64,000 nucleotides of DNA from Acetispira formosa (nom. nud.) (GTDB taxonomy: Bacteria; Desulfobacterota; Desulfarculia; Adiutricales; Adiutricaceae), in contig CP026657.1 of the NCBI GenBank assembly GCA_023525915.1, positions 1,426,001 through 1,490,000 of the forward strand, read 5' to 3'. The translations under genes and the position numbers were made by a program. The number at the start of each line of letters is the position of its first letter. Position 1 is the first letter of the stretch. Below are positions 1 to 64,000 of this stretch, one piece after another. The notes beneath the pieces were generated by a model. It was given only the letters and a program-made list of their open reading frames with translations, ran no database searches and had not been told where the DNA came from.

Positions 1-499
1 CGGCCTTCACGTTTGGAATCAGGCTGTTGGCCCTCAGCCGGGACAGAATGAAATCCCAATCGCTGATCGAGATCTGCTGAAACTGTTTGTGCGCGGGCGC
101 GGTCGAAGGGATGTCGCCGCTCAGGCCACTTTCGGAAATAATGGCCGAACAGATTTCGTCGTCGGATTTTTCCAAAAAAAGCCGCGTCTTCCGGCCCAGA
201 GTCAGGAGGTGGAATTTATCTCTGGCTTCCAGCCTCAAGTATCTGGCCCCTCCGCTAATAAACAGGCCTACCGATACCAATACCCCTTTGAAATAAGGTT
301 TCAGCTTGCCATCATAACCAGCCTGAAACTCCACCTCATCGCCAGGTTTAAGGGCCGGGGCTCCATCATCCTGCTCCAGGCTGGCCCGCAGAAAAGGAAT
401 GCGCCCCAGTTCATGCACAACCGTGACCCCGAGCACATAGCGGCTGAAATCTTTTCCGCCGACGGCCAGACTAATATCCGGGAGATGATTTTCAGTCAT
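1..499 (-). CDS. eCIS spike protein, VgrG/Afp8-like (partial, 3' end outside window)
   Basis: N-terminal about 166 residues of a spike protein; the reading frame is open to the left window edge. It begins MTENHLPDISLAVGG and contains the VgrG/phage gpD-like stretch QQISISDWDFILSRLRANS near residue 150, typical of the first domain of T6SS VgrG and of Afp8/Pvc8 spikes. In the family this protein forms the trimeric spike that carries the PAAR tip at the front of the inner tube. The ATG is preceded by AGGAGCG at good spacing, 18 nt after the upstream Afp7-like gene. It is the last visible gene of the minus-strand eCIS operon. The C-terminal OB-fold and needle lie outside the window, so a phage baseplate origin cannot be excluded from this fragment alone; the neighbours argue for eCIS. 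Confidence 0.8.
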   Translation of the reverse strand, partial: MTENHLPDISLAVGGKDFSRYVLGVTVVHELGRIPFLRASLEQDDGAPALKPGDEVEFQAGYDGKLKPYFKGVLVSVGLFISGGARYLRLEARDKFHLLTLGRKTRLFLEKSDDEICSAIISESGLSGDIPSTAPAHKQFQQISISDWDFILSRLRANSLIPNVKA

Positions 500-517
500 G
501 GGGCGCTCCTTTCATCA

Positions 518-1015
518 TCAGGCGGCCTTTGGCGGAAAGACGCTGCCAAAGGAAACCGTCAGGCTGGCCCTTAAAGCTTTGCCGTTGCGATCCGACATTT
601 TGACATCGATCTTCACTCTCTTGACAATAGCCCGCTGGCACAGACTGCCCCAGACCAGGCGGCAAAACGGCGGCTGCGGCTTGCGTGAACCGTCGCGGTT
701 CAGGATAGTGGCGATGGTCATAAATTTCCATATTTCATCGGTCACATCCAGACAGTCGCGTCCCAGGGCGGCCGCACCCACGCCGGTGCCGTCGATCAGG
801 AAAGTCATGTCGAAATCAGTGTCCGATATGCCCGCGAGCGACGCGCGAGTGGTGCCGCCGCCCACCACCTCCATCTGGCTAAGTTCATATTGCCAGCTGA
901 GGCTGTAAGTTTCCGGGTTGAAAAGAACGGCGTACGATCCGCTCTTTTTGGTAAAAGCGTCGTCATCATAAATCTCTATCACCATCTTGCTGACGGTGGA
1001 AGTGTTCTCGGCCAT
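518..1015 (-). CDS. eCIS tube-associated protein, Afp7/Pvc7-like
   Basis: 165 residues beginning MAENTSTVSKMVIEIYDDD. The segment YAVLFNPETYSLSWQYEL is the hallmark of the contractile injection system tube/hub adaptor N-terminal domain (Afp7 and phage gp53-like proteins). In the family it sits between the tube start and the spike. Many homologues carry a C-terminal LysM domain; this one ends after the N-terminal domain, so no peptidoglycan-binding module is visible. It lies 2 nt downstream of the DUF5908 gene and just before the VgrG-like spike, the expected place. Function is by family and position. Confidence 0.78.
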   Translation of the reverse strand: MAENTSTVSKMVIEIYDDDAFTKKSGSYAVLFNPETYSLSWQYELSQMEVVGGGTTRASLAGISDTDFDMTFLIDGTGVGAAALGRDCLDVTDEIWKFMTIATILNRDGSRKPQPPFCRLVWGSLCQRAIVKRVKIDVKMSDRNGKALRASLTVSFGSVFPPKAA

Positions 1016-1017
1016 AT

Positions 1018-1203
1018 TCAGGCCTCTTTCCTGTCCTTCAGCATGATCATAACGGCTCGGGCGCAGTCGTCAATCAACCGGCGCCTTTCATCATCAGGTA
1101 ATGACTTGCGGGCCGCCGGTGTTTTTCCGCCGCTTCTGGAAACCGTCCCCTCTTCGGCCGCCAAGGTCAGGCTGATGCATATTTCGCGTATTTCCACGGG
1201 CAT
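1018..1203 (-). CDS. DUF5908 small eCIS-associated protein
   Basis: 61 residues, MPVEIREICISLTLAAEEG, matching the short DUF5908 proteins (typically MPxEIREL...) found almost only in eCIS loci between tube and Afp7-like genes. I chose the ATG at 1203 because GGAGG lies 8-9 nt upstream; the ATG 15 nt earlier overlaps that Shine-Dalgarno sequence. The C-terminal half is basic and polar (DDERRRLIDDCARAVMIML). Its molecular role is unknown in the family. Confidence 0.75.
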   Translation of the reverse strand: MPVEIREICISLTLAAEEGTVSRSGGKTPAARKSLPDDERRRLIDDCARAVMIMLKDRKEA

Positions 1204-1233
1204 TGTCACAACCTCCATAAACCACGGGGCGGC

Positions 1234-1677
1234 TTACGGCAGCCGCCTTAAATGGGCATAGGCCAGGGTGAGTGTTTCGATGACTATCTGATCTTCCCGC
1301 GCGTTCAAACTGCCCAGCGACCAGCTTTTCGGCCAGGCCTGATAGGCCTGCCAACTCATCAGGGGATTGCCGTCTTCATTGAGAAGACTGACGGTCACCA
1401 GAAGAGGCTCGAAGGTGAAATCCTCAAGCGCGTCGCGCACCCATAATTCCAGATTGGAATCGACGGTCAGTCCACGCTTGAGGGTAAGGCTGGGAGCCGC
1501 CAGACGCTTGGGCAGTTGATAGGCGTAAACGTATTCCCCGCCCTCCACAACTGTTTCCGTCTCCAGCTTCATCTCCAGCCCGGAGACTTCCATAAAGCCC
1601 ATGTCAAAGGAGCCGCTTGAACCGGAGAAGGTCACGTTGAACCGGAAACCCGGAACGGGATAATCGACCTCAGCCAT
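1234..1677 (-). CDS. eCIS inner tube protein 2 (gp19 / Afp5-like)
   Basis: 147 residues from MAEVDYPVPGFRFNVTF. It has the T4 gp19-like tail tube layout: FxVxF opening, 'FMEVSGLEMKLETE', 'LTLKRGLTVDSNLELWV' and the closing 'IETLTLAYAHLRR'. In the Afp/PVC system secondary tube proteins form the tube initiator ring next to the Afp7 adaptor. The frame is open to a GTG at 1746, which would add 23 residues without family similarity, so the internal ATG is preferred although its ribosome binding site (GGTTGGGG) is weak. Partner of the main tube protein immediately upstream. Confidence 0.8.
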   Translation of the reverse strand: MAEVDYPVPGFRFNVTFSGSSGSFDMGFMEVSGLEMKLETETVVEGGEYVYAYQLPKRLAAPSLTLKRGLTVDSNLELWVRDALEDFTFEPLLVTVSLLNEDGNPLMSWQAYQAWPKSWSLGSLNAREDQIVIETLTLAYAHLRRLP

Positions 1678-1761
1678 TGCCCCAACCGGAGCCTTGCGCC
1701 GATGCGGCAACACCGGCGCTCCAACAGCCAAGCCGGGGACTTTCACTGTGCCTTGCTGTCA

Positions 1762-2199
1762 TTATTTGGCCTCGATTTTCATTTCCTCATAGGTCAGGGT
1801 AATAGATTCGACGGCCACTTCATTGGAATCGCCCTTGAAGGACGGGCCTTCGACCTTGATCGGCCAGGCTTTCAGAAGCGTCCAGACCATTTTCGGATTG
1901 CCGTCTTCATCCAGAAGGTTGACGGCAATATCCTTGCGCTCCATCTTGTTGTGGTTTTTGGTTATCCAGTCGAAAAATTTATTGTCGGAAGCGAAAATGC
2001 CTTTTTTCAGAACCACGTCAGTCACCTTGGGGCGGCCGGGCTGCTTCATTTCCCCATACTGGCGGCTGAGGCCGTCGCGATAGGGGATGACGTTATATTC
2101 AAGGGTAAGCCCGCTGACCTCGCTGAAACCGGCCGAAGCGCCGTCGATGGTCACTGAATAGCGGAACGATACCAGGGGATAAGGTGCGTTTTCAGCCAT
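1762..2199 (-). CDS. eCIS inner tube protein 1 (gp19 / Afp1-like)
   Basis: 145 residues, MAENAPYPLVSFRYSVTIDG, a full-length gp19-family tail tube protein with 'FSEVSGLTLEYNVIPYRDG', 'VVLKKGIFASDNKFFDWI' and 'VAVESITLTYEEMKIEAK'. Hexamers stack into the inner tube that is driven through the target membrane. The gene follows the sheath by 36 nt and has AAGGAAG upstream, consistent with strong translation of a major structural subunit. About 145 residues is the normal length of the family. Confidence 0.88.
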   Translation of the reverse strand: MAENAPYPLVSFRYSVTIDGASAGFSEVSGLTLEYNVIPYRDGLSRQYGEMKQPGRPKVTDVVLKKGIFASDNKFFDWITKNHNKMERKDIAVNLLDEDGNPKMVWTLLKAWPIKVEGPSFKGDSNEVAVESITLTYEEMKIEAK

Positions 2200-2235
2200 A
2201 TCTTTTCTTCCTTGCTAATAAATCAGAAGTTCGGG

Positions 2236-4275
2236 TCAGCTCTGGTTCATTTTGTGGGTGAAGTTGAGGATGATGAATTCAGCCGGGCGCACCACGGCCA
2301 TGCCGATGTTGATGATAAGCTTGCCCTCCAGAATGTCCTGCTCGGTCATGGTGCTGCCCAGCCCGACGTTGACAAAATAGGCCTCAGCCGGGGAAGCCCC
2401 CATGAGCGCTCCGTCTTTCCACTTTTGAAGCAGATAGTTATCGATCATGGCCTTGACTTTGGCCCAGAGGGTGGCGTCGTTTGGCTCGAAGACCGAAGAA
2501 GCCGTGGCCCGGCGGATGGACTCCTCCACCATGATGAAGAAGCGGCGAACCGGAATATAGCGCCACTCCAGGTTGTTGCCGTCCAGGGTGCGCGCGCCCC
2601 AGACCAGAAAACCCTTGCCCGGAAAGCTTCGGAGGGCGTTGATGGATTTTCCGCCCACGGTATCGACGTTGAGCGATTCCTGCGCGCCGTGGGTGATGTT
2701 CTGGGTCAGGCCCAGGGTGCTGCCCAGACTGACGTTGGCCGGGGCTTTCCACACGCCGCGGCTGCGGTCGGTGTCCGCGTAAAGACCGGCCATGGTCGCG
2801 CTGGGTGGCTGAACCTTCAAGGCGGTCTTCACGGCTGAATCAATGGCCCGATAGGCCGGGCTGCTGGTGCGCAGGGCGTCACAGAGGCGGCTGATGTTTT
2901 TTTCAATGCTGTGATAGAGGTCGTCGTTGATTATTTCCTGAACTATTTTCAGAAATTTTTGCATATTGGCCACATCAATGGCGGCAATGGCGGCTTTTAT
3001 GCTTTGGGTGATATCACTGCCGGTGGTTTCATCATCTTCCAGTGCGTCATCCGGGCCGCTTTCCTTGGGGGCGGCCAGTTCCTTCAGCCGGGGCAGAAGG
3101 AAAGACAACTGATCACGGGTATGGCGCGACATGTCATGGGAAAGGAGATAATTTGCATCGGCCCCAATGTATTCCGATTCATCGCTTTCCGGCTCCAGGC
3201 CCATGAAGGACTTGAAAAGGGCGCTTAGGCCGGCCGCCACCACCCCCATGCCTCCGGCGGCGCTTTCACCGGCCACCCCGATGGCGTCCACCAGAAGGAC
3301 ATTTTCCATACCACTGGCATTGACCTTTTTCACCAGACCTTCTTTAACATTTTCAACAGCCCCCATAAGATTGACCCGGTCGGCAATGGCCGCGTTCAGG
3401 TTGCTGATAGTTTCCTTGGAGCCGGGGTCAAGAGTTTCCAGTTGCAGCGGCGGAAAAGAATCGCCCTCTTTTTTGGCGTTGACCAGATGGCTGCGGATAT
3501 CCGCGAACGAAACAACGATGGCCGGAGTGGGATCGCAGATGATATAGGGCGTGTAGGCCGCGCCGTAACTGAGGTTCAGGATGCCCACCGAATCACGGAA
3601 CTCCTGGCATGAGGCCCGCCACCTGTCCATATCGGGGGTGCTTCTCCAGTGGAGGAGGAGGTCGCCCTCTTTCACTGTCTCGCGGGTGTCCAGAATGGCG
3701 AAGCGGTTCTGGCGCTTGGCGCAGTGGCTCAGGGCGGCCTGCTGAACGCTGTAGAGCCCGCGTTCCAGAAAAACCGCTTCCGGGATGACCAGAAGGGTCA
3801 CGTCGTCTACAGCTTCCAGGGCTTCAATAGCGGCCAGAAAGGGGGCTTTGTCGTATTCGCCGGTGAAATTGTCGCGGTAAGTGCCCAGCGACACCACAAA
3901 GCATTCGCCCCCGCCGTTGCTGAAATACATAAACATGGCCGCATGGAGAAGGAAGCGTTTTTTAAAATGGACTGATTCCACCTGAGCGAAGCGGCCCTGT
4001 TCATCGGTCTGAATGTTGATAGATTCAATCAGGCTGACCGGCTCACCGCTATCCGGGTCATTGCCTGACAGCGGCGGCGCGCCGCCGAAGCGATCCACAA
4101 AATCCTTGAATGAGGTGATCTTCTCCGGCACACCTTCAAGTATTCGGCCATCGTGACGCACCTTCTGCGTATAGCCGATGAAGGCCGGTATGGCCGATGG
4201 AACTTCCGCCACCACCCCGGGCAGAGTGGAAATTTCTCGGACATAGACGCCCGGAGTCATGTAATTGCTGGCCAT
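2236..4275 (-). CDS. eCIS contractile sheath protein (Afp2-4 / gp18-like)
   Basis: 679 residues. The N-terminus 'YMTPGVYVREISTLPG' and C-terminal domain ('WRYIPVRRFFIMVEESI', 'GASPAEAYFVNVGLG', ending 'FIILNFTHKMNQS') are classical for phage/eCIS tail sheaths; the C-terminal half forms the conserved core whose extended arms lock neighbours together. The length is that of an eCIS sheath carrying large surface domains. Only one sheath gene is visible here, whereas Afp has three. The start has a near-perfect Shine-Dalgarno (TAAGGAGGA, 5 nt before ATG), fitting the most abundant subunit. A 136-nt gap separates it from the unknown protein upstream. Confidence 0.93.
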   Translation of the reverse strand: MASNYMTPGVYVREISTLPGVVAEVPSAIPAFIGYTQKVRHDGRILEGVPEKITSFKDFVDRFGGAPPLSGNDPDSGEPVSLIESINIQTDEQGRFAQVESVHFKKRFLLHAAMFMYFSNGGGECFVVSLGTYRDNFTGEYDKAPFLAAIEALEAVDDVTLLVIPEAVFLERGLYSVQQAALSHCAKRQNRFAILDTRETVKEGDLLLHWRSTPDMDRWRASCQEFRDSVGILNLSYGAAYTPYIICDPTPAIVVSFADIRSHLVNAKKEGDSFPPLQLETLDPGSKETISNLNAAIADRVNLMGAVENVKEGLVKKVNASGMENVLLVDAIGVAGESAAGGMGVVAAGLSALFKSFMGLEPESDESEYIGADANYLLSHDMSRHTRDQLSFLLPRLKELAAPKESGPDDALEDDETTGSDITQSIKAAIAAIDVANMQKFLKIVQEIINDDLYHSIEKNISRLCDALRTSSPAYRAIDSAVKTALKVQPPSATMAGLYADTDRSRGVWKAPANVSLGSTLGLTQNITHGAQESLNVDTVGGKSINALRSFPGKGFLVWGARTLDGNNLEWRYIPVRRFFIMVEESIRRATASSVFEPNDATLWAKVKAMIDNYLLQKWKDGALMGASPAEAYFVNVGLGSTMTEQDILEGKLIINIGMAVVRPAEFIILNFTHKMNQS

Positions 4276-4411
4276 TCATATCCTCCTTAGTTTTATGCGG
4301 GGTGTTAACCTTCCAATGATCCATGCGTAAGGCAAAGCCATAAGTAGCTTATTTCGCATGCAACCGAAAGCGTTGGCTACGGCGCTGGCCTCCTTTGCCC
4401 AACCCCCTCGT

Positions 4412-5218
4412 TTATGAAATCAGACCGAAACAGCCCAGATCCAGGCGGACCGTGGCTTTATACGCATTCAACTCATTATCCCAGGCCACCCCGTTCAAGC
4501 CGGGGGCGGGCAGATTTTCCATCAGCGGCACCACCATTTCTTTTTCCTCATCCAGAATCATTTCCAGATTGAGCCCGGCGGAAGGAGAGCGGGTCAGGCA
4601 CTGGGGCGTTTCCGAAATGAAGACAGCCCGCTCTTTTTCATCAACCGCCAGCCGGTAGTGACATAGCCCGCCGGAGAGGCGCATCCGGCCGGATGGGCGG
4701 GGAGCGATTTCATATATCCAGAACAGGCGGCGCGGTTTTAAACCGATCATTATTTCCAAAGCCCGGCCCTCATCAGGCCGGCTGGCGGCCAGGCTCAGAA
4801 CAGCCACCGGCGGCGGCCCAAAAACTTTCCCCTGATATTTTTTACGGGCCGCCGCCACCTCTTTACGCCTTTGAAGCGAATAGACGATTGTGGAAAGTCC
4901 GGCGGCCGGTCCTTGATCATCCGTCCCGGCCGCCATCAGTAAAAGCTCTTCATCAGGCCTGAAGACTGGCGCTTCGGTCGAACGCAGAAACCAGGGATCG
5001 GAACAAAAAAGATAAAACTCCAGCGGCCCGGAGGGCACTGATTTAATCTCCAATCCATCCTCACCCCAAAGGCTGAGACGACCCTCTCCAAAGCGAAGCT
5101 TTAAGCGGCTGGCGCCCAGAAATGATTCGGCCGCGGCTCCGGGCAGAAGGCTCCAGAGGCTGAAGTCGGTCAGCGGGTGGCTGATGACCGCCGCCAGATA
5201 TTCACGGTAATCAGCCAT
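4412..5218 (-). CDS. Unknown eCIS-locus protein
   Basis: 268 residues from MADYREYLAAVISHP. No signal peptide or membrane segment; rich in short beta-like stretches and Leu/Gly/Pro. I do not recognise a family. It lies inside the injection-system operon between the cap protein (8-nt overlap) and the sheath, so a structural or assembly role is inferred from position only. The frame is also open to a TTG at 5245, which would create a 35-nt overlap; the ATG with AAGG upstream is preferred. The motif 'ALEIMIGLKPRRLFWIYEI' in the middle could help remote-homology detection. Confidence 0.6.
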   Translation of the reverse strand: MADYREYLAAVISHPLTDFSLWSLLPGAAAESFLGASRLKLRFGEGRLSLWGEDGLEIKSVPSGPLEFYLFCSDPWFLRSTEAPVFRPDEELLLMAAGTDDQGPAAGLSTIVYSLQRRKEVAAARKKYQGKVFGPPPVAVLSLAASRPDEGRALEIMIGLKPRRLFWIYEIAPRPSGRMRLSGGLCHYRLAVDEKERAVFISETPQCLTRSPSAGLNLEMILDEEKEMVVPLMENLPAPGLNGVAWDNELNAYKATVRLDLGCFGLIS

Positions 5219-5735
5219 GCCCGGCCTTTTTAAAACCAGTGTCAAACCCCTTCATTTCCGGGGCCTGGGTCTGATAAGTCTTGAACCTCAATGAGCGCAG
5301 CCGATAAAACATGAAGGGAATGGAATCGTCCATAAACGGATTCCAGGTTTGAAGCTGCTGTTCCAGCGGAAAAAAATACGGCTCGATATACAAAGGGTAA
5401 GCGGGCATTTTCAGCTCAGGAAAATCCGCCGGGTGGAGCGACAGATTTTCCTGAAAAGCGGCCAGCGAATTTGATAAATAGCTCAAACTGTCGGCGTAAT
5501 CACTAAAAAAGGCATAGAGCATAAAAACAACGTTGGCGTCCAGACTGAAGCCTTTGCGGTCGCTTGAGAGATTATTTTCGCGCTCCAGGCCGATGAACAT
5601 CATGCCCAGATAATTGCGCTGCCCCTCCACCCCCCGGCCGGGACAGGTGATATGGACAAGTTCCTCACCGTTGGGACGGGTGCCCAGACGGCGGCGGAGG
5701 GCGTTGCGGGCGGCTTTGAGAGCGGTCTGAATCAT
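5211..5735 (-). CDS. Pvc16/DUF4255 tail terminator (cap) protein
   Basis: 174 residues, MIQTALKAARNALRRRLG, with the DUF4255/Pvc16 N-terminal signature: short helix, 'LVHITCPGRGVEGQRNYLGM', 'NVVFMLYAFFSDYADSLSYL', then a C-terminal half with 'MPAYPLYIEPYFFPLEQQLQ'. Pvc16/Afp16 caps the distal end of tube and sheath and stops polymerisation. The start is 6 nt after the PAAR stop codon. DUF4255 is one of the most reliable eCIS markers, since it is absent from T6SS. Confidence 0.85.
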   Translation of the reverse strand: MIQTALKAARNALRRRLGTRPNGEELVHITCPGRGVEGQRNYLGMMFIGLERENNLSSDRKGFSLDANVVFMLYAFFSDYADSLSYLSNSLAAFQENLSLHPADFPELKMPAYPLYIEPYFFPLEQQLQTWNPFMDDSIPFMFYRLRSLRFKTYQTQAPEMKGFDTGFKKAGHG

Positions 5736-5741
5736 GTGTGA

Positions 5742-6044
5742 TTATCCGCCGATCATAACAGTTGGGCAGCCTATTACGATGGTTCCGCCATGGGCTGTGC
5801 TGTCGCCCATTCTGGCGGCCGGCGCGCCGCCGATCAAAACAGTGGCCGAACCTTTGATGATGGTGTCCGGCGGCCCCACGCACAGGGCCGGATCGCCCAG
5901 ACGGGCGGCCGGGAGGCCACCGATCAGGACGGTGGGGCAGCCCGGCGGTAAAACGGGTCCGCCCACATGAGGTATAGGGCTGGGAAAGGCCGGGGTCTGC
6001 ATGGGACAGGTATGCATATCCCCCACTCTGGCGGCCATGGACAT
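5742..6044 (-). CDS. PAAR-repeat spike tip protein
   Basis: 100 residues composed almost entirely of PAAR-type turns: GDMHTC near the start, then three similar repeats ending CPTVLIGGLPAARLGD, SATVLIGGAPAARMGD and CPTVMIGG. PAAR proteins fold as a small cone with bound metal that sharpens the VgrG/Afp8 spike. It appears to be first in the operon, with AGGAG at good spacing from ATG 6044 and the AT-rich region directly upstream. No C-terminal toxin extension is present, so it is a naked tip rather than a PAAR-fused effector. Confidence 0.88.
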   Translation of the reverse strand: MSMAARVGDMHTCPMQTPAFPSPIPHVGGPVLPPGCPTVLIGGLPAARLGDPALCVGPPDTIIKGSATVLIGGAPAARMGDSTAHGGTIVIGCPTVMIGG

Positions 6045-6059
6045 AGCTTCGCTCCTGCT

Positions 6060-6480
6060 GTTTTGGTCAAAATATTGCCAGCAAAGATAGTTTTAATTAA
6101 GTTTTACGAAATATATCACAAATAATTTCAAAATACTAGCATTTTTTAGTTAAAATTTAGTAATATAACTTTGTTATTAAATTTTATTCATTTAAACTTG
6201 ATAAAATATAGCTGAAAAAGAAATAACATTCATTATAGTCAACATTATCTCATTATAAATGAATAATATAACAAAGATAATAACATTAATTGTTATAAAA
6301 CCCCATATACAAACAATGCAACTCCTGCTATTACATTAATATAGTGCTCTTAACTTATATTAACTATTACATAAAGAAAACATAAAGACACCAATTTAAA
6401 TCCAGTGTCAGATTTATCTGGACGAATCGACAGCAAAGGAGTAAAAATCAGCAATAGTACCGGAGCCCCTATAAACTGAC
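6060..6480. promoter_or_regulatory. AT-rich divergent intergenic region
   Basis: About 420 bp of strikingly AT-rich DNA between the divergently transcribed eCIS operon and lldP, against GC-rich surroundings. It has many A- and T-tracts and TATAAT-like hexamers (for example near 6160-6300), so no single promoter can be picked by eye. No ORF or RNA gene is recognised. It must contain the eCIS promoter(s) and probably part of the lldP control region, and is the kind of DNA bound by xenogeneic silencers. Confidence 0.6.
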
Positions 6481-6545
6481 TGAATCTTATGGCCGCCGGC
6501 GGCCGATCGTGGGAAAAGCTGGAAAGCGGTTATGGCCAAGCGGGA

Positions 6546-6634
6546 GCCGAAAGCCGGGAATTGTTTTCGGCCCGGCTCCGTGACTAAAATCCCCCGGAAT
6601 GGAGACGGGCCGAAAACAATTCCCGGCTTCCGGC
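6546..6634. repeat. Family A palindrome, copy A1
   Basis: Near-perfect inverted repeat with arms of about 34 bp (GCCGGAAGCCGGGAATTG type) around an asymmetric loop TGACTAAAATCCCCCGGAAT. It lies upstream of lldP in a divergent promoter region, so it is not simply a transcription terminator. Five related copies exist in the window. Confidence 0.85.
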
Positions 6635-6677
6635 GGGATTAACATATTTGCCGCAACTTTAAGAATTACAGTGAACC

Positions 6678-8231
6678 ATGAACATCAACAACGCCTCAAC
6701 AACCCTAAACGCCCTGCTCTCCGCCCTGCCCATATTCTGGCTCATCGCCGGGTTGGGATTTTTCCGGCTGGCCGCCTGGAAAGTCTGCCTGGCCGGTTTA
6801 TTTCTGAGCCTGGCTCTGGCCGCGTCATTCCACCTGATGCCGGTTTCCCTGGCCCTTATGGCCGCGGCGGATGGTGCGGCTTTTGCCCTGGCCCCCATTC
6901 TGTGGGTGGTTCTGGCCGCTTTTTTCAGCTACAACATCACCACCCGGACCGGAGCTGCCGACGAGATAAAAAAACTTCTTTCAGGATTGTCGGATGACCG
7001 GCGCATCCAGGCCCTGATCATTGCCTGGGGCTTCGGCAGTTTCATGGAGGGGGTGGCCGGCTTCGGGACGGCTGTGGCTGTTCCGGCCGCTCTTCTGATT
7101 TCCATGGGTTTTGAGCCATTCAAAGCCGCCATGATCTGCCTTCTGGCCAATACTATTGCCGTGCCCTTTGGCGTTATTGGCCTGCCGGTCAGCACCCTGG
7201 TGAAAGTTACGGAAATGCCGATGGCCGAGGTCACTTTGGCTATCATCAAGCAGCTCAGCCATTTTGTCGTTCTCACTCCATTTTTGATCGTAACGACTAC
7301 CGGCGGCGCCCTTGGCGCCCTCAAAGGCGTATGGCTGCCGACTCTGGCTGCCGGGGTTTCGTTCGGGCTGACCCAGGCCGCGGTCGTCATTTTCATCGGG
7401 CCGGAACTTCCCGCCATATTGAGTTCAATGGTCTCCGTGCTCAGCATCATAATCTGCCTGAAATTGCGCCCGCCCAGGCACCTGTGGCGTTTTGCCGACG
7501 ATGAACCGCTGAGGACCGGCCAGGGAACACCGATCACGGTCAACGCGCAGCTTAAAGCCTGGTCGCCCTATCTGTTGCTCCTGTTTATGGCCTTGATGTC
7601 CAGCCCGCTCTTTCCTAAGTTCAGAGCGGTGCTGGATCTCGTCTCAACTTCCATCACCATCTATGACCAGCCCGGAGCCAAACCGCATGAAGTTTTATGG
7701 CTGACGACTCCCGGCAGCCTGGTGTTCCTTTCGGCCATAATCGGCGGGCTGATTCAAAAGGCCTCACCGGCCATGATGCTGCGCCTGTTGCTTACGACTG
7801 CCAAACAGCTCAAATACACCGCGCTCACCATCATCAGCATAGTGGCCATGGCCAAAGTGCTGGGCTACAGCGGCATGATCATGTCGGTGGCCACCGCTGT
7901 GGCCGGTGCGGCCGGGTCGTTCTATCCGCTGTGCGCGCCCTTTCTGGGGGCTTTAGGCACATTCCTGACCGGCAGCGACACCAGTTCGGCTATTCTCTTC
8001 GGGCCGCTGCAAAAAGCGGTGGCCCTGCGGACGGCAGTCGATCCGGCCTGGATTGTGGCGGCCAACAGCAGCGGGGCCTGTATCGGCAAGCTCATTTCCC
8101 CGCAAAGCATGGCCATCGCGGCCATGGCCGCCGGACTGACCGGCCGCGAGGGGGCCATGCTCTCGGCCGCCCTCCGCTATGCCCTGCCATTGCTGGCGGC
8201 GGCCGGGCTCTATATCTGGCTCATGGCCTGA
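6678..8231 (+). CDS. lldP: L-lactate permease
   Basis: 517 residues, at least twelve hydrophobic segments, matching the LctP/LldP lactate:H+ symporter family: 'ILWVVLAAFFSYNITTRTG', 'GFGSFMEGVAGFGTAVAVP' and 'GSDTSSAILFGPLQKAVA' are family hallmarks. It imports lactate (possibly glycolate) across the inner membrane. The length is a little below the E. coli protein (about 550). No lactate dehydrogenase lies next to it. It is transcribed away from the eCIS operon and preceded by palindrome A1. Start ATG 6678 lacks a strong Shine-Dalgarno. Confidence 0.92.
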   Translation: MNINNASTTLNALLSALPIFWLIAGLGFFRLAAWKVCLAGLFLSLALAASFHLMPVSLALMAAADGAAFALAPILWVVLAAFFSYNITTRTGAADEIKKLLSGLSDDRRIQALIIAWGFGSFMEGVAGFGTAVAVPAALLISMGFEPFKAAMICLLANTIAVPFGVIGLPVSTLVKVTEMPMAEVTLAIIKQLSHFVVLTPFLIVTTTGGALGALKGVWLPTLAAGVSFGLTQAAVVIFIGPELPAILSSMVSVLSIIICLKLRPPRHLWRFADDEPLRTGQGTPITVNAQLKAWSPYLLLLFMALMSSPLFPKFRAVLDLVSTSITIYDQPGAKPHEVLWLTTPGSLVFLSAIIGGLIQKASPAMMLRLLLTTAKQLKYTALTIISIVAMAKVLGYSGMIMSVATAVAGAAGSFYPLCAPFLGALGTFLTGSDTSSAILFGPLQKAVALRTAVDPAWIVAANSSGACIGKLISPQSMAIAAMAAGLTGREGAMLSAALRYALPLLAAAGLYIWLMA

Positions 8232-8274
8232 GGTCAGTCGGTCGGAGTTGCGAAGAACAATTGGAATCACTTGC

Positions 8275-8303
8275 TTGCCATGAACCGGGTATTGTGCAAT
8301 AAT
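8275..8303 (+). promoter_or_regulatory. Putative sigma-70 promoter for the orf-tsaD-rsmA cluster
   Basis: TTGCCA, 17-nt spacer, AATAAT, about 45 nt upstream of the ATG at 8350. Spacing is ideal and both hexamers are fair matches. Confidence 0.5.
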
Positions 8304-8349
8304 CTGAAAGGCGGCTCGAATAACGGGCCGCCAAAATAATGAGGTGCTT

Positions 8350-8700
8350 ATGAGTGAAATCACAGTCCCGCAGGCTATGGCCGAACTGGAATGGGTGTGG
8401 GTGCTGACCACATCGCTCAGCAAAAATCGGGATTCCATTTTTATTATTGATATGGATGAAAGAGAAAGCGGCCGCCGCCGCCGCATTGTGCCTGTGTTTG
8501 AAGACCGCGAGGCGGCCTCAAAACTCAAGCCCAAGCTTTGCGGCGATGAGGCCGGGCGCGAATACGGCGAGCAGACCATGCGGCTGGCGGATGTCGGCAC
8601 GTTTGCGGCCAAACACGATCTGGAGATTATGATTCTGGATGAATCCGGCACTATTCTGGCCCACATGGAAGCCAGGGTGGAGCAGGTTCCGGTGCATTAG
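8350..8700 (+). CDS. Conserved-looking small cytoplasmic protein, unknown
   Basis: 116 residues, MSEITVPQAMAELEWVWVL, soluble, with a basic segment ESGRRRRIVPVFEDREAAS and a C-terminal 'LEIMILDESGTILAHMEA'. GAGG lies 5 nt before ATG 8350, which decides the start over the upstream GTG. Its stop codon is part of the Shine-Dalgarno of tsaD 10 nt later, so the two are very likely co-transcribed. I do not recognise a family; the fold could be a small alpha/beta domain. Confidence 0.65.
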   Translation: MSEITVPQAMAELEWVWVLTTSLSKNRDSIFIIDMDERESGRRRRIVPVFEDREAASKLKPKLCGDEAGREYGEQTMRLADVGTFAAKHDLEIMILDESGTILAHMEARVEQVPVH

Positions 8701-8710
8701 GAGCTGTTTT

Positions 8711-9739
8711 GTGCTGATTCTCGGATTGGAAAGCTCCTGTGATGAAACGGCCGCCTCTCTCTATGAAGACGGTCTGGTTCTGTCCAGCGTCATTCGCAGC
8801 CAGGTTGACCTTCACCGTCAATACGGGGGCGTGGTGCCTGAAATCGCCAGCCGGGCCCACCTGGAGGCGGTCGACCTGATCAGCCGCAAGGCTCTCGACG
8901 AAGCCGGGCGCACCCTGAACCAGTTGGACGGCATTGCCGTCACCCAGGGGCCGGGATTGGTGGGCGCTCTCCTGGTGGCCATGAATTTCGCCAAAGGGCT
9001 GGCTTTCGCCGCAAACCTCCCCCTGACCGGGGTTAACCACGTTAAGGCCCACGCGCTGGCCCCTTTCATGTCCCTCCCCGGAGAAGATACGGCCCCTGAG
9101 CCACAGTTCCCGCTGGTGGCGCTGGTGGTTTCCGGCGGACACACCAACCTCTACCGTATGGATGATTATCTGACTTTCACCCAGTTAGGCCGCACTCGCG
9201 ATGACGCGGCCGGTGAAGCCTTTGACAAGACGGCCAAGCTAATGGGATTGGGTTATCCCGGCGGTCAGGTGATTGAGACTATGGCCGAGCGCGGCGATCC
9301 GGAAATTTTTCGTCTGCCGCGCCCCATGCTTCGTGAAGGTTTGGATTTTTCTTTCAGCGGGTTAAAGACCGGCGTGTTGACGCTCTATCGCAATCATAAG
9401 CTGGCCGAAAAACCGGCCGACGACATAACTCTGTGCCATTTGGCGGCCGGTTTCCAGGCGGCGGTGGTGGAAGTGCTGGTGACTAAACTTATGGCGGCTT
9501 GCGCGGCCGCCGGGGCCAAAGGCGCGGTTCTGGCCGGAGGGGTGGCCGCCAACGGCGCTTTGCGCCGGGCGGCTGAAAAAGCGGCTAAAAAACAAGGTCT
9601 GCGGCTCTATGTGCCGCCTCTGGCCTGGTGCGCTGACAATGCGGCCATGATCGCCCACCTTGGCGCACGGCAGTTGGCGGCGGGCCAGCCGCCGCTGGAA
9701 CTCAGCGCTGAAGCCTTTCCACGCTGGCAGGTGGCCTGA
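8711..9739 (+). CDS. tsaD: tRNA N6-threonylcarbamoyladenosine transferase TsaD
   Basis: 342 residues from GTG 8711 (AGGAG 7 nt upstream; the open frame extends further 5' but only into the preceding gene). Begins LILGLESSCDETAASLYEDG, the ASKHA-fold opening. Metal-binding HVKAH is at about residue 112, and 'LVVSGGHTNLY', 'DDAAGEAFDKTAKLMGLGYPGG' and 'FSFSGLKTGV' follow. It transfers the threonylcarbamoyl group from TC-AMP to A37 of ANN-decoding tRNAs together with TsaB and TsaE. TsaB is encoded in this window at 33540-34277. rsmA follows after 1 nt. Confidence 0.96.
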   Translation: MLILGLESSCDETAASLYEDGLVLSSVIRSQVDLHRQYGGVVPEIASRAHLEAVDLISRKALDEAGRTLNQLDGIAVTQGPGLVGALLVAMNFAKGLAFAANLPLTGVNHVKAHALAPFMSLPGEDTAPEPQFPLVALVVSGGHTNLYRMDDYLTFTQLGRTRDDAAGEAFDKTAKLMGLGYPGGQVIETMAERGDPEIFRLPRPMLREGLDFSFSGLKTGVLTLYRNHKLAEKPADDITLCHLAAGFQAAVVEVLVTKLMAACAAAGAKGAVLAGGVAANGALRRAAEKAAKKQGLRLYVPPLAWCADNAAMIAHLGARQLAAGQPPLELSAEAFPRWQVA

Positions 9740-9740
9740 A

Positions 9741-10598
9741 ATGTCCGGCCGTCCCGCAGTGCGCGATACTCTCAAAGAGCTTGGACTGGCTCCATCGAAA
9801 AGTCGCGGCCAGAATTTTTTGAAAGATGAAAATAGAATCGCGGCCATTGTCGGGGCGATTATAAATGCGGCCGGTTCCACTTCTAAATTGCTTGAGATAG
9901 GCCCCGGACTTGGGGCACTGACCCTGCCGCTTCTGGCCTCCGGCGCTTCTGTCACCGCTGTGGAGCTGGATCGCGGGCTGGCTGAAAACCTGTCACTGAC
10001 GGCGGCGGCCGAGTATCCGGGCCGCCTGAACATAATTCATCAGGACATCCTGACAGTCGAACCCGGGCCTCTGGCCAAAGAAGCGAAAGCGCCTCTTTTC
10101 GTCTGCGGCAATCTGCCCTACAACATCTCCAGCCCGGTGCTGTTCTGGTTTCTTCGCCACCGGCACTGCTTTTCCGGGGCCATGTTCATGCTGCAAAAGG
10201 AAATGGCCGACCGGCTGGCGGCGGTTCCGGGCACCAAAGACTATGGCCGCCTGACAGTGGCTCTGGGCCTGTGGTGCCAAGTGGCAAAAGTGATGAGCGT
10301 GCCGCCTTCGGCTTTCCATCCCCGTCCCAGAGTGGAGAGCGTCATTATCTCCCTCAGGCCGCGCCAGGACGATGAAGCCGCCGACATCACAGTCAGCCCG
10401 GAAGCCCTGGGGCGCTTCACGGCTGCCGCTTTTGCGGCCCGGCGGAAGACTATTTTCAACAATCTCTCCAAAGTATATGGCCGTGATCAAGCTACAGCCG
10501 CGCTGGAAACCAACTCAATTGAGCCGGGATTGCGCGCGGAAACACTTTCCCCCCGTCAGTTGGCCGCCTTGGCCGGATGTCTGGAAACGACAGTCTGA
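9741..10598 (+). CDS. rsmA: 16S rRNA dimethyladenosine transferase RsmA (KsgA)
   Basis: 285 residues. SAM-binding motif I LLEIGPGLGALTLPLL, motif IV CGNLPYNISSPVLFW and 'MFMLQKEMADRLAAVPG' identify the KsgA/Dim1 family, which dimethylates two adjacent adenines in helix 45 of 16S rRNA. The N-terminal 'GLAPSKSRGQNFLKDENRI' is also canonical. Start ATG 9741 lies 1 nt after the tsaD stop, implying translational coupling; the frame extends into tsaD but family alignment fits 9741. Palindrome A2 follows 40 nt after the stop. Confidence 0.96.
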   Translation: MSGRPAVRDTLKELGLAPSKSRGQNFLKDENRIAAIVGAIINAAGSTSKLLEIGPGLGALTLPLLASGASVTAVELDRGLAENLSLTAAAEYPGRLNIIHQDILTVEPGPLAKEAKAPLFVCGNLPYNISSPVLFWFLRHRHCFSGAMFMLQKEMADRLAAVPGTKDYGRLTVALGLWCQVAKVMSVPPSAFHPRPRVESVIISLRPRQDDEAADITVSPEALGRFTAAAFAARRKTIFNNLSKVYGRDQATAALETNSIEPGLRAETLSPRQLAALAGCLETTV

Positions 10599-10637
10599 TA
10601 CAATATAAAGCTTAAAGTTACGGTAAACCCTAAACCC

Positions 10638-10726
10638 GCCGGAAGCCGGGGATTGTTTTGGTCCCGTCTCTGTTCCGGAAGTCTTTAGTCACGGAGCCGG
10701 GACCAAAACAATCCCCGGCTTCCGGC
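10638..10726. repeat. Family A palindrome, copy A2
   Basis: Inverted repeat with arms GCCGGAAGCCGGGGATTG around the loop in minus orientation (TTCCGGAAGTCTTTAGTCAC), in the convergent gap between rsmA and the FAA hydrolase. About 15-55 bp further right is a block (CACACTTTCCAGCCCTCAA) also found next to copy A5, so the mobile or conserved unit extends beyond the stem. Confidence 0.85.
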
Positions 10727-10834
10727 TCCCACTGGGGCTATGCACACTTTCCAGCCCTCAAAGAAGACGACCATGCAGCCAACTTCTCCCCTCGGCGGTC
10801 ACCCGCCAGTGGGCCTCAAGTGCTCCTTCCCCTG

Positions 10835-11680
10835 TCAGTTTACGGGGTTACTTAAAGTTCCGATTCCTTCTATCGTGATTTCACAGACATCACCAGACTT
10901 CATGAAAACCTTGGGATCGCGGCCCTGGCCCACTCCGCCCGGAGTGCCGGTCACCAGCACATCACCACGTTTCAGAGTCATAATCTCACTGATAGATTCA
11001 ATGAGCGCCGGGATATCAAATATCAGATCGTCTGTATTGGCATTCTGCATAACCTCTCCGTTGAGACGAGTGGTCAGTGCAAGCCCCTTGGCCCCGGCCG
11101 GCAGAGCCTCGGCGGTCACCAGCCAGGGGCCGAAAGCCCCGGTGTTGTCGAAATTCTTCCCCGGCAGCCACTGAAGCCCCCGGAACTGATAATCCCGCAC
11201 CGAACCGTCATTGAATATGGAATAGGCGGCCACATGCTCCAGTGCTTTTTCGCGGGTAATGTTTCGCCCGTCGCGGCCGATGACGGCCACCAATTCCCCT
11301 TCAAAATCAAGCTGCTCGGAGACAGCGGGCTTAATCAGCGGCTCACGGTGCCCGATCAGGGTGGTGGTGAAGCGTGAAAAAAGCTCCGGGCTGACGGGCA
11401 CCTGACGGCCGAATTCAGCGGAGTGGGCGGCGTAATTCATGCCCACGCAAATTATCTTGCCCGGCCGCATCAAAGGCGGCAGGAAGCTGATTTTCTCCAA
11501 ATCAATTACCGGAGCCGACTGCAAAGCCTTCCCGACCGCCGCCAAATCCCGGCCCTCAGCCAGCAAAGAATCCAGATCACCAGGAAAATCAGCCTCACCG
11601 GTCAAAAGGCCGTGAAAAACCTCACCTTCGGCGGCGGCCAGACCCGGCCGCCCATTTTCCGCATACATAGCCAAACGCAT
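10835..11680 (-). CDS. Fumarylacetoacetate hydrolase family protein
   Basis: 281 residues. An N-terminal small domain is followed by the FAH catalytic domain: 'PGKIICVGMNYAAHSAEFG', metal ligands in 'LDFEGELVAVIGRDGRNI', 'YSIFNDGSVRDYQFRG', 'GKNFDNTGAFGPWLV' and 'LKRGDVLVTGTPGGVGQG'. Members hydrolyse acylpyruvates, decarboxylate oxaloacetate, or act as isomerase/decarboxylase in aromatic degradation; the substrate cannot be read from sequence. The gene stands alone on the minus strand, so no pathway context helps. Confidence 0.88.
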   Translation of the reverse strand: MRLAMYAENGRPGLAAAEGEVFHGLLTGEADFPGDLDSLLAEGRDLAAVGKALQSAPVIDLEKISFLPPLMRPGKIICVGMNYAAHSAEFGRQVPVSPELFSRFTTTLIGHREPLIKPAVSEQLDFEGELVAVIGRDGRNITREKALEHVAAYSIFNDGSVRDYQFRGLQWLPGKNFDNTGAFGPWLVTAEALPAGAKGLALTTRLNGEVMQNANTDDLIFDIPALIESISEIMTLKRGDVLVTGTPGGVGQGRDPKVFMKSGDVCEITIEGIGTLSNPVN

Positions 11681-11800
11681 AATAAACCTCCGTATTTATA
11701 AACTTTAAGGCAAGTCCCTGGCCGACCAGGACAGCCGCTTACCGATTACCGATATGACGACATCAGATTTTAGCTGTCGGCCTCTCATTCGTCAACTTTA

Positions 11801-11904
11801 ACAGCCACGGGGGCAGCGCTCTTAATACGATGATGGCCGCCAAAACCAGCGTTTAGGGAAAACCCCACCCAGACGAAGGATGCGCGAGCATCCGTGGGTC
11901 CAGG
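11801..11904 (+). repeat. Family D element, copy D1
   Basis: Contains GCTCTTAATACGATGATGG followed by CCGCCAAAACCAGCG and a CCCAGACG tail. It is oriented like the three other copies and lies upstream of mgsA, ending about 17 bp before that gene's likely -35 box. Its 3' end differs from the others (hairpins GGATGC/GCATCC and CCAGGGC/GCCCTGG). Confidence 0.75.
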
Positions 11905-11920
11905 GCTCCGCCCTGGTGGG

Positions 11921-11949
11921 TTGTAAGAAAATTGAATACGAGATATACT
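11921..11949 (+). promoter_or_regulatory. Putative sigma-70 promoter of mgsA
   Basis: TTGTAA, 17-nt spacer, TATACT; about 45 nt before ATG 11995. Good match to consensus with ideal spacing. Confidence 0.6.
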
Positions 11950-11994
11950 GAATGAATGCAAGATTGTTAAGCGCGGCATGACTAAGGAGCCGAT

Positions 11995-12453
11995 ATGAGA
12001 AAACTGAAAAATATCGGATTGATCGCCCATGACGCCTGCAAAAAAGACATGGTGGAATGGGTGACCGCCAACGCCGGCCAATTGGCCCGACATAGCCTGA
12101 CCTGCACCGGAACCACCGGACGTCTGGTTCAGGAAGTCTTTGATCAAAAATTTCCTGATATGAAAGTCAAGGTCCATCGACTGAAATCAGGCCCCCTGGG
12201 CGGAGATCAACAGATGGGGGCACTCATCGCCTCTGAGCAGCTGGATATTCTGGTCTTCTTAACCGATCCCATGACCATGCAGCCCCATGATGTGGACGTT
12301 AAAGCCCTGATCAGGCTGTCCACCATCGCCAATATAGTCGTGGCCTACACCCGGTCGACCGCGGATTTCATCATATCATCCGATCTTTTCGACGATGAAT
12401 ACGAAGCGGTCTGCCGCAATCATGAGGAATATATTCAACGCATAATAGAATAG
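11995..12453 (+). CDS. mgsA: Methylglyoxal synthase
   Basis: 152 residues, the normal length. MRKLKNIGLIAHDACKKDM carries the family's N-terminal 'LVAHDxxK' phosphate site, followed by 'LTCTGTTGRLVQE', 'LKSGPLGGDQQMGALIA' and 'DILVFLTDPM' containing the catalytic aspartate. It converts dihydroxyacetone phosphate to methylglyoxal and phosphate, a bypass used when phosphate is limiting or triose phosphates build up. Repeat D1 and a sigma-70-like promoter lie upstream. A methyltransferase-like gene follows after 9 nt. Confidence 0.94.
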   Translation: MRKLKNIGLIAHDACKKDMVEWVTANAGQLARHSLTCTGTTGRLVQEVFDQKFPDMKVKVHRLKSGPLGGDQQMGALIASEQLDILVFLTDPMTMQPHDVDVKALIRLSTIANIVVAYTRSTADFIISSDLFDDEYEAVCRNHEEYIQRIIE

Positions 12454-12462
12454 CGGACGCCG

Positions 12463-13161
12463 ATGGAAGATAAACACGCCATGAAGCATGGGGAGCCATT
12501 GTGGTATGGGGCAATGAAAAAAGCCCGCCGCACCGGCCCCGCCACGGCCGAAGAATTAACCGCCGCCCGGCGCGGTGAATTCGACGTGGCCCTCACGGCG
12601 TATAAATCAGCCCCCCGGCACTGGTTTCCCCAAACCCTGGAAGACCGCCGGATTCTTTGCCTGGCCGGGGAAGTGGGGGCGCAGGGCCATATACTGGCGG
12701 CGGCCGGAGCACAGGTTACCATCTTCAGCCGCTCTGAGGCCAGGCTCGATCGCGACAGGGAAATATCCAGGCTCGAAAAGCTGGATCTGACCGCCGTCAT
12801 GGGCGACTTCAGGAATCTGTCAGTTTTCCCCAAAGAGTATTTCGACCTGATATTCTGCCCGGCCTCAGTGCCTTATGTGCCAGAAGTGCGCAAGGTTTTC
12901 CGGGAATGCGGCCGGGTTCTGAAACACGGCGGGATTATGATGCTTGGCGTATCCCTCCCCAGCTCGGCGGAAGAAAACAATATCTCCCGGAGCGTGGGCC
13001 AGGGCGCCAGCCCCATTGAATTCAGCCACACTTTGGAAGAGCTCATCGGCGGCCAGATTGAGGCCGGAATGGTGATCATAGGTTTTTACGAAGATACCGA
13101 TGAAGAAGCCATTTGCGACTATATCCCCCGCTATTTCGCCACCCGCGCCCTAAAACTCTGA
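12463..13161 (+). CDS. SAM-dependent methyltransferase-like protein
   Basis: 232 residues. Class I Rossmann methyltransferase pattern: 'RRILCLAGEVGAQGHILAA' at motif I, 'DLTAVMGDFRNLSVFPKEYFDLI' at motifs III/IV and 'VLKHGGIMMLGVSLP' at motif V. Motif I is unusual: the usual glycine-rich GxGxG appears as AGEVGAQG, as in a subgroup where LASGGGQQ is common. Substrate unknown. It follows mgsA by 9 nt on the same strand and is probably co-transcribed. A second ATG at 12481 is possible. Confidence 0.7.
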   Translation: MEDKHAMKHGEPLWYGAMKKARRTGPATAEELTAARRGEFDVALTAYKSAPRHWFPQTLEDRRILCLAGEVGAQGHILAAAGAQVTIFSRSEARLDRDREISRLEKLDLTAVMGDFRNLSVFPKEYFDLIFCPASVPYVPEVRKVFRECGRVLKHGGIMMLGVSLPSSAEENNISRSVGQGASPIEFSHTLEELIGGQIEAGMVIIGFYEDTDEEAICDYIPRYFATRALKL

Positions 13162-13171
13162 TCACCTCCGC

Positions 13172-13885
13172 CTATTTCTTCATGGCTTCCGCCCGCCATT
13201 GTTCAGGCATTTTTTCCAGGCTGTAGCGAAAAGCCGTTCTGGGCATCCGGTCTTTTCTGGCCATGATGAACTCAAATACTTTTTCCGGGTGGGATTCACT
13301 GGCCGCTTTCAGCATCCAGCCATAGCCTTTCTGAACCATATCGTCACCATCTTCCAACAGCTTTTCCGCGATTTCCAGGATATCGGCCAGATAATCGCCC
13401 CGGCGGCCCGGAACGATGAAAGTCACGGCCGCCGCCCTTCTCTTCCAGCGATTTTCAGAAGCGGCCCAGCCTTTAATATCCGGCAAAAACTCAGGGTACA
13501 TATCCACAAACGCGGCCAGAGAATGATTGCACAAGGTGTCGCACGAAGCCCAGTTGCCGACGTAACTGCCCACCCAGCGCTCGAAAACCTTGAAATCATC
13601 CGGCTGAAAATCTTTTCGCAGGGCAAATGTCCATTCACAGGCCAGACCGCCTTCCTCCAGATAGCCGGAGCGCCACAGCTCCTCACAGGCGGCCAGAATC
13701 TCATCCCTGGAATGGGTCTTCTTTATCCCAGCCAAAACAGTTTTGGCAATCTTTTTGACTACCGCGCTCTTAACCCCGTAGCACAGCACCTCTTCTTTAA
13801 AAAACCGTCGTGCGCCCTCAGCCGCTTCAGGTGACGAATTTTCAAGCAACAGCCCTCGAGCCTGCTCCAAAAAATTGCTTTTCAT
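13172..13885 (-). CDS. DNA alkylation repair family protein (AlkD-like)
   Basis: 237 residues from ATG 13885 (GGAGG 7 nt upstream decides the start). All-helical HEAT-like protein with 'VLCYGVKSAVVKKIAKTVL', 'EGGLACEWTFALRK', 'WVGSYVGNWASCDTLCNHSL', 'RWKRRAAAVTFIVPGRRG' and 'KGYGWMLKAASESHPEKV', all typical of the AlkD/DUF1061 family. AlkD is a DNA glycosylase excising N3- and N7-alkylpurines by flanking the lesion. Convergent with the methyltransferase-like gene. Confidence 0.85.
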   Translation of the reverse strand: MKSNFLEQARGLLLENSSPEAAEGARRFFKEEVLCYGVKSAVVKKIAKTVLAGIKKTHSRDEILAACEELWRSGYLEEGGLACEWTFALRKDFQPDDFKVFERWVGSYVGNWASCDTLCNHSLAAFVDMYPEFLPDIKGWAASENRWKRRAAAVTFIVPGRRGDYLADILEIAEKLLEDGDDMVQKGYGWMLKAASESHPEKVFEFIMARKDRMPRTAFRYSLEKMPEQWRAEAMKK

Positions 13886-14064
13886 GCACAATCCTCCGCT
13901 TGCCATTTCCAGTTTCAGCCATGTTAACTCTCAATGAGCCGTGATGTCAAACCATCGGCCACAGCGGAATTTTTTACAGTGCATTTTCTGCCAAATCAAA
14001 GCATCCGGCGGATCTTTTTTTCCCACCCAAATCCATATTAGGTTGATTTAATTGAAAATATTTT

Positions 14065-14081
14065 TTGGCATGCAGGTTGCT
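14065..14081 (+). promoter_or_regulatory. Sigma-54 promoter of flgE
   Basis: TTGGCATG, 4 nt, TTGCT: GG and GC doublets have exact -24/-12 spacing. Predicted start near 14092 gives a leader of about 200 nt that contains repeat B1. Middle and late flagellar genes are commonly sigma-54 dependent in this group. Confidence 0.78.
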
Positions 14082-14104
14082 TGCTAAATAGCGACGGGAA
14101 AGGA

Positions 14105-14277
14105 CCCTGTAATTCTCATTTTGGCCCACACTGTGGCTTAAAGCTGAGGTTGACCGAAGGGAGACGGAGCGTCAGCGACTGATTTTAAAGTCGGCCAAGC
14201 TGCCAGCCGGGCAAAAATCATACTTTTTGCTCGGCAACTGGCCGCAAGTTCACAGGAAAAAGCCAAGAGAAATAGCG
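14105..14277 (-). repeat. Family B MITE-like element, copy B1
   Basis: Carries the core GGGAGACGGAGCGTCAGCGA and the internal hairpin GCAAAAATCATACTTTTTGC in minus orientation, with weak terminal inverted repeats (TAATTCTCATTTTGGC / GCCAAGAGAAATA). It lies between the sigma-54 promoter and the start codon of flgE. Ends are approximate. Confidence 0.7.
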
Positions 14278-14290
14278 TGAGGAGGCGATC

Positions 14291-16198
14291 ATGGCCATAG
14301 GCACTATGTACAGAGCATCGACAGGCATGCAGGCCCTAGGCACCGGCATGCAGACGGTCAGCAACAATCTGGCCAATGTCAATACTGTCGGCTACAAGGC
14401 CCAGCGCACCAATTATCAGGATCTCATCAGCCAGTGTTATTTCTCCGGCGGCAACATCAATCAGCTCGGCAAGGGCTCCAAGGTCAACACTCTTCAGACT
14501 GTCTTCAATCAGGGTTCCTTCATGTCTTCCGAGCAGGATACCGACCTGGCCATAGCCGGGGAAGGTTTCTTCAACATCCGCAACGCCCGCACCGGCGACA
14601 TAATGTACACCAGGGCCGGAAACTACACCATCAGTAAAGAGGGTCTTCTGGAAGATCCCAATGGCAACGTCCTTCAAGGCTGGCAGATGTCCATTCCCAA
14701 AGCCGGACAGGAAGCGGTGCGCATCGGCAACCCCGTCGACATCAAATTAGTCACCAAAGTGCCGCCCGTGGCCACCACTGAAGTTACCATGATCGGCAAC
14801 CTCAACTCCACCGATAAATCATCCTATTACTATCCCACCACCAATGACTGGGAAGGCATGGGTTTTGCCGGGGCCTGGAACGGCCAGGCCAACCCGCCCA
14901 TGGATACGGACAGTTATTCCCACTCCGAATCCATGCGGATCTATGACGAGGCCGGCAACCCCCATGACCTGATGGTTTATTATCAAAAAAATCCGCACAT
15001 GGAAAACGTGTGGGATTACATTGTCACCTGCAATCCCGAAGAGGACGCCAGAACCGGAGCCGACGGCTCGTTGATGTTTAATAGCAAGAGCGAATTGGCC
15101 GGTCTGGTGCAGAAAGGCAAATTGACTTTCGACGCCGACGGCAAGCTGAAAGATATTGAAGCGGAAAATTTCGATATGGCCGGCTCCCAGGTTTCCACGG
15201 TCGACGCCCCCAGCTTCAGCGGTTCGGCCAGCAGCCAGGCCATGCAGACGGCCACCATCGGCGGCTACTACACCGGCGCGTCCGGCACCGATCCCGAAAC
15301 CGGCCAGAGCATAACCAGCGCCCGCTCCTACACCATCAACTGGGGCTGGCAGGATCCCGCTACCGGCATATGGAGCGAAAACAACCCGACCACCAACCCG
15401 CCCAGCTCCGGCATGACCTGGACCGACAACCTCGGCAACTCCGGCTTCATCCCCGTGAGCGATAAAAACTACGCCGGTCCCTACGATTTCGGCAGCGGCC
15501 TGAACGTGACTTTTGAAACCGGCGGACTGCCCCTGGAGTTCGGCCAGCCCGGCAACGACGCCATGGAAATCACGGCTCACAGTGAGCAGGTGGCCTGGTC
15601 CTACGGCGCGACCAACACGGACGGCTATTTCTCATTTGACCTAAGCTTCACCAAAACGCCGATGAGCAAGCTCGAACAGCCCTACCCGGACAACCTTGAG
15701 ACGGTTTCCCAGACGGTCAGCCTGAACATGGGGGCCCGCAAACCTTTCGGCCTGGGCGACCTTGAACTTGATGAAGTAAGCATGACCCAATACGGCTCAA
15801 AATCCAGCACGGTCAAAACGAACCAGGACGGCTATCCAGAGGGCAGCCTCCAGCGCGTCTCCGTCACTGACGACGGCAAGGTTATCGGCATCTATGACAA
15901 AAACCGCCAGGAAGAGCTCTATCAGATAACCCTGACCAGATTCAGGAATACGACAGACCTCTCCAAACAGGGCGACAACCTCTTTATGCCCACGCGCCAG
16001 AGCGGCGAAGGTTTTGACTGCGTGCCCGGCGAAGACGGCGCGGGAAGTGTGCTGGGCAACTTCCTGGAACAGTCCACAGTGGATACGGCCACAGAAATAG
16101 TGAACATGATCATGACGCAGCGCGGCTTCCAGGCCAACTCCAAAAGCATAACCACCAGCGACAGCATGCTGGCCACGGCCATCCAAACAAAGAAGTAA
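14291..16198 (+). CDS. flgE: Flagellar hook protein FlgE
   Basis: 635 residues. The N-terminus 'MYRASTGMQALGTGMQTVSNNLANVNTVGYK' region is the flagellar rod/hook signature; 'AGEGFFNIRNARTGDIMYTRAGNY' is the FlgE D1 entry, and the C-terminus 'EIVNMIMTQRGFQANSKSI' is the conserved coiled segment. It polymerises into the universal joint between rod and filament. It is longer than E. coli FlgE (about 400), due to extended surface domains (residues about 180-480, rich in Gly/Ser/Thr/Asn). GTGAGGAGG precedes ATG 14291. The sigma-54 promoter is 200 nt upstream. No other flagellar gene is adjacent. Confidence 0.95.
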   Translation: MAIGTMYRASTGMQALGTGMQTVSNNLANVNTVGYKAQRTNYQDLISQCYFSGGNINQLGKGSKVNTLQTVFNQGSFMSSEQDTDLAIAGEGFFNIRNARTGDIMYTRAGNYTISKEGLLEDPNGNVLQGWQMSIPKAGQEAVRIGNPVDIKLVTKVPPVATTEVTMIGNLNSTDKSSYYYPTTNDWEGMGFAGAWNGQANPPMDTDSYSHSESMRIYDEAGNPHDLMVYYQKNPHMENVWDYIVTCNPEEDARTGADGSLMFNSKSELAGLVQKGKLTFDADGKLKDIEAENFDMAGSQVSTVDAPSFSGSASSQAMQTATIGGYYTGASGTDPETGQSITSARSYTINWGWQDPATGIWSENNPTTNPPSSGMTWTDNLGNSGFIPVSDKNYAGPYDFGSGLNVTFETGGLPLEFGQPGNDAMEITAHSEQVAWSYGATNTDGYFSFDLSFTKTPMSKLEQPYPDNLETVSQTVSLNMGARKPFGLGDLELDEVSMTQYGSKSSTVKTNQDGYPEGSLQRVSVTDDGKVIGIYDKNRQEELYQITLTRFRNTTDLSKQGDNLFMPTRQSGEGFDCVPGEDGAGSVLGNFLEQSTVDTATEIVNMIMTQRGFQANSKSITTSDSMLATAIQTKK

Positions 16199-16225
16199 GT
16201 TTGAGTTAATGTGAAGAGGCGATTG

Positions 16226-16626
16226 AAAATGAAGAGGGGGGCTTTGCCCCTCCACCCCACAAGGGGTAAACCCCTTGACCCCGCGCCAATTCCTAAGAAG
16301 GAATTGGCGCACGTTTTCTGTGATTGCCAAAACTTGCTGTATTGGCGTGCTATCAGATAAGGTGCCAGTTCAGAGGAGGACTACCGCTACCTCAGAACTG
16401 GGCATTAAGAAAAAATCGCGTGTCCACTCAGCCCCTGCCACACCATCACCATTGGCGAATCTTCCTTATCTCACACGCCAACAATGTAGGAGGCGGGGGT
16501 TGAAAAATTTCTGTAGAGAACCATTGTTTCAGCGCCACTTGTCTGAGCCCCAGTCTTCGAAGCGAGTTGTGGCGCTGAAACAATGGTGAACGATGCCTTT
16601 CGTAAAAGTTTTCAACCCCCGCCTCC
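16226..16626. repeat. Family E palindromic block, copy E1
   Basis: A chain of inverted repeats filling the convergent gap between flgE and the hybrid kinase: a GC-rich opening (GGGGGGCTTTGCCCCTCC), a short hairpin CCAATTCC/GGAATTGG, a larger pair at 16341-16362 and 16464-16485 (TTGGCGTG..AGATAAGG), and an outer pair at 16491-16626 (AGGCGGGGGTTGAAAA / TTTTCAACCCCCGCCT). A similar arrangement in diverged form occurs at 57103-57355. Nothing coding seen. Confidence 0.6.
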
Positions 16627-16652
16627 GGCCCAGCGCTAAGAATCTTCCAAGG

Positions 16653-19600
16653 CTATATAGTTCCCATCATGTCGTCAATCTTATTCAGCGCGTTATCCAG
16701 ATCCGACATTATCAAATCGTCCGACAGCATCTCCATCAAATTCTCCACCTCGTCAGACCATTTGTATTGCTTGAGGCTGTCGGTAATTTTAAAAGCCGCG
16801 TTCAGGTCAAGATCACCAATGGCTTCCCGCAGTTTTTTCAATTCGCCGATCAGGTGTTTTATCTTGCCCGCTTCCTGGGATGAGGCCTCACGCTCCTTCA
16901 GTTCCTTCACCGACTTGTTGATATTGTCGATCATCACTTCCAGATCAGCCAGAAAATCGCCCACCGTAGCGTCAATGGCCGAGATGTCGGCCCGCTTCCC
17001 GGCCGCCTCCAGCTTTTCCGCCTGCTCTGATAAATCCATGGCCCCAATGCTGGCTGATGAACTTTTCAGCGAGTGCGCATACACCGCGAAAATGGATACG
17101 TCCTTCTCCGCCAGGCAGCGCTTGATCTGCTCCATAATCGTCAGGCCGTTGGAACAATATGAATAAAGAACGTCAAGATACCTGTCAAGCGTGCCGCCCG
17201 TGTTTCTGAGCCCCGCCTCCGTATCCAGCCCCTCCACTATAAAACCCTTGGCGGACTGGTTTACCAAGACCTCCGCCTCGGCCTGCCCCTTCTTTTCCGC
17301 GGGCAGCCACCGATCCAAAATGTTGTTGAGCTTGGTCAGGTCAATGGGCTTGGCCAAAAAATCGTTCAGGCCGTTCTCCAGAAACATCTCCCGCACTCCC
17401 GAAACCGCATTGGCCGTCAGGGCGATTATCGGGAGATTTTGGGCGTAATCGTCATCCAATTCAATCTTCCTGATTATATCCGTGGCCTCAACCCCATCCA
17501 TGCCCACCATCATGTGATCCATGAAAACCAGGTCATAATGGTTTTTAGTTACCAGATCTATGGCCTCCGGCCCGCTCAGGCAGGTATCGATGGACATCTG
17601 ATACGGCTCCAGCAAACCTTCAGCCACCTTCAAGTTGGTTTCATTGTCATCCACAATCAGAACACGGGCCGATGGCGCGATAAAACCGGCGCTCATCTCG
17701 GCAATGGTCACTTCCTCACGCACATCGTTGAGGACATTGGCAATGCTCAGGGCATGGGCGGGCACGGCAATGGAGCGGACGTTACGTGGCGCGACCTTGT
17801 CAAAATCGGCCAGAATCACCACATGCGGTTTCAGGTTGTGCTCGCTGATAACTTCCTGCACCTCCGCATAAAGATGCTGGGCCACAAACAGGTGCGAACA
17901 GCCGCCGCTCTTCAGCCAGGCTTTGAATTCCACCACTGTGGCAGCCAGGGTGCAGGCCACCCCCAGATTGCGGCAGGACCGGAGGATGGAATCAGCGTGT
18001 TCAGGCCGGTTTTCCAAGAGAAGAATGTTTTTGTCCCGAGTCTCTTCCACCAGGGCCAGCTTCTTTTCCGAGCGATACCCCTGGGGCAGCGAAATGGTGA
18101 AGGTGCTGCCCCGGCCGTAAACGCTGTGTACGGTAATGTCGCCGCCCATAGACTGACACAGGTTCCGGCTGATGGTCAGGCCCAGCCCGGTGCCCTCAAT
18201 ACCCTGATTGGCCTGGAGGTCGACCTGCATGAAATCGTTGAAAAGTTTTTCCAGGTCCTCCGGCTTGATGCCGGTGCCGCTGTCCGAAATGTCGATGGTC
18301 AAATGGACGATGTGCTTATCCTGATCAAGACGGCCGCCCACATTCAGCGAGACAAACCCTTTTTTGGTGAACTTGGCCGCATTGCCCAGAATGTTCAAAA
18401 GTATCTGACGGATGCGTACCTCATCCCCAAACAGTTCATCCGGGAGATTCGCGTCAATGTTGACCAGAAACATCACCGAGCTTTCCAGAAAACGCATCCT
18501 GATGATACTGACCACATCATGAATCAATGAGGCGAACAGATAACTGACCGGTACTATCTGCATTTTGCCTGATTCAATTTTGGAGAAATCCAGAATATCG
18601 TTGATGATGGAAAGAAGGGTGGTCCCGGCCTGCTTGATGTTCATGGCGTGGCTCAACACCTCCTGGGAGGCGTTCTGACGCAGAATCAGTTCCGACATGC
18701 CGATGATGGCGTTCATGGGAGTTCTGATCTCATGGCTGGTGCGGGCCAGAAAATTGCTCTTGGCCTTGTTGGCCATTTCCAGGGCGTCGGCGAAAAGTTT
18801 TTTGGAAGTTATGTCATAGCAGTTCAGCAGCCAGACTTCGTGCCCGTCGACCCATGATATGTTGTCGCAGGATATGGAGAGCCATTGGCCGGTGGACTCG
18901 CAGAAAAGGTCATAATAGCTGCCTTTGCCGGAATTGGCCCGGTAAACGGCGTCGATCGATCTTGGCAGGAGGTCAAGGTCGATGTTCAGATAACGATTAA
19001 TCTTCCGCCCGGCACATTTGAAATCAAAGGCGGCCTTGAAAGACCGGTTGGCATAGACAATCTCTTCGCTGTCAGGATCGACCACCAGCACATAGGAAGC
19101 GATATTGTCCAGAATGGCCTCATAGGCCTTGCGGTTGCGCTCCAGCTTCTTGGCGGCCGTCTGGCGGCTCAGCACAGTGGATATTATATTGGATATGTTT
19201 TGCAGAAACCGGACCGTATCTTCATCCCAGACCCGCTCCACCACGCAATCGTCAAAGCAAACGAAACCATAATGGTCGCCATCTAGATAGACGGCGAAAA
19301 TGGCCGAAGCGATAAGCCCTTCGGCTTCAAATTCCTCTTTGCAGTTTTCCGGTATATGGCCGAAATCAACCAGGAGAAAGCCGGTATCCTGAAGAGCGGT
19401 GTAAATCTCCGGCATGCCGGTTTCATAAGTGATGCTGTAATCAAGGGCCATAACGGAGGCGATGTCTTTATTACGCCACTCATAAACTATTTTGCACGTC
19501 TTGTGATCAGGGCTGTCCTTGAACAGAAGGGCCCTGCTTGTATTGAGATAGGCCCCGGTGCGATCAAGAATGATCTGGATGGCGTTATTGAGATTGGAAT

Positions 19601-20072
19601 CATGCAGGCTCATCAGAATATCGGCCAGAACTTCCTGCTGACGGGCATGATCATCGAACCCCTTGTGCCCGCCTTCACTATGGGCCCGGTTGACAATGAA
19701 GGTGTCATAACAGATGAGGCGGCCTTGGCAATCGAGATTGAGAGAATTATATTCCACCACTGGCACGGTATCGCCGTTTTTCTTCACCAGCCGATAAAAC
19801 AGTTTAAAGGTTTTGATCTCCCTGGATTCATAGTCATCCACTATTTTCTGGACCATAACGCGGTCATCAGGATGAACCAGATCGATCCAGCCGACTTCGC
19901 CGCTCATGAACTCATCGGTGGTATAGCCATACATGGAGATATTTTGGGTGATAAAGAGGGTTCGCCAGTTTTCGCCTTTGTGGGAGAGGCGCAGGCCGAC
20001 TCCGGGCATGTTTTCGACCATATGACGAATATTGGCCAGTTCCGCTTCAGGGGCTTTGTTTAGTTCAAGCAT
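16653..20072 (-). CDS. Hybrid sensor histidine kinase (PAS-GAF-PAS-HisKA-HATPase-REC-Hpt)
   Basis: 1139 residues without membrane segments, so probably cytosolic. An N-terminal PAS (about 20-125), a GAF-like domain (about 145-300) and a second PAS (about 315-425) precede the H-box '[20 protein letters not shown]' with His447. HATPase motifs are 'ILLNILGNAAKFT' and 'DSGTGIKPEDLEKLF', 'GTGLGLTIS'. Residues about 680-785 look like a degenerate receiver. A full receiver follows with Asp852 ('LVFMDHMMVGMDG') and a C-terminal Hpt with His1000 ('YAHSLKSSSASIG'). It thus encodes a whole phosphorelay in one chain; the output regulator is unknown. Convergent with flgE across repeat block E1. Confidence 0.93.
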   Translation of the reverse strand: MLELNKAPEAELANIRHMVENMPGVGLRLSHKGENWRTLFITQNISMYGYTTDEFMSGEVGWIDLVHPDDRVMVQKIVDDYESREIKTFKLFYRLVKKNGDTVPVVEYNSLNLDCQGRLICYDTFIVNRAHSEGGHKGFDDHARQQEVLADILMSLHDSNLNNAIQIILDRTGAYLNTSRALLFKDSPDHKTCKIVYEWRNKDIASVMALDYSITYETGMPEIYTALQDTGFLLVDFGHIPENCKEEFEAEGLIASAIFAVYLDGDHYGFVCFDDCVVERVWDEDTVRFLQNISNIISTVLSRQTAAKKLERNRKAYEAILDNIASYVLVVDPDSEEIVYANRSFKAAFDFKCAGRKINRYLNIDLDLLPRSIDAVYRANSGKGSYYDLFCESTGQWLSISCDNISWVDGHEVWLLNCYDITSKKLFADALEMANKAKSNFLARTSHEIRTPMNAIIGMSELILRQNASQEVLSHAMNIKQAGTTLLSIINDILDFSKIESGKMQIVPVSYLFASLIHDVVSIIRMRFLESSVMFLVNIDANLPDELFGDEVRIRQILLNILGNAAKFTKKGFVSLNVGGRLDQDKHIVHLTIDISDSGTGIKPEDLEKLFNDFMQVDLQANQGIEGTGLGLTISRNLCQSMGGDITVHSVYGRGSTFTISLPQGYRSEKKLALVEETRDKNILLLENRPEHADSILRSCRNLGVACTLAATVVEFKAWLKSGGCSHLFVAQHLYAEVQEVISEHNLKPHVVILADFDKVAPRNVRSIAVPAHALSIANVLNDVREEVTIAEMSAGFIAPSARVLIVDDNETNLKVAEGLLEPYQMSIDTCLSGPEAIDLVTKNHYDLVFMDHMMVGMDGVEATDIIRKIELDDDYAQNLPIIALTANAVSGVREMFLENGLNDFLAKPIDLTKLNNILDRWLPAEKKGQAEAEVLVNQSAKGFIVEGLDTEAGLRNTGGTLDRYLDVLYSYCSNGLTIMEQIKRCLAEKDVSIFAVYAHSLKSSSASIGAMDLSEQAEKLEAAGKRADISAIDATVGDFLADLEVMIDNINKSVKELKEREASSQEAGKIKHLIGELKKLREAIGDLDLNAAFKITDSLKQYKWSDEVENLMEMLSDDLIMSDLDNALNKIDDMMGTI

Positions 20073-20282
20073 AACATAGCTCTTTATTTTGAAGATTATA
20101 GATTCCGAGATTTAAAATATAATAAACGCATTTAAAAAAGGGTATCATAATGATAGAGATAATGCAATGAATTAAGATAGATCACTATTATTGTAAATAT
20201 AAGAAAAAGCTAAGCCGCCATGGGGAATTACCCATCGGCGGCATGATTCATTTGGCTGTGAAAATAATGCTTCAGGCCTCCT

Positions 20283-21623
20283 CTATTTGGCCGTGTTGGC
20301 TGCAATGAGGGTAACATCCCACACGCCGCCGAAGGGCGGTGAATAACACATATCCAGAAAACCGAATTCATCCACAGTCAGGCCCGCCCTGATGGCAATG
20401 GCGTAATAGTTGGCCCTGGCCACCACCACTCCCTGCCCGACCAGTTGGGCGCCCAGAATACGGCGAGTTTTGGCCTCATATACCAGCTTGACGGTAATTT
20501 TTTCGGTGCCGTAATAAGAGGCATAACTGTTGCCGGTGATGAGATTGGTTTTATAATCGACCCCGGCGCTCTGAGCTTCGCGTTCGGAGAGGCCCACTTT
20601 GGCCGCGTCCAGCCCGAACAGCCGCAAGGCGCTGCAGCCGATGAGCTTGAACTGCGGCAGCGGTTTTCCGGCCAGAAGCTCGGCAATGATGCGTCCCTGC
20701 TTATTGGCGTTGGTGCCCAGTGGTGAATACTGGGGCTGGCCGGTTATGGATGAATTCATAATGCTGCAATCACCGGCCGCATAAACATCCGGGAGGCTGG
20801 TCTCCATTTTCTCATTGACGATAATGGCCCCGTTGCCCGCCTTTTGGACATCGATGAAGCCAGTGTTAGGCACGATACCGGCACAGTTCACCACCAGGTC
20901 CGTGGCCAGGTCCCTGGACTGCCCGCCGCTTTCGATCACCACCGCCGATATGGATTGGCCATTGAGTTTAACCTCACTGACTTTGGAATCGACCAGCACG
21001 TCAACACCGTTATTTTTCATCTCTTCAGCCAGGCGGTCAGTTATTTCTTGATCCATGACCGAGAGAATCCTGGGAGCGAACTCCACCACCGTAACCTTCT
21101 TGCCGTGCTTGGCACAGGCTTCGGCCATTTCCAGTCCGATGAAACCAGCCCCCACCAGCACCACATTTTTAACATCATCGCCTTGGAGCCTGTCCCGGAG
21201 CCTGCGTCCGTCTTCCACGTCACGCACTTCCATCAGGTTGGGGCGGGGAACATCCAGGGGCGGAATGCGGCGCACCCCGGCCCCGCTGCCGACGATGAGC
21301 TTGTCATAATTGCGGACAAAAATTTCGTCGCTGTCCAGGTTGCGGACAGTCACCGTTTTTTTGGCCGGATCAACCGCTGTAACTTCATGGCGGATTTTAA
21401 CATCAATGCCGTTTTCAGCGAATTGGGCCGGGGTCCGCTCCACCAGTTCAGAGGCTTCTTTTATCTTGCCCGAAACATAGAAGGGTATCCCGCAGGCTCC
21501 GAAGGAGACTTCTTCGCCCTTTTCGTAAACGACAATATCAACACCGTCTTTCAGGTTTCTTTTCAGTTTGGAGGCGGCGCTCATCCCGGCGGCCACGCCG
21601 CCGATCACAACTACTTTCATCAT
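20283..21623 (-). CDS. CoA-disulfide reductase / NADH oxidase family flavoprotein
   Basis: 446 residues. FAD motif 'VVVIGGVAAGMSAASKL', catalytic cysteine in 'VSFGACGIPFYVSG' (Cys43 counted from the second Met), NAD motif 'NVVLVGAGFIGLEMAEACAK' and FAD site 'DVYAAGDCSIMNSSITG'. Single-cysteine disulfide reductases of this family reduce CoA disulfide, other low-molecular disulfides or persulfides, or act as NADH oxidase. Its position after the cystine symporter and cysteine desulfidase suggests it reduces imported cystine or a mixed disulfide (inference). A strong hairpin lies between it and the symporter, so expression may be attenuated. GGGGAG lies upstream of ATGATG. Confidence 0.88.
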   Translation of the reverse strand: MMKVVVIGGVAAGMSAASKLKRNLKDGVDIVVYEKGEEVSFGACGIPFYVSGKIKEASELVERTPAQFAENGIDVKIRHEVTAVDPAKKTVTVRNLDSDEIFVRNYDKLIVGSGAGVRRIPPLDVPRPNLMEVRDVEDGRRLRDRLQGDDVKNVVLVGAGFIGLEMAEACAKHGKKVTVVEFAPRILSVMDQEITDRLAEEMKNNGVDVLVDSKVSEVKLNGQSISAVVIESGGQSRDLATDLVVNCAGIVPNTGFIDVQKAGNGAIIVNEKMETSLPDVYAAGDCSIMNSSITGQPQYSPLGTNANKQGRIIAELLAGKPLPQFKLIGCSALRLFGLDAAKVGLSEREAQSAGVDYKTNLITGNSYASYYGTEKITVKLVYEAKTRRILGAQLVGQGVVVARANYYAIAIRAGLTVDEFGFLDMCYSPPFGGVWDVTLIAANTAK

Positions 21624-21693
21624 AATATTACTCCCCTGATTTTGAACAGTCCGCCGGGATTGTTATAATCGCGGCGGAGCACCAGTTGAAGCG

Positions 21694-21730
21694 AAAAGGC
21701 GCGCGCCTCCCCAAGCGGGAAGCGCACGCC
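21694..21730 (-). terminator. Hairpin with T-tract after the cystine symporter
   Basis: On the minus strand GGCGTGCGC...GCGCGCGCC forms a long GC-rich stem around TTCCC/GGGGA, followed by TTTTC. It lies 15 nt after the symporter stop and 70 nt before the flavoprotein start, so it may end or attenuate transcription into that gene. Confidence 0.6.
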
Positions 21731-21744
21731 GGTTAGTTGGCGGC

Positions 21745-23166
21745 TCAGCCGTCGAGGGACGCGCCGCTGTCGTCGTCGGCCAGTTTGGCCAGTTCCATAT
21801 TGTTGTAATCGTCTTCATTCAAAAGGCCCAGCCGCTTATCCACAATCAGCGAGTTGACCATGGCCCCGGTCACGTTCAGAAGGGTGCGGCCCATATCGAT
21901 AATGGGGTCAATGGCCAGAATGGGGCTGATAAGGGGGAAGGAGGCGGCCATGCCCGTGCCGGAGAGGGCCACGGAGGCGGCCATGGTGGCTGTGCCCGGA
22001 ATGCCGGCAATGCCCAGGGAGCCAATGGAGATGACGATCACGCTCATGATCAGAAAAGTGATGTCAATGGGCGTGCCGCTCATGTTGGCCACGAAAACGA
22101 CCAGAAGGGCCGGGAAGACGCCCGCGCAGCCCTGCATCCCGGCGGTGGTGCCAAAGCTGGCCACAAAGTTGGCCGTGCCCTCACTGACGCCCATTTTACC
22201 GGTGAGAGTGGCGATGGTCACCGGGAGGGTGCCCACACTGGAGCGTGAGGTGAAAGCCATAATCATGGTGTCAAAACCCTTCTTCAGATAGGCGGCCGGG
22301 CTGAGGCCGAAAATCATCAGGGCCACCAGCTGAATCACGAACATGATGACAATGCCCAGATACAGAACGCCGATGAAGAGGAGCACTTCCAGGATGCTGT
22401 TCATGCCGCGCTGGGCGATGGTATTGGCCAGCATGGCGATGACGGCGAAAGGCATAAGCTTGATGATGCTCATGGCCACGGAGATGATGATTTTGTGAAG
22501 GGCGCCGATGAAATCATAGAAAGGTTTGACCACATCCATGTATTTCTTGCCCATACGCATGGCCGCCACCCCGAAGAAAGCCGAGAAGATTACCAGGCCG
22601 ATGACGTTGGTGCTGACCATGGCCGCCACCGGATTGGCCGGGAGTAACCCGCGCAGGGTATCGGCGATAGGTTTGACGTCTTTAATGGCCGAAGAGCCTT
22701 CCACCGCGCTGAAGCCCGCGCCCAGATCGAATATCAGGCCCAGAGCCAGGCCCAGAATGACGGAAATGGCCACCATAAGCATGGTCACCACCAGGGTGTT
22801 TTTGGTGAGGCTGCCGATATTGGCGCCTTTCATGTTGATGATGACGTTGATGATGGAAACCATAATCAGGGGAATCACCAGCATGCGGATGAGATCAATG
22901 AAGCCATTGCCGAACAGGCCATACCATTTGGTGGTCTCGGCAATGAATTTAACGTCCATGGGGTTGTGGGGGAAACCGGCCACAATCTGGATAACCACGC
23001 CCAGGGCCAGCCCCAGGCCGGTGGCCGTGAGAACCCGCTTGGAGAAGCTGACTTTTTTACTCTGAAGCATCCAGATAACGAAAAACAGAGCGAAAAGTAT
23101 GATGAGGAAGACAACTGTTTTGGCTTCGCTGATCATCAGGAATTGTTCAAAAAATACCGAGGTCAT
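21745..23166 (-). CDS. L-cystine:cation symporter, TcyP/YdjN-like (DAACS family)
   Basis: 473 residues from ATG 23166 (AGGAG 8 nt upstream; the upstream ATG at 23193 lacks one). About nine hydrophobic segments with the dicarboxylate/amino-acid:cation symporter hairpins: 'IRMLVIPLIMVSIINVIIN', 'MAFTSRSSVGTLPVTIATL' and 'GIAGIPGTATMAASVALSG'. The TSRSSVGTLPV version of the family's serine-rich motif and the overall layout resemble the TcyP cystine transporters rather than GltP/DctA. Substrate assignment is supported by the cysteine desulfidase gene directly upstream. The 404-nt gap to that gene holds two family A palindromes. Confidence 0.83.
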   Translation of the reverse strand: MTSVFFEQFLMISEAKTVVFLIILFALFFVIWMLQSKKVSFSKRVLTATGLGLALGVVIQIVAGFPHNPMDVKFIAETTKWYGLFGNGFIDLIRMLVIPLIMVSIINVIINMKGANIGSLTKNTLVVTMLMVAISVILGLALGLIFDLGAGFSAVEGSSAIKDVKPIADTLRGLLPANPVAAMVSTNVIGLVIFSAFFGVAAMRMGKKYMDVVKPFYDFIGALHKIIISVAMSIIKLMPFAVIAMLANTIAQRGMNSILEVLLFIGVLYLGIVIMFVIQLVALMIFGLSPAAYLKKGFDTMIMAFTSRSSVGTLPVTIATLTGKMGVSEGTANFVASFGTTAGMQGCAGVFPALLVVFVANMSGTPIDITFLIMSVIVISIGSLGIAGIPGTATMAASVALSGTGMAASFPLISPILAIDPIIDMGRTLLNVTGAMVNSLIVDKRLGLLNEDDYNNMELAKLADDDSGASLDG

Positions 23167-23265
23167 AAACTGTTTCTCCTTCTGTGGCCGCATCCGGGCG
23201 AGGCCGTGTTTTCAAAAATCTTCGAGTACGCAGTCAATATTAAAATTACGGAACAGCGGGGGACC

Positions 23266-23348
23266 GCCGCCGGGAGAAATGTTTTTGTCCGGTGAGGTTC
23301 CGGGGGTCTTTAGTCGCCTCACCGGACAAAAACATTTCTCCCGGCGGC
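23266..23348. repeat. Family A palindrome, copy A3
   Basis: Arms GCCGCCGGGAGAAATG...; loop in minus orientation (TTCCGGGGGTCTTTAGTCGC). It is of the second arm type, shared with A6, and forms a pair with A4 in the gap between the symporter and desulfidase genes. Confidence 0.87.
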
Positions 23349-23388
23349 TGCCTGGTCAGCCGTAACTGCCGTTATAGCCTGAGAGGGA

Positions 23389-23477
23389 GCCGGAAGCCAG
23401 GGATTGCTTTTGCTCCGTCTCCGTGACTAAAGACCCCCAGAACGGAGACGGAGCAAAAACAATCCCTGGCTTCCGGC
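23389..23477. repeat. Family A palindrome, copy A4
   Basis: Arms GCCGGAAGCCAGGGATTG; loop in plus orientation (TGACTAAAGACCCCCAGAAC). First arm type, 40 bp from A3. Confidence 0.87.
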
Positions 23478-23570
23478 GGGTCAATGGAAATTTAATCTTT
23501 ACACCGCACTGAAACTTCACGCCGTCGGCTTGGCGCTCATGTATCGAGACGGCATGATGACTGAATGTCG

Positions 23571-24863
23571 TCAATCACTTTCCTTTTTATGAATGATCAT
23601 GTCCAGAACCAGCCGGTCCAGCTCTTCCGCGCCCTCTTTCCCAAGGGAGGCGAAATTGTTGATGGTGTTTTCGCTCAGCTTTTCCACAATGCCCTCATTG
23701 CAGCCGATGCAGAGATCGTTCATGGCCAGCATGGCCGCCTGCATGGCCGCGTTGACACAGGTCGATATTTTCAGAGCGCAGCTCGATTTGGCCCCGTCGC
23801 AGACAATGCCGGTGACATTGCCCAGAACGTTCTGCACGGCCATTTCCATCTGGCCGAAAGTGCCCTCCATCAGATAGACCACCGCGCAGGCCACGCCCGT
23901 GCCGGCGATGACCGCCCCGCACAGGGCCGACAGCACCCCGAACTTGGACTTGATATAAATGGTCACCAGATTGCTGAGAGCGGTGGCCCGGACCAGTTTT
24001 TCCTCATCCCCGCCGCCCATTTTCTCCCAGACCGTCACCACCGGGATGGTGGCGGCGATGCCCTGGTTGCCGCTGCCGGAATTGCTCATCACCGACAAAC
24101 TCACCCCGGCCATGCGGGCGTCGCTGCCGGCGGCGGTGGCCATCATGGCGTTGTTGGTCAAGTCGTCGGCCATGACTTTGCGGCCCATGCCCTCTTTGAT
24201 CATCCGCCCCACCCGGAGGCCGTAATCATGCTCCAGCCCCTCCCGGGAGATGCGGCCATTGAGCTTTATGGCCTCTTCTATGACTTTCAACTCCGATCGG
24301 GGGACGGACAGACAGAAGTCATAGATATCCCTCAGTGTAAAATCATAACAGTTTTCATCGGCCGAGTCATCCAACTTTTCATTGCACCCGCCCTTATAAA
24401 TTTCGGCCTCATTTTTTACAATGCTCGAAACATTGGTATGTGAGCCAATAATAACAGCGGAAACAGTGTCAGTATCGGTTTGGACCGTGGCTTTTATATA
24501 GAGTTTATATGGCACTTCGGCCTTATCCACCGTCACCAGGCCATCTTTGACCATGGCCGTGGCTTCGGCCACCTCTTCCGGTTTAACGCTGTTCAGTAAA
24601 TTCAGTTTATCTTCCGGGTTGTTGGTGATCACCCCCAGCGCGACCGCACTGGAAAGTCCGGTCAGGGAGGTGCCGGGTATGCCCACCACAAAAGCGTTTT
24701 TAATGATGTTGCCGCTGGCTTCCAGATGTATTTTCTTAACCTGGCCCTCAGCGTGGCTGCGGGCCACGGCTCCGGCATAGGCTATGGCCACCGGTTCTGT
24801 GCAGCCCGTGGCCACCGCCAGCCCGCCATTTAGCGCTTTCAGAATCTTTTCATGCTTATCCAT
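23571..24863 (-). CDS. cyuA: L-cysteine desulfidase (CyuA/UPF0597 family)
   Basis: 430 residues. 'AVATGCTEPVAIAYAGAVA' at the N-terminus, 'GNIIKNAFVVGIPGTSLTG', 'MSNSGSGNQGIAATIPVV' and 'DGAKSSCALKISTCVNAAM' plus 'DLCIGCNEGIVEK' define the UPF0597 family, related to the catalytic part of Fe-S serine dehydratases. Conserved cysteines provide an oxygen-labile [4Fe-4S] cluster. E. coli CyuA (YhaM) degrades cysteine to pyruvate, ammonia and sulfide anaerobically; a serine dehydratase activity cannot be excluded. The sigma-54 promoter is 84-100 nt upstream, and the activator gene stands directly behind it. Confidence 0.87.
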   Translation of the reverse strand: MDKHEKILKALNGGLAVATGCTEPVAIAYAGAVARSHAEGQVKKIHLEASGNIIKNAFVVGIPGTSLTGLSSAVALGVITNNPEDKLNLLNSVKPEEVAEATAMVKDGLVTVDKAEVPYKLYIKATVQTDTDTVSAVIIGSHTNVSSIVKNEAEIYKGGCNEKLDDSADENCYDFTLRDIYDFCLSVPRSELKVIEEAIKLNGRISREGLEHDYGLRVGRMIKEGMGRKVMADDLTNNAMMATAAGSDARMAGVSLSVMSNSGSGNQGIAATIPVVTVWEKMGGGDEEKLVRATALSNLVTIYIKSKFGVLSALCGAVIAGTGVACAVVYLMEGTFGQMEMAVQNVLGNVTGIVCDGAKSSCALKISTCVNAAMQAAMLAMNDLCIGCNEGIVEKLSENTINNFASLGKEGAEELDRLVLDMIIHKKESD

Positions 24864-24946
24864 TCCTTACCAGCCTTTCTTCCGCAGCCGGGCTTTGGAA
24901 ACTATTATTTTGATGAATTTGGAAAAATCAGATCAAAAAGCAGTAG

Positions 24947-24963
24947 AGCAAGAAAGGTACCAA
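24947..24963 (-). promoter_or_regulatory. Sigma-54 promoter of the cysteine desulfidase operon
   Basis: On the minus strand TTGGTACC, 4 nt, TTGCT, with exact GG/GC spacing. Predicted start near 24936, a 70-nt leader before ATG 24863. Confidence 0.82.
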
Positions 24964-25012
24964 TGATAACAGGCGCTAATTACAGAGTTTTTTCGAGAAC
25001 GGAAAGCTATTC

Positions 25013-25116
25013 GTCTCAAAAATGAGACAAACAGCCTCCCTTAACAATTAATTGGCCATATTTTGCGGCCGATATAAGTCTATCTCACAAATGAGACAAA
25101 ATCTCATTTATGAGAT
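25013..25116. promoter_or_regulatory. Three palindromic upstream activator sites
   Basis: Three 16-bp near-perfect palindromes: GTCTCAAAAATGAGAC (25013-25028), ATCTCACAAATGAGAC (25082-25097) and ATCTCATTTATGAGAT (25101-25116). Consensus RTCTCANNNATGAGAY. They lie 50-170 bp upstream of the sigma-54 promoter, the usual distance for enhancer sites, and end 5 bp from the stop codon of the activator gene that probably binds them. Confidence 0.8.
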
Positions 25117-25121
25117 TAATT

Positions 25122-26543
25122 CTATAGCAAACCATGTTTTTCCAATTTGCGATAGAGAGTGGCCCGGCTGATGGACAGCCGTTGGGCCAGCTCCTCTTTA
25201 TCGACTGAAGCCGGTAATTTGGCCAACAGTCCACTTAAAAGACGGCGTTCATATTCATTCATAATATCGGCCAGGGCCTGGCCGCTCCAGCCACCGTCTG
25301 ATTTCATCAAAAGATGCTCCGGCAGATCAGCGGGAGTTATGGCCGCGCCCTCCACCATATTGGTGAGATACTCCACCAGGTTTTTCAGCTCCCGGACATT
25401 TCCCGGCCAGCCATAGCCTATCAGGGCCTGATAGACGGACGACTCGACAGTCAGTTCATTTTTTCTCTTCTGACGAAAATGTTTCAGCCAGTGGTCTACC
25501 AGAATAGGAATATCGTCACGCCTCTCCCGAAGCGGAGGAATTTTTACAGGTATGACGTTGAGGCGAAAAAAAAGATCCTCCCTAAAAAGGCCCTTTTCCA
25601 CCAGTTCCGGGAGGCTACGATTGGTGGCGCAGATAACCCGCACATCGATGGGAATGGCCCGGCTGCCGCCCACCCTTTCCACGGTGCGTTCCTGAAGCAC
25701 CCTCAGCAGGCGGGTCTGGGCGGTCAGGGGCATGTCGCCGATCTCGTCCAGAAAGATGGTGCTGTGATCAGCCAGTTCGAACTTTCCGGCGTGGCCCTCT
25801 TTTCTGGCCCCGGTGAAAGCCCCTTTCTCATAGCCGAAGAGTTCGCTTTCCAAAAGCTGCTCCGGTATGGCCGCGCAGTTGACGGAAACCATCAGCCGCT
25901 GTCCGCGCGGACCGGCCGCGTGAATCATCTGGGCGGCCACTTCCTTGCCGGTGCCGCTCTCGCCGCTAATGAGGACGGTCGAATCGCCCGGCCCGATTTT
26001 TTCAATAAAACGACGTAAACTCCGCGCGGCCGCGCTCTCGCCCACGAAGCCGTCGCGGTTTTTGGAATCAATAATCTCGCTGACCTGCCGGGCCAGGGTT
26101 TGATTATCCTCACTGGTGATAATTTTACTTTCCAGGAGGTCGCTCATGTGTTTCAGAAAATTTTCCAGCTTAACCCGCTGGCTCAGGAGCCGTTTCCTCT
26201 CGGCGGCTTCAAAGGCAATGATGGCAATAATGCCCACCACCTGGCCGCGCAGAAAAACCGGATAAGCAAGATTGGCCAGTTCACGGCAGTTGCCGGAGTT
26301 CTCGCAGACATGGCAGACGAACTCCCGTCGGACGTCCCTGATTATGCCGGGCGTGCCTTCACTGAGGATGCGCCGGAAAAAAGAATCATGCGGCACAGTG
26401 CGGCCGATCTGGCCCAGATATTCACCGGTGCCGCCGACCCTGATGAGTCGTCTGTCCACCACGGTCACGGCCGCGTCTATTATCGACGAAATGGCCAGAA
26501 CGTATGACTGTATAAACGGCTGAATGCTCATCAACTCAGTCAT
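25122..26543 (-). CDS. Sigma-54-dependent activator of cystine/cysteine catabolism
   Basis: 473 residues from the ATG at 26543 (GGAG 6 nt upstream). The frame is open 87 nt further, but that part is encoded by repeat D2 and is not credible as protein. A GAF-like sensor domain (about 1-130) contains a CxxC(x5)C cluster at residues 77, 80 and 86 (FVCHVCENSGNC). The AAA+ domain has GESGTGKE (about 194), GAFTGA (about 241) and IFLDEIG (about 263), all intact. The C-terminal Fis-type helix-turn-helix is 'LAQRLSISRATLYRKLE'. It lies just upstream of cyuA with three palindromic sites between. The cysteines could sense thiol/disulfide or an iron-sulfur cluster (inference). Confidence 0.9.
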   Translation of the reverse strand: MTELMSIQPFIQSYVLAISSIIDAAVTVVDRRLIRVGGTGEYLGQIGRTVPHDSFFRRILSEGTPGIIRDVRREFVCHVCENSGNCRELANLAYPVFLRGQVVGIIAIIAFEAAERKRLLSQRVKLENFLKHMSDLLESKIITSEDNQTLARQVSEIIDSKNRDGFVGESAAARSLRRFIEKIGPGDSTVLISGESGTGKEVAAQMIHAAGPRGQRLMVSVNCAAIPEQLLESELFGYEKGAFTGARKEGHAGKFELADHSTIFLDEIGDMPLTAQTRLLRVLQERTVERVGGSRAIPIDVRVICATNRSLPELVEKGLFREDLFFRLNVIPVKIPPLRERRDDIPILVDHWLKHFRQKRKNELTVESSVYQALIGYGWPGNVRELKNLVEYLTNMVEGAAITPADLPEHLLMKSDGGWSGQALADIMNEYERRLLSGLLAKLPASVDKEELAQRLSISRATLYRKLEKHGLL

Positions 26544-26556
26544 CATCAACTCCAGT

Positions 26557-26670
26557 GTGCGTGTGCGTGGTCCGCACGGGACTATGTCTGGGTGAGGGTT
26601 TCCCATAACGTTAGTTTTGGCGGCCATCATCGTATTAAGAGCTATGCCCCGTGCCTATGGCCTCTCTGGG
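26557..26670 (-). repeat. Family D element, copy D2
   Basis: Minus orientation, ending 13 bp before the start codon of the sigma-54 activator. Contains GCTCTTAATACGATGATGG and the hairpin GTGCG-GACCA-CGCAC at its 3' end. In the raw frame it adds a spurious N-terminal extension to the activator. Confidence 0.8.
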
Positions 26671-26811
26671 ATTCCGGCCAGGGAAGTCTTAATGTTCCCA
26701 ACAGACCATGAAAATGTGATAAAATTCGTCGAATCACGACCAATATAATGATGTAAGAAAACACATTGGGGAAATTAGTCGCAACAACTCTCTACAGTGA
26801 GGAATCAAAGC

Positions 26812-27471
26812 ATGCGAAAGTTGGCTCTATTATTCTATCTGTTGCCGCTCATAATGGCAACTGGCTGTGCGCTGCACATCTCCGGCCTTCAGGATGATCA
26901 GGGCCGGCAGACTCTCTATGTTTTCAATGACGAACACGACGCTTTCGCGGCCGCGCATTCAGCCATTGTGTCCCTCTTGCCGGATGCTCCGGTCAAGGCC
27001 GCGGGCGGCCCCATTCGCGGCTTCACTGTCACGGAAAAAAATATCATGTCCAATGACAACGAGGCCGCCTACACGGTTAATGTCATTCCCGGCGCCGGCC
27101 TTGACCGCGGCGGCAAGGAAGTGAACGGTTATTACGCTGAAGTCACGGTCAAGGAAGAAGGGATAACCGGCCGCATGACCGCCAAAAATCTCTATAGAGC
27201 CGTAATTGAAAACTTTGCCAAAAAGGGGCGGCCAGTGGAAGTGGAGCAGATTACCATAGGCAAATACAAAGCCGGCGGTTTCTTGAGAAGCGGAGGCTCG
27301 ACCTCTGTTCAGGTTTCCGGCTCATCGGATTCAGATGATAGCTTCATGGAAATATCAGGCTCAAACGCCAGCCTGGCCGACGAACTGGCCAAGCTCAATG
27401 AACTTCGCCGCAATGGCGGGCTGACCCAGAAAGAATACGATGAACTAAAGGCCCGGCTTATGAAACAGTGA
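26812..27471 (+). CDS. SHOCT-domain lipoprotein
   Basis: 219 residues. The signal peptide MRKLALLFYLLPLIMATGC ends in a lipobox-like MATGC (Cys19), so it is probably lipid-anchored. The middle part has beta-rich segments (residues about 35-150, 'YTVNVIPGAGLDRGG', 'YYAEVTVKEEGITG'). The C-terminus 'LAKLNELRRNGGLTQKEYDE' is a SHOCT short helical domain, usually an oligomerisation module. GAGG lies 9 nt before ATG 26812. An intrinsic terminator follows 17 nt after the stop. Function unknown. Confidence 0.8.
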   Translation: MRKLALLFYLLPLIMATGCALHISGLQDDQGRQTLYVFNDEHDAFAAAHSAIVSLLPDAPVKAAGGPIRGFTVTEKNIMSNDNEAAYTVNVIPGAGLDRGGKEVNGYYAEVTVKEEGITGRMTAKNLYRAVIENFAKKGRPVEVEQITIGKYKAGGFLRSGGSTSVQVSGSSDSDDSFMEISGSNASLADELAKLNELRRNGGLTQKEYDELKARLMKQ

Positions 27472-27487
27472 GGTATATTGCTGCCAA

Positions 27488-27514
27488 GGCGCGCCGTTTT
27501 TGGCGCGCTTTTTT
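27488..27514. terminator. Intrinsic terminator after the SHOCT lipoprotein
   Basis: GCGCGCC-GTTTTT-GGCGCGC stem-loop followed by TTTTTTC on the plus strand; the A residues before the stem give a weaker signal for the converging DMT transporter gene. Confidence 0.85.
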
Positions 27515-28434
27515 CATTTATTCCTGGAAGTCACCAGCCAGATGCCGCTGGAGACCAGCAGGAGGGCGGCCAGATTCTTCCATTCCAGAAGGTGCTCGCC
27601 CAGGAAAATGGCCGAGAGGCAGGCTCCGAACAGGGGGATGGAAAAGGTGAAGATAGTAATGCGGCTGACCGGATTGTATTTCATCAAAATAGAATAGAGG
27701 GCAAAAGCGGATGATGACAGAAGAGCCATATAGCCCAGAAGAACCGAACCGGCCACAGTGAAGCCGGTGAGCCGGCCGCCCGCGCCATAGCCGATCAGAG
27801 TCAGAACCAGCCCGCCGATGAACAGCTGCCAGCCGGTCATGACAACGGGATTGACGGTCTGGGAGACGGCCTTGCCGTAAATGCCGGCCCCGGCCATGCA
27901 TAAACAGGCCAGAATCAGAAAACCTTCACCATTGAAATGAAAATTCCAGTCCATCGAGCCGCCGCCCCAGTTGACCACGAACACCCCGATGAAACCAATC
28001 AGACAGCCCGCCACCGTATACCTGTTCAGACGGTCCCCGGCACAGAGGAAATGGGCCAGGATGACGCTGAAGAAGGTGCTGGCGGGGTTGAGGATGGAGG
28101 CTTTGACTCCGGTGGTATTTCCGAGGCCGACATAAAAGAAGGTATACTGAATAGTGGTCATGCCCAGGCCCAGGATTACCATACGGCCCCAGTTGCGGGC
28201 TCCGGCCACCATGATTTTCTGGCCGATGACCGAGGCGAAGATCAGCACCAGCGCCCCGGCCAGGGCGAAGCGGTAACCGGCGAAAATAAGCTGGGCCGGA
28301 ATATTGCCGGACGCGATATTGAAAAGCTTGTAGCCATATTTAATGGCCGGATAGGCGCTGCCCCATAGAAAACAGGTGGTGAGGGCCAGGATGGTCACCG
28401 CCTTTTTGCCGGTAAAGAAAATTTCAGGTTTCAA
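27514..28434 (-). CDS. EamA/DMT-superfamily transporter
   Basis: About 306 residues from a TTG at 28434 (GGGGGA 6 nt upstream); an ATG at 28518 would add 28 residues rich in Leu/Pro. Ten hydrophobic segments in two EamA repeats: 'LTTCFLWGSAYPAIKYGYKL' opens the first and 'YMALLSSSAFALYSILMKYN' is in the second; it ends 'ALLLVSSGIWLVTSRNK'. Such proteins export amino acids or other metabolites; the substrate is not predictable. Divergent from the MFS gene. Confidence 0.83.
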   Translation of the reverse strand: MKPEIFFTGKKAVTILALTTCFLWGSAYPAIKYGYKLFNIASGNIPAQLIFAGYRFALAGALVLIFASVIGQKIMVAGARNWGRMVILGLGMTTIQYTFFYVGLGNTTGVKASILNPASTFFSVILAHFLCAGDRLNRYTVAGCLIGFIGVFVVNWGGGSMDWNFHFNGEGFLILACLCMAGAGIYGKAVSQTVNPVVMTGWQLFIGGLVLTLIGYGAGGRLTGFTVAGSVLLGYMALLSSSAFALYSILMKYNPVSRITIFTFSIPLFGACLSAIFLGEHLLEWKNLAALLLVSSGIWLVTSRNK

Positions 28435-28612
28435 GGTTATTCCCCCATCAGTATAGACCACTGGAAGTATACCCAAAAGAAACGGCAAAGTCAGTAATTT
28501 TCGCGGAAGACAATACATGCTATACTATCCGGGTTTCCGGCTGTGAAGCCCCGGAAACGGCGGCCCCGGCTTTATGGGCATTCCAAATATTCGTAATCAT
28601 GCGGAGGCAAAA

Positions 28613-29800
28613 ATGATTGCCGATATAAAAGGCTGGCTGCCGGTCATTTGTCTGGCGCTGGCCGGTTTCATCTTCGTGACCACGGAACTGATGCCCATCG
28701 GCATACTGCCGGATCTGGCCCGTGACCTCAATAAAAGCGAAGCTTTCACGGGCCTCTTGGTAACGGTTTACGCCTGGTCGGTGGCCCTGATGTCGCTGCC
28801 GCTGACCATTGCCACGGCCAGGCTGGACCGCCGGACTTTGATGCTGGTTCTGATGAGCGTCTTCACCGTCAGTCAGTGGCTGGCCTCGGTGGCCGCCACC
28901 TTTCCCTTCCTGATGGCGGCCCGCCTGATGACTTCGCTGTGCCACGCGGTTTTCTGGTCCATCACAGCCCCCCTGGCCGTGCGCGTCGCCCCCAATGGGC
29001 AGCCGACCAAGGCCCTGACCATCGTGGCGGCCATAACCTCCTTGGCCGCCATTCTGGGCATGCCCATCGGAGCCATGATCAGCCACAGCCTGGGCTGGCG
29101 GCCGGTCTTCGTCATAATCGGCGTTCTGGCGCTCGTCATCACGCTGATTCTCTTCAAATATCTGCCCCCGGCCGCCGGTGATACAAAGGACAAGATCGGC
29201 ATGCTGAAAAGCGTGGCCCGCAACAAATCGCTATTAAGGATTTATCTTCTGACCGTCCTGACCGTGTCCGGGCACTTCACGGCTTTCACCTATATGAGCC
29301 CCCTTCTGGCGAAAAACGGCGGATTCGCTCCAACAACCATTGCCGTGCTTCTGCTATTATTAGGATGCTCAGGCATTGTCGGCAACCTCATAATTAATAG
29401 AAATTTCATCAACCATCCCAAAATGAGCATGGTTCTGCCCTTGACCATCCTCAGCGGCAGCCTACTGGCGGCCCATTTCGCCTCCTCAACCCTGGCCGGG
29501 GCGATTTTCCTCTGCGCCATTTGGGGCGCTTCAATGGGTGCGTCCAGCCTGGTCTTCCAAACCAGCGTTCTCAAAAAAGCGCCCGACGCGCCGGACGTAG
29601 CCAATTCCATATATTCCGGCATCTTCAACGTGGGCATAGGCGGCGGAGCCCTGATAGGCAACAACATCTTTGACCATCTGGGCATATCGGCCGTCACCTT
29701 CGGCGGAGCCGTTTTCGTCTGCCTGGCGGCGGTTCTCTCCCTGACCACTCTCAGGGAGAAACAGACTCCCCAACCTAAAGTCCACCGCGCTCAAGATTGA
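28613..29800 (+). CDS. MFS transporter (sugar/drug efflux type)
   Basis: 395 residues from ATG 28613 (GGAGG 6 nt upstream). Twelve predicted membrane segments; 'LAGFIFVTTELMPIGILPDL' is typical of the SotB/AraJ/YdhP DHA1 branch of the major facilitator superfamily, and 'TIATARLDRRTLMLVLM' matches motif A. These export arabinose/IPTG-like sugars, purine nucleosides or drugs. It is followed by an exported adenosine deaminase 74 nt later on the same strand, so nucleoside export is one possible role (inference). Confidence 0.85.
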   Translation: MIADIKGWLPVICLALAGFIFVTTELMPIGILPDLARDLNKSEAFTGLLVTVYAWSVALMSLPLTIATARLDRRTLMLVLMSVFTVSQWLASVAATFPFLMAARLMTSLCHAVFWSITAPLAVRVAPNGQPTKALTIVAAITSLAAILGMPIGAMISHSLGWRPVFVIIGVLALVITLILFKYLPPAAGDTKDKIGMLKSVARNKSLLRIYLLTVLTVSGHFTAFTYMSPLLAKNGGFAPTTIAVLLLLLGCSGIVGNLIINRNFINHPKMSMVLPLTILSGSLLAAHFASSTLAGAIFLCAIWGASMGASSLVFQTSVLKKAPDAPDVANSIYSGIFNVGIGGGALIGNNIFDHLGISAVTFGGAVFVCLAAVLSLTTLREKQTPQPKVHRAQD

Positions 29801-29874
29801 CCGGCCGATCTCCATATGTTACAAAATCGTATACAATGGCTGACAGAGAACACCCGGCCGGAAAGGATCAATCA

Positions 29875-31335
29875 ATGCGCATGCCCTGGTCTAACATAGT
29901 TTTCAAAATTTCATTGGCGGCGGTCACCTTATTGGGGGCGGCACTCTTCCCCGGCCCGGTCTGGGCCGGGGACATGACCTTTCAGACCAGTGAAAAAGTG
30001 GCGGCCTATTTTGAAAAAGCCAAAGAAAATGAGAGCACCCTGATCGCTTTCCTCCACAAAATGCCCAAAGGCGGCGACCTCCACAATCACCTTTATGGCG
30101 ACATTGAAGCGGAGGACATCCTGGCCTCCGCCGTGGCCCAGGGCCTTTTCTTCGACCGGGCGGAAAAGGAATTTGTGGAGAAGAAGCCTGAAAACCCGCA
30201 TTTCACGGCTGAAGAAATGACCGACATATTCTGGCACAGAGCTGAAATTCTGGAAGCCATCAGCATGCGGAATACATGGCGAAGCGGTGAAAGCGGTCAT
30301 GAGCATTTTTTCCGCTCATTTTTCCGTTTCATCCGGGCACTGCCGGAAGACAGCGCAATGATGAGAGAGGCCATGATCAGGGCGGTCAACCAGCGCCTCA
30401 GTTATGTGGAGTTCATGACCTATCCCGTCAGCCCGGCCCATGTGGCTGAAGTGGAAAAAATCCGGCGGGAGGTTCTGGCCGATTTTGCCAAAGACGGGCT
30501 GGATTGGAATCTGGAAATACGCTACATCTACCCGCTGGACAGAAATTCAGATTTGTCATCTTTTCAGGAGCAGCTTCAGGAGGCCCTGGAAGCTTTTTAT
30601 AACCCGGAAATGAAGACTGTGGCCATAACCATGCTCTCGCCGGAAGACGCCCATATCTCCCAACGTGATTTCCTGGCCCAAATGGCCGTGTTGGACAATG
30701 CCTGGAAAGACTATGACGCCAGAAGCCTGAAAAACCCGAACCAATACCCCACCCCGCCCGTCTTCACCCTCCACGCCGGAGAATTGACTCTGGAATACGC
30801 CGCCTACCGCTCCATGCTCGACCGAATATCCAAAAGCATCGAACTGGGCCATGCCTCCCGCATAGGCCACGGTGTTTCCATCATCTGGGAAAACGATGTC
30901 TACGGCCTTTTAAAAATGATGCGTGACCGTAAAATCCCGGTGGAAATCTGCCTGACCAGCAACAAGGGTATACTGGATGTCAGCGGCGGCGGCCGCCACC
31001 CCTTCAAATTGTATCGGGAAGCCGGAGTGCCGCTGGTCATCGCCACCGACGATGAGGGGTTGTCGCGCAGCAACATGACCATTGAATACGGCCTGGCCGC
31101 CCACTGGTTCAAACTATCCTACGGTGAGATAAAATGGCTGGCCATGAACAGCTTGGAGTATTCATTCCTGCCGGGCGAGAGCCTGTTTATGGAAGGGGAT
31201 TTCAACAAAATGAAAGAGAAGCCCGAGTCGATCGTAAAAACTTCAGAAAAAGCGAAAATGCAGGAAAACCTCTTGAAAGCTTTTGCCGATTTTGAGAAAG
31301 ACATGGAAAAAGTGATTGATGATTTCGGCTGGTAA
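29875..31335 (+). CDS. Exported adenosine deaminase-like enzyme
   Basis: 486 residues. The N-terminus MRMPWSNIVFKISLAAVTLL...PVWA-GD is a Sec signal peptide with an AxA-type cleavage site, so the enzyme acts in the periplasm or outside. The deaminase (beta/alpha)8 metal site is intact: HNHLYG (HxH, about residue 64), HAGE (about 298), GHG (about 324) and TDDEG (about 386). Family enzymes convert adenosine to inosine and ammonia. About 150 residues longer than cytosolic Add, as in exported ADGF-like forms. AAGGA precedes ATG 29875. Exact substrate not certain. Confidence 0.85.
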   Translation: MRMPWSNIVFKISLAAVTLLGAALFPGPVWAGDMTFQTSEKVAAYFEKAKENESTLIAFLHKMPKGGDLHNHLYGDIEAEDILASAVAQGLFFDRAEKEFVEKKPENPHFTAEEMTDIFWHRAEILEAISMRNTWRSGESGHEHFFRSFFRFIRALPEDSAMMREAMIRAVNQRLSYVEFMTYPVSPAHVAEVEKIRREVLADFAKDGLDWNLEIRYIYPLDRNSDLSSFQEQLQEALEAFYNPEMKTVAITMLSPEDAHISQRDFLAQMAVLDNAWKDYDARSLKNPNQYPTPPVFTLHAGELTLEYAAYRSMLDRISKSIELGHASRIGHGVSIIWENDVYGLLKMMRDRKIPVEICLTSNKGILDVSGGGRHPFKLYREAGVPLVIATDDEGLSRSNMTIEYGLAAHWFKLSYGEIKWLAMNSLEYSFLPGESLFMEGDFNKMKEKPESIVKTSEKAKMQENLLKAFADFEKDMEKVIDDFGW

Positions 31336-31345
31336 ACCCTAACCC

Positions 31346-31434
31346 GCCGGAAGCCGGGAATTGTTTTTGTCCCGGTTCCGTTCCGGGGGTCTTTAGTCAC
31401 GGAACCGGGACAAAAACAATTCCCGGCTTCCGAC
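31346..31434. repeat. Family A palindrome, copy A5
   Basis: Arms GCCGGAAGCCGGGAATTG; loop in minus orientation (TTCCGGGGGTCTTTAGTCAC). Followed by the same CACACTTTCCAGCCCTCAA block as A2. Confidence 0.87.
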
Positions 31435-31484
31435 TCCCACTCGGCCAGGCACACTTTCCAGCCCTCAAGAAAGCCGACCATGTA

Positions 31485-31569
31485 GCCGCCGGGAGAAATG
31501 TTTTTGCGAGGGTGAGGTGACTAAAGACCCCCGGAACCTCACCCTCGCAAAAACATTTCTCCCGGCGGC
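31485..31569. repeat. Family A palindrome, copy A6
   Basis: Arms GCCGCCGGGAGAAATG as in A3, but the inner part of the stem differs (GCGAGGGTGAGG instead of GTCCGGTGAGG) with matching changes on both sides. Loop TGACTAAAGACCCCCGGAAC. A5 and A6 fill the convergent gap between the deaminase and PEP carboxykinase genes. Confidence 0.87.
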
Positions 31570-31590
31570 GGCCACACGCTATTCTGCCGC

Positions 31591-33321
31591 TCAGGCCTTC
31601 ACTTTCAACGCCACCACCAGGCGTATCAGAAGATCAGGTTTTTCAGCCAGATCACTGGCCTTCAAAAAATTGACTCTCTGCTCAAAGCGGTCTTTCAATA
31701 TGGAGAGGTATTCCTTGCGGTTGGGCACGGCCCCCGGATTGTAGGCCTCATAATAGCCGGGCAGGATCTTCTCTATGGACTCACGGGTGGGGAGGCTCGC
31801 GCCCTCCACCAAATCCCAGGGCTCCCACTCCAACTGTCCGGCCAAGATTGCGGTTTGCAGCGTCAGAGAAGTCTGAAGCGGCACAGACTTGGACTTCTGG
31901 TCGTCGCCGTCCCACCAGCCGCCTCCGCCGCCGCTCCAGACATAGCATTCACAGCCGTTCTCAAAAACTTTGGCGTAGCCCAGGCAATCCTCATAGAGCG
32001 GATAGACTCGGAAAGGATTGGCGAACGGTTCAAAAACCAGCTTCTTCATTTCCTCCGGGTCGATGTTCTCGGCCGCCGTGCGCTTGGTCATCAGCGTCGC
32101 GCCCATGGCCACGGCCAGATTGTTGTCGGTAATCTTTACCAGGGGCGGCAGGGTATTATCCTTCATCAGCCAGCCGATGGAATTGGGAAAGCCGATGCGA
32201 TTGGTTGTCTCGCCCAAAAGCTCCCGCGCGAAAATAGCCCGTCCGTTGGAATTGCGGGCATCCATGCCGTAGGGCAGAATCCGGCCGTCCACGTCCGCCA
32301 CCAGATTGTTCATCACCCCCACGCAGTAATTCCAATCGGGATGATCAATCTCCCGGCTGTCGGTCTTGTCGAAAAGAGTCGGCTCCCACACATAGCAGAG
32401 CTTTTTATCCACATCAATCTGAAAAGCGTCGTCATGGGCGATGCGGCGCTTAAAACCCGGCGGTAAAGTCCCGCCGTTATCAAGGCTGTTGGTGTGGCTG
32501 GATTTGCCGCTGCCGGACAGGCCGTAGAACGCGATAACCTGTTTGCCGCGCTCAGAAAATTCCGTTTTTGTGAAATCCACTTCCTTGATGCCGCCGTGGG
32601 CCGAGACGTGGCCCATGCGCTGGGCCCCGGTCCAGGCCAGGGTCAGGGTGCCCTTCTTGCGCTCACCAAAGTAACGCAGGCCAAAATTAAAAATGGTGTT
32701 GTGAACCTCATCCACCACCACCAGGGCCTCACCCCAGGGGCAGTTGGCCGGGGCCTGCCAATCAGGATAAGAGACGAACAGAATATCCTGCACCGGATGC
32801 GCGGCCGACTGTTCATAGTCCGGCACGGCCGACAGCGGGGTGAAATTGGCGAACCAGAAAAAGAGATTGGCCGCATCCTCTTCCGGGGTGATGAGGCGGG
32901 CCTTGAACATCAGCGCCGGGTCAAGGCCGACCACAGCCTCGCCAATGATCAGATCATGATCGCGCTGAAGGTTATAAACGCCCTCACGCAGAAGCGATTC
33001 GCAAACGCCCTTCTTATCTTTGGGCAGACGGTTATAAAAAACGCGGGCCCCGGCCGAACGGCCGACGGTGGCCCCGTTATTATCCACAATGACCTTGGTC
33101 CCCTCCTCCAGGCCGAGAATCGCGGCGCGGGATTTATCCATATCCAGATCGGTCACGGTTATCCAGGGGAATTGAACGGCCAAATCGTAGGCTTCAGCCG
33201 CGCTGACTATTTTTGGGCAAATTCCGCAATTTTTAACATTGAAAACAGATTCGGCTATGGCCCTGACGGGGGACATTTTGCTCAAACTTTCATAATACTT
33301 CCAAGACGGTTGAGTCGACAT
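31591..33321 (-). CDS. pckA: Phosphoenolpyruvate carboxykinase (ATP type, divergent)
   Basis: 576 residues. P-loop 'IAFYGLSGSGKSSHTNSL' with the adjacent kinase-2 'RIAHDDAFQID' and 'GFPNSIGWLMKDNTLPPLVKI' support the PEPCK fold; 'HVSAHGGIKEVDFT' and 'NNLAVAMGATLMTKRTAAEN' are conserved in a divergent branch. The P-loop resembles the ATP enzyme (GLSGTGKTT), not the GTP enzyme, but Thr-Thr is replaced by Ser-Ser. It decarboxylates and phosphorylates oxaloacetate to PEP in gluconeogenesis, or runs in reverse in fermenters. GAGG precedes the ATG; repeat D3 begins 9 bp upstream. Confidence 0.8.
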   Translation of the reverse strand: MSTQPSWKYYESLSKMSPVRAIAESVFNVKNCGICPKIVSAAEAYDLAVQFPWITVTDLDMDKSRAAILGLEEGTKVIVDNNGATVGRSAGARVFYNRLPKDKKGVCESLLREGVYNLQRDHDLIIGEAVVGLDPALMFKARLITPEEDAANLFFWFANFTPLSAVPDYEQSAAHPVQDILFVSYPDWQAPANCPWGEALVVVDEVHNTIFNFGLRYFGERKKGTLTLAWTGAQRMGHVSAHGGIKEVDFTKTEFSERGKQVIAFYGLSGSGKSSHTNSLDNGGTLPPGFKRRIAHDDAFQIDVDKKLCYVWEPTLFDKTDSREIDHPDWNYCVGVMNNLVADVDGRILPYGMDARNSNGRAIFARELLGETTNRIGFPNSIGWLMKDNTLPPLVKITDNNLAVAMGATLMTKRTAAENIDPEEMKKLVFEPFANPFRVYPLYEDCLGYAKVFENGCECYVWSGGGGGWWDGDDQKSKSVPLQTSLTLQTAILAGQLEWEPWDLVEGASLPTRESIEKILPGYYEAYNPGAVPNRKEYLSILKDRFEQRVNFLKASDLAEKPDLLIRLVVALKVKA

Positions 33322-33330
33322 AACACCTCA

Positions 33331-33440
33331 TGCGCGTGGTCCGCGCGGGACTGGGTCTAGGGGGCGGTTTCCAGTAATAGTTAATTTTGGCGGCCATCAT
33401 CGTATTAAGAGCGGTGCCCCCGTTCCTATGGCCTGTTTGG
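33331..33440 (-). repeat. Family D element, copy D3
   Basis: Minus orientation, ending about 10 bp before the pckA start codon. Contains GCTCTTAATACGATGATGG and 3' hairpin GCGCG-GACCA-CGCGC, which keeps pairing relative to D2 (GTGCG/CGCAC) by paired base changes. Confidence 0.8.
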
Positions 33441-33539
33441 GCGGCGTGAACGCCTGTGTTTGAATGCGGTACTTCCCGGCCGCAAATCCGGCCCGATCAA
33501 AACAGCCACATCGGAGATGGTTCCAGGGTGCTGCTCTGG

Positions 33540-34277
33540 TTACTTTAATACAATTCCGCTTTGACGGATATCTGGCTGGCGGATATACATCGGGAGCGGC
33601 GGATTGGCCGACAATCCCTGGCCGTTAAGCTTCAGGCGAGCCGCCGCCAGACGAGCCAGCATAACGGCCGACGGCGGCAGCACGGCTGGCCCGGCCGATA
33701 GATCAGGGTGCCCGGCCAGAAACTCCCGCACCAGCCCCAGAGCGGGACCGGCCACCGAAACAGCACCGCCGGGGGCGGCCGATTCCATCAGCCCGCTGAA
33801 ACCCGCCGGAGAAACCGGCTGAGGCGGCAAAAGGCATTCCAAGTCCAGACCGCCTGCCTTTGAGGCCCGGTAAAGGGCGGTGAAGATTTCCAGGTGGCGG
33901 GCGTCAATGACCGGGGCGGCCAGAGCGGCCCCCTCTTCGAAAATCATGCTGGCGGCCAGCGTTTCCAGGGTCGATATGCCCATCAGCGGACGGCCCGCGC
34001 CCATGGCCAGCCCTTTGGCCAGAGAAAGGCCGGTGCGGAGGCCGGTGAAACTGCCGGGGCCGCGCCCCACGGCCAACAGGTCCAGTTCCACAGGCGAAAG
34101 ACCAGCCGATTTTAAGAGGGCCTCAATCTGGGGCGGCAGAATCTGCGAATGGCTGGGGCCGCCCTCCAGTTCAAACTCGACCAGAATATCAAAGCTGCCG
34201 TCCTCACCAACGCGGACAATGGCGGCGGAAGTCCAGGCGGTGGCCGTATCCCAGGCCATGACGGTCACTCGCTTCAC
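33540..34277 (-). CDS. tsaB: tRNA threonylcarbamoyladenosine biosynthesis protein TsaB
   Basis: 245 residues. 'VMAWDTATAWTSAAIVR' opens the ASKHA-fold, and 'SHSQILPPQIEALLKSAGL', 'LLAVGRGPGSFTGLRTGLS' and 'KGLAMGAGRPLMGISTLE' are the TsaB signature. It is the non-catalytic partner of TsaD (8711-9739) in the t6A synthesis complex. Its start overlaps the rseP stop by 4 nt, so the two are translationally coupled. Confidence 0.93.
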   Translation of the reverse strand: MKRVTVMAWDTATAWTSAAIVRVGEDGSFDILVEFELEGGPSHSQILPPQIEALLKSAGLSPVELDLLAVGRGPGSFTGLRTGLSLAKGLAMGAGRPLMGISTLETLAASMIFEEGAALAAPVIDARHLEIFTALYRASKAGGLDLECLLPPQPVSPAGFSGLMESAAPGGAVSVAGPALGLVREFLAGHPDLSAGPAVLPPSAVMLARLAAARLKLNGQGLSANPPLPMYIRQPDIRQSGIVLK

Positions 34278-35752
34278 TGGGCGGCCTCCCCGGCCGCCGG
34301 AGCGGCGGACTCGGACGGCGGCGCGGCCGTGGTCTCAACTTCGGTTTTGGTGGTGAACCGGGTCACCAGACGTGCGATGTCATTGTAAAAAACCGTGATC
34401 ATCAGAAGCCCCAGTAATCCCATGCCAATCCATTGGCCAACCTCCCTGATTCGCAGACTGACCGGCTTGCGGCGTACGGCTTCAATCAGGAAGAAAACCA
34501 GTTGCCCGCCGTCCAGCACCGGTATGGGTAAGAGATTCAGTATGCCAAGATTGACGCTGATGAAAGCGGCCAGCCGCAAAAGCGAAGCCAGCCCCTCACG
34601 GGCGCTGTCGCCGGTGACTTCGGCTATGAGAAGCGGCCCGCCCAGAGTCTTGGCCGAGACCTGCCCGGTTACCATTTTACCCAGGCCGATCATGGTCATC
34701 TTGATCATGTTGAGCGTATCCTGAACACCCAGGGAAAAGGCCTGAAAAAACCCCACCGGCTCGTTGATGATCTCCAGCCGGGGAGTCATGCCGACAATGG
34801 GCGTATAGGTCGTTTCGCCGGAGCTGTTCTGGCTGACGCTCAGTTCGGGCACCATATCCAGAATCACCGGGTTGCCGTCACGCATGGCTTCGATCACCAC
34901 CGGCCGCACCGTGGGCGGCTCAGTGGCCGACCGGGAGCCGCGCGGGCCCTGAATAATGGTCAGAACGTCTTCCCAGGTGTGAACGGCCTGGCCGTTGATG
35001 GCCGTGATATAATCGCCCGGCAGAAGACCGGCCTTTTCAGCGGGGTTGCCGCCCAAAACCCGGTCGATGACAGGTTTCACGCGCGGATCGAGACCAATAT
35101 CATAAATGGTGATCGGATCGTTGAAAATATTCTTGGTGTGGACGGCCGTAGGGGTGATGGTCACCGTCTCTTCCGGCTGGCCCGGCCGTTTGAAGGAGAT
35201 GGTCAGAGGCGCGCCCTCTCCATTGGTCAAGGCCGTGTCCAGTTCGTCAAAATATTTGACAGGGTTGCCATTGACCGCGGTGATAACGTCATCGGTCTTC
35301 AGCCCGGCCGCCGCCGCCGGACCTTCAGGGTTGATATAACCGGCCACCGGCGTCAGGTGCCCCACGCCGCTGGACCAAGTCAGGCCCCAGAAGAGCATTA
35401 TGGCAAAAGCGATATTGAAGAGCGGCCCGGCCAGAACGATGATCATCTTGGCCCAAGGCGGCTTGTGGGAAAAGGAGCGATGCATCAATTCAGGGGAAAC
35501 TTCCTCCTCTGAATCAGGATCTTCGCCATACATTTTCACATAGCCGCCCAAAGGCAGCCAGGCCAGTTGGTATTCCGTCTCGCCAATGGTCTTGGACCAG
35601 GCTTTGGGCGGAAAGCCAAGCGAAAAACGCTCCACCTTCACCCCCAGAAGCTTGGCGGCAATGAAATGCCCCAGCTCATGAACAAATATGAGAACCAGCA
35701 GAAGAACGACGAACGAAACGACGGTCTGCGCGGAAGAGGTAAGAAAATCCAT
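34274..35752 (-). CDS. rseP: Site-2 intramembrane zinc metalloprotease RseP
   Basis: 492 residues. HELGH at residue about 25 in the first membrane segment, 'ILNLLPIPVLDGGQ' (LDG metal site) in the third, and two PDZ-like regions between ('GPAAAAGLKTDDVITAVNG', 'NPAEKAGLLPGDYITAING'). Family members cleave anti-sigma factors within the membrane after a first periplasmic cut. The C-terminal tail is Pro/Ala/Glu rich ('TTAAPPSESAAPAAGEAA'). Coupled with tsaB. Confidence 0.95.
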   Translation of the reverse strand: MDFLTSSAQTVVSFVVLLLVLIFVHELGHFIAAKLLGVKVERFSLGFPPKAWSKTIGETEYQLAWLPLGGYVKMYGEDPDSEEEVSPELMHRSFSHKPPWAKMIIVLAGPLFNIAFAIMLFWGLTWSSGVGHLTPVAGYINPEGPAAAAGLKTDDVITAVNGNPVKYFDELDTALTNGEGAPLTISFKRPGQPEETVTITPTAVHTKNIFNDPITIYDIGLDPRVKPVIDRVLGGNPAEKAGLLPGDYITAINGQAVHTWEDVLTIIQGPRGSRSATEPPTVRPVVIEAMRDGNPVILDMVPELSVSQNSSGETTYTPIVGMTPRLEIINEPVGFFQAFSLGVQDTLNMIKMTMIGLGKMVTGQVSAKTLGGPLLIAEVTGDSAREGLASLLRLAAFISVNLGILNLLPIPVLDGGQLVFFLIEAVRRKPVSLRIREVGQWIGMGLLGLLMITVFYNDIARLVTRFTTKTEVETTAAPPSESAAPAAGEAAQ

Positions 35753-35814
35753 AATTTATCCTGAGGCCCGGACGACCGGGCGGGTTTTAGTAATATATTC
35801 AGATGATTAGGCCG

Positions 35815-37488
35815 TTATTCAGTATAACGCTGCTTATCATGCGGCACATACCAATCCTTGAAATTCAGGCCCATACCGGCGGGCGTAACTTCCGGGCCGA
35901 TGAAGCGATTGGAAATCACCGGCAGCGCGTCAGGCACGAAGAGAAAGACATAAGGCACGTCATCATAAAAGATTTCCTGAATGCGATCATAGGCAGCCTT
36001 GCGCTGGGCCTGATCAAAGGTGAAACGGCCCTCATCGATAAGGCGATCCACTTCATCATTCTTATAATTGATGAAGTTGAGTTCCCCCGGCCGGGTCTTG
36101 GACGAGTGCCAGACGTCAAAAAGGTCCGGCTCAATGGGAATGGTCCAGCTCATGATGACCGCCTCAAAATTGTGCTTATCCAGATATTCCTTCAAAAAGG
36201 CGGCCCACTCCACAATCCGCAGGTTCATCTTTATGCCGATCTCAGCCAGCCGGGCCTGAATGATAAGGCCGGTCTGTTCGCGCACCTTGTTGCCCTGATT
36301 GGTCATGACGGTGAATTGGAATATCTGGCCGTCCTTGTCCAGAAAGCCGTCGCCGTTGGAATCGGTCCACCCGGCTTCGGCCAAGAGGGCTTTGGCTTTT
36401 TCCTGATCAAAGGGATAGGGTTTCACGTTCTGGTTACAGGCCCACATATCGCGCTTGAAGGGGCCGTTGGCCGGTGAGCCCAACCCCAGAAGCACCCCCT
36501 CAACCAGTTCATCCTTATCAATGGCATAGGCCATGGCCTGGCGCACACGCTTATCCTGAAAGCGGGGGTCTTTGAAGTTGAAGCCCAAATAGGTATAGGC
36601 AAAAGCCGGATAACGAAACATATTGTATTGTTTAGTGAAATTGGCGTCGTTCGCCTTTTCGTCATATTGATCGGGCGTGAGGGTCATGGTATCGATATGG
36701 CCGCTCATCAATTCCATCATCTGGGCGTTGAGGTCGGGGATGATTTTCATTATTATCCGGTCAAGGTGCGGGCGGCCCTCGAAATAATCGTCGTTGGCCC
36801 GGAGGGTAACCCTCTGACCGGCCTCCCACTTCTCAAAACGATAAGGGCCGGTGCCAATGGGCTTGCGGGCCAGCTCACTGGCCTCCAGATCCTGCCCCTC
36901 CAGAAGGTGGGCGGGCATTATATCGAAACACCAGCTTATCAGGGCCCTGGCCAGGGGCCGCTCATAGCTTACTTTAAATGTATAGTCGTCCGGGGCCTCA
37001 GCTTTGACCACCTGGCGGTATGACTCCGCGTAGGCGGTGGGAGTGGCCGGGTCCACCATCACTTGATAGGTGAACATGGCGTCGCGGGAGGTGAAGGGCT
37101 GGCCGTCATGCCAGCGCACATCCTTGCGCAGGCGGAAAGTTATGGTCAGACCGTCTTCGGAAATCTCAAAGGATTCGGCCAGATCGGGGACTATGTTGAG
37201 TTCTTTGTCGATTTTCAGAAGGCCGTTATAGACCCTTTCGGTTATTTCAGTGGAGGCGGAATCCGAGGCTAGGGCCGGTATGAAATTGCTGGGCTCGCCG
37301 ATGGAGGCTTTCACCAGGGAATCACCGTTGACCGGGGCCGATAGAGCCGCATCGGAGGCGGCCGCATCGCCAGCGGCGGCGGCCTCCGGCGCGGCCGGAG
37401 CGGCGGTGCTTTCGTTTTCCTGGCAACCCGCTGTAATAACCATAATATTTATCAGACAGGCCAGGAATATATATCTCAATAGCTTCAT
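35815..37488 (-). CDS. Peptide/nickel-type ABC transporter substrate-binding lipoprotein
   Basis: 557 residues. The signal peptide ends in lipobox ITAGC (Cys about 22), then an Ala-rich linker. SBP family 5 (DppA/OppA) features: 'EISEDGLTITFRLRKDVRWHDGQPFTSRD' region, 'PIGTGPYRFEKWEAGQRVTL', 'VRQAMAYAIDKDELVEGVL' and 'AKALLAEAGWTDSNGDGFLD'. It captures oligopeptides or similar ligands in the periplasm for an ABC importer. No permease or ATPase gene is adjacent, so it is an orphan here. Confidence 0.9.
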   Translation of the reverse strand: MKLLRYIFLACLINIMVITAGCQENESTAAPAAPEAAAAGDAAASDAALSAPVNGDSLVKASIGEPSNFIPALASDSASTEITERVYNGLLKIDKELNIVPDLAESFEISEDGLTITFRLRKDVRWHDGQPFTSRDAMFTYQVMVDPATPTAYAESYRQVVKAEAPDDYTFKVSYERPLARALISWCFDIMPAHLLEGQDLEASELARKPIGTGPYRFEKWEAGQRVTLRANDDYFEGRPHLDRIIMKIIPDLNAQMMELMSGHIDTMTLTPDQYDEKANDANFTKQYNMFRYPAFAYTYLGFNFKDPRFQDKRVRQAMAYAIDKDELVEGVLLGLGSPANGPFKRDMWACNQNVKPYPFDQEKAKALLAEAGWTDSNGDGFLDKDGQIFQFTVMTNQGNKVREQTGLIIQARLAEIGIKMNLRIVEWAAFLKEYLDKHNFEAVIMSWTIPIEPDLFDVWHSSKTRPGELNFINYKNDEVDRLIDEGRFTFDQAQRKAAYDRIQEIFYDDVPYVFLFVPDALPVISNRFIGPEVTPAGMGLNFKDWYVPHDKQRYTE

Positions 37489-37563
37489 AGAGGTTCCCCT
37501 TTTACCAAAGATGTGCCATAATATACTTTTTAAGGGATTTTTTCCAGTGTCGACAGACTGCGG

Positions 37564-37733
37564 CAGCGATTGTCAAAGGAAATTTTTCCCATGAACTCGC
37601 AACTCGAAGCTTCGCAAAAAACGTGGTTTTTTCTTCGCGAGCTACGTTTAAAGCTTCAACACCAGTGGCTGGCGCTCCGTCTCCCTCGCGGTCGACCTGC
37701 TATAAAAAAACTGTCTGGTTTGATAGGTTGACC
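37564..37733 (+). repeat. Family B MITE-like element, copy B2
   Basis: Starts CAGCGATTGTCAAAGGAAA, carries the hairpin and the core GGCGCTCCGTCTCCCTCGCG and GTCGACCTGCTAT. The right end is degenerate and no direct repeat was seen. It lies in the divergent gap between the peptide-binding lipoprotein and xseA. Confidence 0.7.
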
Positions 37734-37871
37734 GTGCAGATCTAAAAAATCTCTAAGCAGACAGTCCATAAACCATCGGAATCTTGCTTTTTCAGATATT
37801 TCATTAAAACATTAAAGAGTACAATAATTAACCATTGCCCCGGCCTCCTCCGGGGTTTCAGAAAACATCAC

Positions 37872-39296
37872 ATGATTCCACGCCTTCTTGTCAAAACCGG
37901 CGACAGCGGCCGGGAAATATTTAATCCTTCAACACTGGCTCTCAAGATCCAGGACAGCTTTGATAATGACTTCGGCTATATCTGGGTCGAAGGCGAGATA
38001 TCGGAGCTGGCCATTCCCTTTTCCGGCCACGCCTATTTCAGCCTCAAGGATCGAGAAGCCAAGCTTCGGGCCGTGATGTGGAAGGGCCGCCGCGCCTATG
38101 CCGGCGCGGCTCTGGCCGAAGGGCAGACCGTCCTGGCCAAGGGCCGTTTGTCGGTTTACGCCCCGCGCGGCGAGTTCCAGCTGGTGGTTGATTATATGGA
38201 GCCGCGCGGTGAAGGGGCGCTCAGGCTGGCCTATGAAAAGCTCAAGGCCAGGCTGGGGGAAGAGGGCCTCTTTGATGAAGCCCGGAAGCGCCCCCTGCCC
38301 TATTGGCCGGAGCGGGTGGCGGTGATAAGCTCGCCCACCGGGGCGGCCGTGCGGGATTTCATCCGCACGGCCCGCCTGCGCCGCCCTGGGGCGGCCATCA
38401 GCCTCTATCCGGTGCGGGTGCAGGGGCCGGAGGCGGCCCGGGAAATAGTGGCCGCCCTGGCCGACCTCAATGCCTGGGGCGGCTTTGACCTTATCGTCCT
38501 GACCAGGGGCGGCGGCAGTCTCACGGATTTGTGGTCCTTTAATGAAGAGGCCGTGGTGCGGGCCGTGGCCGCCTCACGCACCCCCACCCTGGCCGCCATC
38601 GGCCATTCCACCGATCTCAGCCTCACCGAGCTGGCCGCCGACGCCCAGGCCATTACGCCAACGGCGGCGGCGGAGGCCGTCTTCCGCGATCGGGCCGCCC
38701 TGGCGGCCCACTTTGATGAAACGGAAGCGCGCCTAGCCAGGGCTATGGCGGACCGCCTCAGGTGGGGTGGAGAGCGGGTGGAGCAGTTGACGCGCCGCCT
38801 GGCCGGAGGGCTAACCGGCCTTTACGAAAGGCGCAGGCTTCATTTTGAGCACCTGATAAGCCGCCTGGGCCGCCTGGAAGACCTGGTTGGCCGCCGGGGC
38901 CAGGAGTTGGATTATCAGGTCAGGGAGCTTTGCCGGGGCATGGAAACGCTTTTGGCCGATCGGTCGGCCCGGCTGGATACAGCTATAAAATCATTGAGAA
39001 TTCTATCGCCGGAACCGATGGTTGACGATAGTCGCCGACGGGTGGAGGCTCTGACGGGCCGCCTGACTCTGGCCATGAACAACAGGCTGGAAGATGAAAG
39101 GCGAAGGCTGGAATTTTTAAAAACGAGGTTGACTGCCCTATCCCCGGACAGTATCCTCAAGAGAGGCTATGCACTGGTGACGCGGGCTGCGGATGGACAG
39201 GCGCTGACGAAATCTGCCGACCTGAAGGTTGGCGAGGATGTCGTCATCCGTCTGGCCGAGGGCCGCGTCACTTCTACTATAAAGGAAATATCATGA
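37872..39296 (+). CDS. xseA: Exodeoxyribonuclease VII large subunit
   Basis: 474 residues. An N-terminal OB-fold ('YIWVEGEISELAIPFSGHAY', 'LRAVMWKGRR') precedes the catalytic core 'RVAVISSPTGAAVRDFI', 'LIVLTRGGGSLTDLWSFNEE' and 'TLAAIGHSTDLSLTELAAD', then a long coiled coil and C-terminal 'DSILKRGYALVTR'. With XseB it degrades single-stranded DNA to short oligomers. It overlaps xseB by 4 nt. The gene order xseA-xseB-ispA-dxs is common in proteobacteria. Confidence 0.95.
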   Translation: MIPRLLVKTGDSGREIFNPSTLALKIQDSFDNDFGYIWVEGEISELAIPFSGHAYFSLKDREAKLRAVMWKGRRAYAGAALAEGQTVLAKGRLSVYAPRGEFQLVVDYMEPRGEGALRLAYEKLKARLGEEGLFDEARKRPLPYWPERVAVISSPTGAAVRDFIRTARLRRPGAAISLYPVRVQGPEAAREIVAALADLNAWGGFDLIVLTRGGGSLTDLWSFNEEAVVRAVAASRTPTLAAIGHSTDLSLTELAADAQAITPTAAAEAVFRDRAALAAHFDETEARLARAMADRLRWGGERVEQLTRRLAGGLTGLYERRRLHFEHLISRLGRLEDLVGRRGQELDYQVRELCRGMETLLADRSARLDTAIKSLRILSPEPMVDDSRRRVEALTGRLTLAMNNRLEDERRRLEFLKTRLTALSPDSILKRGYALVTRAADGQALTKSADLKVGEDVVIRLAEGRVTSTIKEIS

Positions 39297-39559
39297 AAAA
39301 AAAAGATGAATCGTTTGAAGAGGGTCTCACGAGGCTGGAGGATCTCGTTTCCGCCCTGGAGGACCGGGCCATAGGCCTGGACAAGGCCCTGGCTTCATTC
39401 GAAGAAGGTTTAACCTTAAGCCGCGCGTTGAGGAAAAAGCTGGATGAAGCGGCTGGAAAAATAGAAATTTTGACCAAGGATCTGGCGGGCCGCCCCCTGG
39501 CCGGGTCTTTTAATCCAGAAGAATATGAAAGTGAAATTGATGATGACGAAAGTAACTGA
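39293..39559 (+). CDS. xseB: Exodeoxyribonuclease VII small subunit
   Basis: 88 residues. 'SFEEGLTRLEDLVSALEDRA', 'LASFEEGLTLSRALRKKLDE' and 'AAGKIEILTKDLAG' are the family signature: a helical hairpin that wraps the XseA coiled coil. Start overlaps the xseA stop; its 3' end overlaps the start of ispA by up to 35 nt. Confidence 0.93.
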   Translation: MKKKDESFEEGLTRLEDLVSALEDRAIGLDKALASFEEGLTLSRALRKKLDEAAGKIEILTKDLAGRPLAGSFNPEEYESEIDDDESN

Positions 39560-40478
39560 CAAACGTGGTGAAGCTGAATTTGAATTATGGCGGTTAAAGG
39601 CTGGGGCCAGGGTGGAGGCGGCTCTGGAAAAATCTCTTTCCAAGCTGGACAAGGATCAGCCGCCGGAGGGTTCCAAATTGATAGAAGCCATGCGGTATGC
39701 CCTGTTGGGCGGCGGGAAGCGTTTGCGGCCGCTTCTGGCCCTGGCGGCGGCTGAGGCAGTTGGCGGCCGCCCGCGGGAGGCCTTGCCGGCGGCTATGGCG
39801 GTGGAGATGGTGCATGCCTATTCCCTGATTCATGATGACCTGCCATGCATGGACGATGATGATATGAGGCGGGGCCGTCCCACCTGCCATAAGGTTTTTG
39901 GCGAAGCTACGGCGTTGCTGGCAGGTGACGCGCTCCTGACATTGTCATTTGAAACATTTGCTGAAAACGGCGTTAAGAGTTTGGAGGCCGGCCGCCGCAT
40001 CAATTCAGCGGCTGTGCAGTTGGCCCGCGCCGCCGGGGCCTCCGGCATGGTCGGCGGGCAGGTGTTGGATTTGGCTTTTGAAAACGGATCAGCCATAACC
40101 ATTGAAATGGTCCGGGAGATGGAAAAGCGCAAGACCGGCGAATTGATGGCGGCCGCGCTGGTGTGCGGGGCCATTCTGGGCGGCGGCAGTCCGGCCGAGT
40201 TGCGGACCTTAAGGCAGATAGGCTATACCGCCGGTCTGGCCTTTCAGATAAGGGATGACCTTCTGAATATGAGTGGCGACCCGAAGGTGTTGGGGAAAGC
40301 TGTGGGGAGTGACGCGGCGCGGGGCAAAGCGTCGTTTCCGGCCATACTTGGTGTAGAAGGTGCGGAGCGGGAGTTGGCCTCCCTGACTGAAAAGGCTATG
40401 GCCGCCGCCGCCTCTTTCAAGTTGCGGGGCCGTCATTTAAGTGTGTTGATCAGCCATATGGTACACCGGAACATGTAG
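39525..40478 (+). CDS. ispA: Polyprenyl (farnesyl/geranylgeranyl) diphosphate synthase
   Basis: 317 residues from ATG 39525; ATGs at 39540 and 39543 are alternatives. 'ALLGGGKRLRPLLALAAAE' binds IPP; the first Asp-rich motif is in 'LIHDDLPCMDDDDMRRGRP' and the second in 'FQIRDDLLNMSGD'. The second motif reads DDLLN where IspA enzymes usually have DDxLD. 'KTGELMAAALVCGAILGG' fits farnesyl diphosphate synthase. It condenses IPP with allylic diphosphates, using the isoprenoid units made by the dxs pathway downstream. The stop lies about 40 bp before giant palindrome C1. Confidence 0.92.
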   Translation: MKVKLMMTKVTDKRGEAEFELWRLKAGARVEAALEKSLSKLDKDQPPEGSKLIEAMRYALLGGGKRLRPLLALAAAEAVGGRPREALPAAMAVEMVHAYSLIHDDLPCMDDDDMRRGRPTCHKVFGEATALLAGDALLTLSFETFAENGVKSLEAGRRINSAAVQLARAAGASGMVGGQVLDLAFENGSAITIEMVREMEKRKTGELMAAALVCGAILGGGSPAELRTLRQIGYTAGLAFQIRDDLLNMSGDPKVLGKAVGSDAARGKASFPAILGVEGAERELASLTEKAMAAAASFKLRGRHLSVLISHMVHRNM

Positions 40479-40479
40479 T

Positions 40480-41300
40480 GTGCGGTGTGCGGCCTGCGGC
40501 CGGCTGATATGGAGAAGACTTGGCCCGAAGGGCCAACCAAAGGGCTCCGCCCTCTGGACTCCGGCTGGGGGAGGGCCCACGCGGGCCCTGCCCCAGACCC
40601 CACCCGCGCCAAGGGGCAAGCCCCTTGGAACCCCAAGAGGTCAGGGTCAGATTCAACTTTCTTCTTCCCGCATCGCCGCAACTCGCTTCGAGTACGAAGC
40701 TCAGACAAGCGGCAACGCTTCTTACTGGGTCAGCTTCAGGTGCTATAGGCAGTTTTACGTTGTGATGTAACATTCCGCGATAGGCAGCTTCATGGGCTGA
40801 GTGGTAGTTCACGTATGTTCGGCTTAAATCAGCCTCCCCTTAAAGGCCCTTTCCAGTGCTGTTAGTCCGTCTCTTCGCCACCTATCGCTTTTCAATGAGT
40901 TGCTCATTAAAAAAAAGACGGCCAAGTCTCACTGTTACAGCGCTGGAAAAACTATTGGAGGGGAAAAAGTAATCAGCCGAACATACGTGAAGCAGCAATC
41001 ATTCAATGAAGCCGCCTATAGCAAAATGTAACAGCCGGGGTGTGATGTGGCTGACAGCGGTTAGAGTGGAAGCGGTATGAAGCGTCGCCGCTTGTCTGAG
41101 CTTCGTACCCGAAGCGAGTTGCGGCGATGCGGGAAGAAGAGAGTTGAATCCGACCCTGACCTCTTGGGGTTCCAAGGGGCTTGCCCCTTGGCGCGGGTGG
41201 GGTCTGGGGTAGGGCCCGCGTGGGCCCTCCCCCAGCCGGAGTCCAGAGGGTGGAACCCTTTGGTTGGCCTATTAGGCCAAGTCCTTTAAATCGCGCGGCC
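40480..41300. repeat. Family C giant palindrome, copy C1
   Basis: Imperfect inverted repeat of about 800 bp in the ispA-dxs gap. Outer arms of about 210 bp (40517-40725 and 41077-41285) are roughly 90% identical as reverse complements; they include AAGGGCTCCGCCCTCTGGAC, GGGGGAGGGCCCACGCGGGC and CCCGCATCGCCGCAACTCGC. Inner arms share TTCACGTATGTTCGGCT (about 40815 and 40975-40992). The centre is near 40900. Short proline/arginine-rich frames in the arms are not genes. An almost parallel copy lies at 51111-51924. Confidence 0.85.
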
Positions 41301-41344
41301 CTCCGGGCCGCATCTCCTTGTTCATCATGAGAAAGGCTTGTGTT

Positions 41345-43312
41345 ATGCCCCAAAATGAAGACAGCCAAATGAAGTCTGTCACTCCGCTTCTGGATGGTCT
41401 GGCCGAGCCTTGCGCCCTAAAATCACTGCGCCGTGAGGACCTCCCCCTCCTGGCGGAAGAAATCAGAGGCGAAATAATCAGGGTCGTATCCAGAAACGGC
41501 GGCCACCTGGCCTCCTCTCTGGGAACGGTGGAACTCATCATTGCCCTCCATTACGTTCTGGATACACCGCGCGATAAAATAATCTTTGATGTCGGCCACC
41601 AAAGCTATGCCCACAAAATCCTCACCGGCCGCCGGGCCGAATTCGAAACCCTCCGTCAGGAAGGCGGCCTCTCCGGCTTTCCCAAAAGGGCGGAAAGCTT
41701 TTATGACGATTTTGATACCGGGCACTCCTCAACCTCCGTCTCGGCCGCCCTGGGGCTGGCCTGCGCCCGCGACCTGGCCGGAGACGACCATGTGGTCGCG
41801 GCCGTCCTGGGCGACGGCGCACTCACCGGCGGCATGGCCCTGGAAGCCATGAATCACGCCGGGGCCCTGAAGAAAAAATTCCTGGTCATCCTCAATGACA
41901 ACAATATGTCCATCAGCCCCAATGTCGGAGGGCTTTCGGAATATCTCTCCCTTCTGGTAACCCGCCCGGCCTATGTGAATTTCAGGAAAAAAATCAAAGG
42001 CGGGCTGAACCAGTATCTGCCCTCCAGCGGCCAAGGCATTGTGGACGGCTTAAAACGCATCGAAGACGCGGTTAAAAGCATTCTGACCGAACCAAGCACC
42101 ATGTTTGAAACACTTGGTTTCAAATATCTCGGCCCCTTTGACGGGCATGATGTTTCCCTGCTGATTGAGGCCCTGGACGGCGCTCAAAAACTGGAACGCC
42201 CGGTGCTTATGCATATTATGACCAAAAAAGGCAAAGGCTACGCCCCGGCCGAAAACGATCCCCTGACCTTTCACGGAGTCGGGGCCAAAAGCCCGGCCCA
42301 GACACCCCTGACCCCGGATGAACTGCCCGGCGAAAAAAGTGAGCCGCCAGCTGAATTTTCTTCCGCGCCCACAAAAAAGGCCCTGTCATTTTCCGATGCT
42401 TTCGGCCAGTCATTGACCCAAAAAGCGGAAAAGGACAAAAGAATAACCGCCATAAGCGCCGCCATGAGCCAGGGCACGGGTCTGGCCGGTTTTTTTGAAA
42501 AATTTCCTGAAAGGTCATTCGACGTAGGCATAGCCGAGCAACACGCGGTCACAATGGCCGCCGGTCTGGCCCTGGGCGGCTTCCGCCCTGTCGCGGCCAT
42601 TTATTCATCCTTCCTTCAGCGCGCCTTTGACCAGCTTCACCATGATGTGGCCCTCCAGAATCTGCCGGTCATCCTGGCCGTGGACCGGGCCGGACTGGTC
42701 GGTGAAGACGGCCCGACTCACCACGGGGGCCTTGATCTCTCATTTCTCAGACTGCTGCCGGGCTTTACAGTCATGGCCCCGGCCGACGCGGAAGAACTGG
42801 ACTCAATGCTTGATCTGGCCCTCACTCTCGACGGCCCCAGCGCCATACGCTACCCGCGCGGCAGCACCCCGCTTCGCCCCCTCACGCCCCCGGAGCTGAA
42901 GCCCGTAGCGGGCCGGGGAGTGCGCCTTCGGGAGGGCTCGGACCTCAGCATTCTCACCCTCGGCTCACCTTTGGAGGCGGTACTTGAGGCGGCCGGGCTT
43001 CTGGCCGCCGACGGCATATCAGCCTCAGTGGTTAACCTGCGCTTTATCAAACCTTTCGACCAGGAACTGGTGCTGAATGAAGCGGCCGGAACCTCACACA
43101 TCCTTACTGTGGAAGAAAACTCAATCCTTGGCGGGCTGTATGGAACCGTCAGCGAAACCCTGGCGGCGGGGCTGCCCGGAAAAAGCTATCGTCTGCGCGG
43201 AATCGGAATGCCGGACGCCCAGGTGGCGCAAGCCACCCAGGCGTCACAACGGGCCAGTCTCGGACTGGATGCCCAAGGCATTTTCAAAGCGGCCAAAGAC
43301 CTCCTGGCCTGA
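41345..43312 (+). CDS. dxs: 1-deoxy-D-xylulose-5-phosphate synthase
   Basis: 655 residues from ATG 41345 (GAAAGG upstream); other ATGs at 41318 and 41369 are possible. Thiamine diphosphate site 'AVLGDGALTGGMALEAMNHA' with 'LNDNNMSISPNVGGLSEYL'; 'DVGHQSYAHKILTGRR', 'DVGIAEQHAVTMAAGLALGG', 'DRAGLVGEDGPTHHGGLDLS' and 'PSAIRYPRG' are all canonical. It makes DXP from pyruvate and glyceraldehyde 3-phosphate, the first step of the MEP pathway. The gene is separated from ispA by giant palindrome C1. Confidence 0.96.
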   Translation: MPQNEDSQMKSVTPLLDGLAEPCALKSLRREDLPLLAEEIRGEIIRVVSRNGGHLASSLGTVELIIALHYVLDTPRDKIIFDVGHQSYAHKILTGRRAEFETLRQEGGLSGFPKRAESFYDDFDTGHSSTSVSAALGLACARDLAGDDHVVAAVLGDGALTGGMALEAMNHAGALKKKFLVILNDNNMSISPNVGGLSEYLSLLVTRPAYVNFRKKIKGGLNQYLPSSGQGIVDGLKRIEDAVKSILTEPSTMFETLGFKYLGPFDGHDVSLLIEALDGAQKLERPVLMHIMTKKGKGYAPAENDPLTFHGVGAKSPAQTPLTPDELPGEKSEPPAEFSSAPTKKALSFSDAFGQSLTQKAEKDKRITAISAAMSQGTGLAGFFEKFPERSFDVGIAEQHAVTMAAGLALGGFRPVAAIYSSFLQRAFDQLHHDVALQNLPVILAVDRAGLVGEDGPTHHGGLDLSFLRLLPGFTVMAPADAEELDSMLDLALTLDGPSAIRYPRGSTPLRPLTPPELKPVAGRGVRLREGSDLSILTLGSPLEAVLEAAGLLAADGISASVVNLRFIKPFDQELVLNEAAGTSHILTVEENSILGGLYGTVSETLAAGLPGKSYRLRGIGMPDAQVAQATQASQRASLGLDAQGIFKAAKDLLA

Positions 43313-43320
43313 CACGGCAA

Positions 43321-44460
43321 TTATTTGGAAATGAAAGCTTCCAGCCGCAGTTTCAAGGGGGCGACATCGCTTTCAGAATAATCCGTTTCCAGCATTAAAT
43401 AGGGCAGATTCAGCTCGTCACGCACAAAATTACGGACAGTATAGGCCTCCGTGGCAAAGGGCTGACAACCCTGCCAAACCAGATCGATAACGCCGTCGGC
43501 CTTAAATTCGTCCGCCAGTGCGCGCAGACGCTCATAACGGCCGGGATTTGGCGACATCACCGCGCAGGGCAACTGTAGATAACGATCGGCCATTTCTTTC
43601 AGCGGCGGCTGGTTTTCATCCATGAACAGCGTAACTTTCTTATAGCTGGTGCAGTTGTCCGACACCACCACCACAGCCCCCAGATCCTCCGCCAGCTTCA
43701 CCACCTTGTGGGAACCCATGCCGGAGGGCACTCCGGTCATCACCAGCCGCATGGCCCCCTCGGCCACCGGCGAGCGGCCCTCCGCCACCATGCGCATTCC
43801 GTCTTCATAAAGGGCTTCCAAATGCTTTATCGCTTCTTCCTTATCCGGCAGAAAAGCGGTCTTGAAGCTTATTTCCATCAATTCCAAACCGGTGTAAGGC
43901 GGCCGTGCGTTTTTGGAAAGATCAAACAGATTCTTCAGGGCCGTGCGCTCCCTGTTCAATAACCGGATGGCCCGCGTCAAATCCTCATCACTCATGGCTA
44001 CCTGAAATTTATCCCCCATGCGCCGCCGCAGACGCTCAAACTGATCTTCCCAGTAAGGCCCGGCCGTTTCAGGATCTTGATTCTGGGGCAGCTGTAAGAG
44101 GTGCATCTCTTTCATTTCAGCCAGAAGTTCATACATCTTCTTCTTGCCGTCGCAAGTGGTGTCGGCCACCACTAAATCACTGGAGGCCAGATAGTGGCAG
44201 GAATCCAGCAAGGCAAAGCCGAAGCTGCTTTTTATCAGGGCGCAGAGGGTGCGCGGCAACACTTCCTCAGCCTTGGGGATGGCGTCCTGGCGGGTGCCGC
44301 AGAGGCTGACTGGAATGGCCCCGGCCGCCACGGCCATTTCCATGGGGCTGTAGAGACAGTAATGCCCCACCACTTTCCGGCCAGCTTCTTTGGCTTCGTC
44401 TATCTTCAAGGGGTTGGTTTCAAAAACTTTTCGTAAAACTGTCAGGCTTTCCGGCACCAT
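43321..44460 (-). CDS. Double-cubane cluster / 2-hydroxyacyl-CoA dehydratase family protein
   Basis: 379 residues from ATG 44460 (GGGAGG 5 nt upstream). HgdB/FldC-like fold with 'GRKVVGHYCLYSPMEMAVAA', 'VVADTTCDGKKKMYELLAEM', 'VVVVSDNCTSYKK' and 'DLVWQGCQPFATEAY'. Cysteines 35, 54, 73, 88 and 103 plus three C-terminal ones can bind Fe-S clusters. A single subunit gene with one activator, and no CoA-transferase or second dehydratase subunit, resembles the double-cubane cluster protein pair (E. coli YjiM/YjiL type) more than true 2-hydroxyacyl-CoA dehydratases. Substrate unknown; it would be strongly oxygen-sensitive. The activator is upstream across MITE B3. Confidence 0.82.
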   Translation of the reverse strand: MVPESLTVLRKVFETNPLKIDEAKEAGRKVVGHYCLYSPMEMAVAAGAIPVSLCGTRQDAIPKAEEVLPRTLCALIKSSFGFALLDSCHYLASSDLVVADTTCDGKKKMYELLAEMKEMHLLQLPQNQDPETAGPYWEDQFERLRRRMGDKFQVAMSDEDLTRAIRLLNRERTALKNLFDLSKNARPPYTGLELMEISFKTAFLPDKEEAIKHLEALYEDGMRMVAEGRSPVAEGAMRLVMTGVPSGMGSHKVVKLAEDLGAVVVVSDNCTSYKKVTLFMDENQPPLKEMADRYLQLPCAVMSPNPGRYERLRALADEFKADGVIDLVWQGCQPFATEAYTVRNFVRDELNLPYLMLETDYSESDVAPLKLRLEAFISK

Positions 44461-44488
44461 AATTCCTCCCACAAAATCCGGTTTGATT

Positions 44489-44664
44489 CAGCAATTCTCA
44501 AAGTAAACTTTTTCCATTCAAAAAGTGCCGTGCAGCTACGCAAAAAGTGCGATTTTTGCTTCACGAAGAACTGTTTCGCCGCCAAAACCAGTCGCCTCTC
44601 GCTCCGTCACCCCTTGCGGGGCGACCTGCTATTTTAAAATTGCCATCTACTTTGAGAATTGCTG
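44489..44664 (+). repeat. Family B MITE-like element, copy B3
   Basis: 176 bp with terminal inverted repeats CAGCAATTCTCAAAGTA / TACTTTGAGAATTGCTG (right arm reads CTACTTTGAG). Flanked by GGTTTGATT (44480-44488) and GGTTCGATT (44665-44673), an 8/9 match to a 9-bp target duplication. It sits exactly at the stop codon of the activator gene, splitting it from the dehydratase-like gene. Confidence 0.85.
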
Positions 44665-44671
44665 GGTTCGA

Positions 44672-45493
44672 TTAATCAGGTTCGCTAAATTCAGATAACT
44701 TTGCGGCCGCCATTTGGGCGGCTCCGACAGCCGCCAGATATGGCGCGTCCGGCGGCACTATCACCGGGGCCTCAAGAACATCGGCCAAATATTTTACAAA
44801 AACCGGCAGACGGCTCAGCCCGCCGGTCAAGGCAACGGGGCCGCCGGTAAACAGGCGGCCGCACTGGGCTTTAAGCCGGGCGGCCAATGAAGCCATAATC
44901 CCGGCGGCCAGGTCGGCCCGCCGCACGCCTTTGGCAATCTGGGCCACCAGTTCAGTCTGGGCGAAGACCGCGCACATGCTGCTGAGAGCCACCGGCCGGC
45001 CCTCCCCGGCCAACTGGCTGAAAGACTCATGAGTCAGGTTGAAGGAGTGGCAGACGCTGTCAATAAAAGCCCCCGCCCCGGCCGCGCATTTATCATTGAG
45101 CATAAAATCGAGCACCCGCCCTTCAGCGTCAACCAAGAGGGCCTTGGAATCCTGCCCTCCCACGTCCAGAACCAGCCGCACTTCCGGCGCGGCTCTGGCC
45201 ATCGCTTTGGCCAGAGCGGTTATTTCATTAAAAACCAAAGGTTCAGTCGCCTCGGAAAATTCCAAAGCTTCAGTGAGAACCGAACCGGTCAGGAGGTTGC
45301 GGCCATAACCGGTGACGGCCAGCCTGACCGGTCGGACCGCCTGGTCTAAAAGTTTTCGCAAAACTTCCATAGCCGCCTCATTGGGCTGCCAGGCGCTGGG
45401 CACCGAAGCCGCGGCCAGGAGCCGCCCCTCCGCCGCCGACCAAACGACCCCCTTGGTGGCTACGGAGCCTATATCCAGAGAAATTATATTCAT
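44672..45493 (-). CDS. ATPase activator of dehydratase (BadF/HgdC family)
   Basis: 273 residues. ASKHA-fold: 'IISLDIGSVATKGVVWS' (phosphate 1), 'VRLVLDVGGQDSKALLVD' (phosphate 2), 'LSRLPVFVKYLADVLEAPV'. Two cluster cysteines at the dimer interface are present, in 'NDKCAAGAGAFID' and 'SSMCAVFAQTELV'. Family members couple ATP hydrolysis to low-potential electron transfer into the dehydratase partner, here the double-cubane protein downstream. MITE B3 overlaps the last codons' flank but leaves the reading frame complete. Confidence 0.9.
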   Translation of the reverse strand: MNIISLDIGSVATKGVVWSAAEGRLLAAASVPSAWQPNEAAMEVLRKLLDQAVRPVRLAVTGYGRNLLTGSVLTEALEFSEATEPLVFNEITALAKAMARAAPEVRLVLDVGGQDSKALLVDAEGRVLDFMLNDKCAAGAGAFIDSVCHSFNLTHESFSQLAGEGRPVALSSMCAVFAQTELVAQIAKGVRRADLAAGIMASLAARLKAQCGRLFTGGPVALTGGLSRLPVFVKYLADVLEAPVIVPPDAPYLAAVGAAQMAAAKLSEFSEPD

Positions 45494-45587
45494 AACTTAT
45501 TCCTATAATAGATATTATAAATATCTATCACAGGAATCCCGCCAAGTCAATACCAAGGGCAATCCTCCCCACAAGCCGCCCACACCA

Positions 45588-45690
45588 AGGCCATAGCCAC
45601 GGGGCACCGCTCTTAATACGATGACATCCGCCAAAACCAGCGCCCCTGGAAACCGCCCCCCAGACACAGTCCCGTGCGGACCACGCACTA
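45588..45690 (+). repeat. Family D element, copy D4
   Basis: Plus orientation, upstream of the amino-acid binding protein gene: GCTCTTAATACGATGACAT, CCGCCAAAACCAGCG and the 3' hairpin GTGCG-GACCA-CGCAC. A good -35 (TTGACA, 45697-45702) begins 7 bp after it, with CATTAA at 45720 as a weak -10. Confidence 0.78.
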
Positions 45691-45805
45691 AAGGGCTTGA
45701 CAAGCGGGGGGATTAGTGTCATTAACTTACAAATGTTAAATGAATTCACGCGCCGTATAGAGGTCAGCCAGGCCCCGGCGGCATGCGACCTGGATGGAGG
45801 ACCGG

Positions 45806-46702
45806 ATGAAAAAAATGACCATCGCCCTTGTGGCCGTCGTTTCAATTATGCTGGCCACGACGGCTGGCCTTTGGGCTCAAGACAATGATACCCTTGAGAA
45901 AATCAAGCGTTCCGGTAAATTCACGGTTGGCGTTGTTCCAGCCCTCCCCTTTTCCTACTTCGATGATTATGGAACCGTCATCGGCTACTCCACTTACTAT
46001 TCACACCTGATTGCGGAATCAATCAAAAAAGAGCTCAACATGCCCGGCCTGACGGTGGAATACATTGAAGTCAACGCCGGCAACCGTATTCCCAAGCTGG
46101 TGACCGGTGATTACGATATCGAATGCGGCTCCACCACCAATAATATAGCCCGGCAATCAGAGGTTGCCTTTTCCAACACCATCTTTGTGGTCGGCACCCG
46201 GCTTCTGACCCACAAGGAATCCGGCATTAACGACATTCCCGACCTCCAGGGCAGAAAAGTGGCCGTTACCAAGGGCACCACCACTGAAAGCCTGATTAAC
46301 CTGATAAATAGCGCTGAAAAGCTGAACATTGAGATCATCAGCACCAACGAATTCCGCGAAGCATTCCTCAAGCTGGAATCCGGCCAGGTCGACGCTTTCT
46401 TCCTGGACGACGCCATTCTGGCCGGGGAGCGGGCCGGAGCGGTCAACCCCTCGGACTGGGTGATTGTGGGCCCATCGCAAAGCTATGAAACCTATGGCTG
46501 CATGATCCGCAAGGATGACCCGCGCTTCAAAAAGCTGGTGGATGACGCCGTGGCCCTGGCCCAGACCAGTGGAGAGGCTGAAAAAGCTTTTAATCGCTGG
46601 TTCAAGTCGCCGGTTCCCCCCACCGGCACAAATCTTAATTTCGATATGCCCGATGTTATGCGGAACCTGTTCAGAGCCCCCAATGATGAGCCGTATCAAT
46701 AA
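45806..46702 (+). CDS. Amino-acid ABC transporter substrate-binding protein (GltI-like)
   Basis: 298 residues from ATG 45806 (GGAGG 5 nt upstream). Signal peptide MKKMTIALVAVVSIMLATTA...WAQ. SBP family 3 features: 'LEKIKRSGKFTVGVVPALPF', 'GDYDIECGSTTNNIARQSEV', 'LQGRKVAVTKGTTTESLI', 'SGQVDAFFLDDAILAGE' and 'YGCMIRKDDPRFKKLVDDAV'. The pattern with IECGSTTN resembles glutamate/aspartate-binding GltI. No permease or ATPase follows, so it either uses a distant transporter or serves in sensing. Confidence 0.9.
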   Translation: MKKMTIALVAVVSIMLATTAGLWAQDNDTLEKIKRSGKFTVGVVPALPFSYFDDYGTVIGYSTYYSHLIAESIKKELNMPGLTVEYIEVNAGNRIPKLVTGDYDIECGSTTNNIARQSEVAFSNTIFVVGTRLLTHKESGINDIPDLQGRKVAVTKGTTTESLINLINSAEKLNIEIISTNEFREAFLKLESGQVDAFFLDDAILAGERAGAVNPSDWVIVGPSQSYETYGCMIRKDDPRFKKLVDDAVALAQTSGEAEKAFNRWFKSPVPPTGTNLNFDMPDVMRNLFRAPNDEPYQ

Positions 46703-46773
46703 AAAACGATAAAATGTAAATTTATGAAAATGACCCGCTTCGTTGCCGCCGCAGCGAAGCGGCTCATTGTATT

Positions 46774-46946
46774 GTCAAAACCCTTTATGGCCGAAGTGTT
46801 CCCATTTAGCGGAGGTCGACCGCGGGGAGACGGAGCGCCAGCGACTGGTTTTAAGGCCATAGCCGGTGCCAGCCGGGCAAAAATCACGCTTTTTGCCCGG
46901 CTGCGGGCGGCCAGTTCAGGGGAAACGCCATAATTATAATTGAGGG
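46774..46946 (-). repeat. Family B MITE-like element, copy B4
   Basis: Minus orientation: GTCGACCGCGGGGAGACGGA, CGCCAGCGACTGGTTTT and the hairpin GGGCAAAAATCACGCTTTTT. Ends are diverged and approximate; no direct repeat seen. It reaches to about 12 bp before the xth start codon. Confidence 0.7.
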
Positions 46947-46958
46947 AGATTTGCGGCC

Positions 46959-47732
46959 ATGAAATTCATGTGCTGGAATGTGAACGGACTGAGAGCCATC
47001 AGCCAAAAACCCGGTTTTTGGGATTGGTTCCGCCAGAGCGACGCGGACTTCATCGCCTTTCAGGAGACCAAAGCCGCGCCCGAACAACTGGCCGACGACC
47101 TGCTGAATCCTGAAAATTATCTCAGCTATTGGTCTTCATCGGTGGGCAAGAGAGGTTACTCTGGAGTAGTGACTTACGCCAAGGGCGCACCGGCGGCGGT
47201 CAGTGAAGAAATTCCCGAACTGGCCTGGCAGGGCGAGGGTCGGCTGGTCAGGCTGGAAACGCCGCATTTTCATTTTCTCAACGTTTATTTCCCCAACGGC
47301 CAGAAGGACAACAGCCGCCTGAGTTATAAGCTGGGCTACTATGAGGCACTTTTGGACTACGCCCAGAGTTTGAGAAAGGAAAAGCCGGTGATTCTGTGCG
47401 GCGATTTCAACACCGCCCACTACCCCATCGACATAGCCCGGCCCAAGGAAAACGAGAAAACGTCAGGTTTTCTGCCGGAAGAAAGGGCCTGGCTGGACAA
47501 GCTGGTAGGGGCCGGATACATCGACACTTTCCGCCTCATCAACGGCCCGGAGGCGGTGGCCTATTCCTGGTGGTCTCTCAGAACGCGGGCCAGAGCCTAC
47601 AACATCGGTTGGCGCATCGATTATTTCTTTGTTTCCGAGGAGTTGTCCGGCGCGGTCAAAAAAGCCTGGATCGAGCCTGAAGTCACCGGCTCCGATCATT
47701 GTCCCATAGGTCTGGAACTGGATTTGCCCTGA
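46959..47732 (+). CDS. xthA: Exodeoxyribonuclease III / AP endonuclease
   Basis: 257 residues, normal length. EEP-nuclease motifs: 'MKFMCWNVNGLRAI', 'DFIAFQETKA' (metal Glu), 'ILCGDFNTAHYPIDIARP', 'YSWWSLRTRARAYNIGWRID' and 'VTGSDHCPIGLELDL' with catalytic Asp-His. It cleaves DNA at abasic sites and removes 3' blocks in base excision repair. GAGGGAG precedes the ATG. Stands alone between two family B repeats. Confidence 0.95.
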   Translation: MKFMCWNVNGLRAISQKPGFWDWFRQSDADFIAFQETKAAPEQLADDLLNPENYLSYWSSSVGKRGYSGVVTYAKGAPAAVSEEIPELAWQGEGRLVRLETPHFHFLNVYFPNGQKDNSRLSYKLGYYEALLDYAQSLRKEKPVILCGDFNTAHYPIDIARPKENEKTSGFLPEERAWLDKLVGAGYIDTFRLINGPEAVAYSWWSLRTRARAYNIGWRIDYFFVSEELSGAVKKAWIEPEVTGSDHCPIGLELDLP

Positions 47733-47797
47733 TTCAAAGGCAGGCTTACCAATAAAGCCGCAATTCTTAAGTCAGGCATTCCGGTTCGAATAGTTGC

Positions 47798-47826
47798 TTG
47801 AAGAGTTGCTACAAGTAAGGTATAAT
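47798..47826 (+). promoter_or_regulatory. Sigma-70 promoter of the membrane hybrid kinase
   Basis: TTGAAG, 17-nt spacer, perfect TATAAT. The start would be near 47833, giving a leader of about 260 nt that contains MITE B5. Confidence 0.72.
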
Positions 47827-47901
47827 TCGATATTTCAAGAAGTTCGGCAAATTTTTAACATCTGGCGGCTTCATGACCACACATTAACACATCCGGCCAC
47901 A

Positions 47902-48075
47902 TTAGCATTTCTAATTATGGCCAACCGGCCTCAATCGAGAGGGGTCGAACGGCAGTGAGACGGAGCGTCAGCGACTGGTTTTGACGCCAAAGAAGCAGCC
48001 CGCGAAGCAAAAATCACATTTTTTGCGAAGCTACGATCAGCAACTTTACGGGAAAATGATATAATTGGAAATCGC
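47902..48075 (-). repeat. Family B MITE-like element, copy B5
   Basis: 174 bp, minus orientation, with the alternative terminal repeat type GCATTTCTAATTAT / ATAATTGGAAATCGC. Flanked by CCGGCCAC at 47893-47900 and 48076-48083, a likely target duplication. It lies between the promoter and start codon of the hybrid kinase. Confidence 0.83.
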
Positions 48076-48091
48076 CCGGCCACGGTACTAA

Positions 48092-51000
48092 ATGAACCCC
48101 AGAAAGCCAAAAAAGCTCAAGAGAACCATTGCCATCTACTTTGTTGTGGCCAATATCATCATTGGCCTGATAGGTTTTGGCGGGGCGGCCTATAATTTTT
48201 ACGGCCAGCTCAGGGGCCTGACTATGGACAAACTGGGACAGACCGCCTCAGCCAGGGCCGGGGCCATTTCCGAATGGCTGCGTCTGGCCATGATGGTGGC
48301 CACCCAGCCCTCCCGCCAAATCTGGACCCACCGTGAACTGGAAAAATATTACGACGGCGAAATATCCCGTGAAGAACTGACCGAAAACACCATGCGGGTT
48401 GTGGACGGGGCCATTGTTTACAACAACGACCTCAAGGGCATGACCCGCGTTGACAAATTTGGCGAAGTGGTCATCAGGCGCGGGCGGGAGATTCCGCCCA
48501 ACTTCTGGCCGCCTTTCGCCGTCGGGCAGCGCGACCCGATGGTTAACTTTTACAGCCTCAATGACGACCAGCCGATTCTCCTGGTCTCCACGCCCATCAT
48601 CAGCCGCACCGGCGAAAACCTGGGCACGGATATCATGATGCTCGACACCGATCCCATCCACCGGCTGGTGCAGAGCGGCAGCGATTTCAGTTTTCAGGCC
48701 CGGACCTATCTGACGTCCTATGAATATGACGGATATTTGCTGATTTTCTCGTCAGAGGGTGGGCACAACTGGTATCTGACCCCGGAAATCAGGGAAATTG
48801 TACATGAGGCCAAGGCTGAAGACACGTCCGTTCTCAACAAAAACGGCACCACTTATGGCATAGGGCGAGTCAGTGAAGCCAACTGGCAGGTCACCATCGC
48901 GGTGGATGATAAAACGCTCTATGAACCGGTGACCAGCCAGATGCGGCGCACCACCGGCTATTTCCTGGTCTTTTTCGCCTTTGCCCTGGTGGGGCTGTGG
49001 TTTCTGGCCCTCAGGCCCCTTACCGGGCGGGTCAATCAGGCCACCGACGCCCTGGCGGAAGAGGTGGAGGAAACCACTGAAAAGCTGATTAAAGAATTTG
49101 AGGGCCGCAAAAAAACTGAAACCAAACTGGTGGTGGCCACTCATCAGGCCCTGGTGGCCAGGCAAGCCAAAAGCCAATTTCTGGCCAACCTCAGCCACGA
49201 GATCAGAACCCCCATGAACGCTGTCATCGGCATGACCGATCTGGCTCTTTTCACGGACCTGACGGATGAGCAGCGGTCATATCTCCTGGAATCCAGAAAA
49301 GCGGCCGACATACTCCTGGATCAGATTAACACCCTCCTGGATCTGTCCAAGCTGGAAGACGGGCTGATGGTTACGGAAAGCCGTGATTTCAACCTGCCGG
49401 CCGTAATCTCTCAACTGGTCAAGAACTACGAACCGGTCAGTCAGGAGAAAAATCTCTCATTTCAATGGAGCATTGATTCGGCCATTCCTGAATGGCTCCG
49501 TGGCGATCAGCTTCGCATCCGGCAGGTGCTGAACCTGTTGCTGGAAAACGCTTTCAAGTTCACCACTCTGGGCGGGGTGACCCTGACGGTCAACCACAAA
49601 GGCATTGAAAATAATGAAGATCTGGTGACATTCGAAGTGACTGACACCGGAATCGGCATTGACCTGGAGAGGCTGCCCCACATTTTCGATCCCTTCGTTC
49701 AGGCCGACGGCTCGCTCACCCGCTCAAGCGGCGGAACCGGCATGGGGTTGGCTGTGGCCAAACGGCTGGTGGATCTCATGGGCGGCAGCATTGATATAAA
49801 ATCAGAGCCGGGCCAGGGCAGCTCATTTATCATAACCCTGGCCCTCCCGGCGGCGGCCGGGCATCGCCCGGACGAAACGCGGATAAAGCCACTGACGCGG
49901 GACGAGCTGAAAGGCCACTTGGCTTTGGTGGCTGATGACAACAATATTAACCGCGCTGTCCTGACCGGCTATCTCAAGCATTGGGGAATGAATTCGCGGG
50001 CTTTTGCCAGCGGCAAGGATACGCTTGATTTTCTGGAGGCTCATACTGACATAGTGCCGGATGTTTTCATTCTGGATGTCAGAATGCCGGGGCTTCAGCC
50101 CAATGAGCTTTGTCGAAAGGTCCGGGCCAAATACCCGGACGCCCCTGTAATCTTCATCAGTTCGGAATCAATTGACGGCCACGGCGACCTTTACGGTGGT
50201 GACGATGGTTCTGTCACCATCCTGGAAAAGCCTGTCAGCCGGGATACGTTATCGGACACCCTGGCCCGCGTTCTGGCCACGGCCGTCAAGAAAAAGCCGG
50301 AACCGGAAACCCGCCGCAAGCAGGAAAAACTTTCTGTGACTGATAGTCCCCGCCATATTCTGGTGGTGGACGACAACCAGTTGAATCAGCGGCTGGCGGC
50401 CACTCTCCTGACCAAACGGGGCCATAAAGTGGATGTGGCTGAAAACGGGCAGGAAGCATTGAATTTTATTTTGGGGTCAAAGTATGATATGGTGTTGATG
50501 GATATACAGATGCCGGTGATGGACGGCTTGACCGCGGTGCGGATAATACGTGAAGAACCGGACAAATATGGCCGGGATCTGCCGGTGGTGGCCATGACCG
50601 CCCACGCCCTGCCGGGTGATCAGGAGGCTTTTTTGCAGGCGGGCATGAGTGGCTATGTATCGAAGCCGTTCAAGCCCCAGGAATTGATACGAGCGGCGGA
50701 GCAGACATCAGCCCGCAGTAATAATATGAATAATCATGGAGGAAATATCGTGGCTGCTGAACTTAACCGGGGGGCAATCCTGGAAAATTTCATGGACGAC
50801 GAAGAGTTGCTATTTGAAAGCATCGATCTTTTTCTGGAAAGGATCGCGGCGCGTATGAGCGTCCTGAAAGGCGGCGTTGAAGCTAAAGATCCTGATGTCT
50901 TTATGCCGGAAGCCCACACCATCAAGGGTATGGTGGGGATTTTTTCCACTGACGAAGCCTTTGAAGCAGCCAAGACCCTGGAGGTCAAGGGACGTGAGAA

Positions 51001-51097
51001 GGTTACCGACGGTATTGAAGAAGACATGGCCGACCTGGAAACCAAACTTGACGCCCTGGTAACCGCCCTCCGCCAATGGCGTTCTGAAAGCGAATGA
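48092..51097 (+). CDS. Membrane hybrid sensor histidine kinase (HisKA-HATPase-REC-REC-Hpt)
   Basis: 1001 residues. TM1 (about 13-33) and TM2 (about 288-307) enclose a periplasmic sensor of about 250 residues with Cache-like features ('[19 protein letters not shown]'). A short linker/coiled coil leads to the H-box '[18 protein letters not shown]' with His369. HATPase motifs are '[17 protein letters not shown]' and '[18 protein letters not shown]', '[14 protein letters not shown]'. Two receivers follow, Asp662 ('[10 protein letters not shown]') and Asp804 ('[12 protein letters not shown]'), and an Hpt with His942 ('[12 protein letters not shown]'). No response regulator gene is adjacent. Giant palindrome C2 follows 13 nt after the stop. 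Confidence 0.94.
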
Positions 51098-51110
51098 GAA
51101 GAAGTGGTGG

Positions 51111-51924
51111 CGGCCCACGGGCCGCGGGATTAAAGGACTTGGCCTGAAAGGCCAACCAAAGGGCTCCGCCCTCTGGACTCCGGCTGGGGGAGGGCCCACG
51201 CGGGCCCTGCCCCAGACCCCACCCGCGCAAGGGGGTAACCCCCCTTGACCCCCAAGAGATCAGGGTCGGCTTCAACTTGCTTTTTCCCGCATCGCCGCAA
51301 CTCGCTTCGAGTACGAAGCTCAGACAAGCGGCGACGCTTCATAGCGCATAAGTTTCAACCGCTGTCGGCACCTTCACGTTGTGTCGATGCATTGTGCTAT
51401 AGGCAACAGCATTGGCCGATTGTTATTTCACATATGTTCGGCTTAATTCTGTTTCCCCTCAAAGATTTTTTCCAGCGCTGCAACGGTGAGGCTTGGCCAC
51501 CGTTTTTTTATTGAACAACTCATAATTAAAGAGATAGGCCGTCGAGAGGCGCACAAACAGCACTGGAAAGAACCTTTAAGGGTAGGCTGATTTAAGCCGA
51601 ACATACGTGAACTGCCACTCAGCCGATGAAGCCGCCTATCGCAAAATGTCTCGGACTGACCTCAAGCCGCCTATCGCTCCAGAAACTGACACAGTATGAA
51701 GCGTCGCCGCTTGTCTGAGCTTCGTACCCGAAGCGAGTTGCGGCGATGCGGGAAGGGGAAAGTTGAAGCTGACCCGGACCTCTTGGGGGTCCAGGGGGCT
51801 CGCCCCCCTGGCGCGGGTGGGGTCTGGGGTAGGGCCCGCGTGGGCCCTCCCCCAGCCGGAGTCCAGAGGGTGGAACCCTTTGGTTGGCCTTTCAGGCCAA
51901 GTCCTTTATCGCGCGGCCATAGGC
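51111..51924. repeat. Family C giant palindrome, copy C2
   Basis: About 810-bp inverted repeat between the kinase gene and priA, centre near 51517. Each arm starts with a GCGGCC/GGCCGC mini-hairpin, then TAAAGGACTTGGCCTGAAAG, the GC-rich block AAGGGCTCCGCCCTCTGGAC, CGCCGCAACTCGCTTCGAGT, and an inner part with CACATATGTTCGGCTTAA on the left and its partner at 51598-51612 on the right. Same architecture as C1. Proline-rich open frames in the arms are by-products; the raw priA frame is open back into the right arm. Confidence 0.87.
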
Positions 51925-51966
51925 CGCTTTCCTTTATGTCTGGAAAAGCCGCAATCAAAATCACAT

Positions 51967-54471
51967 ATGACTTTTATCAACCCCAATCCACTTTTAGCTC
52001 AGGTGGCGGTCGATGCCGCCGTCCCTGAGTTCTATACCTACCTCATTCCCACCGAGTTGGAAGAAGAAGCGGCCGTCGGTCAGGCGGCCGTGGTTCCTCT
52101 AGGCCGCCGGGAAGTGGTCGGTTATCTGATGGCTCTAGGTCACTCCGGCCGGGATTCCAATGATCCGTCCATGGCACGCCTGCGGCCCATACGCACCATT
52201 CTGAGGCCTGAACCGTTGTTCGGACCAAGCCTTTCCCGCTTGATCAATTTTATCTCGCATTATTATTTTTATCCGCCGGGGCTCTGCGCCAAGGATATCC
52301 TGCCGGGCGGCCTTTCACCTAAAACGGAGGATTATATTACTTTGAGCGGCGACCAGCCAGCACGCACCCTTCTGGGCGAAGAGGCTGAACTTCTGGCCCG
52401 CCTGGCTGACGCTCCACCCGATGGCCTGGCTGTGACCGGGCTGGAAAAAGAAGGTTTCGCCGCAGCCATAAAAAAACTGGCATCCGCCGGGTCCATTCGC
52501 CGCACCTGCCGTCTGGCCGGGAAAAGCAGCCGCATGAATTTTGAGTGGTGGGTGGGGCCAGCCGAAAACCCGCCCGAAACGCCGCCGCGGCTGGGGCCCA
52601 AAGAACGGGAACTGTGGGAGCTGGTTAATACCGGCCCGGCCAAACCCATGAGCTACTATGCCTCCTATATCAAAGATCCCCTGACCAAGGCTCGCAGCCT
52701 GGAAGCCAAAGGGCTGGCCGTTCTCAGCCAGAAAGAGATTTTCCGCGATGATCCCGAAAGGGCTATATTTCAGGATCACGCCCCGGCCCCGAAGCCAACA
52801 GCTCAGCAGGCCGCCGCGCTGGAACCGATCCTATCGGCCATCAGGGAAAAACGTCATCAGGGCTTTTTGCTGTTCGGAGTTACCGGCAGCGGCAAGACTG
52901 AAGTTTATCTGCGGGCGGCCGCCGAAACTCTGACCCTGGGCCGTGAAGTTTTGTGGCTGGCCCCGGAAATCGGCCTGACCATGGGCCTGGAAGGCCTCCT
53001 TCGGAACCGTCTGGGGACCGAAAGAGTGGCCGTGCTCCACTCCGCCCTCACGCCCGGACAGCGGCACGATCAGTGGCTCAGAATCCGCCGTGGCCTGGCC
53101 CCGGTGGTGCTGGGGGCCAGGAGCGCTGTTTTCGCCCCCCTGGAAAATCTGGGGCTGGTGGTGGTAGATGAGGAACACGACTGGGCCTATAAACAGGATG
53201 ACGGCCTGCGCTACAACGGCCGGGATCTGGCCATGTGGCGGGCCAGGGAGGCCGGAGCGGCCCTGATTCTGGGTTCAGCCACCCCTTCGCTGGAAAACTA
53301 TCAGGCCGCGCTGAACGGACGGCTGACCCTTCTGACCATGAAAGACCGGGCCGGGGCGGCGATCCTGCCGGAAGTCGAGCTTCTGAACCAGTCCGATGAA
53401 CCAGCCCGCCTCCGCAAAGTTCTAAGCCCCCCCCTTCGCAAAGATTTGTCCGACACTCTGGACCGGGGCGAACAGGCCCTCCTCTTTATCAACCGGCGCG
53501 GCATGGCCAACCTCCCGATGTGCCTGGCCTGCGGCGAGGCCTTGAAATGTCCCCATTGCAGCCGCACCCTGACCCTCCACGGCCCGGCCGGGCGGACGGA
53601 GGCCGAATCCGAAGGCAATCTCACCCATGCGGCCATTGATAACCGGCAGGTGCTGGTCTGCCATAGCTGCGGTTATCGGGCCGAGCCTCCCAAAGCCTGC
53701 CCGGCCTGCCTCTCGCCCCTTTTCCGTTACTTCGGTGTGGGCACGGAAAAACTTTTAAAAATGGCTGAAGATGATTTTCCACAGGTGCGCGGCTCCAGGC
53801 TGGATACTGATTCGGTACGTCGCCGGGGCGGCCTGAAAGGTATTCTGCAAAAATTTGCCTCCGGTGAATTCAACCTCCTGGTCGGCACTCAAATGGCGGC
53901 CAAAGGCCACGATTTCCCCAATCTGACCCTGGTGGGCGTAGTCGATGCCGACCTGGGCCTGAACCTGCCGGATTTCAGGGCGGCCGAGAGAACTTTCCAA
54001 CTGCTGTCACAGGTGGCCGGACGGGCCGGCCGATCTGACACCCCGGGCCGCGTGCTGGTCCAGACTATGGTGCCCGGCCACCCGGTCCTCCAGGCTGTGG
54101 CCCATCATGATTATGAGGAATTTTACCAACAGGAGATAGAGGTGCGGGCCGAATTGGGCTTCCCGCCCTTCAGCCGTCTGGCCCTTATTCGCATCAGCGG
54201 GCCAGATGAAACGCACACAGCCGAACTGGCCGCCAAAGGGGCCGATCTGGCCCGTCTCCTGATGAAGGATATGGATGACCTGGACCTCTTCGGACCCGCG
54301 CCCTCACCGATTGCCAGAATCAAGGATTTATACCGCTATCAGTTTCAGGTGCGGGCCGGAACCGTGGCCACGCGCCGTAAATTTCTGGAAGCGTGGCTGC
54401 CGCGTCTGCGCGCCATCATCCCTCCCAATGTGCGCATGATCGTCGACATCGATCCCTATCAGCTTCTGTAA
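51967..54471 (+). CDS. priA: Primosomal replication restart helicase PriA
   Basis: 834 residues from ATG 51967 (MTFINPNPLLAQVAVDAAVP); the frame is open about 200 nt upstream only through repeat C2. N-terminal DNA-binding domain with '3-prime' pocket, Walker A 'LLFGVTGSGKTEVYLRAA', Walker B 'VVVDEEHDWAYKQ', and the zinc region with eight cysteines ('MCLACGEALKCPHC', 'VCHSCGYRAEPPKACPAC'). 'GTQMAAKGHDFPNLTLVGVV' and 'QVAGRAGRSDTPGRVLVQT' are helicase motifs V and VI. It restarts stalled forks. The zinc region has an insert of about 15 residues (GPAGRTEAESEGN) between its two halves. Shine-Dalgarno weak. Confidence 0.95.
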   Translation: MTFINPNPLLAQVAVDAAVPEFYTYLIPTELEEEAAVGQAAVVPLGRREVVGYLMALGHSGRDSNDPSMARLRPIRTILRPEPLFGPSLSRLINFISHYYFYPPGLCAKDILPGGLSPKTEDYITLSGDQPARTLLGEEAELLARLADAPPDGLAVTGLEKEGFAAAIKKLASAGSIRRTCRLAGKSSRMNFEWWVGPAENPPETPPRLGPKERELWELVNTGPAKPMSYYASYIKDPLTKARSLEAKGLAVLSQKEIFRDDPERAIFQDHAPAPKPTAQQAAALEPILSAIREKRHQGFLLFGVTGSGKTEVYLRAAAETLTLGREVLWLAPEIGLTMGLEGLLRNRLGTERVAVLHSALTPGQRHDQWLRIRRGLAPVVLGARSAVFAPLENLGLVVVDEEHDWAYKQDDGLRYNGRDLAMWRAREAGAALILGSATPSLENYQAALNGRLTLLTMKDRAGAAILPEVELLNQSDEPARLRKVLSPPLRKDLSDTLDRGEQALLFINRRGMANLPMCLACGEALKCPHCSRTLTLHGPAGRTEAESEGNLTHAAIDNRQVLVCHSCGYRAEPPKACPACLSPLFRYFGVGTEKLLKMAEDDFPQVRGSRLDTDSVRRRGGLKGILQKFASGEFNLLVGTQMAAKGHDFPNLTLVGVVDADLGLNLPDFRAAERTFQLLSQVAGRAGRSDTPGRVLVQTMVPGHPVLQAVAHHDYEEFYQQEIEVRAELGFPPFSRLALIRISGPDETHTAELAAKGADLARLLMKDMDDLDLFGPAPSPIARIKDLYRYQFQVRAGTVATRRKFLEAWLPRLRAIIPPNVRMIVDIDPYQLL

Positions 54472-54669
54472 AACTGACTCTTCAAGTTCTCCCAAACCGG
54501 TGCCGATAAAATAATAGTAGTAACTAATTGTTTTTCTTTCAGTCAGATCAGCCGTCAAAGCGCCTGAAGCTGAGAGGGCGGCTATAATCGCATGAAGATA
54601 GCCGCCGTAACCAGCTATTAAAGAAAAGGCTGCCTGAACATGTGGCCCGGGCCGTGCCCGGCGTGGGTC
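54472..54669. other. Intergenic DNA without recognised features
   Basis: First 200 bp of the priA to FHA-regulator gap. I see no gene, clear promoter or member of the repeat families here; the rest of the gap is MITE B6 and a promoter. Confidence 0.5.
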
Positions 54670-54678
54670 CAGGGTTGC

Positions 54679-54853
54679 CAGCAATTCTAATTATGGCCGA
54701 CGCCGCCGCATAAAGCCGGGGTCGAGCGTAGCGAGACGGAGCGCCAGCGACTGGTTTTGACGGAAAAATAGCCGCTCGCGAAACAAAAACCACGCTTTTT
54801 GTGTAGCTACGTGCCGTAAGTTCATGGGAAAAAAGTTATAATTAGTATTGCTA
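54679..54853 (-). repeat. Family B MITE-like element, copy B6
   Basis: 175 bp, minus orientation, terminal repeats CAGCAATTCTAATTAT / ATAATTAGTATTGCTA. Flanked by an exact 9-bp direct repeat CAGGGTTGC (54670-54678 and 54854-54862), strong evidence for transposition. Confidence 0.9.
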
Positions 54854-54870
54854 CAGGGTTGCGTCCAAGT

Positions 54871-54900
54871 TTGACAAAATTAGTATGCTTGATGTACATT
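54871..54900 (+). promoter_or_regulatory. Putative sigma-70 promoter of the FHA regulator gene
   Basis: Perfect TTGACA, 18-nt spacer, TACATT; about 100 nt before ATG 55003 and 9 bp after the target duplication of MITE B6. Confidence 0.6.
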
Positions 54901-55002
54901 TGTACTCTATCGATGATTTCTTTGGTTCGTCCGCCGCCCCCGGACCTGATCGGGACGTGTGAATGACGGTTACTATCATTCTTTATACAGGAACCTGCCA
55001 TT

Positions 55003-56913
55003 ATGCCCAAACTCTATGCCTTCCGTGAAGACCGCCTTGGTTTCAGCTTCGAAATCGGACAGAAAGCAATTCTGGGCCGGGCTCCTGAATGCGACCTGAT
55101 CCTTTTTGATCGCAGCGCCTCCCGTCATCATGCCGAAATTTTCAATATTGATGATAAATATTACCTGGCCGACCTCGGCAGCACCAACGGCACCCTCCTC
55201 AACGATCAGCCAGTGACCCTCCAGACGCGCCTGGAACCATTTGACAGCATTAAGATCGGCCGGGAACTGTTCATCTTCGAGCCGCACATCAATATTATCA
55301 TCGGCCCGGCCCCCTCCGCCATTATCATTGAGGATCTGAGCGAAGAGGTCCACAATCTGGTGGCCATGTCCGCCAGAGAGGCGGCCGGCAGGGCTTCGGC
55401 TGAAGATCTCCCGTCCATTACCGCTCTGGCTTACCGCCTCTGTCAGGCCGAAGATTCAACCTCCATTGAAAATGTGATCAAAGAGTGCCTTCAGGAACGG
55501 TTCGGCATGACTTTCATGTCGCTTCTCTGGCCCACCCTTCCGCCCGCGCGAAGGCTGGTTTCCTTCATGACTTCACATGAAGACAAAAGGATGCTCCTGA
55601 GCCACGCGCCCTATATCAGAGCCCTGCGTGACCGTCAGGTGCTTCTGTGGCCCCATTCCATCAGCGAACTGTCTTTCCATGAGGGCAACCGTCAGGTCAC
55701 TCACAGTGATTTCCCGGCCCTGGTGGGCCCACTGTTCGGGGTCAATGGCGCCACGGGCCTCCTCTATCTCGAGAACCAGAACAAGGCCTTCACCGAAGAA
55801 GACCTGGCCGCTTTCGCCGCCCTCCTGCCGGTGCTGAGCCCGGCCATTCTGCGCATGGTCGACCGGCGCGGCCGCGAAAGCATGCACGGCCTCTATAATT
55901 CCGGTGCGCGCGAAGTGCCCATGATCCACACCGACGATCAGGTTAAAATTGTCTTCTCCACGGCCGCTCAGGCCGCCGCCGGCAAAGGTTCAATATTGAT
56001 CAGCGGCGAAACCGGCACCGGCAAGGCCGCCCTGGCCGAATATATCCACAATATAAGCCCCCGCAAAATCGGCCGCCTCATAACCGCCAGCCTGGCCAGC
56101 ATCCAGCCCGGCGACATTGAGCGGGCCATTTTCGGCCAGGCGGCCGGTCATGGCGATGACCACGGCCATGTCGGCCTGATGGAGCTGGCCGACGGCGGCA
56201 CCCTCTTCCTTCAGCATGTGGAATACCTGCCGGCTCCCACACAGCGTAGCCTCTTAATGGCCATTGAGGAAGGCATGTTCTTCCCCCTGCACTCCGGCCG
56301 CCCCAAGGCGGTTGATCTGCGGGTCGTCAGTTCCACCTCCGTCGATCTCTGGTCCAGAGTCGAAGGCGGTTTCTTCCGGGAAGATCTCTATCTGCGTCTC
56401 AGCGGCATAAACATTTCCATGCCGCCCCTCCGCGACATTAAAGACGATCTTGAACACATACTTCTCACCCATATGCACAAGGCCTCCCGCGCCCTCGGCA
56501 TTCCCTTCACCGGCCTCGATCCGGCGGTCCTGGAGTGCCTCCGGGCCTACCGCTGGCCAGGCAACATGGCTGAACTCAGGCAGGAGGCCGCCCTGATGGT
56601 CCTCTTCAGCCGCAACGGCCGGGTTACATTGGAAGATCTCCCTGATTATCTGCGGATGGCCGCCTCGAGCCAGACCATCGACGATGATGAGCATGTCCCG
56701 CCCATTGTGCGGGAGGCCGAACGTTTCCAGATGATCCGGGCCATGGCCAGATGCGGCGGAGACCTGGAAGCCGTGGCCGCCGTGCTGGGCCGCCGTCCTG
56801 AGGACGTCATTCTGAAAATGCGGTCCTTTGGCATAGATCCCATCGATTATCAGGCTCCGGTCATCACCTCCCAGCCCAAAAGTCCCAGCCAGACGGCATT
56901 GCCCACGTCGTAA
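55003..56913 (+). CDS. FHA-GAF-AAA+ regulator with degenerate sigma-54 activator motifs
   Basis: 636 residues. FHA domain (1-100) with phosphothreonine-binding 'ILGRAPECDLILFDRSASRH' and 'LADLGSTNGTLLND'; GAF-like domain about 130-290; AAA+ domain about 305-545; Fis-like helix-turn-helix at 570-610. Walker A is intact (GETGTGK, 335-341) and the arginine-finger region 'FFREDLYLRLSGINISMPPL' is present, but the GAFTGA sigma-54 contact is missing (FGQAAGHGDDHGHVG instead) and Walker B reads LFLQHVE where LFLDEIG is expected, losing the catalytic Asp-Glu. It is therefore unlikely to hydrolyse ATP or remodel sigma-54 polymerase; an ATP-sensing or scaffold role is inferred. Confidence 0.85.
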   Translation: MPKLYAFREDRLGFSFEIGQKAILGRAPECDLILFDRSASRHHAEIFNIDDKYYLADLGSTNGTLLNDQPVTLQTRLEPFDSIKIGRELFIFEPHINIIIGPAPSAIIIEDLSEEVHNLVAMSAREAAGRASAEDLPSITALAYRLCQAEDSTSIENVIKECLQERFGMTFMSLLWPTLPPARRLVSFMTSHEDKRMLLSHAPYIRALRDRQVLLWPHSISELSFHEGNRQVTHSDFPALVGPLFGVNGATGLLYLENQNKAFTEEDLAAFAALLPVLSPAILRMVDRRGRESMHGLYNSGAREVPMIHTDDQVKIVFSTAAQAAAGKGSILISGETGTGKAALAEYIHNISPRKIGRLITASLASIQPGDIERAIFGQAAGHGDDHGHVGLMELADGGTLFLQHVEYLPAPTQRSLLMAIEEGMFFPLHSGRPKAVDLRVVSSTSVDLWSRVEGGFFREDLYLRLSGINISMPPLRDIKDDLEHILLTHMHKASRALGIPFTGLDPAVLECLRAYRWPGNMAELRQEAALMVLFSRNGRVTLEDLPDYLRMAASSQTIDDDEHVPPIVREAERFQMIRAMARCGGDLEAVAAVLGRRPEDVILKMRSFGIDPIDYQAPVITSQPKSPSQTALPTS

Positions 56914-57102
56914 GAAGGAGGCCCCGCCTTCTCCACCCCAAGAGGGGGGGGACAACCATAGATCTCCTCACCGGATCACGGTCATGGTGACGCGATGGTG
57001 TCCCCCTCAGTGCTTTGCGTCACTGCCGCGGTTTACCGGCGGCTGATGTCTTCATCAGCCCCTATGGGCAGGCAACTTTCTCACCCCAAAACCACTATCA
57101 CC

Positions 57103-57355
57103 TCCATCCCTATGATTTTTTTCCTAAGCGCAGCTTAGGAAAACCCATATTTATTTTCGCCCCGCTCGCCTGAACTCCAGCCTTCCAAGCAAGTTGCGGC
57201 GCTGAAAAAATGATGAACGGAAGAAGTTTTTCGGCCCCTCTTTCGGGTGGCAGACACTGCCGGCAACCTACACAGCCTTGACCTCACTCCGGGAGGAAAT
57301 CAAGGGGGCTGTGCTCCCCCTTACGGGGACGGAGGGGCAGAGCCCCTCTTCTCTT
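57103..57355. repeat. Family E palindromic block, copy E2
   Basis: In the 542-bp gap before hisI. Contains CCTAAGC-GCAG-CTTAGG, a segment CAAGTTGCGGCGCTGAAAAA with TGAACGGAAGAAGTTTTTCG that matches part of E1 (16560-16620), and a GC-rich end (GGGGGCTGTGCTCCCCCTTA, GGAGGGGCAGAGCCCC) like the start of E1 in reverse. The remaining 56914-57100 shows only small hairpins. Confidence 0.5.
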
Positions 57356-57381
57356 CACCCGGAACGCATCGCACAATAAAC

Positions 57382-57411
57382 TTGTCAATAAGCGACAAAC
57401 TGGAGTATTAT
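57382..57411 (+). promoter_or_regulatory. Putative sigma-70 promoter of the hisI operon
   Basis: TTGTCA, 18-nt spacer, TATTAT, 45 nt before ATG 57456. The -35 overlaps an inverted repeat TTGTC-AATAAGC-GACAA that could be an operator. Confidence 0.6.
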
Positions 57412-57455
57412 AAAATGTTATAGTTGGAAGACATAAAATAGCGAGGAAGGAAATC

Positions 57456-57818
57456 ATGACTGAGATTGAAAAGATCGAACCGGATTTTGAAAAAGGCGGC
57501 GGACTTGTGCCCGCCGTCGCCCAGGACGCCCAGACCGGCGAAATTCTGATGCTGGCCTATATGAATCGCGAGTCCTTTGAAAAAACCCTCGAAACCGGTG
57601 AGGTCCACTATTGGAGCCGCTCCCGCAAAGAACTCTGGCATAAGGGCGGCGGACGCAGCGGCCGGGTTCAAAAAGTCAAGGCCATGTATCTGGATTGTGA
57701 TCAGGACGCCATTGTGGTCAAAATCGAACAGGTCGGTGGAATATCATGCCACACCGGCCGCCGCACCTGTTTCCACTATGAGCTGGGACAGGATAAAAAC
57801 TTCAGGCTGGTGGACTGA
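57456..57818 (+). CDS. hisI: Phosphoribosyl-AMP cyclohydrolase
   Basis: 120 residues. '[20 protein letters not shown]', '[14 protein letters not shown]', '[20 protein letters not shown]' and '[10 protein letters not shown]' are the HisI signature, including the zinc-binding cysteines. It opens the ring of phosphoribosyl-AMP in histidine synthesis. Monofunctional: no HisE domain is fused. Its stop overlaps the hisG start by 1 nt. Confidence 0.95.
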
Positions 57819-58693
57819 TGGAAGGCAAAATAGCTCTCGGCATACCCAAGGGATCGCTGGAGAAATCAACCTTGGAACTGTTCGCCAAGGCGGGCTGGCG
57901 TATCAACGTCAGTTCCCGCAACTATTTTCCTGATATCGATGATCCTGAAATCACCTGCAGTCTGGCCAAGGCCAAGGAAATGGCCCATTATGTGGCCAAC
58001 GGCACCCTCGATGTGGGCCTGACCGGCAAGGACTGGTGCGTGGAATACCAGAGCCGGGTGGTGGTGGTTGACGACCTTCTGTATTCAAAAGCCAGCTCGC
58101 GCCCGGCCCGCTGGGTGCTGGCCGTGGCTGGTGACAGTCCCTATAAGCGGCCGGAAGATCTGGCCGGCAAGAAGATCGCCACAGAACTGGTGGAGGTGAC
58201 CAGACGCTGGTTTGCGGACCGCAATGTGGATGTTGAAGTGGAATTCTCCTGGGGCGCTACTGAAGCCAAAGTCGTTTCCGGCCTGGCCGACGCTATTGTG
58301 GAAGTCACGGAAACCGGCAGCACCATTCGCGCCCACGGCCTGAAGATCATCAGTGAAGTCATGCAGACCAATACCCAATTAATTGCCAATCCCAGGGCTT
58401 GGGAGGACACGTTTAAAAGAAGGAAGATTCAGCAGCTGGCTCTTTTGTTGAAGGGCGCGCTCAAGGCCGATGGGCTGGTGGGCCTGAAACTGAACGTGCG
58501 CGAGCGTGACGCGGATGCTGTTATTGAACTTTTGCCCAGCCTTAACGCGCCTACGATTGCTCATCTGTATAAGACGGACTGGCTGAGTGTGGAAGTCATG
58601 GTGGCGGACAGCCTTCTGCGGGAACTGATTCCCCGGCTGATGGAGCGCGGGGCTGAAGGCATCATTGAGTATCCGCTGAACAAGGTGATATAA
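57818..58693 (+). CDS. hisG: ATP phosphoribosyltransferase, long form
   Basis: 291 residues, the length of long-form HisG with the C-terminal regulatory domain. 'LGIPKGSLEKSTLELFAKAG', 'NGTLDVGLTGKDWCVEY', 'KKIATELVEVTRRWFADRNV' and 'GLADAIVEVTETGSTIRAHG' mark the catalytic domains; the C-terminal part ('SVEVMVADSLLRELIPRLME') binds histidine for feedback inhibition. It starts histidine synthesis from ATP and PRPP. It overlaps both hisI and the TPR lipoprotein gene by 1 nt. Confidence 0.95.
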   Translation: MEGKIALGIPKGSLEKSTLELFAKAGWRINVSSRNYFPDIDDPEITCSLAKAKEMAHYVANGTLDVGLTGKDWCVEYQSRVVVVDDLLYSKASSRPARWVLAVAGDSPYKRPEDLAGKKIATELVEVTRRWFADRNVDVEVEFSWGATEAKVVSGLADAIVEVTETGSTIRAHGLKIISEVMQTNTQLIANPRAWEDTFKRRKIQQLALLLKGALKADGLVGLKLNVRERDADAVIELLPSLNAPTIAHLYKTDWLSVEVMVADSLLRELIPRLMERGAEGIIEYPLNKVI

Positions 58694-59475
58694 TGATTTT
58701 TAGAAAAACGGCGGCCCTGCTCCTGTTGTGCGCTATTTTAACCGTCGGCGGCTGTACGGGGGGCGGCAAAAAAACAGGCAGTGCCGGGGCCAGGGAGAAT
58801 CAGGCCCAGAACCTGGCCAATCTGGGCGCGGCTCTGCTGATGCAGAACGAATACATCAAGGCTCTGCCCCAATTGTTGAAAGCCAAGGAACTCTCGCCCA
58901 AAAACGCAGATGTTGAAAACTATCTGGGGCTGGCCTATTACGGCATGAAAGAGTATGATCTGGCCCTGGAAAGCTATCGGGAGGCGTTGAAGCTCGATCC
59001 AAGCCGCACCGACGTCCACAATAACATGGGCCTGATTTATATGGCCAAGCAGGATTACGACAAAGCCCTGGAAGAGTTCAACATCTGCCTCCGGGATCTG
59101 GTTTACCAGAAGCAATTCCTGGCTTTGTCCAACATCGGGACGGTCTATATGCAAATGAAGCGTTATGATGAGGCTCTGGTCCCGCTGATGCGCTCCATTG
59201 AGGTGGCCCCTGATTACGGCAAAGCTTATCAACTGGTCGGGCTGGTCTATCTGGCCCAGCACCGCACCAGCGATGCGATTGATTATCTCAACAACGCCGC
59301 CAGACTTGATCCTAATGATTACGAGACCCATATGGCCCTTGGCGACGCCTTTACCGAGATGAACAAGCCTGAGGAGGCGGCCCAGGCGTACAGTCAGGTG
59401 CCGGTGTTGATTCCCAACACGCCCATGGCCCTGGAGGCGCAAAAACGCGCCCGCCGCATAATGGGCTTCGAATAA
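58693..59475 (+). CDS. TPR-repeat lipoprotein
   Basis: 260 residues. Signal peptide with lipobox TVGGC (Cys21), then at least five tetratricopeptide repeats (for example 'NLGAALLMQNEYIKALPQLL', 'YLGLAYYGMKEYDLALESYR', 'NMGLIYMAKQDYDKALEEFN'). Resembles PilF/PilW/NlpI outer-membrane scaffold lipoproteins. It is translationally coupled to hisG, which may be a stable gene neighbourhood or a fortuitous operon. MITE B7 is inserted 14 bp after the stop. Confidence 0.85.
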   Translation: MIFRKTAALLLLCAILTVGGCTGGGKKTGSAGARENQAQNLANLGAALLMQNEYIKALPQLLKAKELSPKNADVENYLGLAYYGMKEYDLALESYREALKLDPSRTDVHNNMGLIYMAKQDYDKALEEFNICLRDLVYQKQFLALSNIGTVYMQMKRYDEALVPLMRSIEVAPDYGKAYQLVGLVYLAQHRTSDAIDYLNNAARLDPNDYETHMALGDAFTEMNKPEEAAQAYSQVPVLIPNTPMALEAQKRARRIMGFE

Positions 59476-59489
59476 TTTATACCGGAGTG

Positions 59490-59663
59490 CGGCAATTCTC
59501 AAAGTAAACTTTTTCCCCTGAACTTGTGGCGTGCAGCTGCACAAAAAGCGTGGTTTTTGTTTCGCGAGATGCTATTTTACCGTAAAAACCAGTCGCAGGC
59601 GCTCCGTCTCCCCTGTGGGTCGACCTGCTATTTTGAAATCGCCGTCTACTTTGAGAATTGCTG
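59490..59663 (+). repeat. Family B MITE-like element, copy B7
   Basis: 174 bp with terminal repeats GGCAATTCTCAAAGTA / TACTTTGAGAATTGCTG. Exact 9-bp target duplication ACCGGAGTG at 59481-59489 and 59664-59672. Confidence 0.92.
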
Positions 59664-59745
59664 ACCGGAGTGTGGTCAACTTGCCTCAAAAGGGCGGCGC
59701 ACAGTGCGTGCCGCTATACCGTGAACGAACCTCGGAGTTAAGCAA

Positions 59746-60432
59746 GTGATTTCCCAACCGCTGAAAACCGTTTCGGCCGAAAGGCCCCCGGCTCTGGAAG
59801 CTGATTTTATCATTTCAGCCGCCGCCGCCCACCAGTTCCCGGAACCGGAACTGCCGGAACTGGCTCTTCTGGGCCGCTCCAACGCCGGGAAATCATCGCT
59901 GATGAACCGCTGGCTGGGCCGCAAGGGTTTAGCCAGAGTGGGGGCCACTCCGGGCCGGACGCGCCTGGTCAATTTTTTTAAAATTACCTGGAATAAGGGC
60001 CAGCCGCCTTTCATGATGGCCGATCTCCCCGGCTACGGCTTTGCGGCCGCGCCCAAGGATATGGTGGCCGGGTGGCGCAAACTGGTGGCCGATTATCTTG
60101 AAAGCGGTCGGCCTCTGAAAATGGCCCTGTTGATGATGGACATCAGGCGCGCTCCGCAGGATGAAGAATTCGGGCTGTTGACCTGGCTGAACGAATTGTC
60201 CATCCCGGCCTGGGTTATTGCCACCAAAGCCGATAAACTCAGCCAGGCTGAAAGATCCAAGCGGCTGAATGTGATAAAAAAGGCCTTTGCCGAGAATTTA
60301 AAACTGGAACGCCCGCCCCTACCCTTTTCAGCAACCACCGGGTTCGGCCGCAACCAGCTAATTGAAACCCTAATTGACTCGGGCCTTCTGACCAGCGGCC
60401 CGGCAATTCAAAATGCTAGCTTTTTCCCATAA
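59746..60432 (+). CDS. engB: Ribosome biogenesis GTPase EngB (YsxC/YihA)
   Basis: 228 residues from GTG 59746 (GGAG 8 nt upstream). G1 'LLGRSNAGKSSLMNRWLG', G2/switch 'VGATPGRTRLVNFF', G3 'DLPGYGFAA', G4 'ATKADKL', G5-like 'FSATTGFGRNQL'. It assists assembly of the large ribosomal subunit. The last nine residues and the stop codon (…AIQNASFFP) are encoded by the left end of MITE B8, so the C-terminus has been replaced by repeat sequence. Confidence 0.93.
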   Translation: MISQPLKTVSAERPPALEADFIISAAAAHQFPEPELPELALLGRSNAGKSSLMNRWLGRKGLARVGATPGRTRLVNFFKITWNKGQPPFMMADLPGYGFAAAPKDMVAGWRKLVADYLESGRPLKMALLMMDIRRAPQDEEFGLLTWLNELSIPAWVIATKADKLSQAERSKRLNVIKKAFAENLKLERPPLPFSATTGFGRNQLIETLIDSGLLTSGPAIQNASFFP

Positions 60433-60573
60433 ATCAGCGGCCTCTCCGCTACGCAAAAAACGCGGTTTTTGCTTCGCGATAGGCTGCTTTGCCCTCAAAA
60501 CCAGTCGCTGGCGCTCCGTCTCCCCGCGGGTCGACCTGCTATTTTATAATCGCCATTACTTATAGAACTGCCG
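60401..60573 (+). repeat. Family B MITE-like element, copy B8
   Basis: 173 bp with ends CGGCAATTC / GAACTGCCG and the usual core CAGTCGCTGGCGCTCCGTCT and GTCGACCTGCTATTTTATAA. No clear target duplication. It overlaps the last 32 bp of engB and supplies its stop codon. Confidence 0.85.
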
Positions 60574-60686
60574 GCGGCGGGTCGGCCGAATAGACAAATT
60601 GAGAAACACCTAAACTGAAACGCGTGTTGTTGACGCAAACGTAACAATACGAATCATTGTTTAATTGAAATCGTGGACAATTTTTT

Positions 60687-61700
60687 ATGAAAGCAATCGG
60701 AATTTTCTCCGGCGGGCTCGATAGCGTGCTATCAGCCCGTCTCTTAATGGAACAGAACATTACCCCTGACCTGATAACCTTCACCACCCCCTTCTTCCCG
60801 CCCGACAAAGCCATTGCCGCCGCCAGGGAACTGGGGCTGGAAGTGACCCAGATTGATATATATGGCGAACTTTTAAGCCTGATTAAAAACCCGGTTCACG
60901 GGCTGGGCAAAAACATGAATCCCTGTATTGACTGCCACGCCCTGATGTTCCGCAAGGCGGGCGAGATTCTGGCCGAAAGCGGCGAGGACGGTTTTTTGTT
61001 TTCCGGCGAGGTGGTGGGCCAGCGGCCCATGAGCCAGAACAGCCATTCCCTGAGAGTTGTGGCCAGGGATTCCGGCCAGTCCGGGCGCATTCTTCGTCCG
61101 CTTTCCGCCAAGCTTATGCCGGAGACTGAAGCGGAGGAAAAGGGATTGGTGGACCGGGAAAGGCTGTTAAACCTGTCCGGGCGGGGCCGTCGGCCGCAGA
61201 TAGCCCTGGCTGAAAAATACGGCCTGTCCATACCGCCCCCGGCAGGCGGCTGTCTTCTGACCGATCCCATGTACAGCCGACGCCTGAAGTGGCTTCTTCA
61301 GCAGCGGGAGACGAGCGATACAAGCTGGCCACCGGCGCGTCTGGCGGAAATGATCAAGCGCGGCCGTATTTTCTCGGCCGAGCCGGGCCAGTGGCTGGTG
61401 GTGGGCCGCAATCAGGCCGATAATCAGGCCCTGGACGCCCTGATGGAAAAGGGCGACACCTTCTTTCATCTTGAAGGCGGCCCCGGCCCCACGGTCCTTT
61501 TGCCGGATTTGAATATTGCGGCCACTGAAGCGACGTTCAGTCTAGGCCGCAGCCTGGCCGCCGCCTATGGCGACAACGGCGGGGCGGATGTAGTTATGGT
61601 CAGGATGGGCAAAGTCGGCGACGGGCACATCCTGGTGGAGACAGAGGTAACCAAACCCGCCCGGTGGGGCGACTTTATGGAGCCGAAAGAGTGTGATTGA
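60687..61700 (+). CDS. PP-loop ATPase, tRNA-thiolation-like (ThiI/MnmA-related)
   Basis: 337 residues. PP-loop SGGLDS at residues 8-13 (GIFSGGLDSVLSARLLME); 'NPCIDCHALMFRKAGEILAE' with Cys80 and Cys83 resembles the MnmA/ThiI substrate loop; a third cysteine lies in 'PPPAGGCLLTDPMYSRRLK'. Such proteins adenylate a tRNA base and transfer sulfur; often annotated as tRNA 2-thiouridylase-like in deltaproteobacteria, without THUMP or rhodanese domain here. The true product may be another thiolated compound. MITE B9 is inserted just at the stop codon. Confidence 0.82.
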   Translation: MKAIGIFSGGLDSVLSARLLMEQNITPDLITFTTPFFPPDKAIAAARELGLEVTQIDIYGELLSLIKNPVHGLGKNMNPCIDCHALMFRKAGEILAESGEDGFLFSGEVVGQRPMSQNSHSLRVVARDSGQSGRILRPLSAKLMPETEAEEKGLVDRERLLNLSGRGRRPQIALAEKYGLSIPPPAGGCLLTDPMYSRRLKWLLQQRETSDTSWPPARLAEMIKRGRIFSAEPGQWLVVGRNQADNQALDALMEKGDTFFHLEGGPGPTVLLPDLNIAATEATFSLGRSLAAAYGDNGGADVVMVRMGKVGDGHILVETEVTKPARWGDFMEPKECD

Positions 61701-61704
61701 GCTT

Positions 61705-61878
61705 CAGCGATTCTCAAAGTAAACTTTTTCCCATGAACCAGGGTTCAGCAGCTACGCAAAAAGCGTGGTTTTTGCTCCGCAAGCGGCTTTGGAGGCCCCA
61801 AAACCAGTCGCTGGCGCTCCGTCTCCCCTGTGGGTCGACCTGCTATTTTGAAATTGCCGTCTACTTTGAGAATTGCTG
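61705..61878 (+). repeat. Family B MITE-like element, copy B9
   Basis: 174 bp, ends CAGCGATTCTCAAAGTA / TACTTTGAGAATTGCTG. Exact 9-bp target duplication ATTGAGCTT (61696-61704 and 61879-61887). The left copy includes part of the stop codon of the PP-loop gene, and the right copy contributes the first bases of the next promoter's -35. Confidence 0.93.
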
Positions 61879-61885
61879 ATTGAGC

Positions 61886-61914
61886 TTGTCCAGCCTGGGC
61901 TGTATTGATATAAT
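61886..61914 (+). promoter_or_regulatory. Sigma-70 promoter of the membrane protein/Crp pair
   Basis: TTGTCC, 17-nt spacer, perfect TATAAT, about 90 nt before ATG 62006. Confidence 0.72.
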
Positions 61915-62005
61915 ACTGGAAAATGCAAATACTGAAGATACAACGACACGCACTGCTCGCCATCTGCCAGAGGCAGGTTGACCGCACGCACTCCGGTAAA
62001 AAATT

Positions 62006-62530
62006 ATGAAATTTTTCCTTCATTGTATCGGGCCGGGAGTTTTTCTGCGGGTGCTGCTGCCGCAAGACGGTTTTACACTGACCGGCTACCTGGCGGCCGC
62101 CCTGATGATGGAAGCTGAATACTGGATAAGACTTCTGATAGGTCAGGACGGCTCCGGGCTCATTTACAGCCGGACAATTCTTGGCGCGGTAGTCATTGTG
62201 GGCCTGTTGACTTTTGCCGCCTCCGGCTTCCTGGCCAAGGTCCGTAAAATGGCCTGGAAGACCATCAGGCCCCACGGACGCGATAGTTTGAACATGAAGC
62301 AGCCCAGCCGCCAGATCCTGGCTTTCAGTGCCTTTTGCGGTGCGGCTGTGGCCATCGTTTTCACGAGCCTCCTGGAACCGGCGGCTCAGCCGTTCTGGCC
62401 GCTGTCGGCGGACAACCCTCTCAATGGAGTTTTGGATGCGGGGCGCGCCCAGCGGCTGGCCACTTTGCCGCTGCCGCTGGCCCTGACGGTCTGGGGCCTG
62501 AAAAAGTCATTTTACGCGGGCAGAAGATGA
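62006..62530 (+). CDS. Unknown membrane protein
   Basis: 174 residues with three or four hydrophobic segments (about 10-30, 58-78, 105-125 and 150-165). I recognise no family. The stop overlaps the start of the Crp/Fnr gene (ATGA), so the two are coupled and may form a sensor/regulator or target/regulator pair. A good sigma-70 promoter lies about 90 nt upstream. The central loop is basic (KVRKMAWKTIRPHGRD), indicating it faces the cytoplasm. Confidence 0.65.
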   Translation: MKFFLHCIGPGVFLRVLLPQDGFTLTGYLAAALMMEAEYWIRLLIGQDGSGLIYSRTILGAVVIVGLLTFAASGFLAKVRKMAWKTIRPHGRDSLNMKQPSRQILAFSAFCGAAVAIVFTSLLEPAAQPFWPLSADNPLNGVLDAGRAQRLATLPLPLALTVWGLKKSFYAGRR

Positions 62531-63213
62531 ACAAAGAGGAAATAATCGCCAAAGCCCCATTCTTTCAGGGGCTGGAGCCGGACTTGGTAAGTCAGATGGC
62601 CTCTGTAGCGCTGGTGAAGAAGTATGGCGCGGGCAGCACCATTTTTCATGAGGGCGATCCAGGGCTGGGCTTTCATCTGGTGGCCGAAGGCCGGGTGAAG
62701 ATATTTAAAAGCGCGCCGGATGGAAAAGAGCAGCTGCTCCATCTTTTCGGGCCGGGTGAGCCTTTTGGGGAGGTGGCTATTTTTGCCGGGCGGGGCTACC
62801 CGGCCCAGGCGGAGGCCATGACCGAGACGGCGACGCTTTTCTTCCCCCGCGCGGAACTTAAGCGGCTGATAGCGGAAAACCCGGATCTGGCTTTTGGAAT
62901 TATGGCGGTTCTGTCCGCCCGGCTGAGGCGTTTCGCTTCAATGCTGGAGGCGGTGACGTTGAAAGAGGTTCCGGCCCGGCTGGCGGCCTTTGTTCTGAAT
63001 CTGGCTGAAGACGGCCGGGAAAGAGTGGAGCTTTCAGTCAGCAAAGGCCAGTTGGCCTCACTTTTAGGGGCCACGCCTGAAACCATTTCCCGCGCCCTGG
63101 CCCGTTTGAAGAACGCGGGGCTGATAAGTGAGGAAAAGCCCTTTATAAATATCCTGGATCGCCGCCGCCTGACTGAAGCGGCCTCCGGCCATTTCGAACA
63201 TCAGGGCCAGTGA
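62527..63213 (+). CDS. Crp/Fnr-family transcriptional regulator
   Basis: 228 residues from ATG 62527. An N-terminal cyclic-nucleotide-binding fold ('IIAKAPFFQGLEPDLVSQMA', 'GSTIFHEGDPGLGFHLVAEG', 'FGEVAIFAGRGYPAQAEAMT') is followed by a C-terminal winged helix ('QLASLLGATPETISRALARL'). It lacks the N-terminal FNR cysteine cluster and has GEVAIF rather than the Crp GELAL...RxA cAMP pocket, so the ligand is open (heme-type DNR/CooA relatives are possible). Coupled with the membrane protein upstream. Confidence 0.9.
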   Translation: MNKEEIIAKAPFFQGLEPDLVSQMASVALVKKYGAGSTIFHEGDPGLGFHLVAEGRVKIFKSAPDGKEQLLHLFGPGEPFGEVAIFAGRGYPAQAEAMTETATLFFPRAELKRLIAENPDLAFGIMAVLSARLRRFASMLEAVTLKEVPARLAAFVLNLAEDGRERVELSVSKGQLASLLGATPETISRALARLKNAGLISEEKPFINILDRRRLTEAASGHFEHQGQ

Positions 63214-63282
63214 TTATCCAGACCGCGATCCTGATAAATTAGCCCCGGCCAAATATTGTTTAAGCAGATAGAGGATGACATA

Positions 63283-64000
63283 ATGACCGACGTAAACGCC
63301 TCCGACACTTCCGCCCAAGGCGCTTCGGCCCACGGCGGGAAGGAGATATTCAAAGCCTGGTGGCAGGCGGCCCGGCCGCCTTTCTACATCGCCACCCTGG
63401 CCCCCCTGACTCTGGGCTTCACCTTTGCCGCCAAGACCACAGGGCAATACAGGTGGGGGCTCTTCGCCCTTATTCTGTTCGGATCGTTTGTGGTCCATAT
63501 GGCCACCAATCTGGCCAATGACCTGTTTGACCACATTCAGGGGGTTGACGCCGGCCCCAATATCGGCGGGTCGCGGGTTATTCAGCAGGGCAAAATTTCG
63601 CCCAAGGCCCTGACCGTGGCCCTGGTGGTGCTTTATGGGCTGGGTCTGCTCTCGGCCGTGATCATCATCAGCCTCAGCCACCAGCCAGTTTTGTGGGCGT
63701 TGGTGGTTTTCGCGGCCCTCTCCAGTTTCTTTTATGTGGCCCCGCCGGTCAAATACGGCCACCGGGCGCTGGGTGAAGTGTTTGTTTTCATAAATATGGG
63801 CCTGATTATGACGGCCGGAACCTATCTGGCTGTGGCCGCCGGCTGGGACCGCCGGGTGCTGGCCCTGGCCCTGCCGGTGTCTTTCATGGTGGCCGGAATT
63901 CTTTATTACCAGAGCCTGCCGGAAATCGAGACTGACCTGGCCGCCGGGAAACACACCCTGGCCAATGTGCTGGGCAAAACCAGGGCCGCCTTTCTTTACA
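63283..64000 (+). CDS. UbiA-family prenyltransferase, MenA-like (partial)
   Basis: First 239 residues; runs off the right edge. After a short polar N-terminus, 'FKAWWQAARPPFYIATLAPL' and the Asp-rich motif 'NLANDLFDHIQGVDAG' (NDxxDxxxxxD) define the UbiA superfamily, and the second Asp motif is 'YYQSLPEIETDLAAGKHTLA'. The layout resembles 1,4-dihydroxy-2-naphthoate prenyltransferase of menaquinone synthesis. It would use the polyprenyl diphosphates from the ispA/dxs pathway. Other UbiA subfamilies cannot be excluded. Confidence 0.83.
   Translation, partial: MTDVNASDTSAQGASAHGGKEIFKAWWQAARPPFYIATLAPLTLGFTFAAKTTGQYRWGLFALILFGSFVVHMATNLANDLFDHIQGVDAGPNIGGSRVIQQGKISPKALTVALVVLYGLGLLSAVIIISLSHQPVLWALVVFAALSSFFYVAPPVKYGHRALGEVFVFINMGLIMTAGTYLAVAAGWDRRVLALALPVSFMVAGILYYQSLPEIETDLAAGKHTLANVLGKTRAAFLY

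Follow-up and report, generated by a model that had tools for sequence, protein, structure and literature searches.

What kind of element are the two giant palindromes that lie between ispA and dxs and between a hybrid histidine kinase gene and priA in the window (the whole stretch of DNA analyzed, 64 kb), and what keeps them alike? Both belong to one dispersed family of ~820-bp inverted-repeat elements in this 4.68-Mb genome, and with a probability of roughly 0.6 we read the family as a dispersed noncoding repeat, with hairpin-array arms and a conserved center, which acts as nonautonomous mobile DNA behind gene ends and is kept uniform by recombination between copies.

Anatomy of the two palindromes

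The two copies, designated C1 and C2, their parts and their neighbors are as follows.

39525..40478, + strand: ispA (farnesyl diphosphate synthase), upstream neighbor of C1
40489..41311, + strand: C1, full copy in reference orientation, 823 bp, between ispA and dxs
40517..40725, + strand: C1 left outer arm, hairpins h2-h6, 209 nt, 94% complementary to 41075-41283
40766..40862, + strand: C1 left inner arm, 71% with 40937-41033, carrying TTCACGTATGTTCGGCT at 40808-40824
40863..40936, + strand: C1 center, between the inner arms, conserved across copies
40937..41033, + strand: C1 right inner arm, with the inner 17-mer at 40975-40991 on the minus strand
41075..41283, + strand: C1 right outer arm, hairpins h6-h2, 209 nt, partner of 40517-40725 and part of the 236-bp query
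41345..43312, + strand: dxs, downstream neighbor of C1, start codon inferred
48092..51097, + strand: hybrid histidine kinase, upstream neighbor of C2
51110..51927, - strand: C2, full copy in reversed orientation, 818 bp, between the kinase gene and priA
51131..51253, - strand: C2 outer arm, upstream side, 90% complementary to 51786-51908
51786..51908, - strand: C2 outer arm, downstream side, partner of 51131-51253
51967..54471, + strand: priA, downstream neighbor of C2

The outer limits of both copies take in the terminal hairpins. C1 begins 10 bp past the stop codon of ispA, with the likely start of dxs 33 bp further on from its end, and C2 begins 12 bp past the kinase stop codon, with the start of priA 39 bp beyond its end. 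An earlier note on this DNA had described two giant palindromes of one architecture, noncoding, far above the size of REP sequences and set between these same neighbors, and all of this is borne out by the arm pairs found in each copy, which in C2 include a second pair (51228-51480 with 51558-51810, 77%), and by identification of the flanking genes. The same note held the centers to be unrelated, which was mistaken: C2 is the same element as C1 in reverse, and for this reason the relationship appears only when its core is turned, whereupon the two copies are 84% identical along their length, center included. The hairpin or cruciform that was also suggested for both copies is possible on paper, the modeled single-stranded DNA fold reaching -363 kcal/mol for C1 (z -37.9) and -346 kcal/mol for C2 (z -35.4), with 0 of 20 shuffles as good.

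A dispersed family behind gene ends

The inner 17-mer TTCACGTATGTTCGGCT occurs at 4 sites in the 64-kb window at up to 3 mismatches (0.14 expected) and has 157 matches genome-wide, compared with 156 for the arm pattern and 153 for the h6 hairpin; the reversed control gave 0 in each case. Altogether we mapped 84 family places, assembled from several match lists (those of the 17-mer and the arm pattern giving 100 positions each), and the 156 arms contained in 75 pairs and 6 halves agree with the full counts. These places comprise 75 palindromes of ~820 bp, 6 half elements and 3 end pieces, so that the search for single arms proposed in the earlier note shows pairs to be the rule in this genome. 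An assembly artefact, which that note had named as grounds for dismissing the palindromes, is unlikely for the palindromes themselves because there are 75 copies, their flanking genes differ, their arms differ, and a palindrome with related arms (L185) occurs in the congeneric genome G004. Comparative work used an alignment of 71 copies, obtained by dropping four half elements (L102, L106, L113, and L134) from the first 75 loci; four full copies found later (L151, L153, L155, and L330) stand outside it. The 79 places on one genome contig look random rather than regularly spaced (CV 0.94). A tie between orientation and replication was rejected, as copies face both ways and GC skew is too weak for placing an origin.

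Dispersal is extragenic, with 0 copies within predicted genes; 8 element ends overlap predicted gene ends by 1-31 bp, the gene limits being approximate. At least one side faces the 3' end of a gene in 65 of the 71 aligned copies, and the 90 element ends so placed lie at a median distance of 23 bp behind the stop codon, compared to a median of 146 bp for the 50 ends that face a gene 5' end. Among the 69 of 71 copies for which hexamer-based gene calling scored both neighbors, convergent pairs are enriched (25/69 versus 14/140) and divergent pairs number 6/69, or 13/75 by an initial crude call.

Both junctions in the window are empty in relatives: ispA and dxs are adjacent without the element in 4 of 4 scored relatives, with aligned ends 2-90 bp apart, as are the kinase gene and priA in 3 of 3, these being the loci of relatives and not of strains of the same species. 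Outside this genome, related arms turned up in members of the genus only, namely in G004, in G002, and as one hairpin in G006; several arms in G004 appear single, its contigs being short. Beyond this, the inner 17-mer has 15 matches with 1-2 mismatches in 13 of 59 related genomes (5 in the reversed control), and these were rejected as family members and read as chance, because none of the 15 loci has a long palindrome and the similarity is short and weak. C1 gave 0 matches to phages and plasmids, the exact h6 33-mer was not found in viral contigs, nor was a 26-mer in a genome contig collection, and mostly narrow literature searches, covering few subscription journals, returned no such family.

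Conserved local hairpins and shuffled arms

Each arm, more than 230 bp long, is made of six small hairpins, and the covariation sits within these, hardly from arm to arm. Of 12 local hairpins, set by hand from the consensus since a short-span consensus fold missed some, 11 pair better than all 500 shuffles and the twelfth beats 495. Pairing between outer arms amounts to 14568 pairs versus 14536 +/- 17, a value reached by 18 of 500 shuffles; inner parts have no arm-to-arm excess, and a separate test of arm-to-arm pairing gave p 0.07. Selection on the giant hairpin was thus discarded as leaving a trace at most.

The same alleles occur at mirrored sites of both arms, and long-range linkage between alleles is at the level of independence; the copies therefore look like shuffled mosaics. 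Likeness between the arms of one copy had been taken in the earlier note as a hint of conversion or recent duplication, a reading that we reject, as outer-arm identity is 0.902 within and 0.900 between copies, and the arms of a copy agree in h5 haplotype in 22 of 66 cases versus 23.9 by permutation. Two complex h5 haplotypes are frequent on both arms without association between them. Repeat polishing during assembly could have contributed to the mosaic appearance, a point that weighs against our preferred reading. That the palindromes are real but the mosaic arose altogether while repeated arms were assembled or polished is in our judgment highly improbable: some 156 near-identical arms are indeed hard to polish, but polishing would tend to homogenize them, whereas the two frequent h5 haplotypes persist on both sides and the arms differ by about 10%.

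Breakage, RNA function or movement in trans

In a cell with active SbcCD, a long palindrome should be fragile, and this genome, which encodes an intact SbcD gene and an adjoining intact SbcC-like gene (whose match scores below the NCBIfam cut-off), still carries ~75 palindromes of ~820 bp. The break is no more than 45 bp from the center in all 6 half elements, and 4 of 10 truncations lie away from the center. In E. coli, an interrupted palindrome has been described as folding into a hairpin, which is cleaved and then mended by recombination (PMC4245961). Together with the free shuffling of alleles, the centrally broken halves, the encoded SbcD and this precedent speak for a rather doubtful alternative, namely that the family is maintained and spread without any transposase, with SbcCD cutting the hairpins and sister copies serving as templates for repair. 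It would then be a palindrome population living off its own fragility, an account to which we likewise give only a small chance; tip cutting and rebuilding from other copies would make all arms one freely recombining pool. Against such homing, the half elements could instead be older single-arm units, and copy-templated repair needs homology and therefore leaves unexplained how copies reach new and unrelated places.

Placement directly behind stop codons, enrichment between convergent genes and the conserved hairpins would also suit a function in RNA, with the copies selected at each gene end as 3'-end structures, either bidirectional terminators or mRNA stabilizers. We consider this unlikely. 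G-U and A-C mispairs are equally frequent in the local stems (54 versus 47), which gives no hint that selection acts on a single transcribed strand; terminator-like sites, meaning a GC-rich hairpin with a T run behind it, number 0 in C1 (1.3 in shuffles) and 2 in C2 (1.8 in shuffles), the whole window has no Rfam match at gathering score, and relatives manage without the element at ispA-dxs and kinase-priA.

We propose instead that the element is probably a giant REPIN-like nonautonomous inverted doublet moved in trans, and that its uniformity probably comes from recombination among copies, perhaps after hairpin breakage. The small hairpins would be recognized, perhaps while the DNA is single-stranded, by an enzyme encoded elsewhere, which would also move the whole unit, by analogy with the logic of REPINs at a much larger size. 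The folded palindrome may sometimes suffer a cut close to its tip, with SbcCD as a candidate nuclease; if another copy then serves as the template for repair, alleles would be shuffled and one arm occasionally lost.

A search for a mobilizer among transposases of the Y1 family returned nine genes, whose loci have no similarity to the element; two genes that we label RAYT-like (L321 and L322) likewise have none at E 0.01. A RAYT link was rejected, as neither of the two adjoins the repeat. Among the 71 copies, the 63 whose limits are clear enough yielded no target-site duplication. The end pattern has 78 matches, and no autonomous partner with the same ends was found among them: those beyond known copies are end pieces, one extra half element and a weak site at 3 mismatches with no further similarity to the element.

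Comparison with known systems

REPINs are described as REP doublets that form a hairpin and are associated with a RAYT transposase (PMC3116915). According to that account, they share with the present family the spaced inverted doublet of one repeat, the intergenic position, the capacity to form hairpins and the lack of coding (PMC3116915), but the element here is ~820 bp with arms of >230 bp, compared to a REP unit of 20-40 bp, each arm comprises six hairpins with local covariation and at most a trace across the long hairpin, and neither of the two RAYT-like genes is flanked by the repeat. Bacterial MITEs (Correia/NEMIS, ERIC, and RUP) are given as about 100-200 bp, mostly with target-site duplications (PMC2229807); as described there, they too are noncoding, mainly intergenic, bounded by (terminal) inverted repeats and possibly transcribed into folded RNAs (PMC2229807), whereas our element is ~820 bp and yielded no target-site duplication. 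The IS605-related PATEs of Haloquadratum have, in their published description, hairpins near the ends and neither target duplication nor transposase (PMC3119063), but they are portrayed as lacking terminal inverted repeats (PMC3119063), in contrast to an element inverted-repeated over most of its length, which has no sequence in common with the IS200-type loci that were searched. In size and interruption, the palindromes resemble the 480-bp interrupted palindrome placed in the chromosome of E. coli (PMC4245961), though this family is natural, imperfect and present in ~75 copies.

The family offers a natural system for bacterial tolerance, repair and homogenization of long inverted repeats. It would also carry the concept of the inverted doublet, known from REPINs, over to much larger elements, where conservation rests with the small local hairpins and not with the long one.

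We also observed mobile DNA at fixed points inside the element, an IS110-family element twice and phage-like DNA twice. Entry of mobile elements into a repeat at fixed points has been described for REPs as insertion sequence targets (PMC1525189), although the targets in that report are short REPs (PMC1525189), whereas the hairpins here are part of a giant palindrome.

A family of giant palindromes

The two giant palindromes claimed by the earlier note are present in the sequence as described. C1 lies in the reference orientation between ispA and dxs, and C2 between a hybrid histidine kinase gene and priA; folded as single strands they gave z scores of -37.9 and -35.4, respectively, far beyond chance. 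With terminal hairpins they span the following window positions.

40489-41311: C1, from 10 bp past the ispA stop codon to 33 bp short of the likely dxs start
51110-51927: C2, from 12 bp past the kinase stop codon to 39 bp short of priA

Their centres had been taken as unrelated, which was not borne out: the best match of C2 to C1 is C2 turned round, and the likeness was missed because C2 matches best only in that orientation. The centre is conserved between copies of the element.

The 236-bp right end of C1 gave at least 41 matches, with 40 of 205 candidates scored, and an inner 17-mer occurs at 157 places in the genome and at none in a reversed control. Places fetched from the genome comprised 75 palindromes, six half elements and three end pieces; as 75 pairs and 6 halves make 156 arms, they agree with what independent scans of the whole genome counted, 156 arm patterns and 153 copies of the innermost hairpin, h6. 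A single copy (L148) lies on contig C3 and the rest on contig C1. Pairwise identity among 71 aligned copies averages 87% (range 0.69-0.96). Each consensus arm carries six hairpins, numbered from the outside inward.

h1: GCGGCC-loop-GGCCGC
h2: TTGGCC-loop-GGCCAA
h3: AGGGT-loop-ACCCT
h4: nested CTGGGG..CCCCAG
h5: CCAGGGGG..CCCCCTGG
h6: larger hairpin, CGCCGC..GCGGCG

The two consensus arms are near-perfectly complementary over their outer 234 bp, and the inner arms have boxes in common, e.g., TTCACGTATGTTCGGCT, with a repeated GCGATAGGC-like motif as judged by eye.

Probable insertion sites and comparison with known repeats

Four of six genus relatives have ispA and dxs adjacent without the element, with aligned ends 2-90 bp apart (of the remaining two, one gave one weak match only and one no match). 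The kinase-priA junction is likewise free of it in all three of the six relatives that could be scored, the others having partial priA only or no upstream gene at the locus; among these three, G001 has a kinase gene that looks broken. With a purpose-made simple gene caller, 65 of 71 copies have a gene 3' end on one side or both, and six lie between divergent genes; element ends lie a median of 23 bp from the stop codon where they face a 3' end (90 ends) and 146 bp away where they face a 5' end (50 ends). By the same caller, 25 of 69 copies sit between convergent genes, as against a convergent layout in 14 of 140 gene pairs that lack the element (Fisher p = 1.7e-5), and divergent pairs show no significant deficit (6/69 versus 18/140, p = 0.49). 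The 63 copies examined for it showed no target-site duplication. Outside the element, the left flanks are rich in purines and the right flanks in pyrimidines.

Among working systems the REPIN comes nearest, an inverted doublet that a Y1 transposase moves in trans (PMC3116915). The element is not classed as a REPIN because three features of that group fail in it, namely a short repeat unit, a RAYT gene flanked by the repeat and compensatory change across the long hairpin; since it also differs from MITEs in size and in target duplication, we place it among the non-autonomous palindromic repeats as a new, giant variant. Elsewhere in the genome, two 1.39-kb repeats (L321:3410-4797 and L322:3757-5143) each carry a 222-aa Y1 transposase gene that we read as RAYT-like; both end in GTATACTGTCCCC, and AATTTCCGGGGACAG repeats adjoin one of the two. 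The genome of G001, from the same genus, holds 47 Y1 transposase matches spread over many contigs, many of them with internal stop codons, as if a large family were in decay.

Local hairpins, probable exchange and possible breakage

Among the 71 copies, 11 of the 12 local hairpins outpair all 500 column shuffles, and the twelfth, right-arm h1, exceeds 495. On both arms, core positions 54 and 58 change together, for instance from T-A to C-G, and position 54 varies independently of its mirror partner, 765. Arm-to-arm pairing in the outer parts is 14568 versus 14536 +/- 17 in shuffles, a 0.2% excess reached by 18 of 500, with none between the inner parts in the same shuffles; in a second test, 1234 cells were complementary versus 1202 +/- 22 (p = 0.07). 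Because G-U and A-C mispairs are about equal in local stems (54 and 47), there is no sign there of selection on one transcribed strand, a balance that suits hairpins in DNA.

Outer arms are as alike between copies as within them (identity 0.900 versus 0.902), and mirrored positions share their alleles, with frequencies that are similar. At h5 there are two haplotypes, many bases apart, in 33 and 25 left arms and in 21 and 39 right arms; the two arms of one copy agree in 22 of 66 cases, where permutation gives 23.9. In 12 left and six right arms the h6 loop takes an alternative form, CAAGCTCAG or a one-base variant. Linkage between variable sites decays with distance: mean r2 is 0.18 for sites within 5 bp of each other, 0.05 at 40-80 bp and, past 320 bp, 0.014, a value that corresponds to independence. 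Recurrent mutation is unlikely to have produced complex haplotypes common to both arms; exchange between copies explains them most simply, and polishing may have contributed to the pattern.

All six half elements break within 45 bp of the centre (core position 409.5).

Half elements (L102/L160, L106/L157, L113/L158, L134/L159, L154, L348): break at core positions 406-453

Four other truncations lie away from the centre: one copy without its first 129 bp, and end pieces of 66, 120 and 120 bp. The genome encodes SbcD (match over cut-off) and, adjoining it, a 1059-aa SbcC-like protein whose matches to SbcC models fall under their cut-offs. In E. coli, a hairpin from an interrupted palindrome is processed to breaks repairable by homologous recombination (PMC4245961). 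Cutting of the tip of the folded palindrome, followed by repair, would yield both the half elements and the allele shuffling, though an alternative is that the halves are single-arm units of older date.

Relatives and associated insertions

Across 63 genomes of the class, the h6 pattern occurs 153 times in the source genome, 13 times in G004 and once in G006, and is absent from the other 60. BLAST with C1 among 37 family genomes found similarity in the source genome, G004 and G002 only. One G004 locus (L185) forms a palindrome whose arms measure 196 bp, and several other arms in that genome look single, but on short contigs; a G002 locus (L167) has inverted arms of ~75 bp. By Dxs, the nearest named relatives are Candidatus Adiutrix MAGs (67-68% identity), a lineage of termite guts.

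Two copies contain an IS110-family element (L077:857-2153 and L102:866-2162; transposase with PF01548 and PF02371) at an identical point in h3, as if it targets the palindrome. Phage-like inserts occupy the h6 loop of two others (L149:4443-8095 and L150:4887-11350); they carry a D12 DNA methyltransferase, a tail-fibre domain and CI-like or HTH repressors, and are 99.8% identical over their first 2.7 kb. The loop sequence CAAGCTCAG also stands at the left junction of both, and may be their target allele or excision scar. At L347:6916-9130, a Septu-like pair matching the PtuA and PtuB models adjoins a 120-bp palindrome end piece at 9430-9547.
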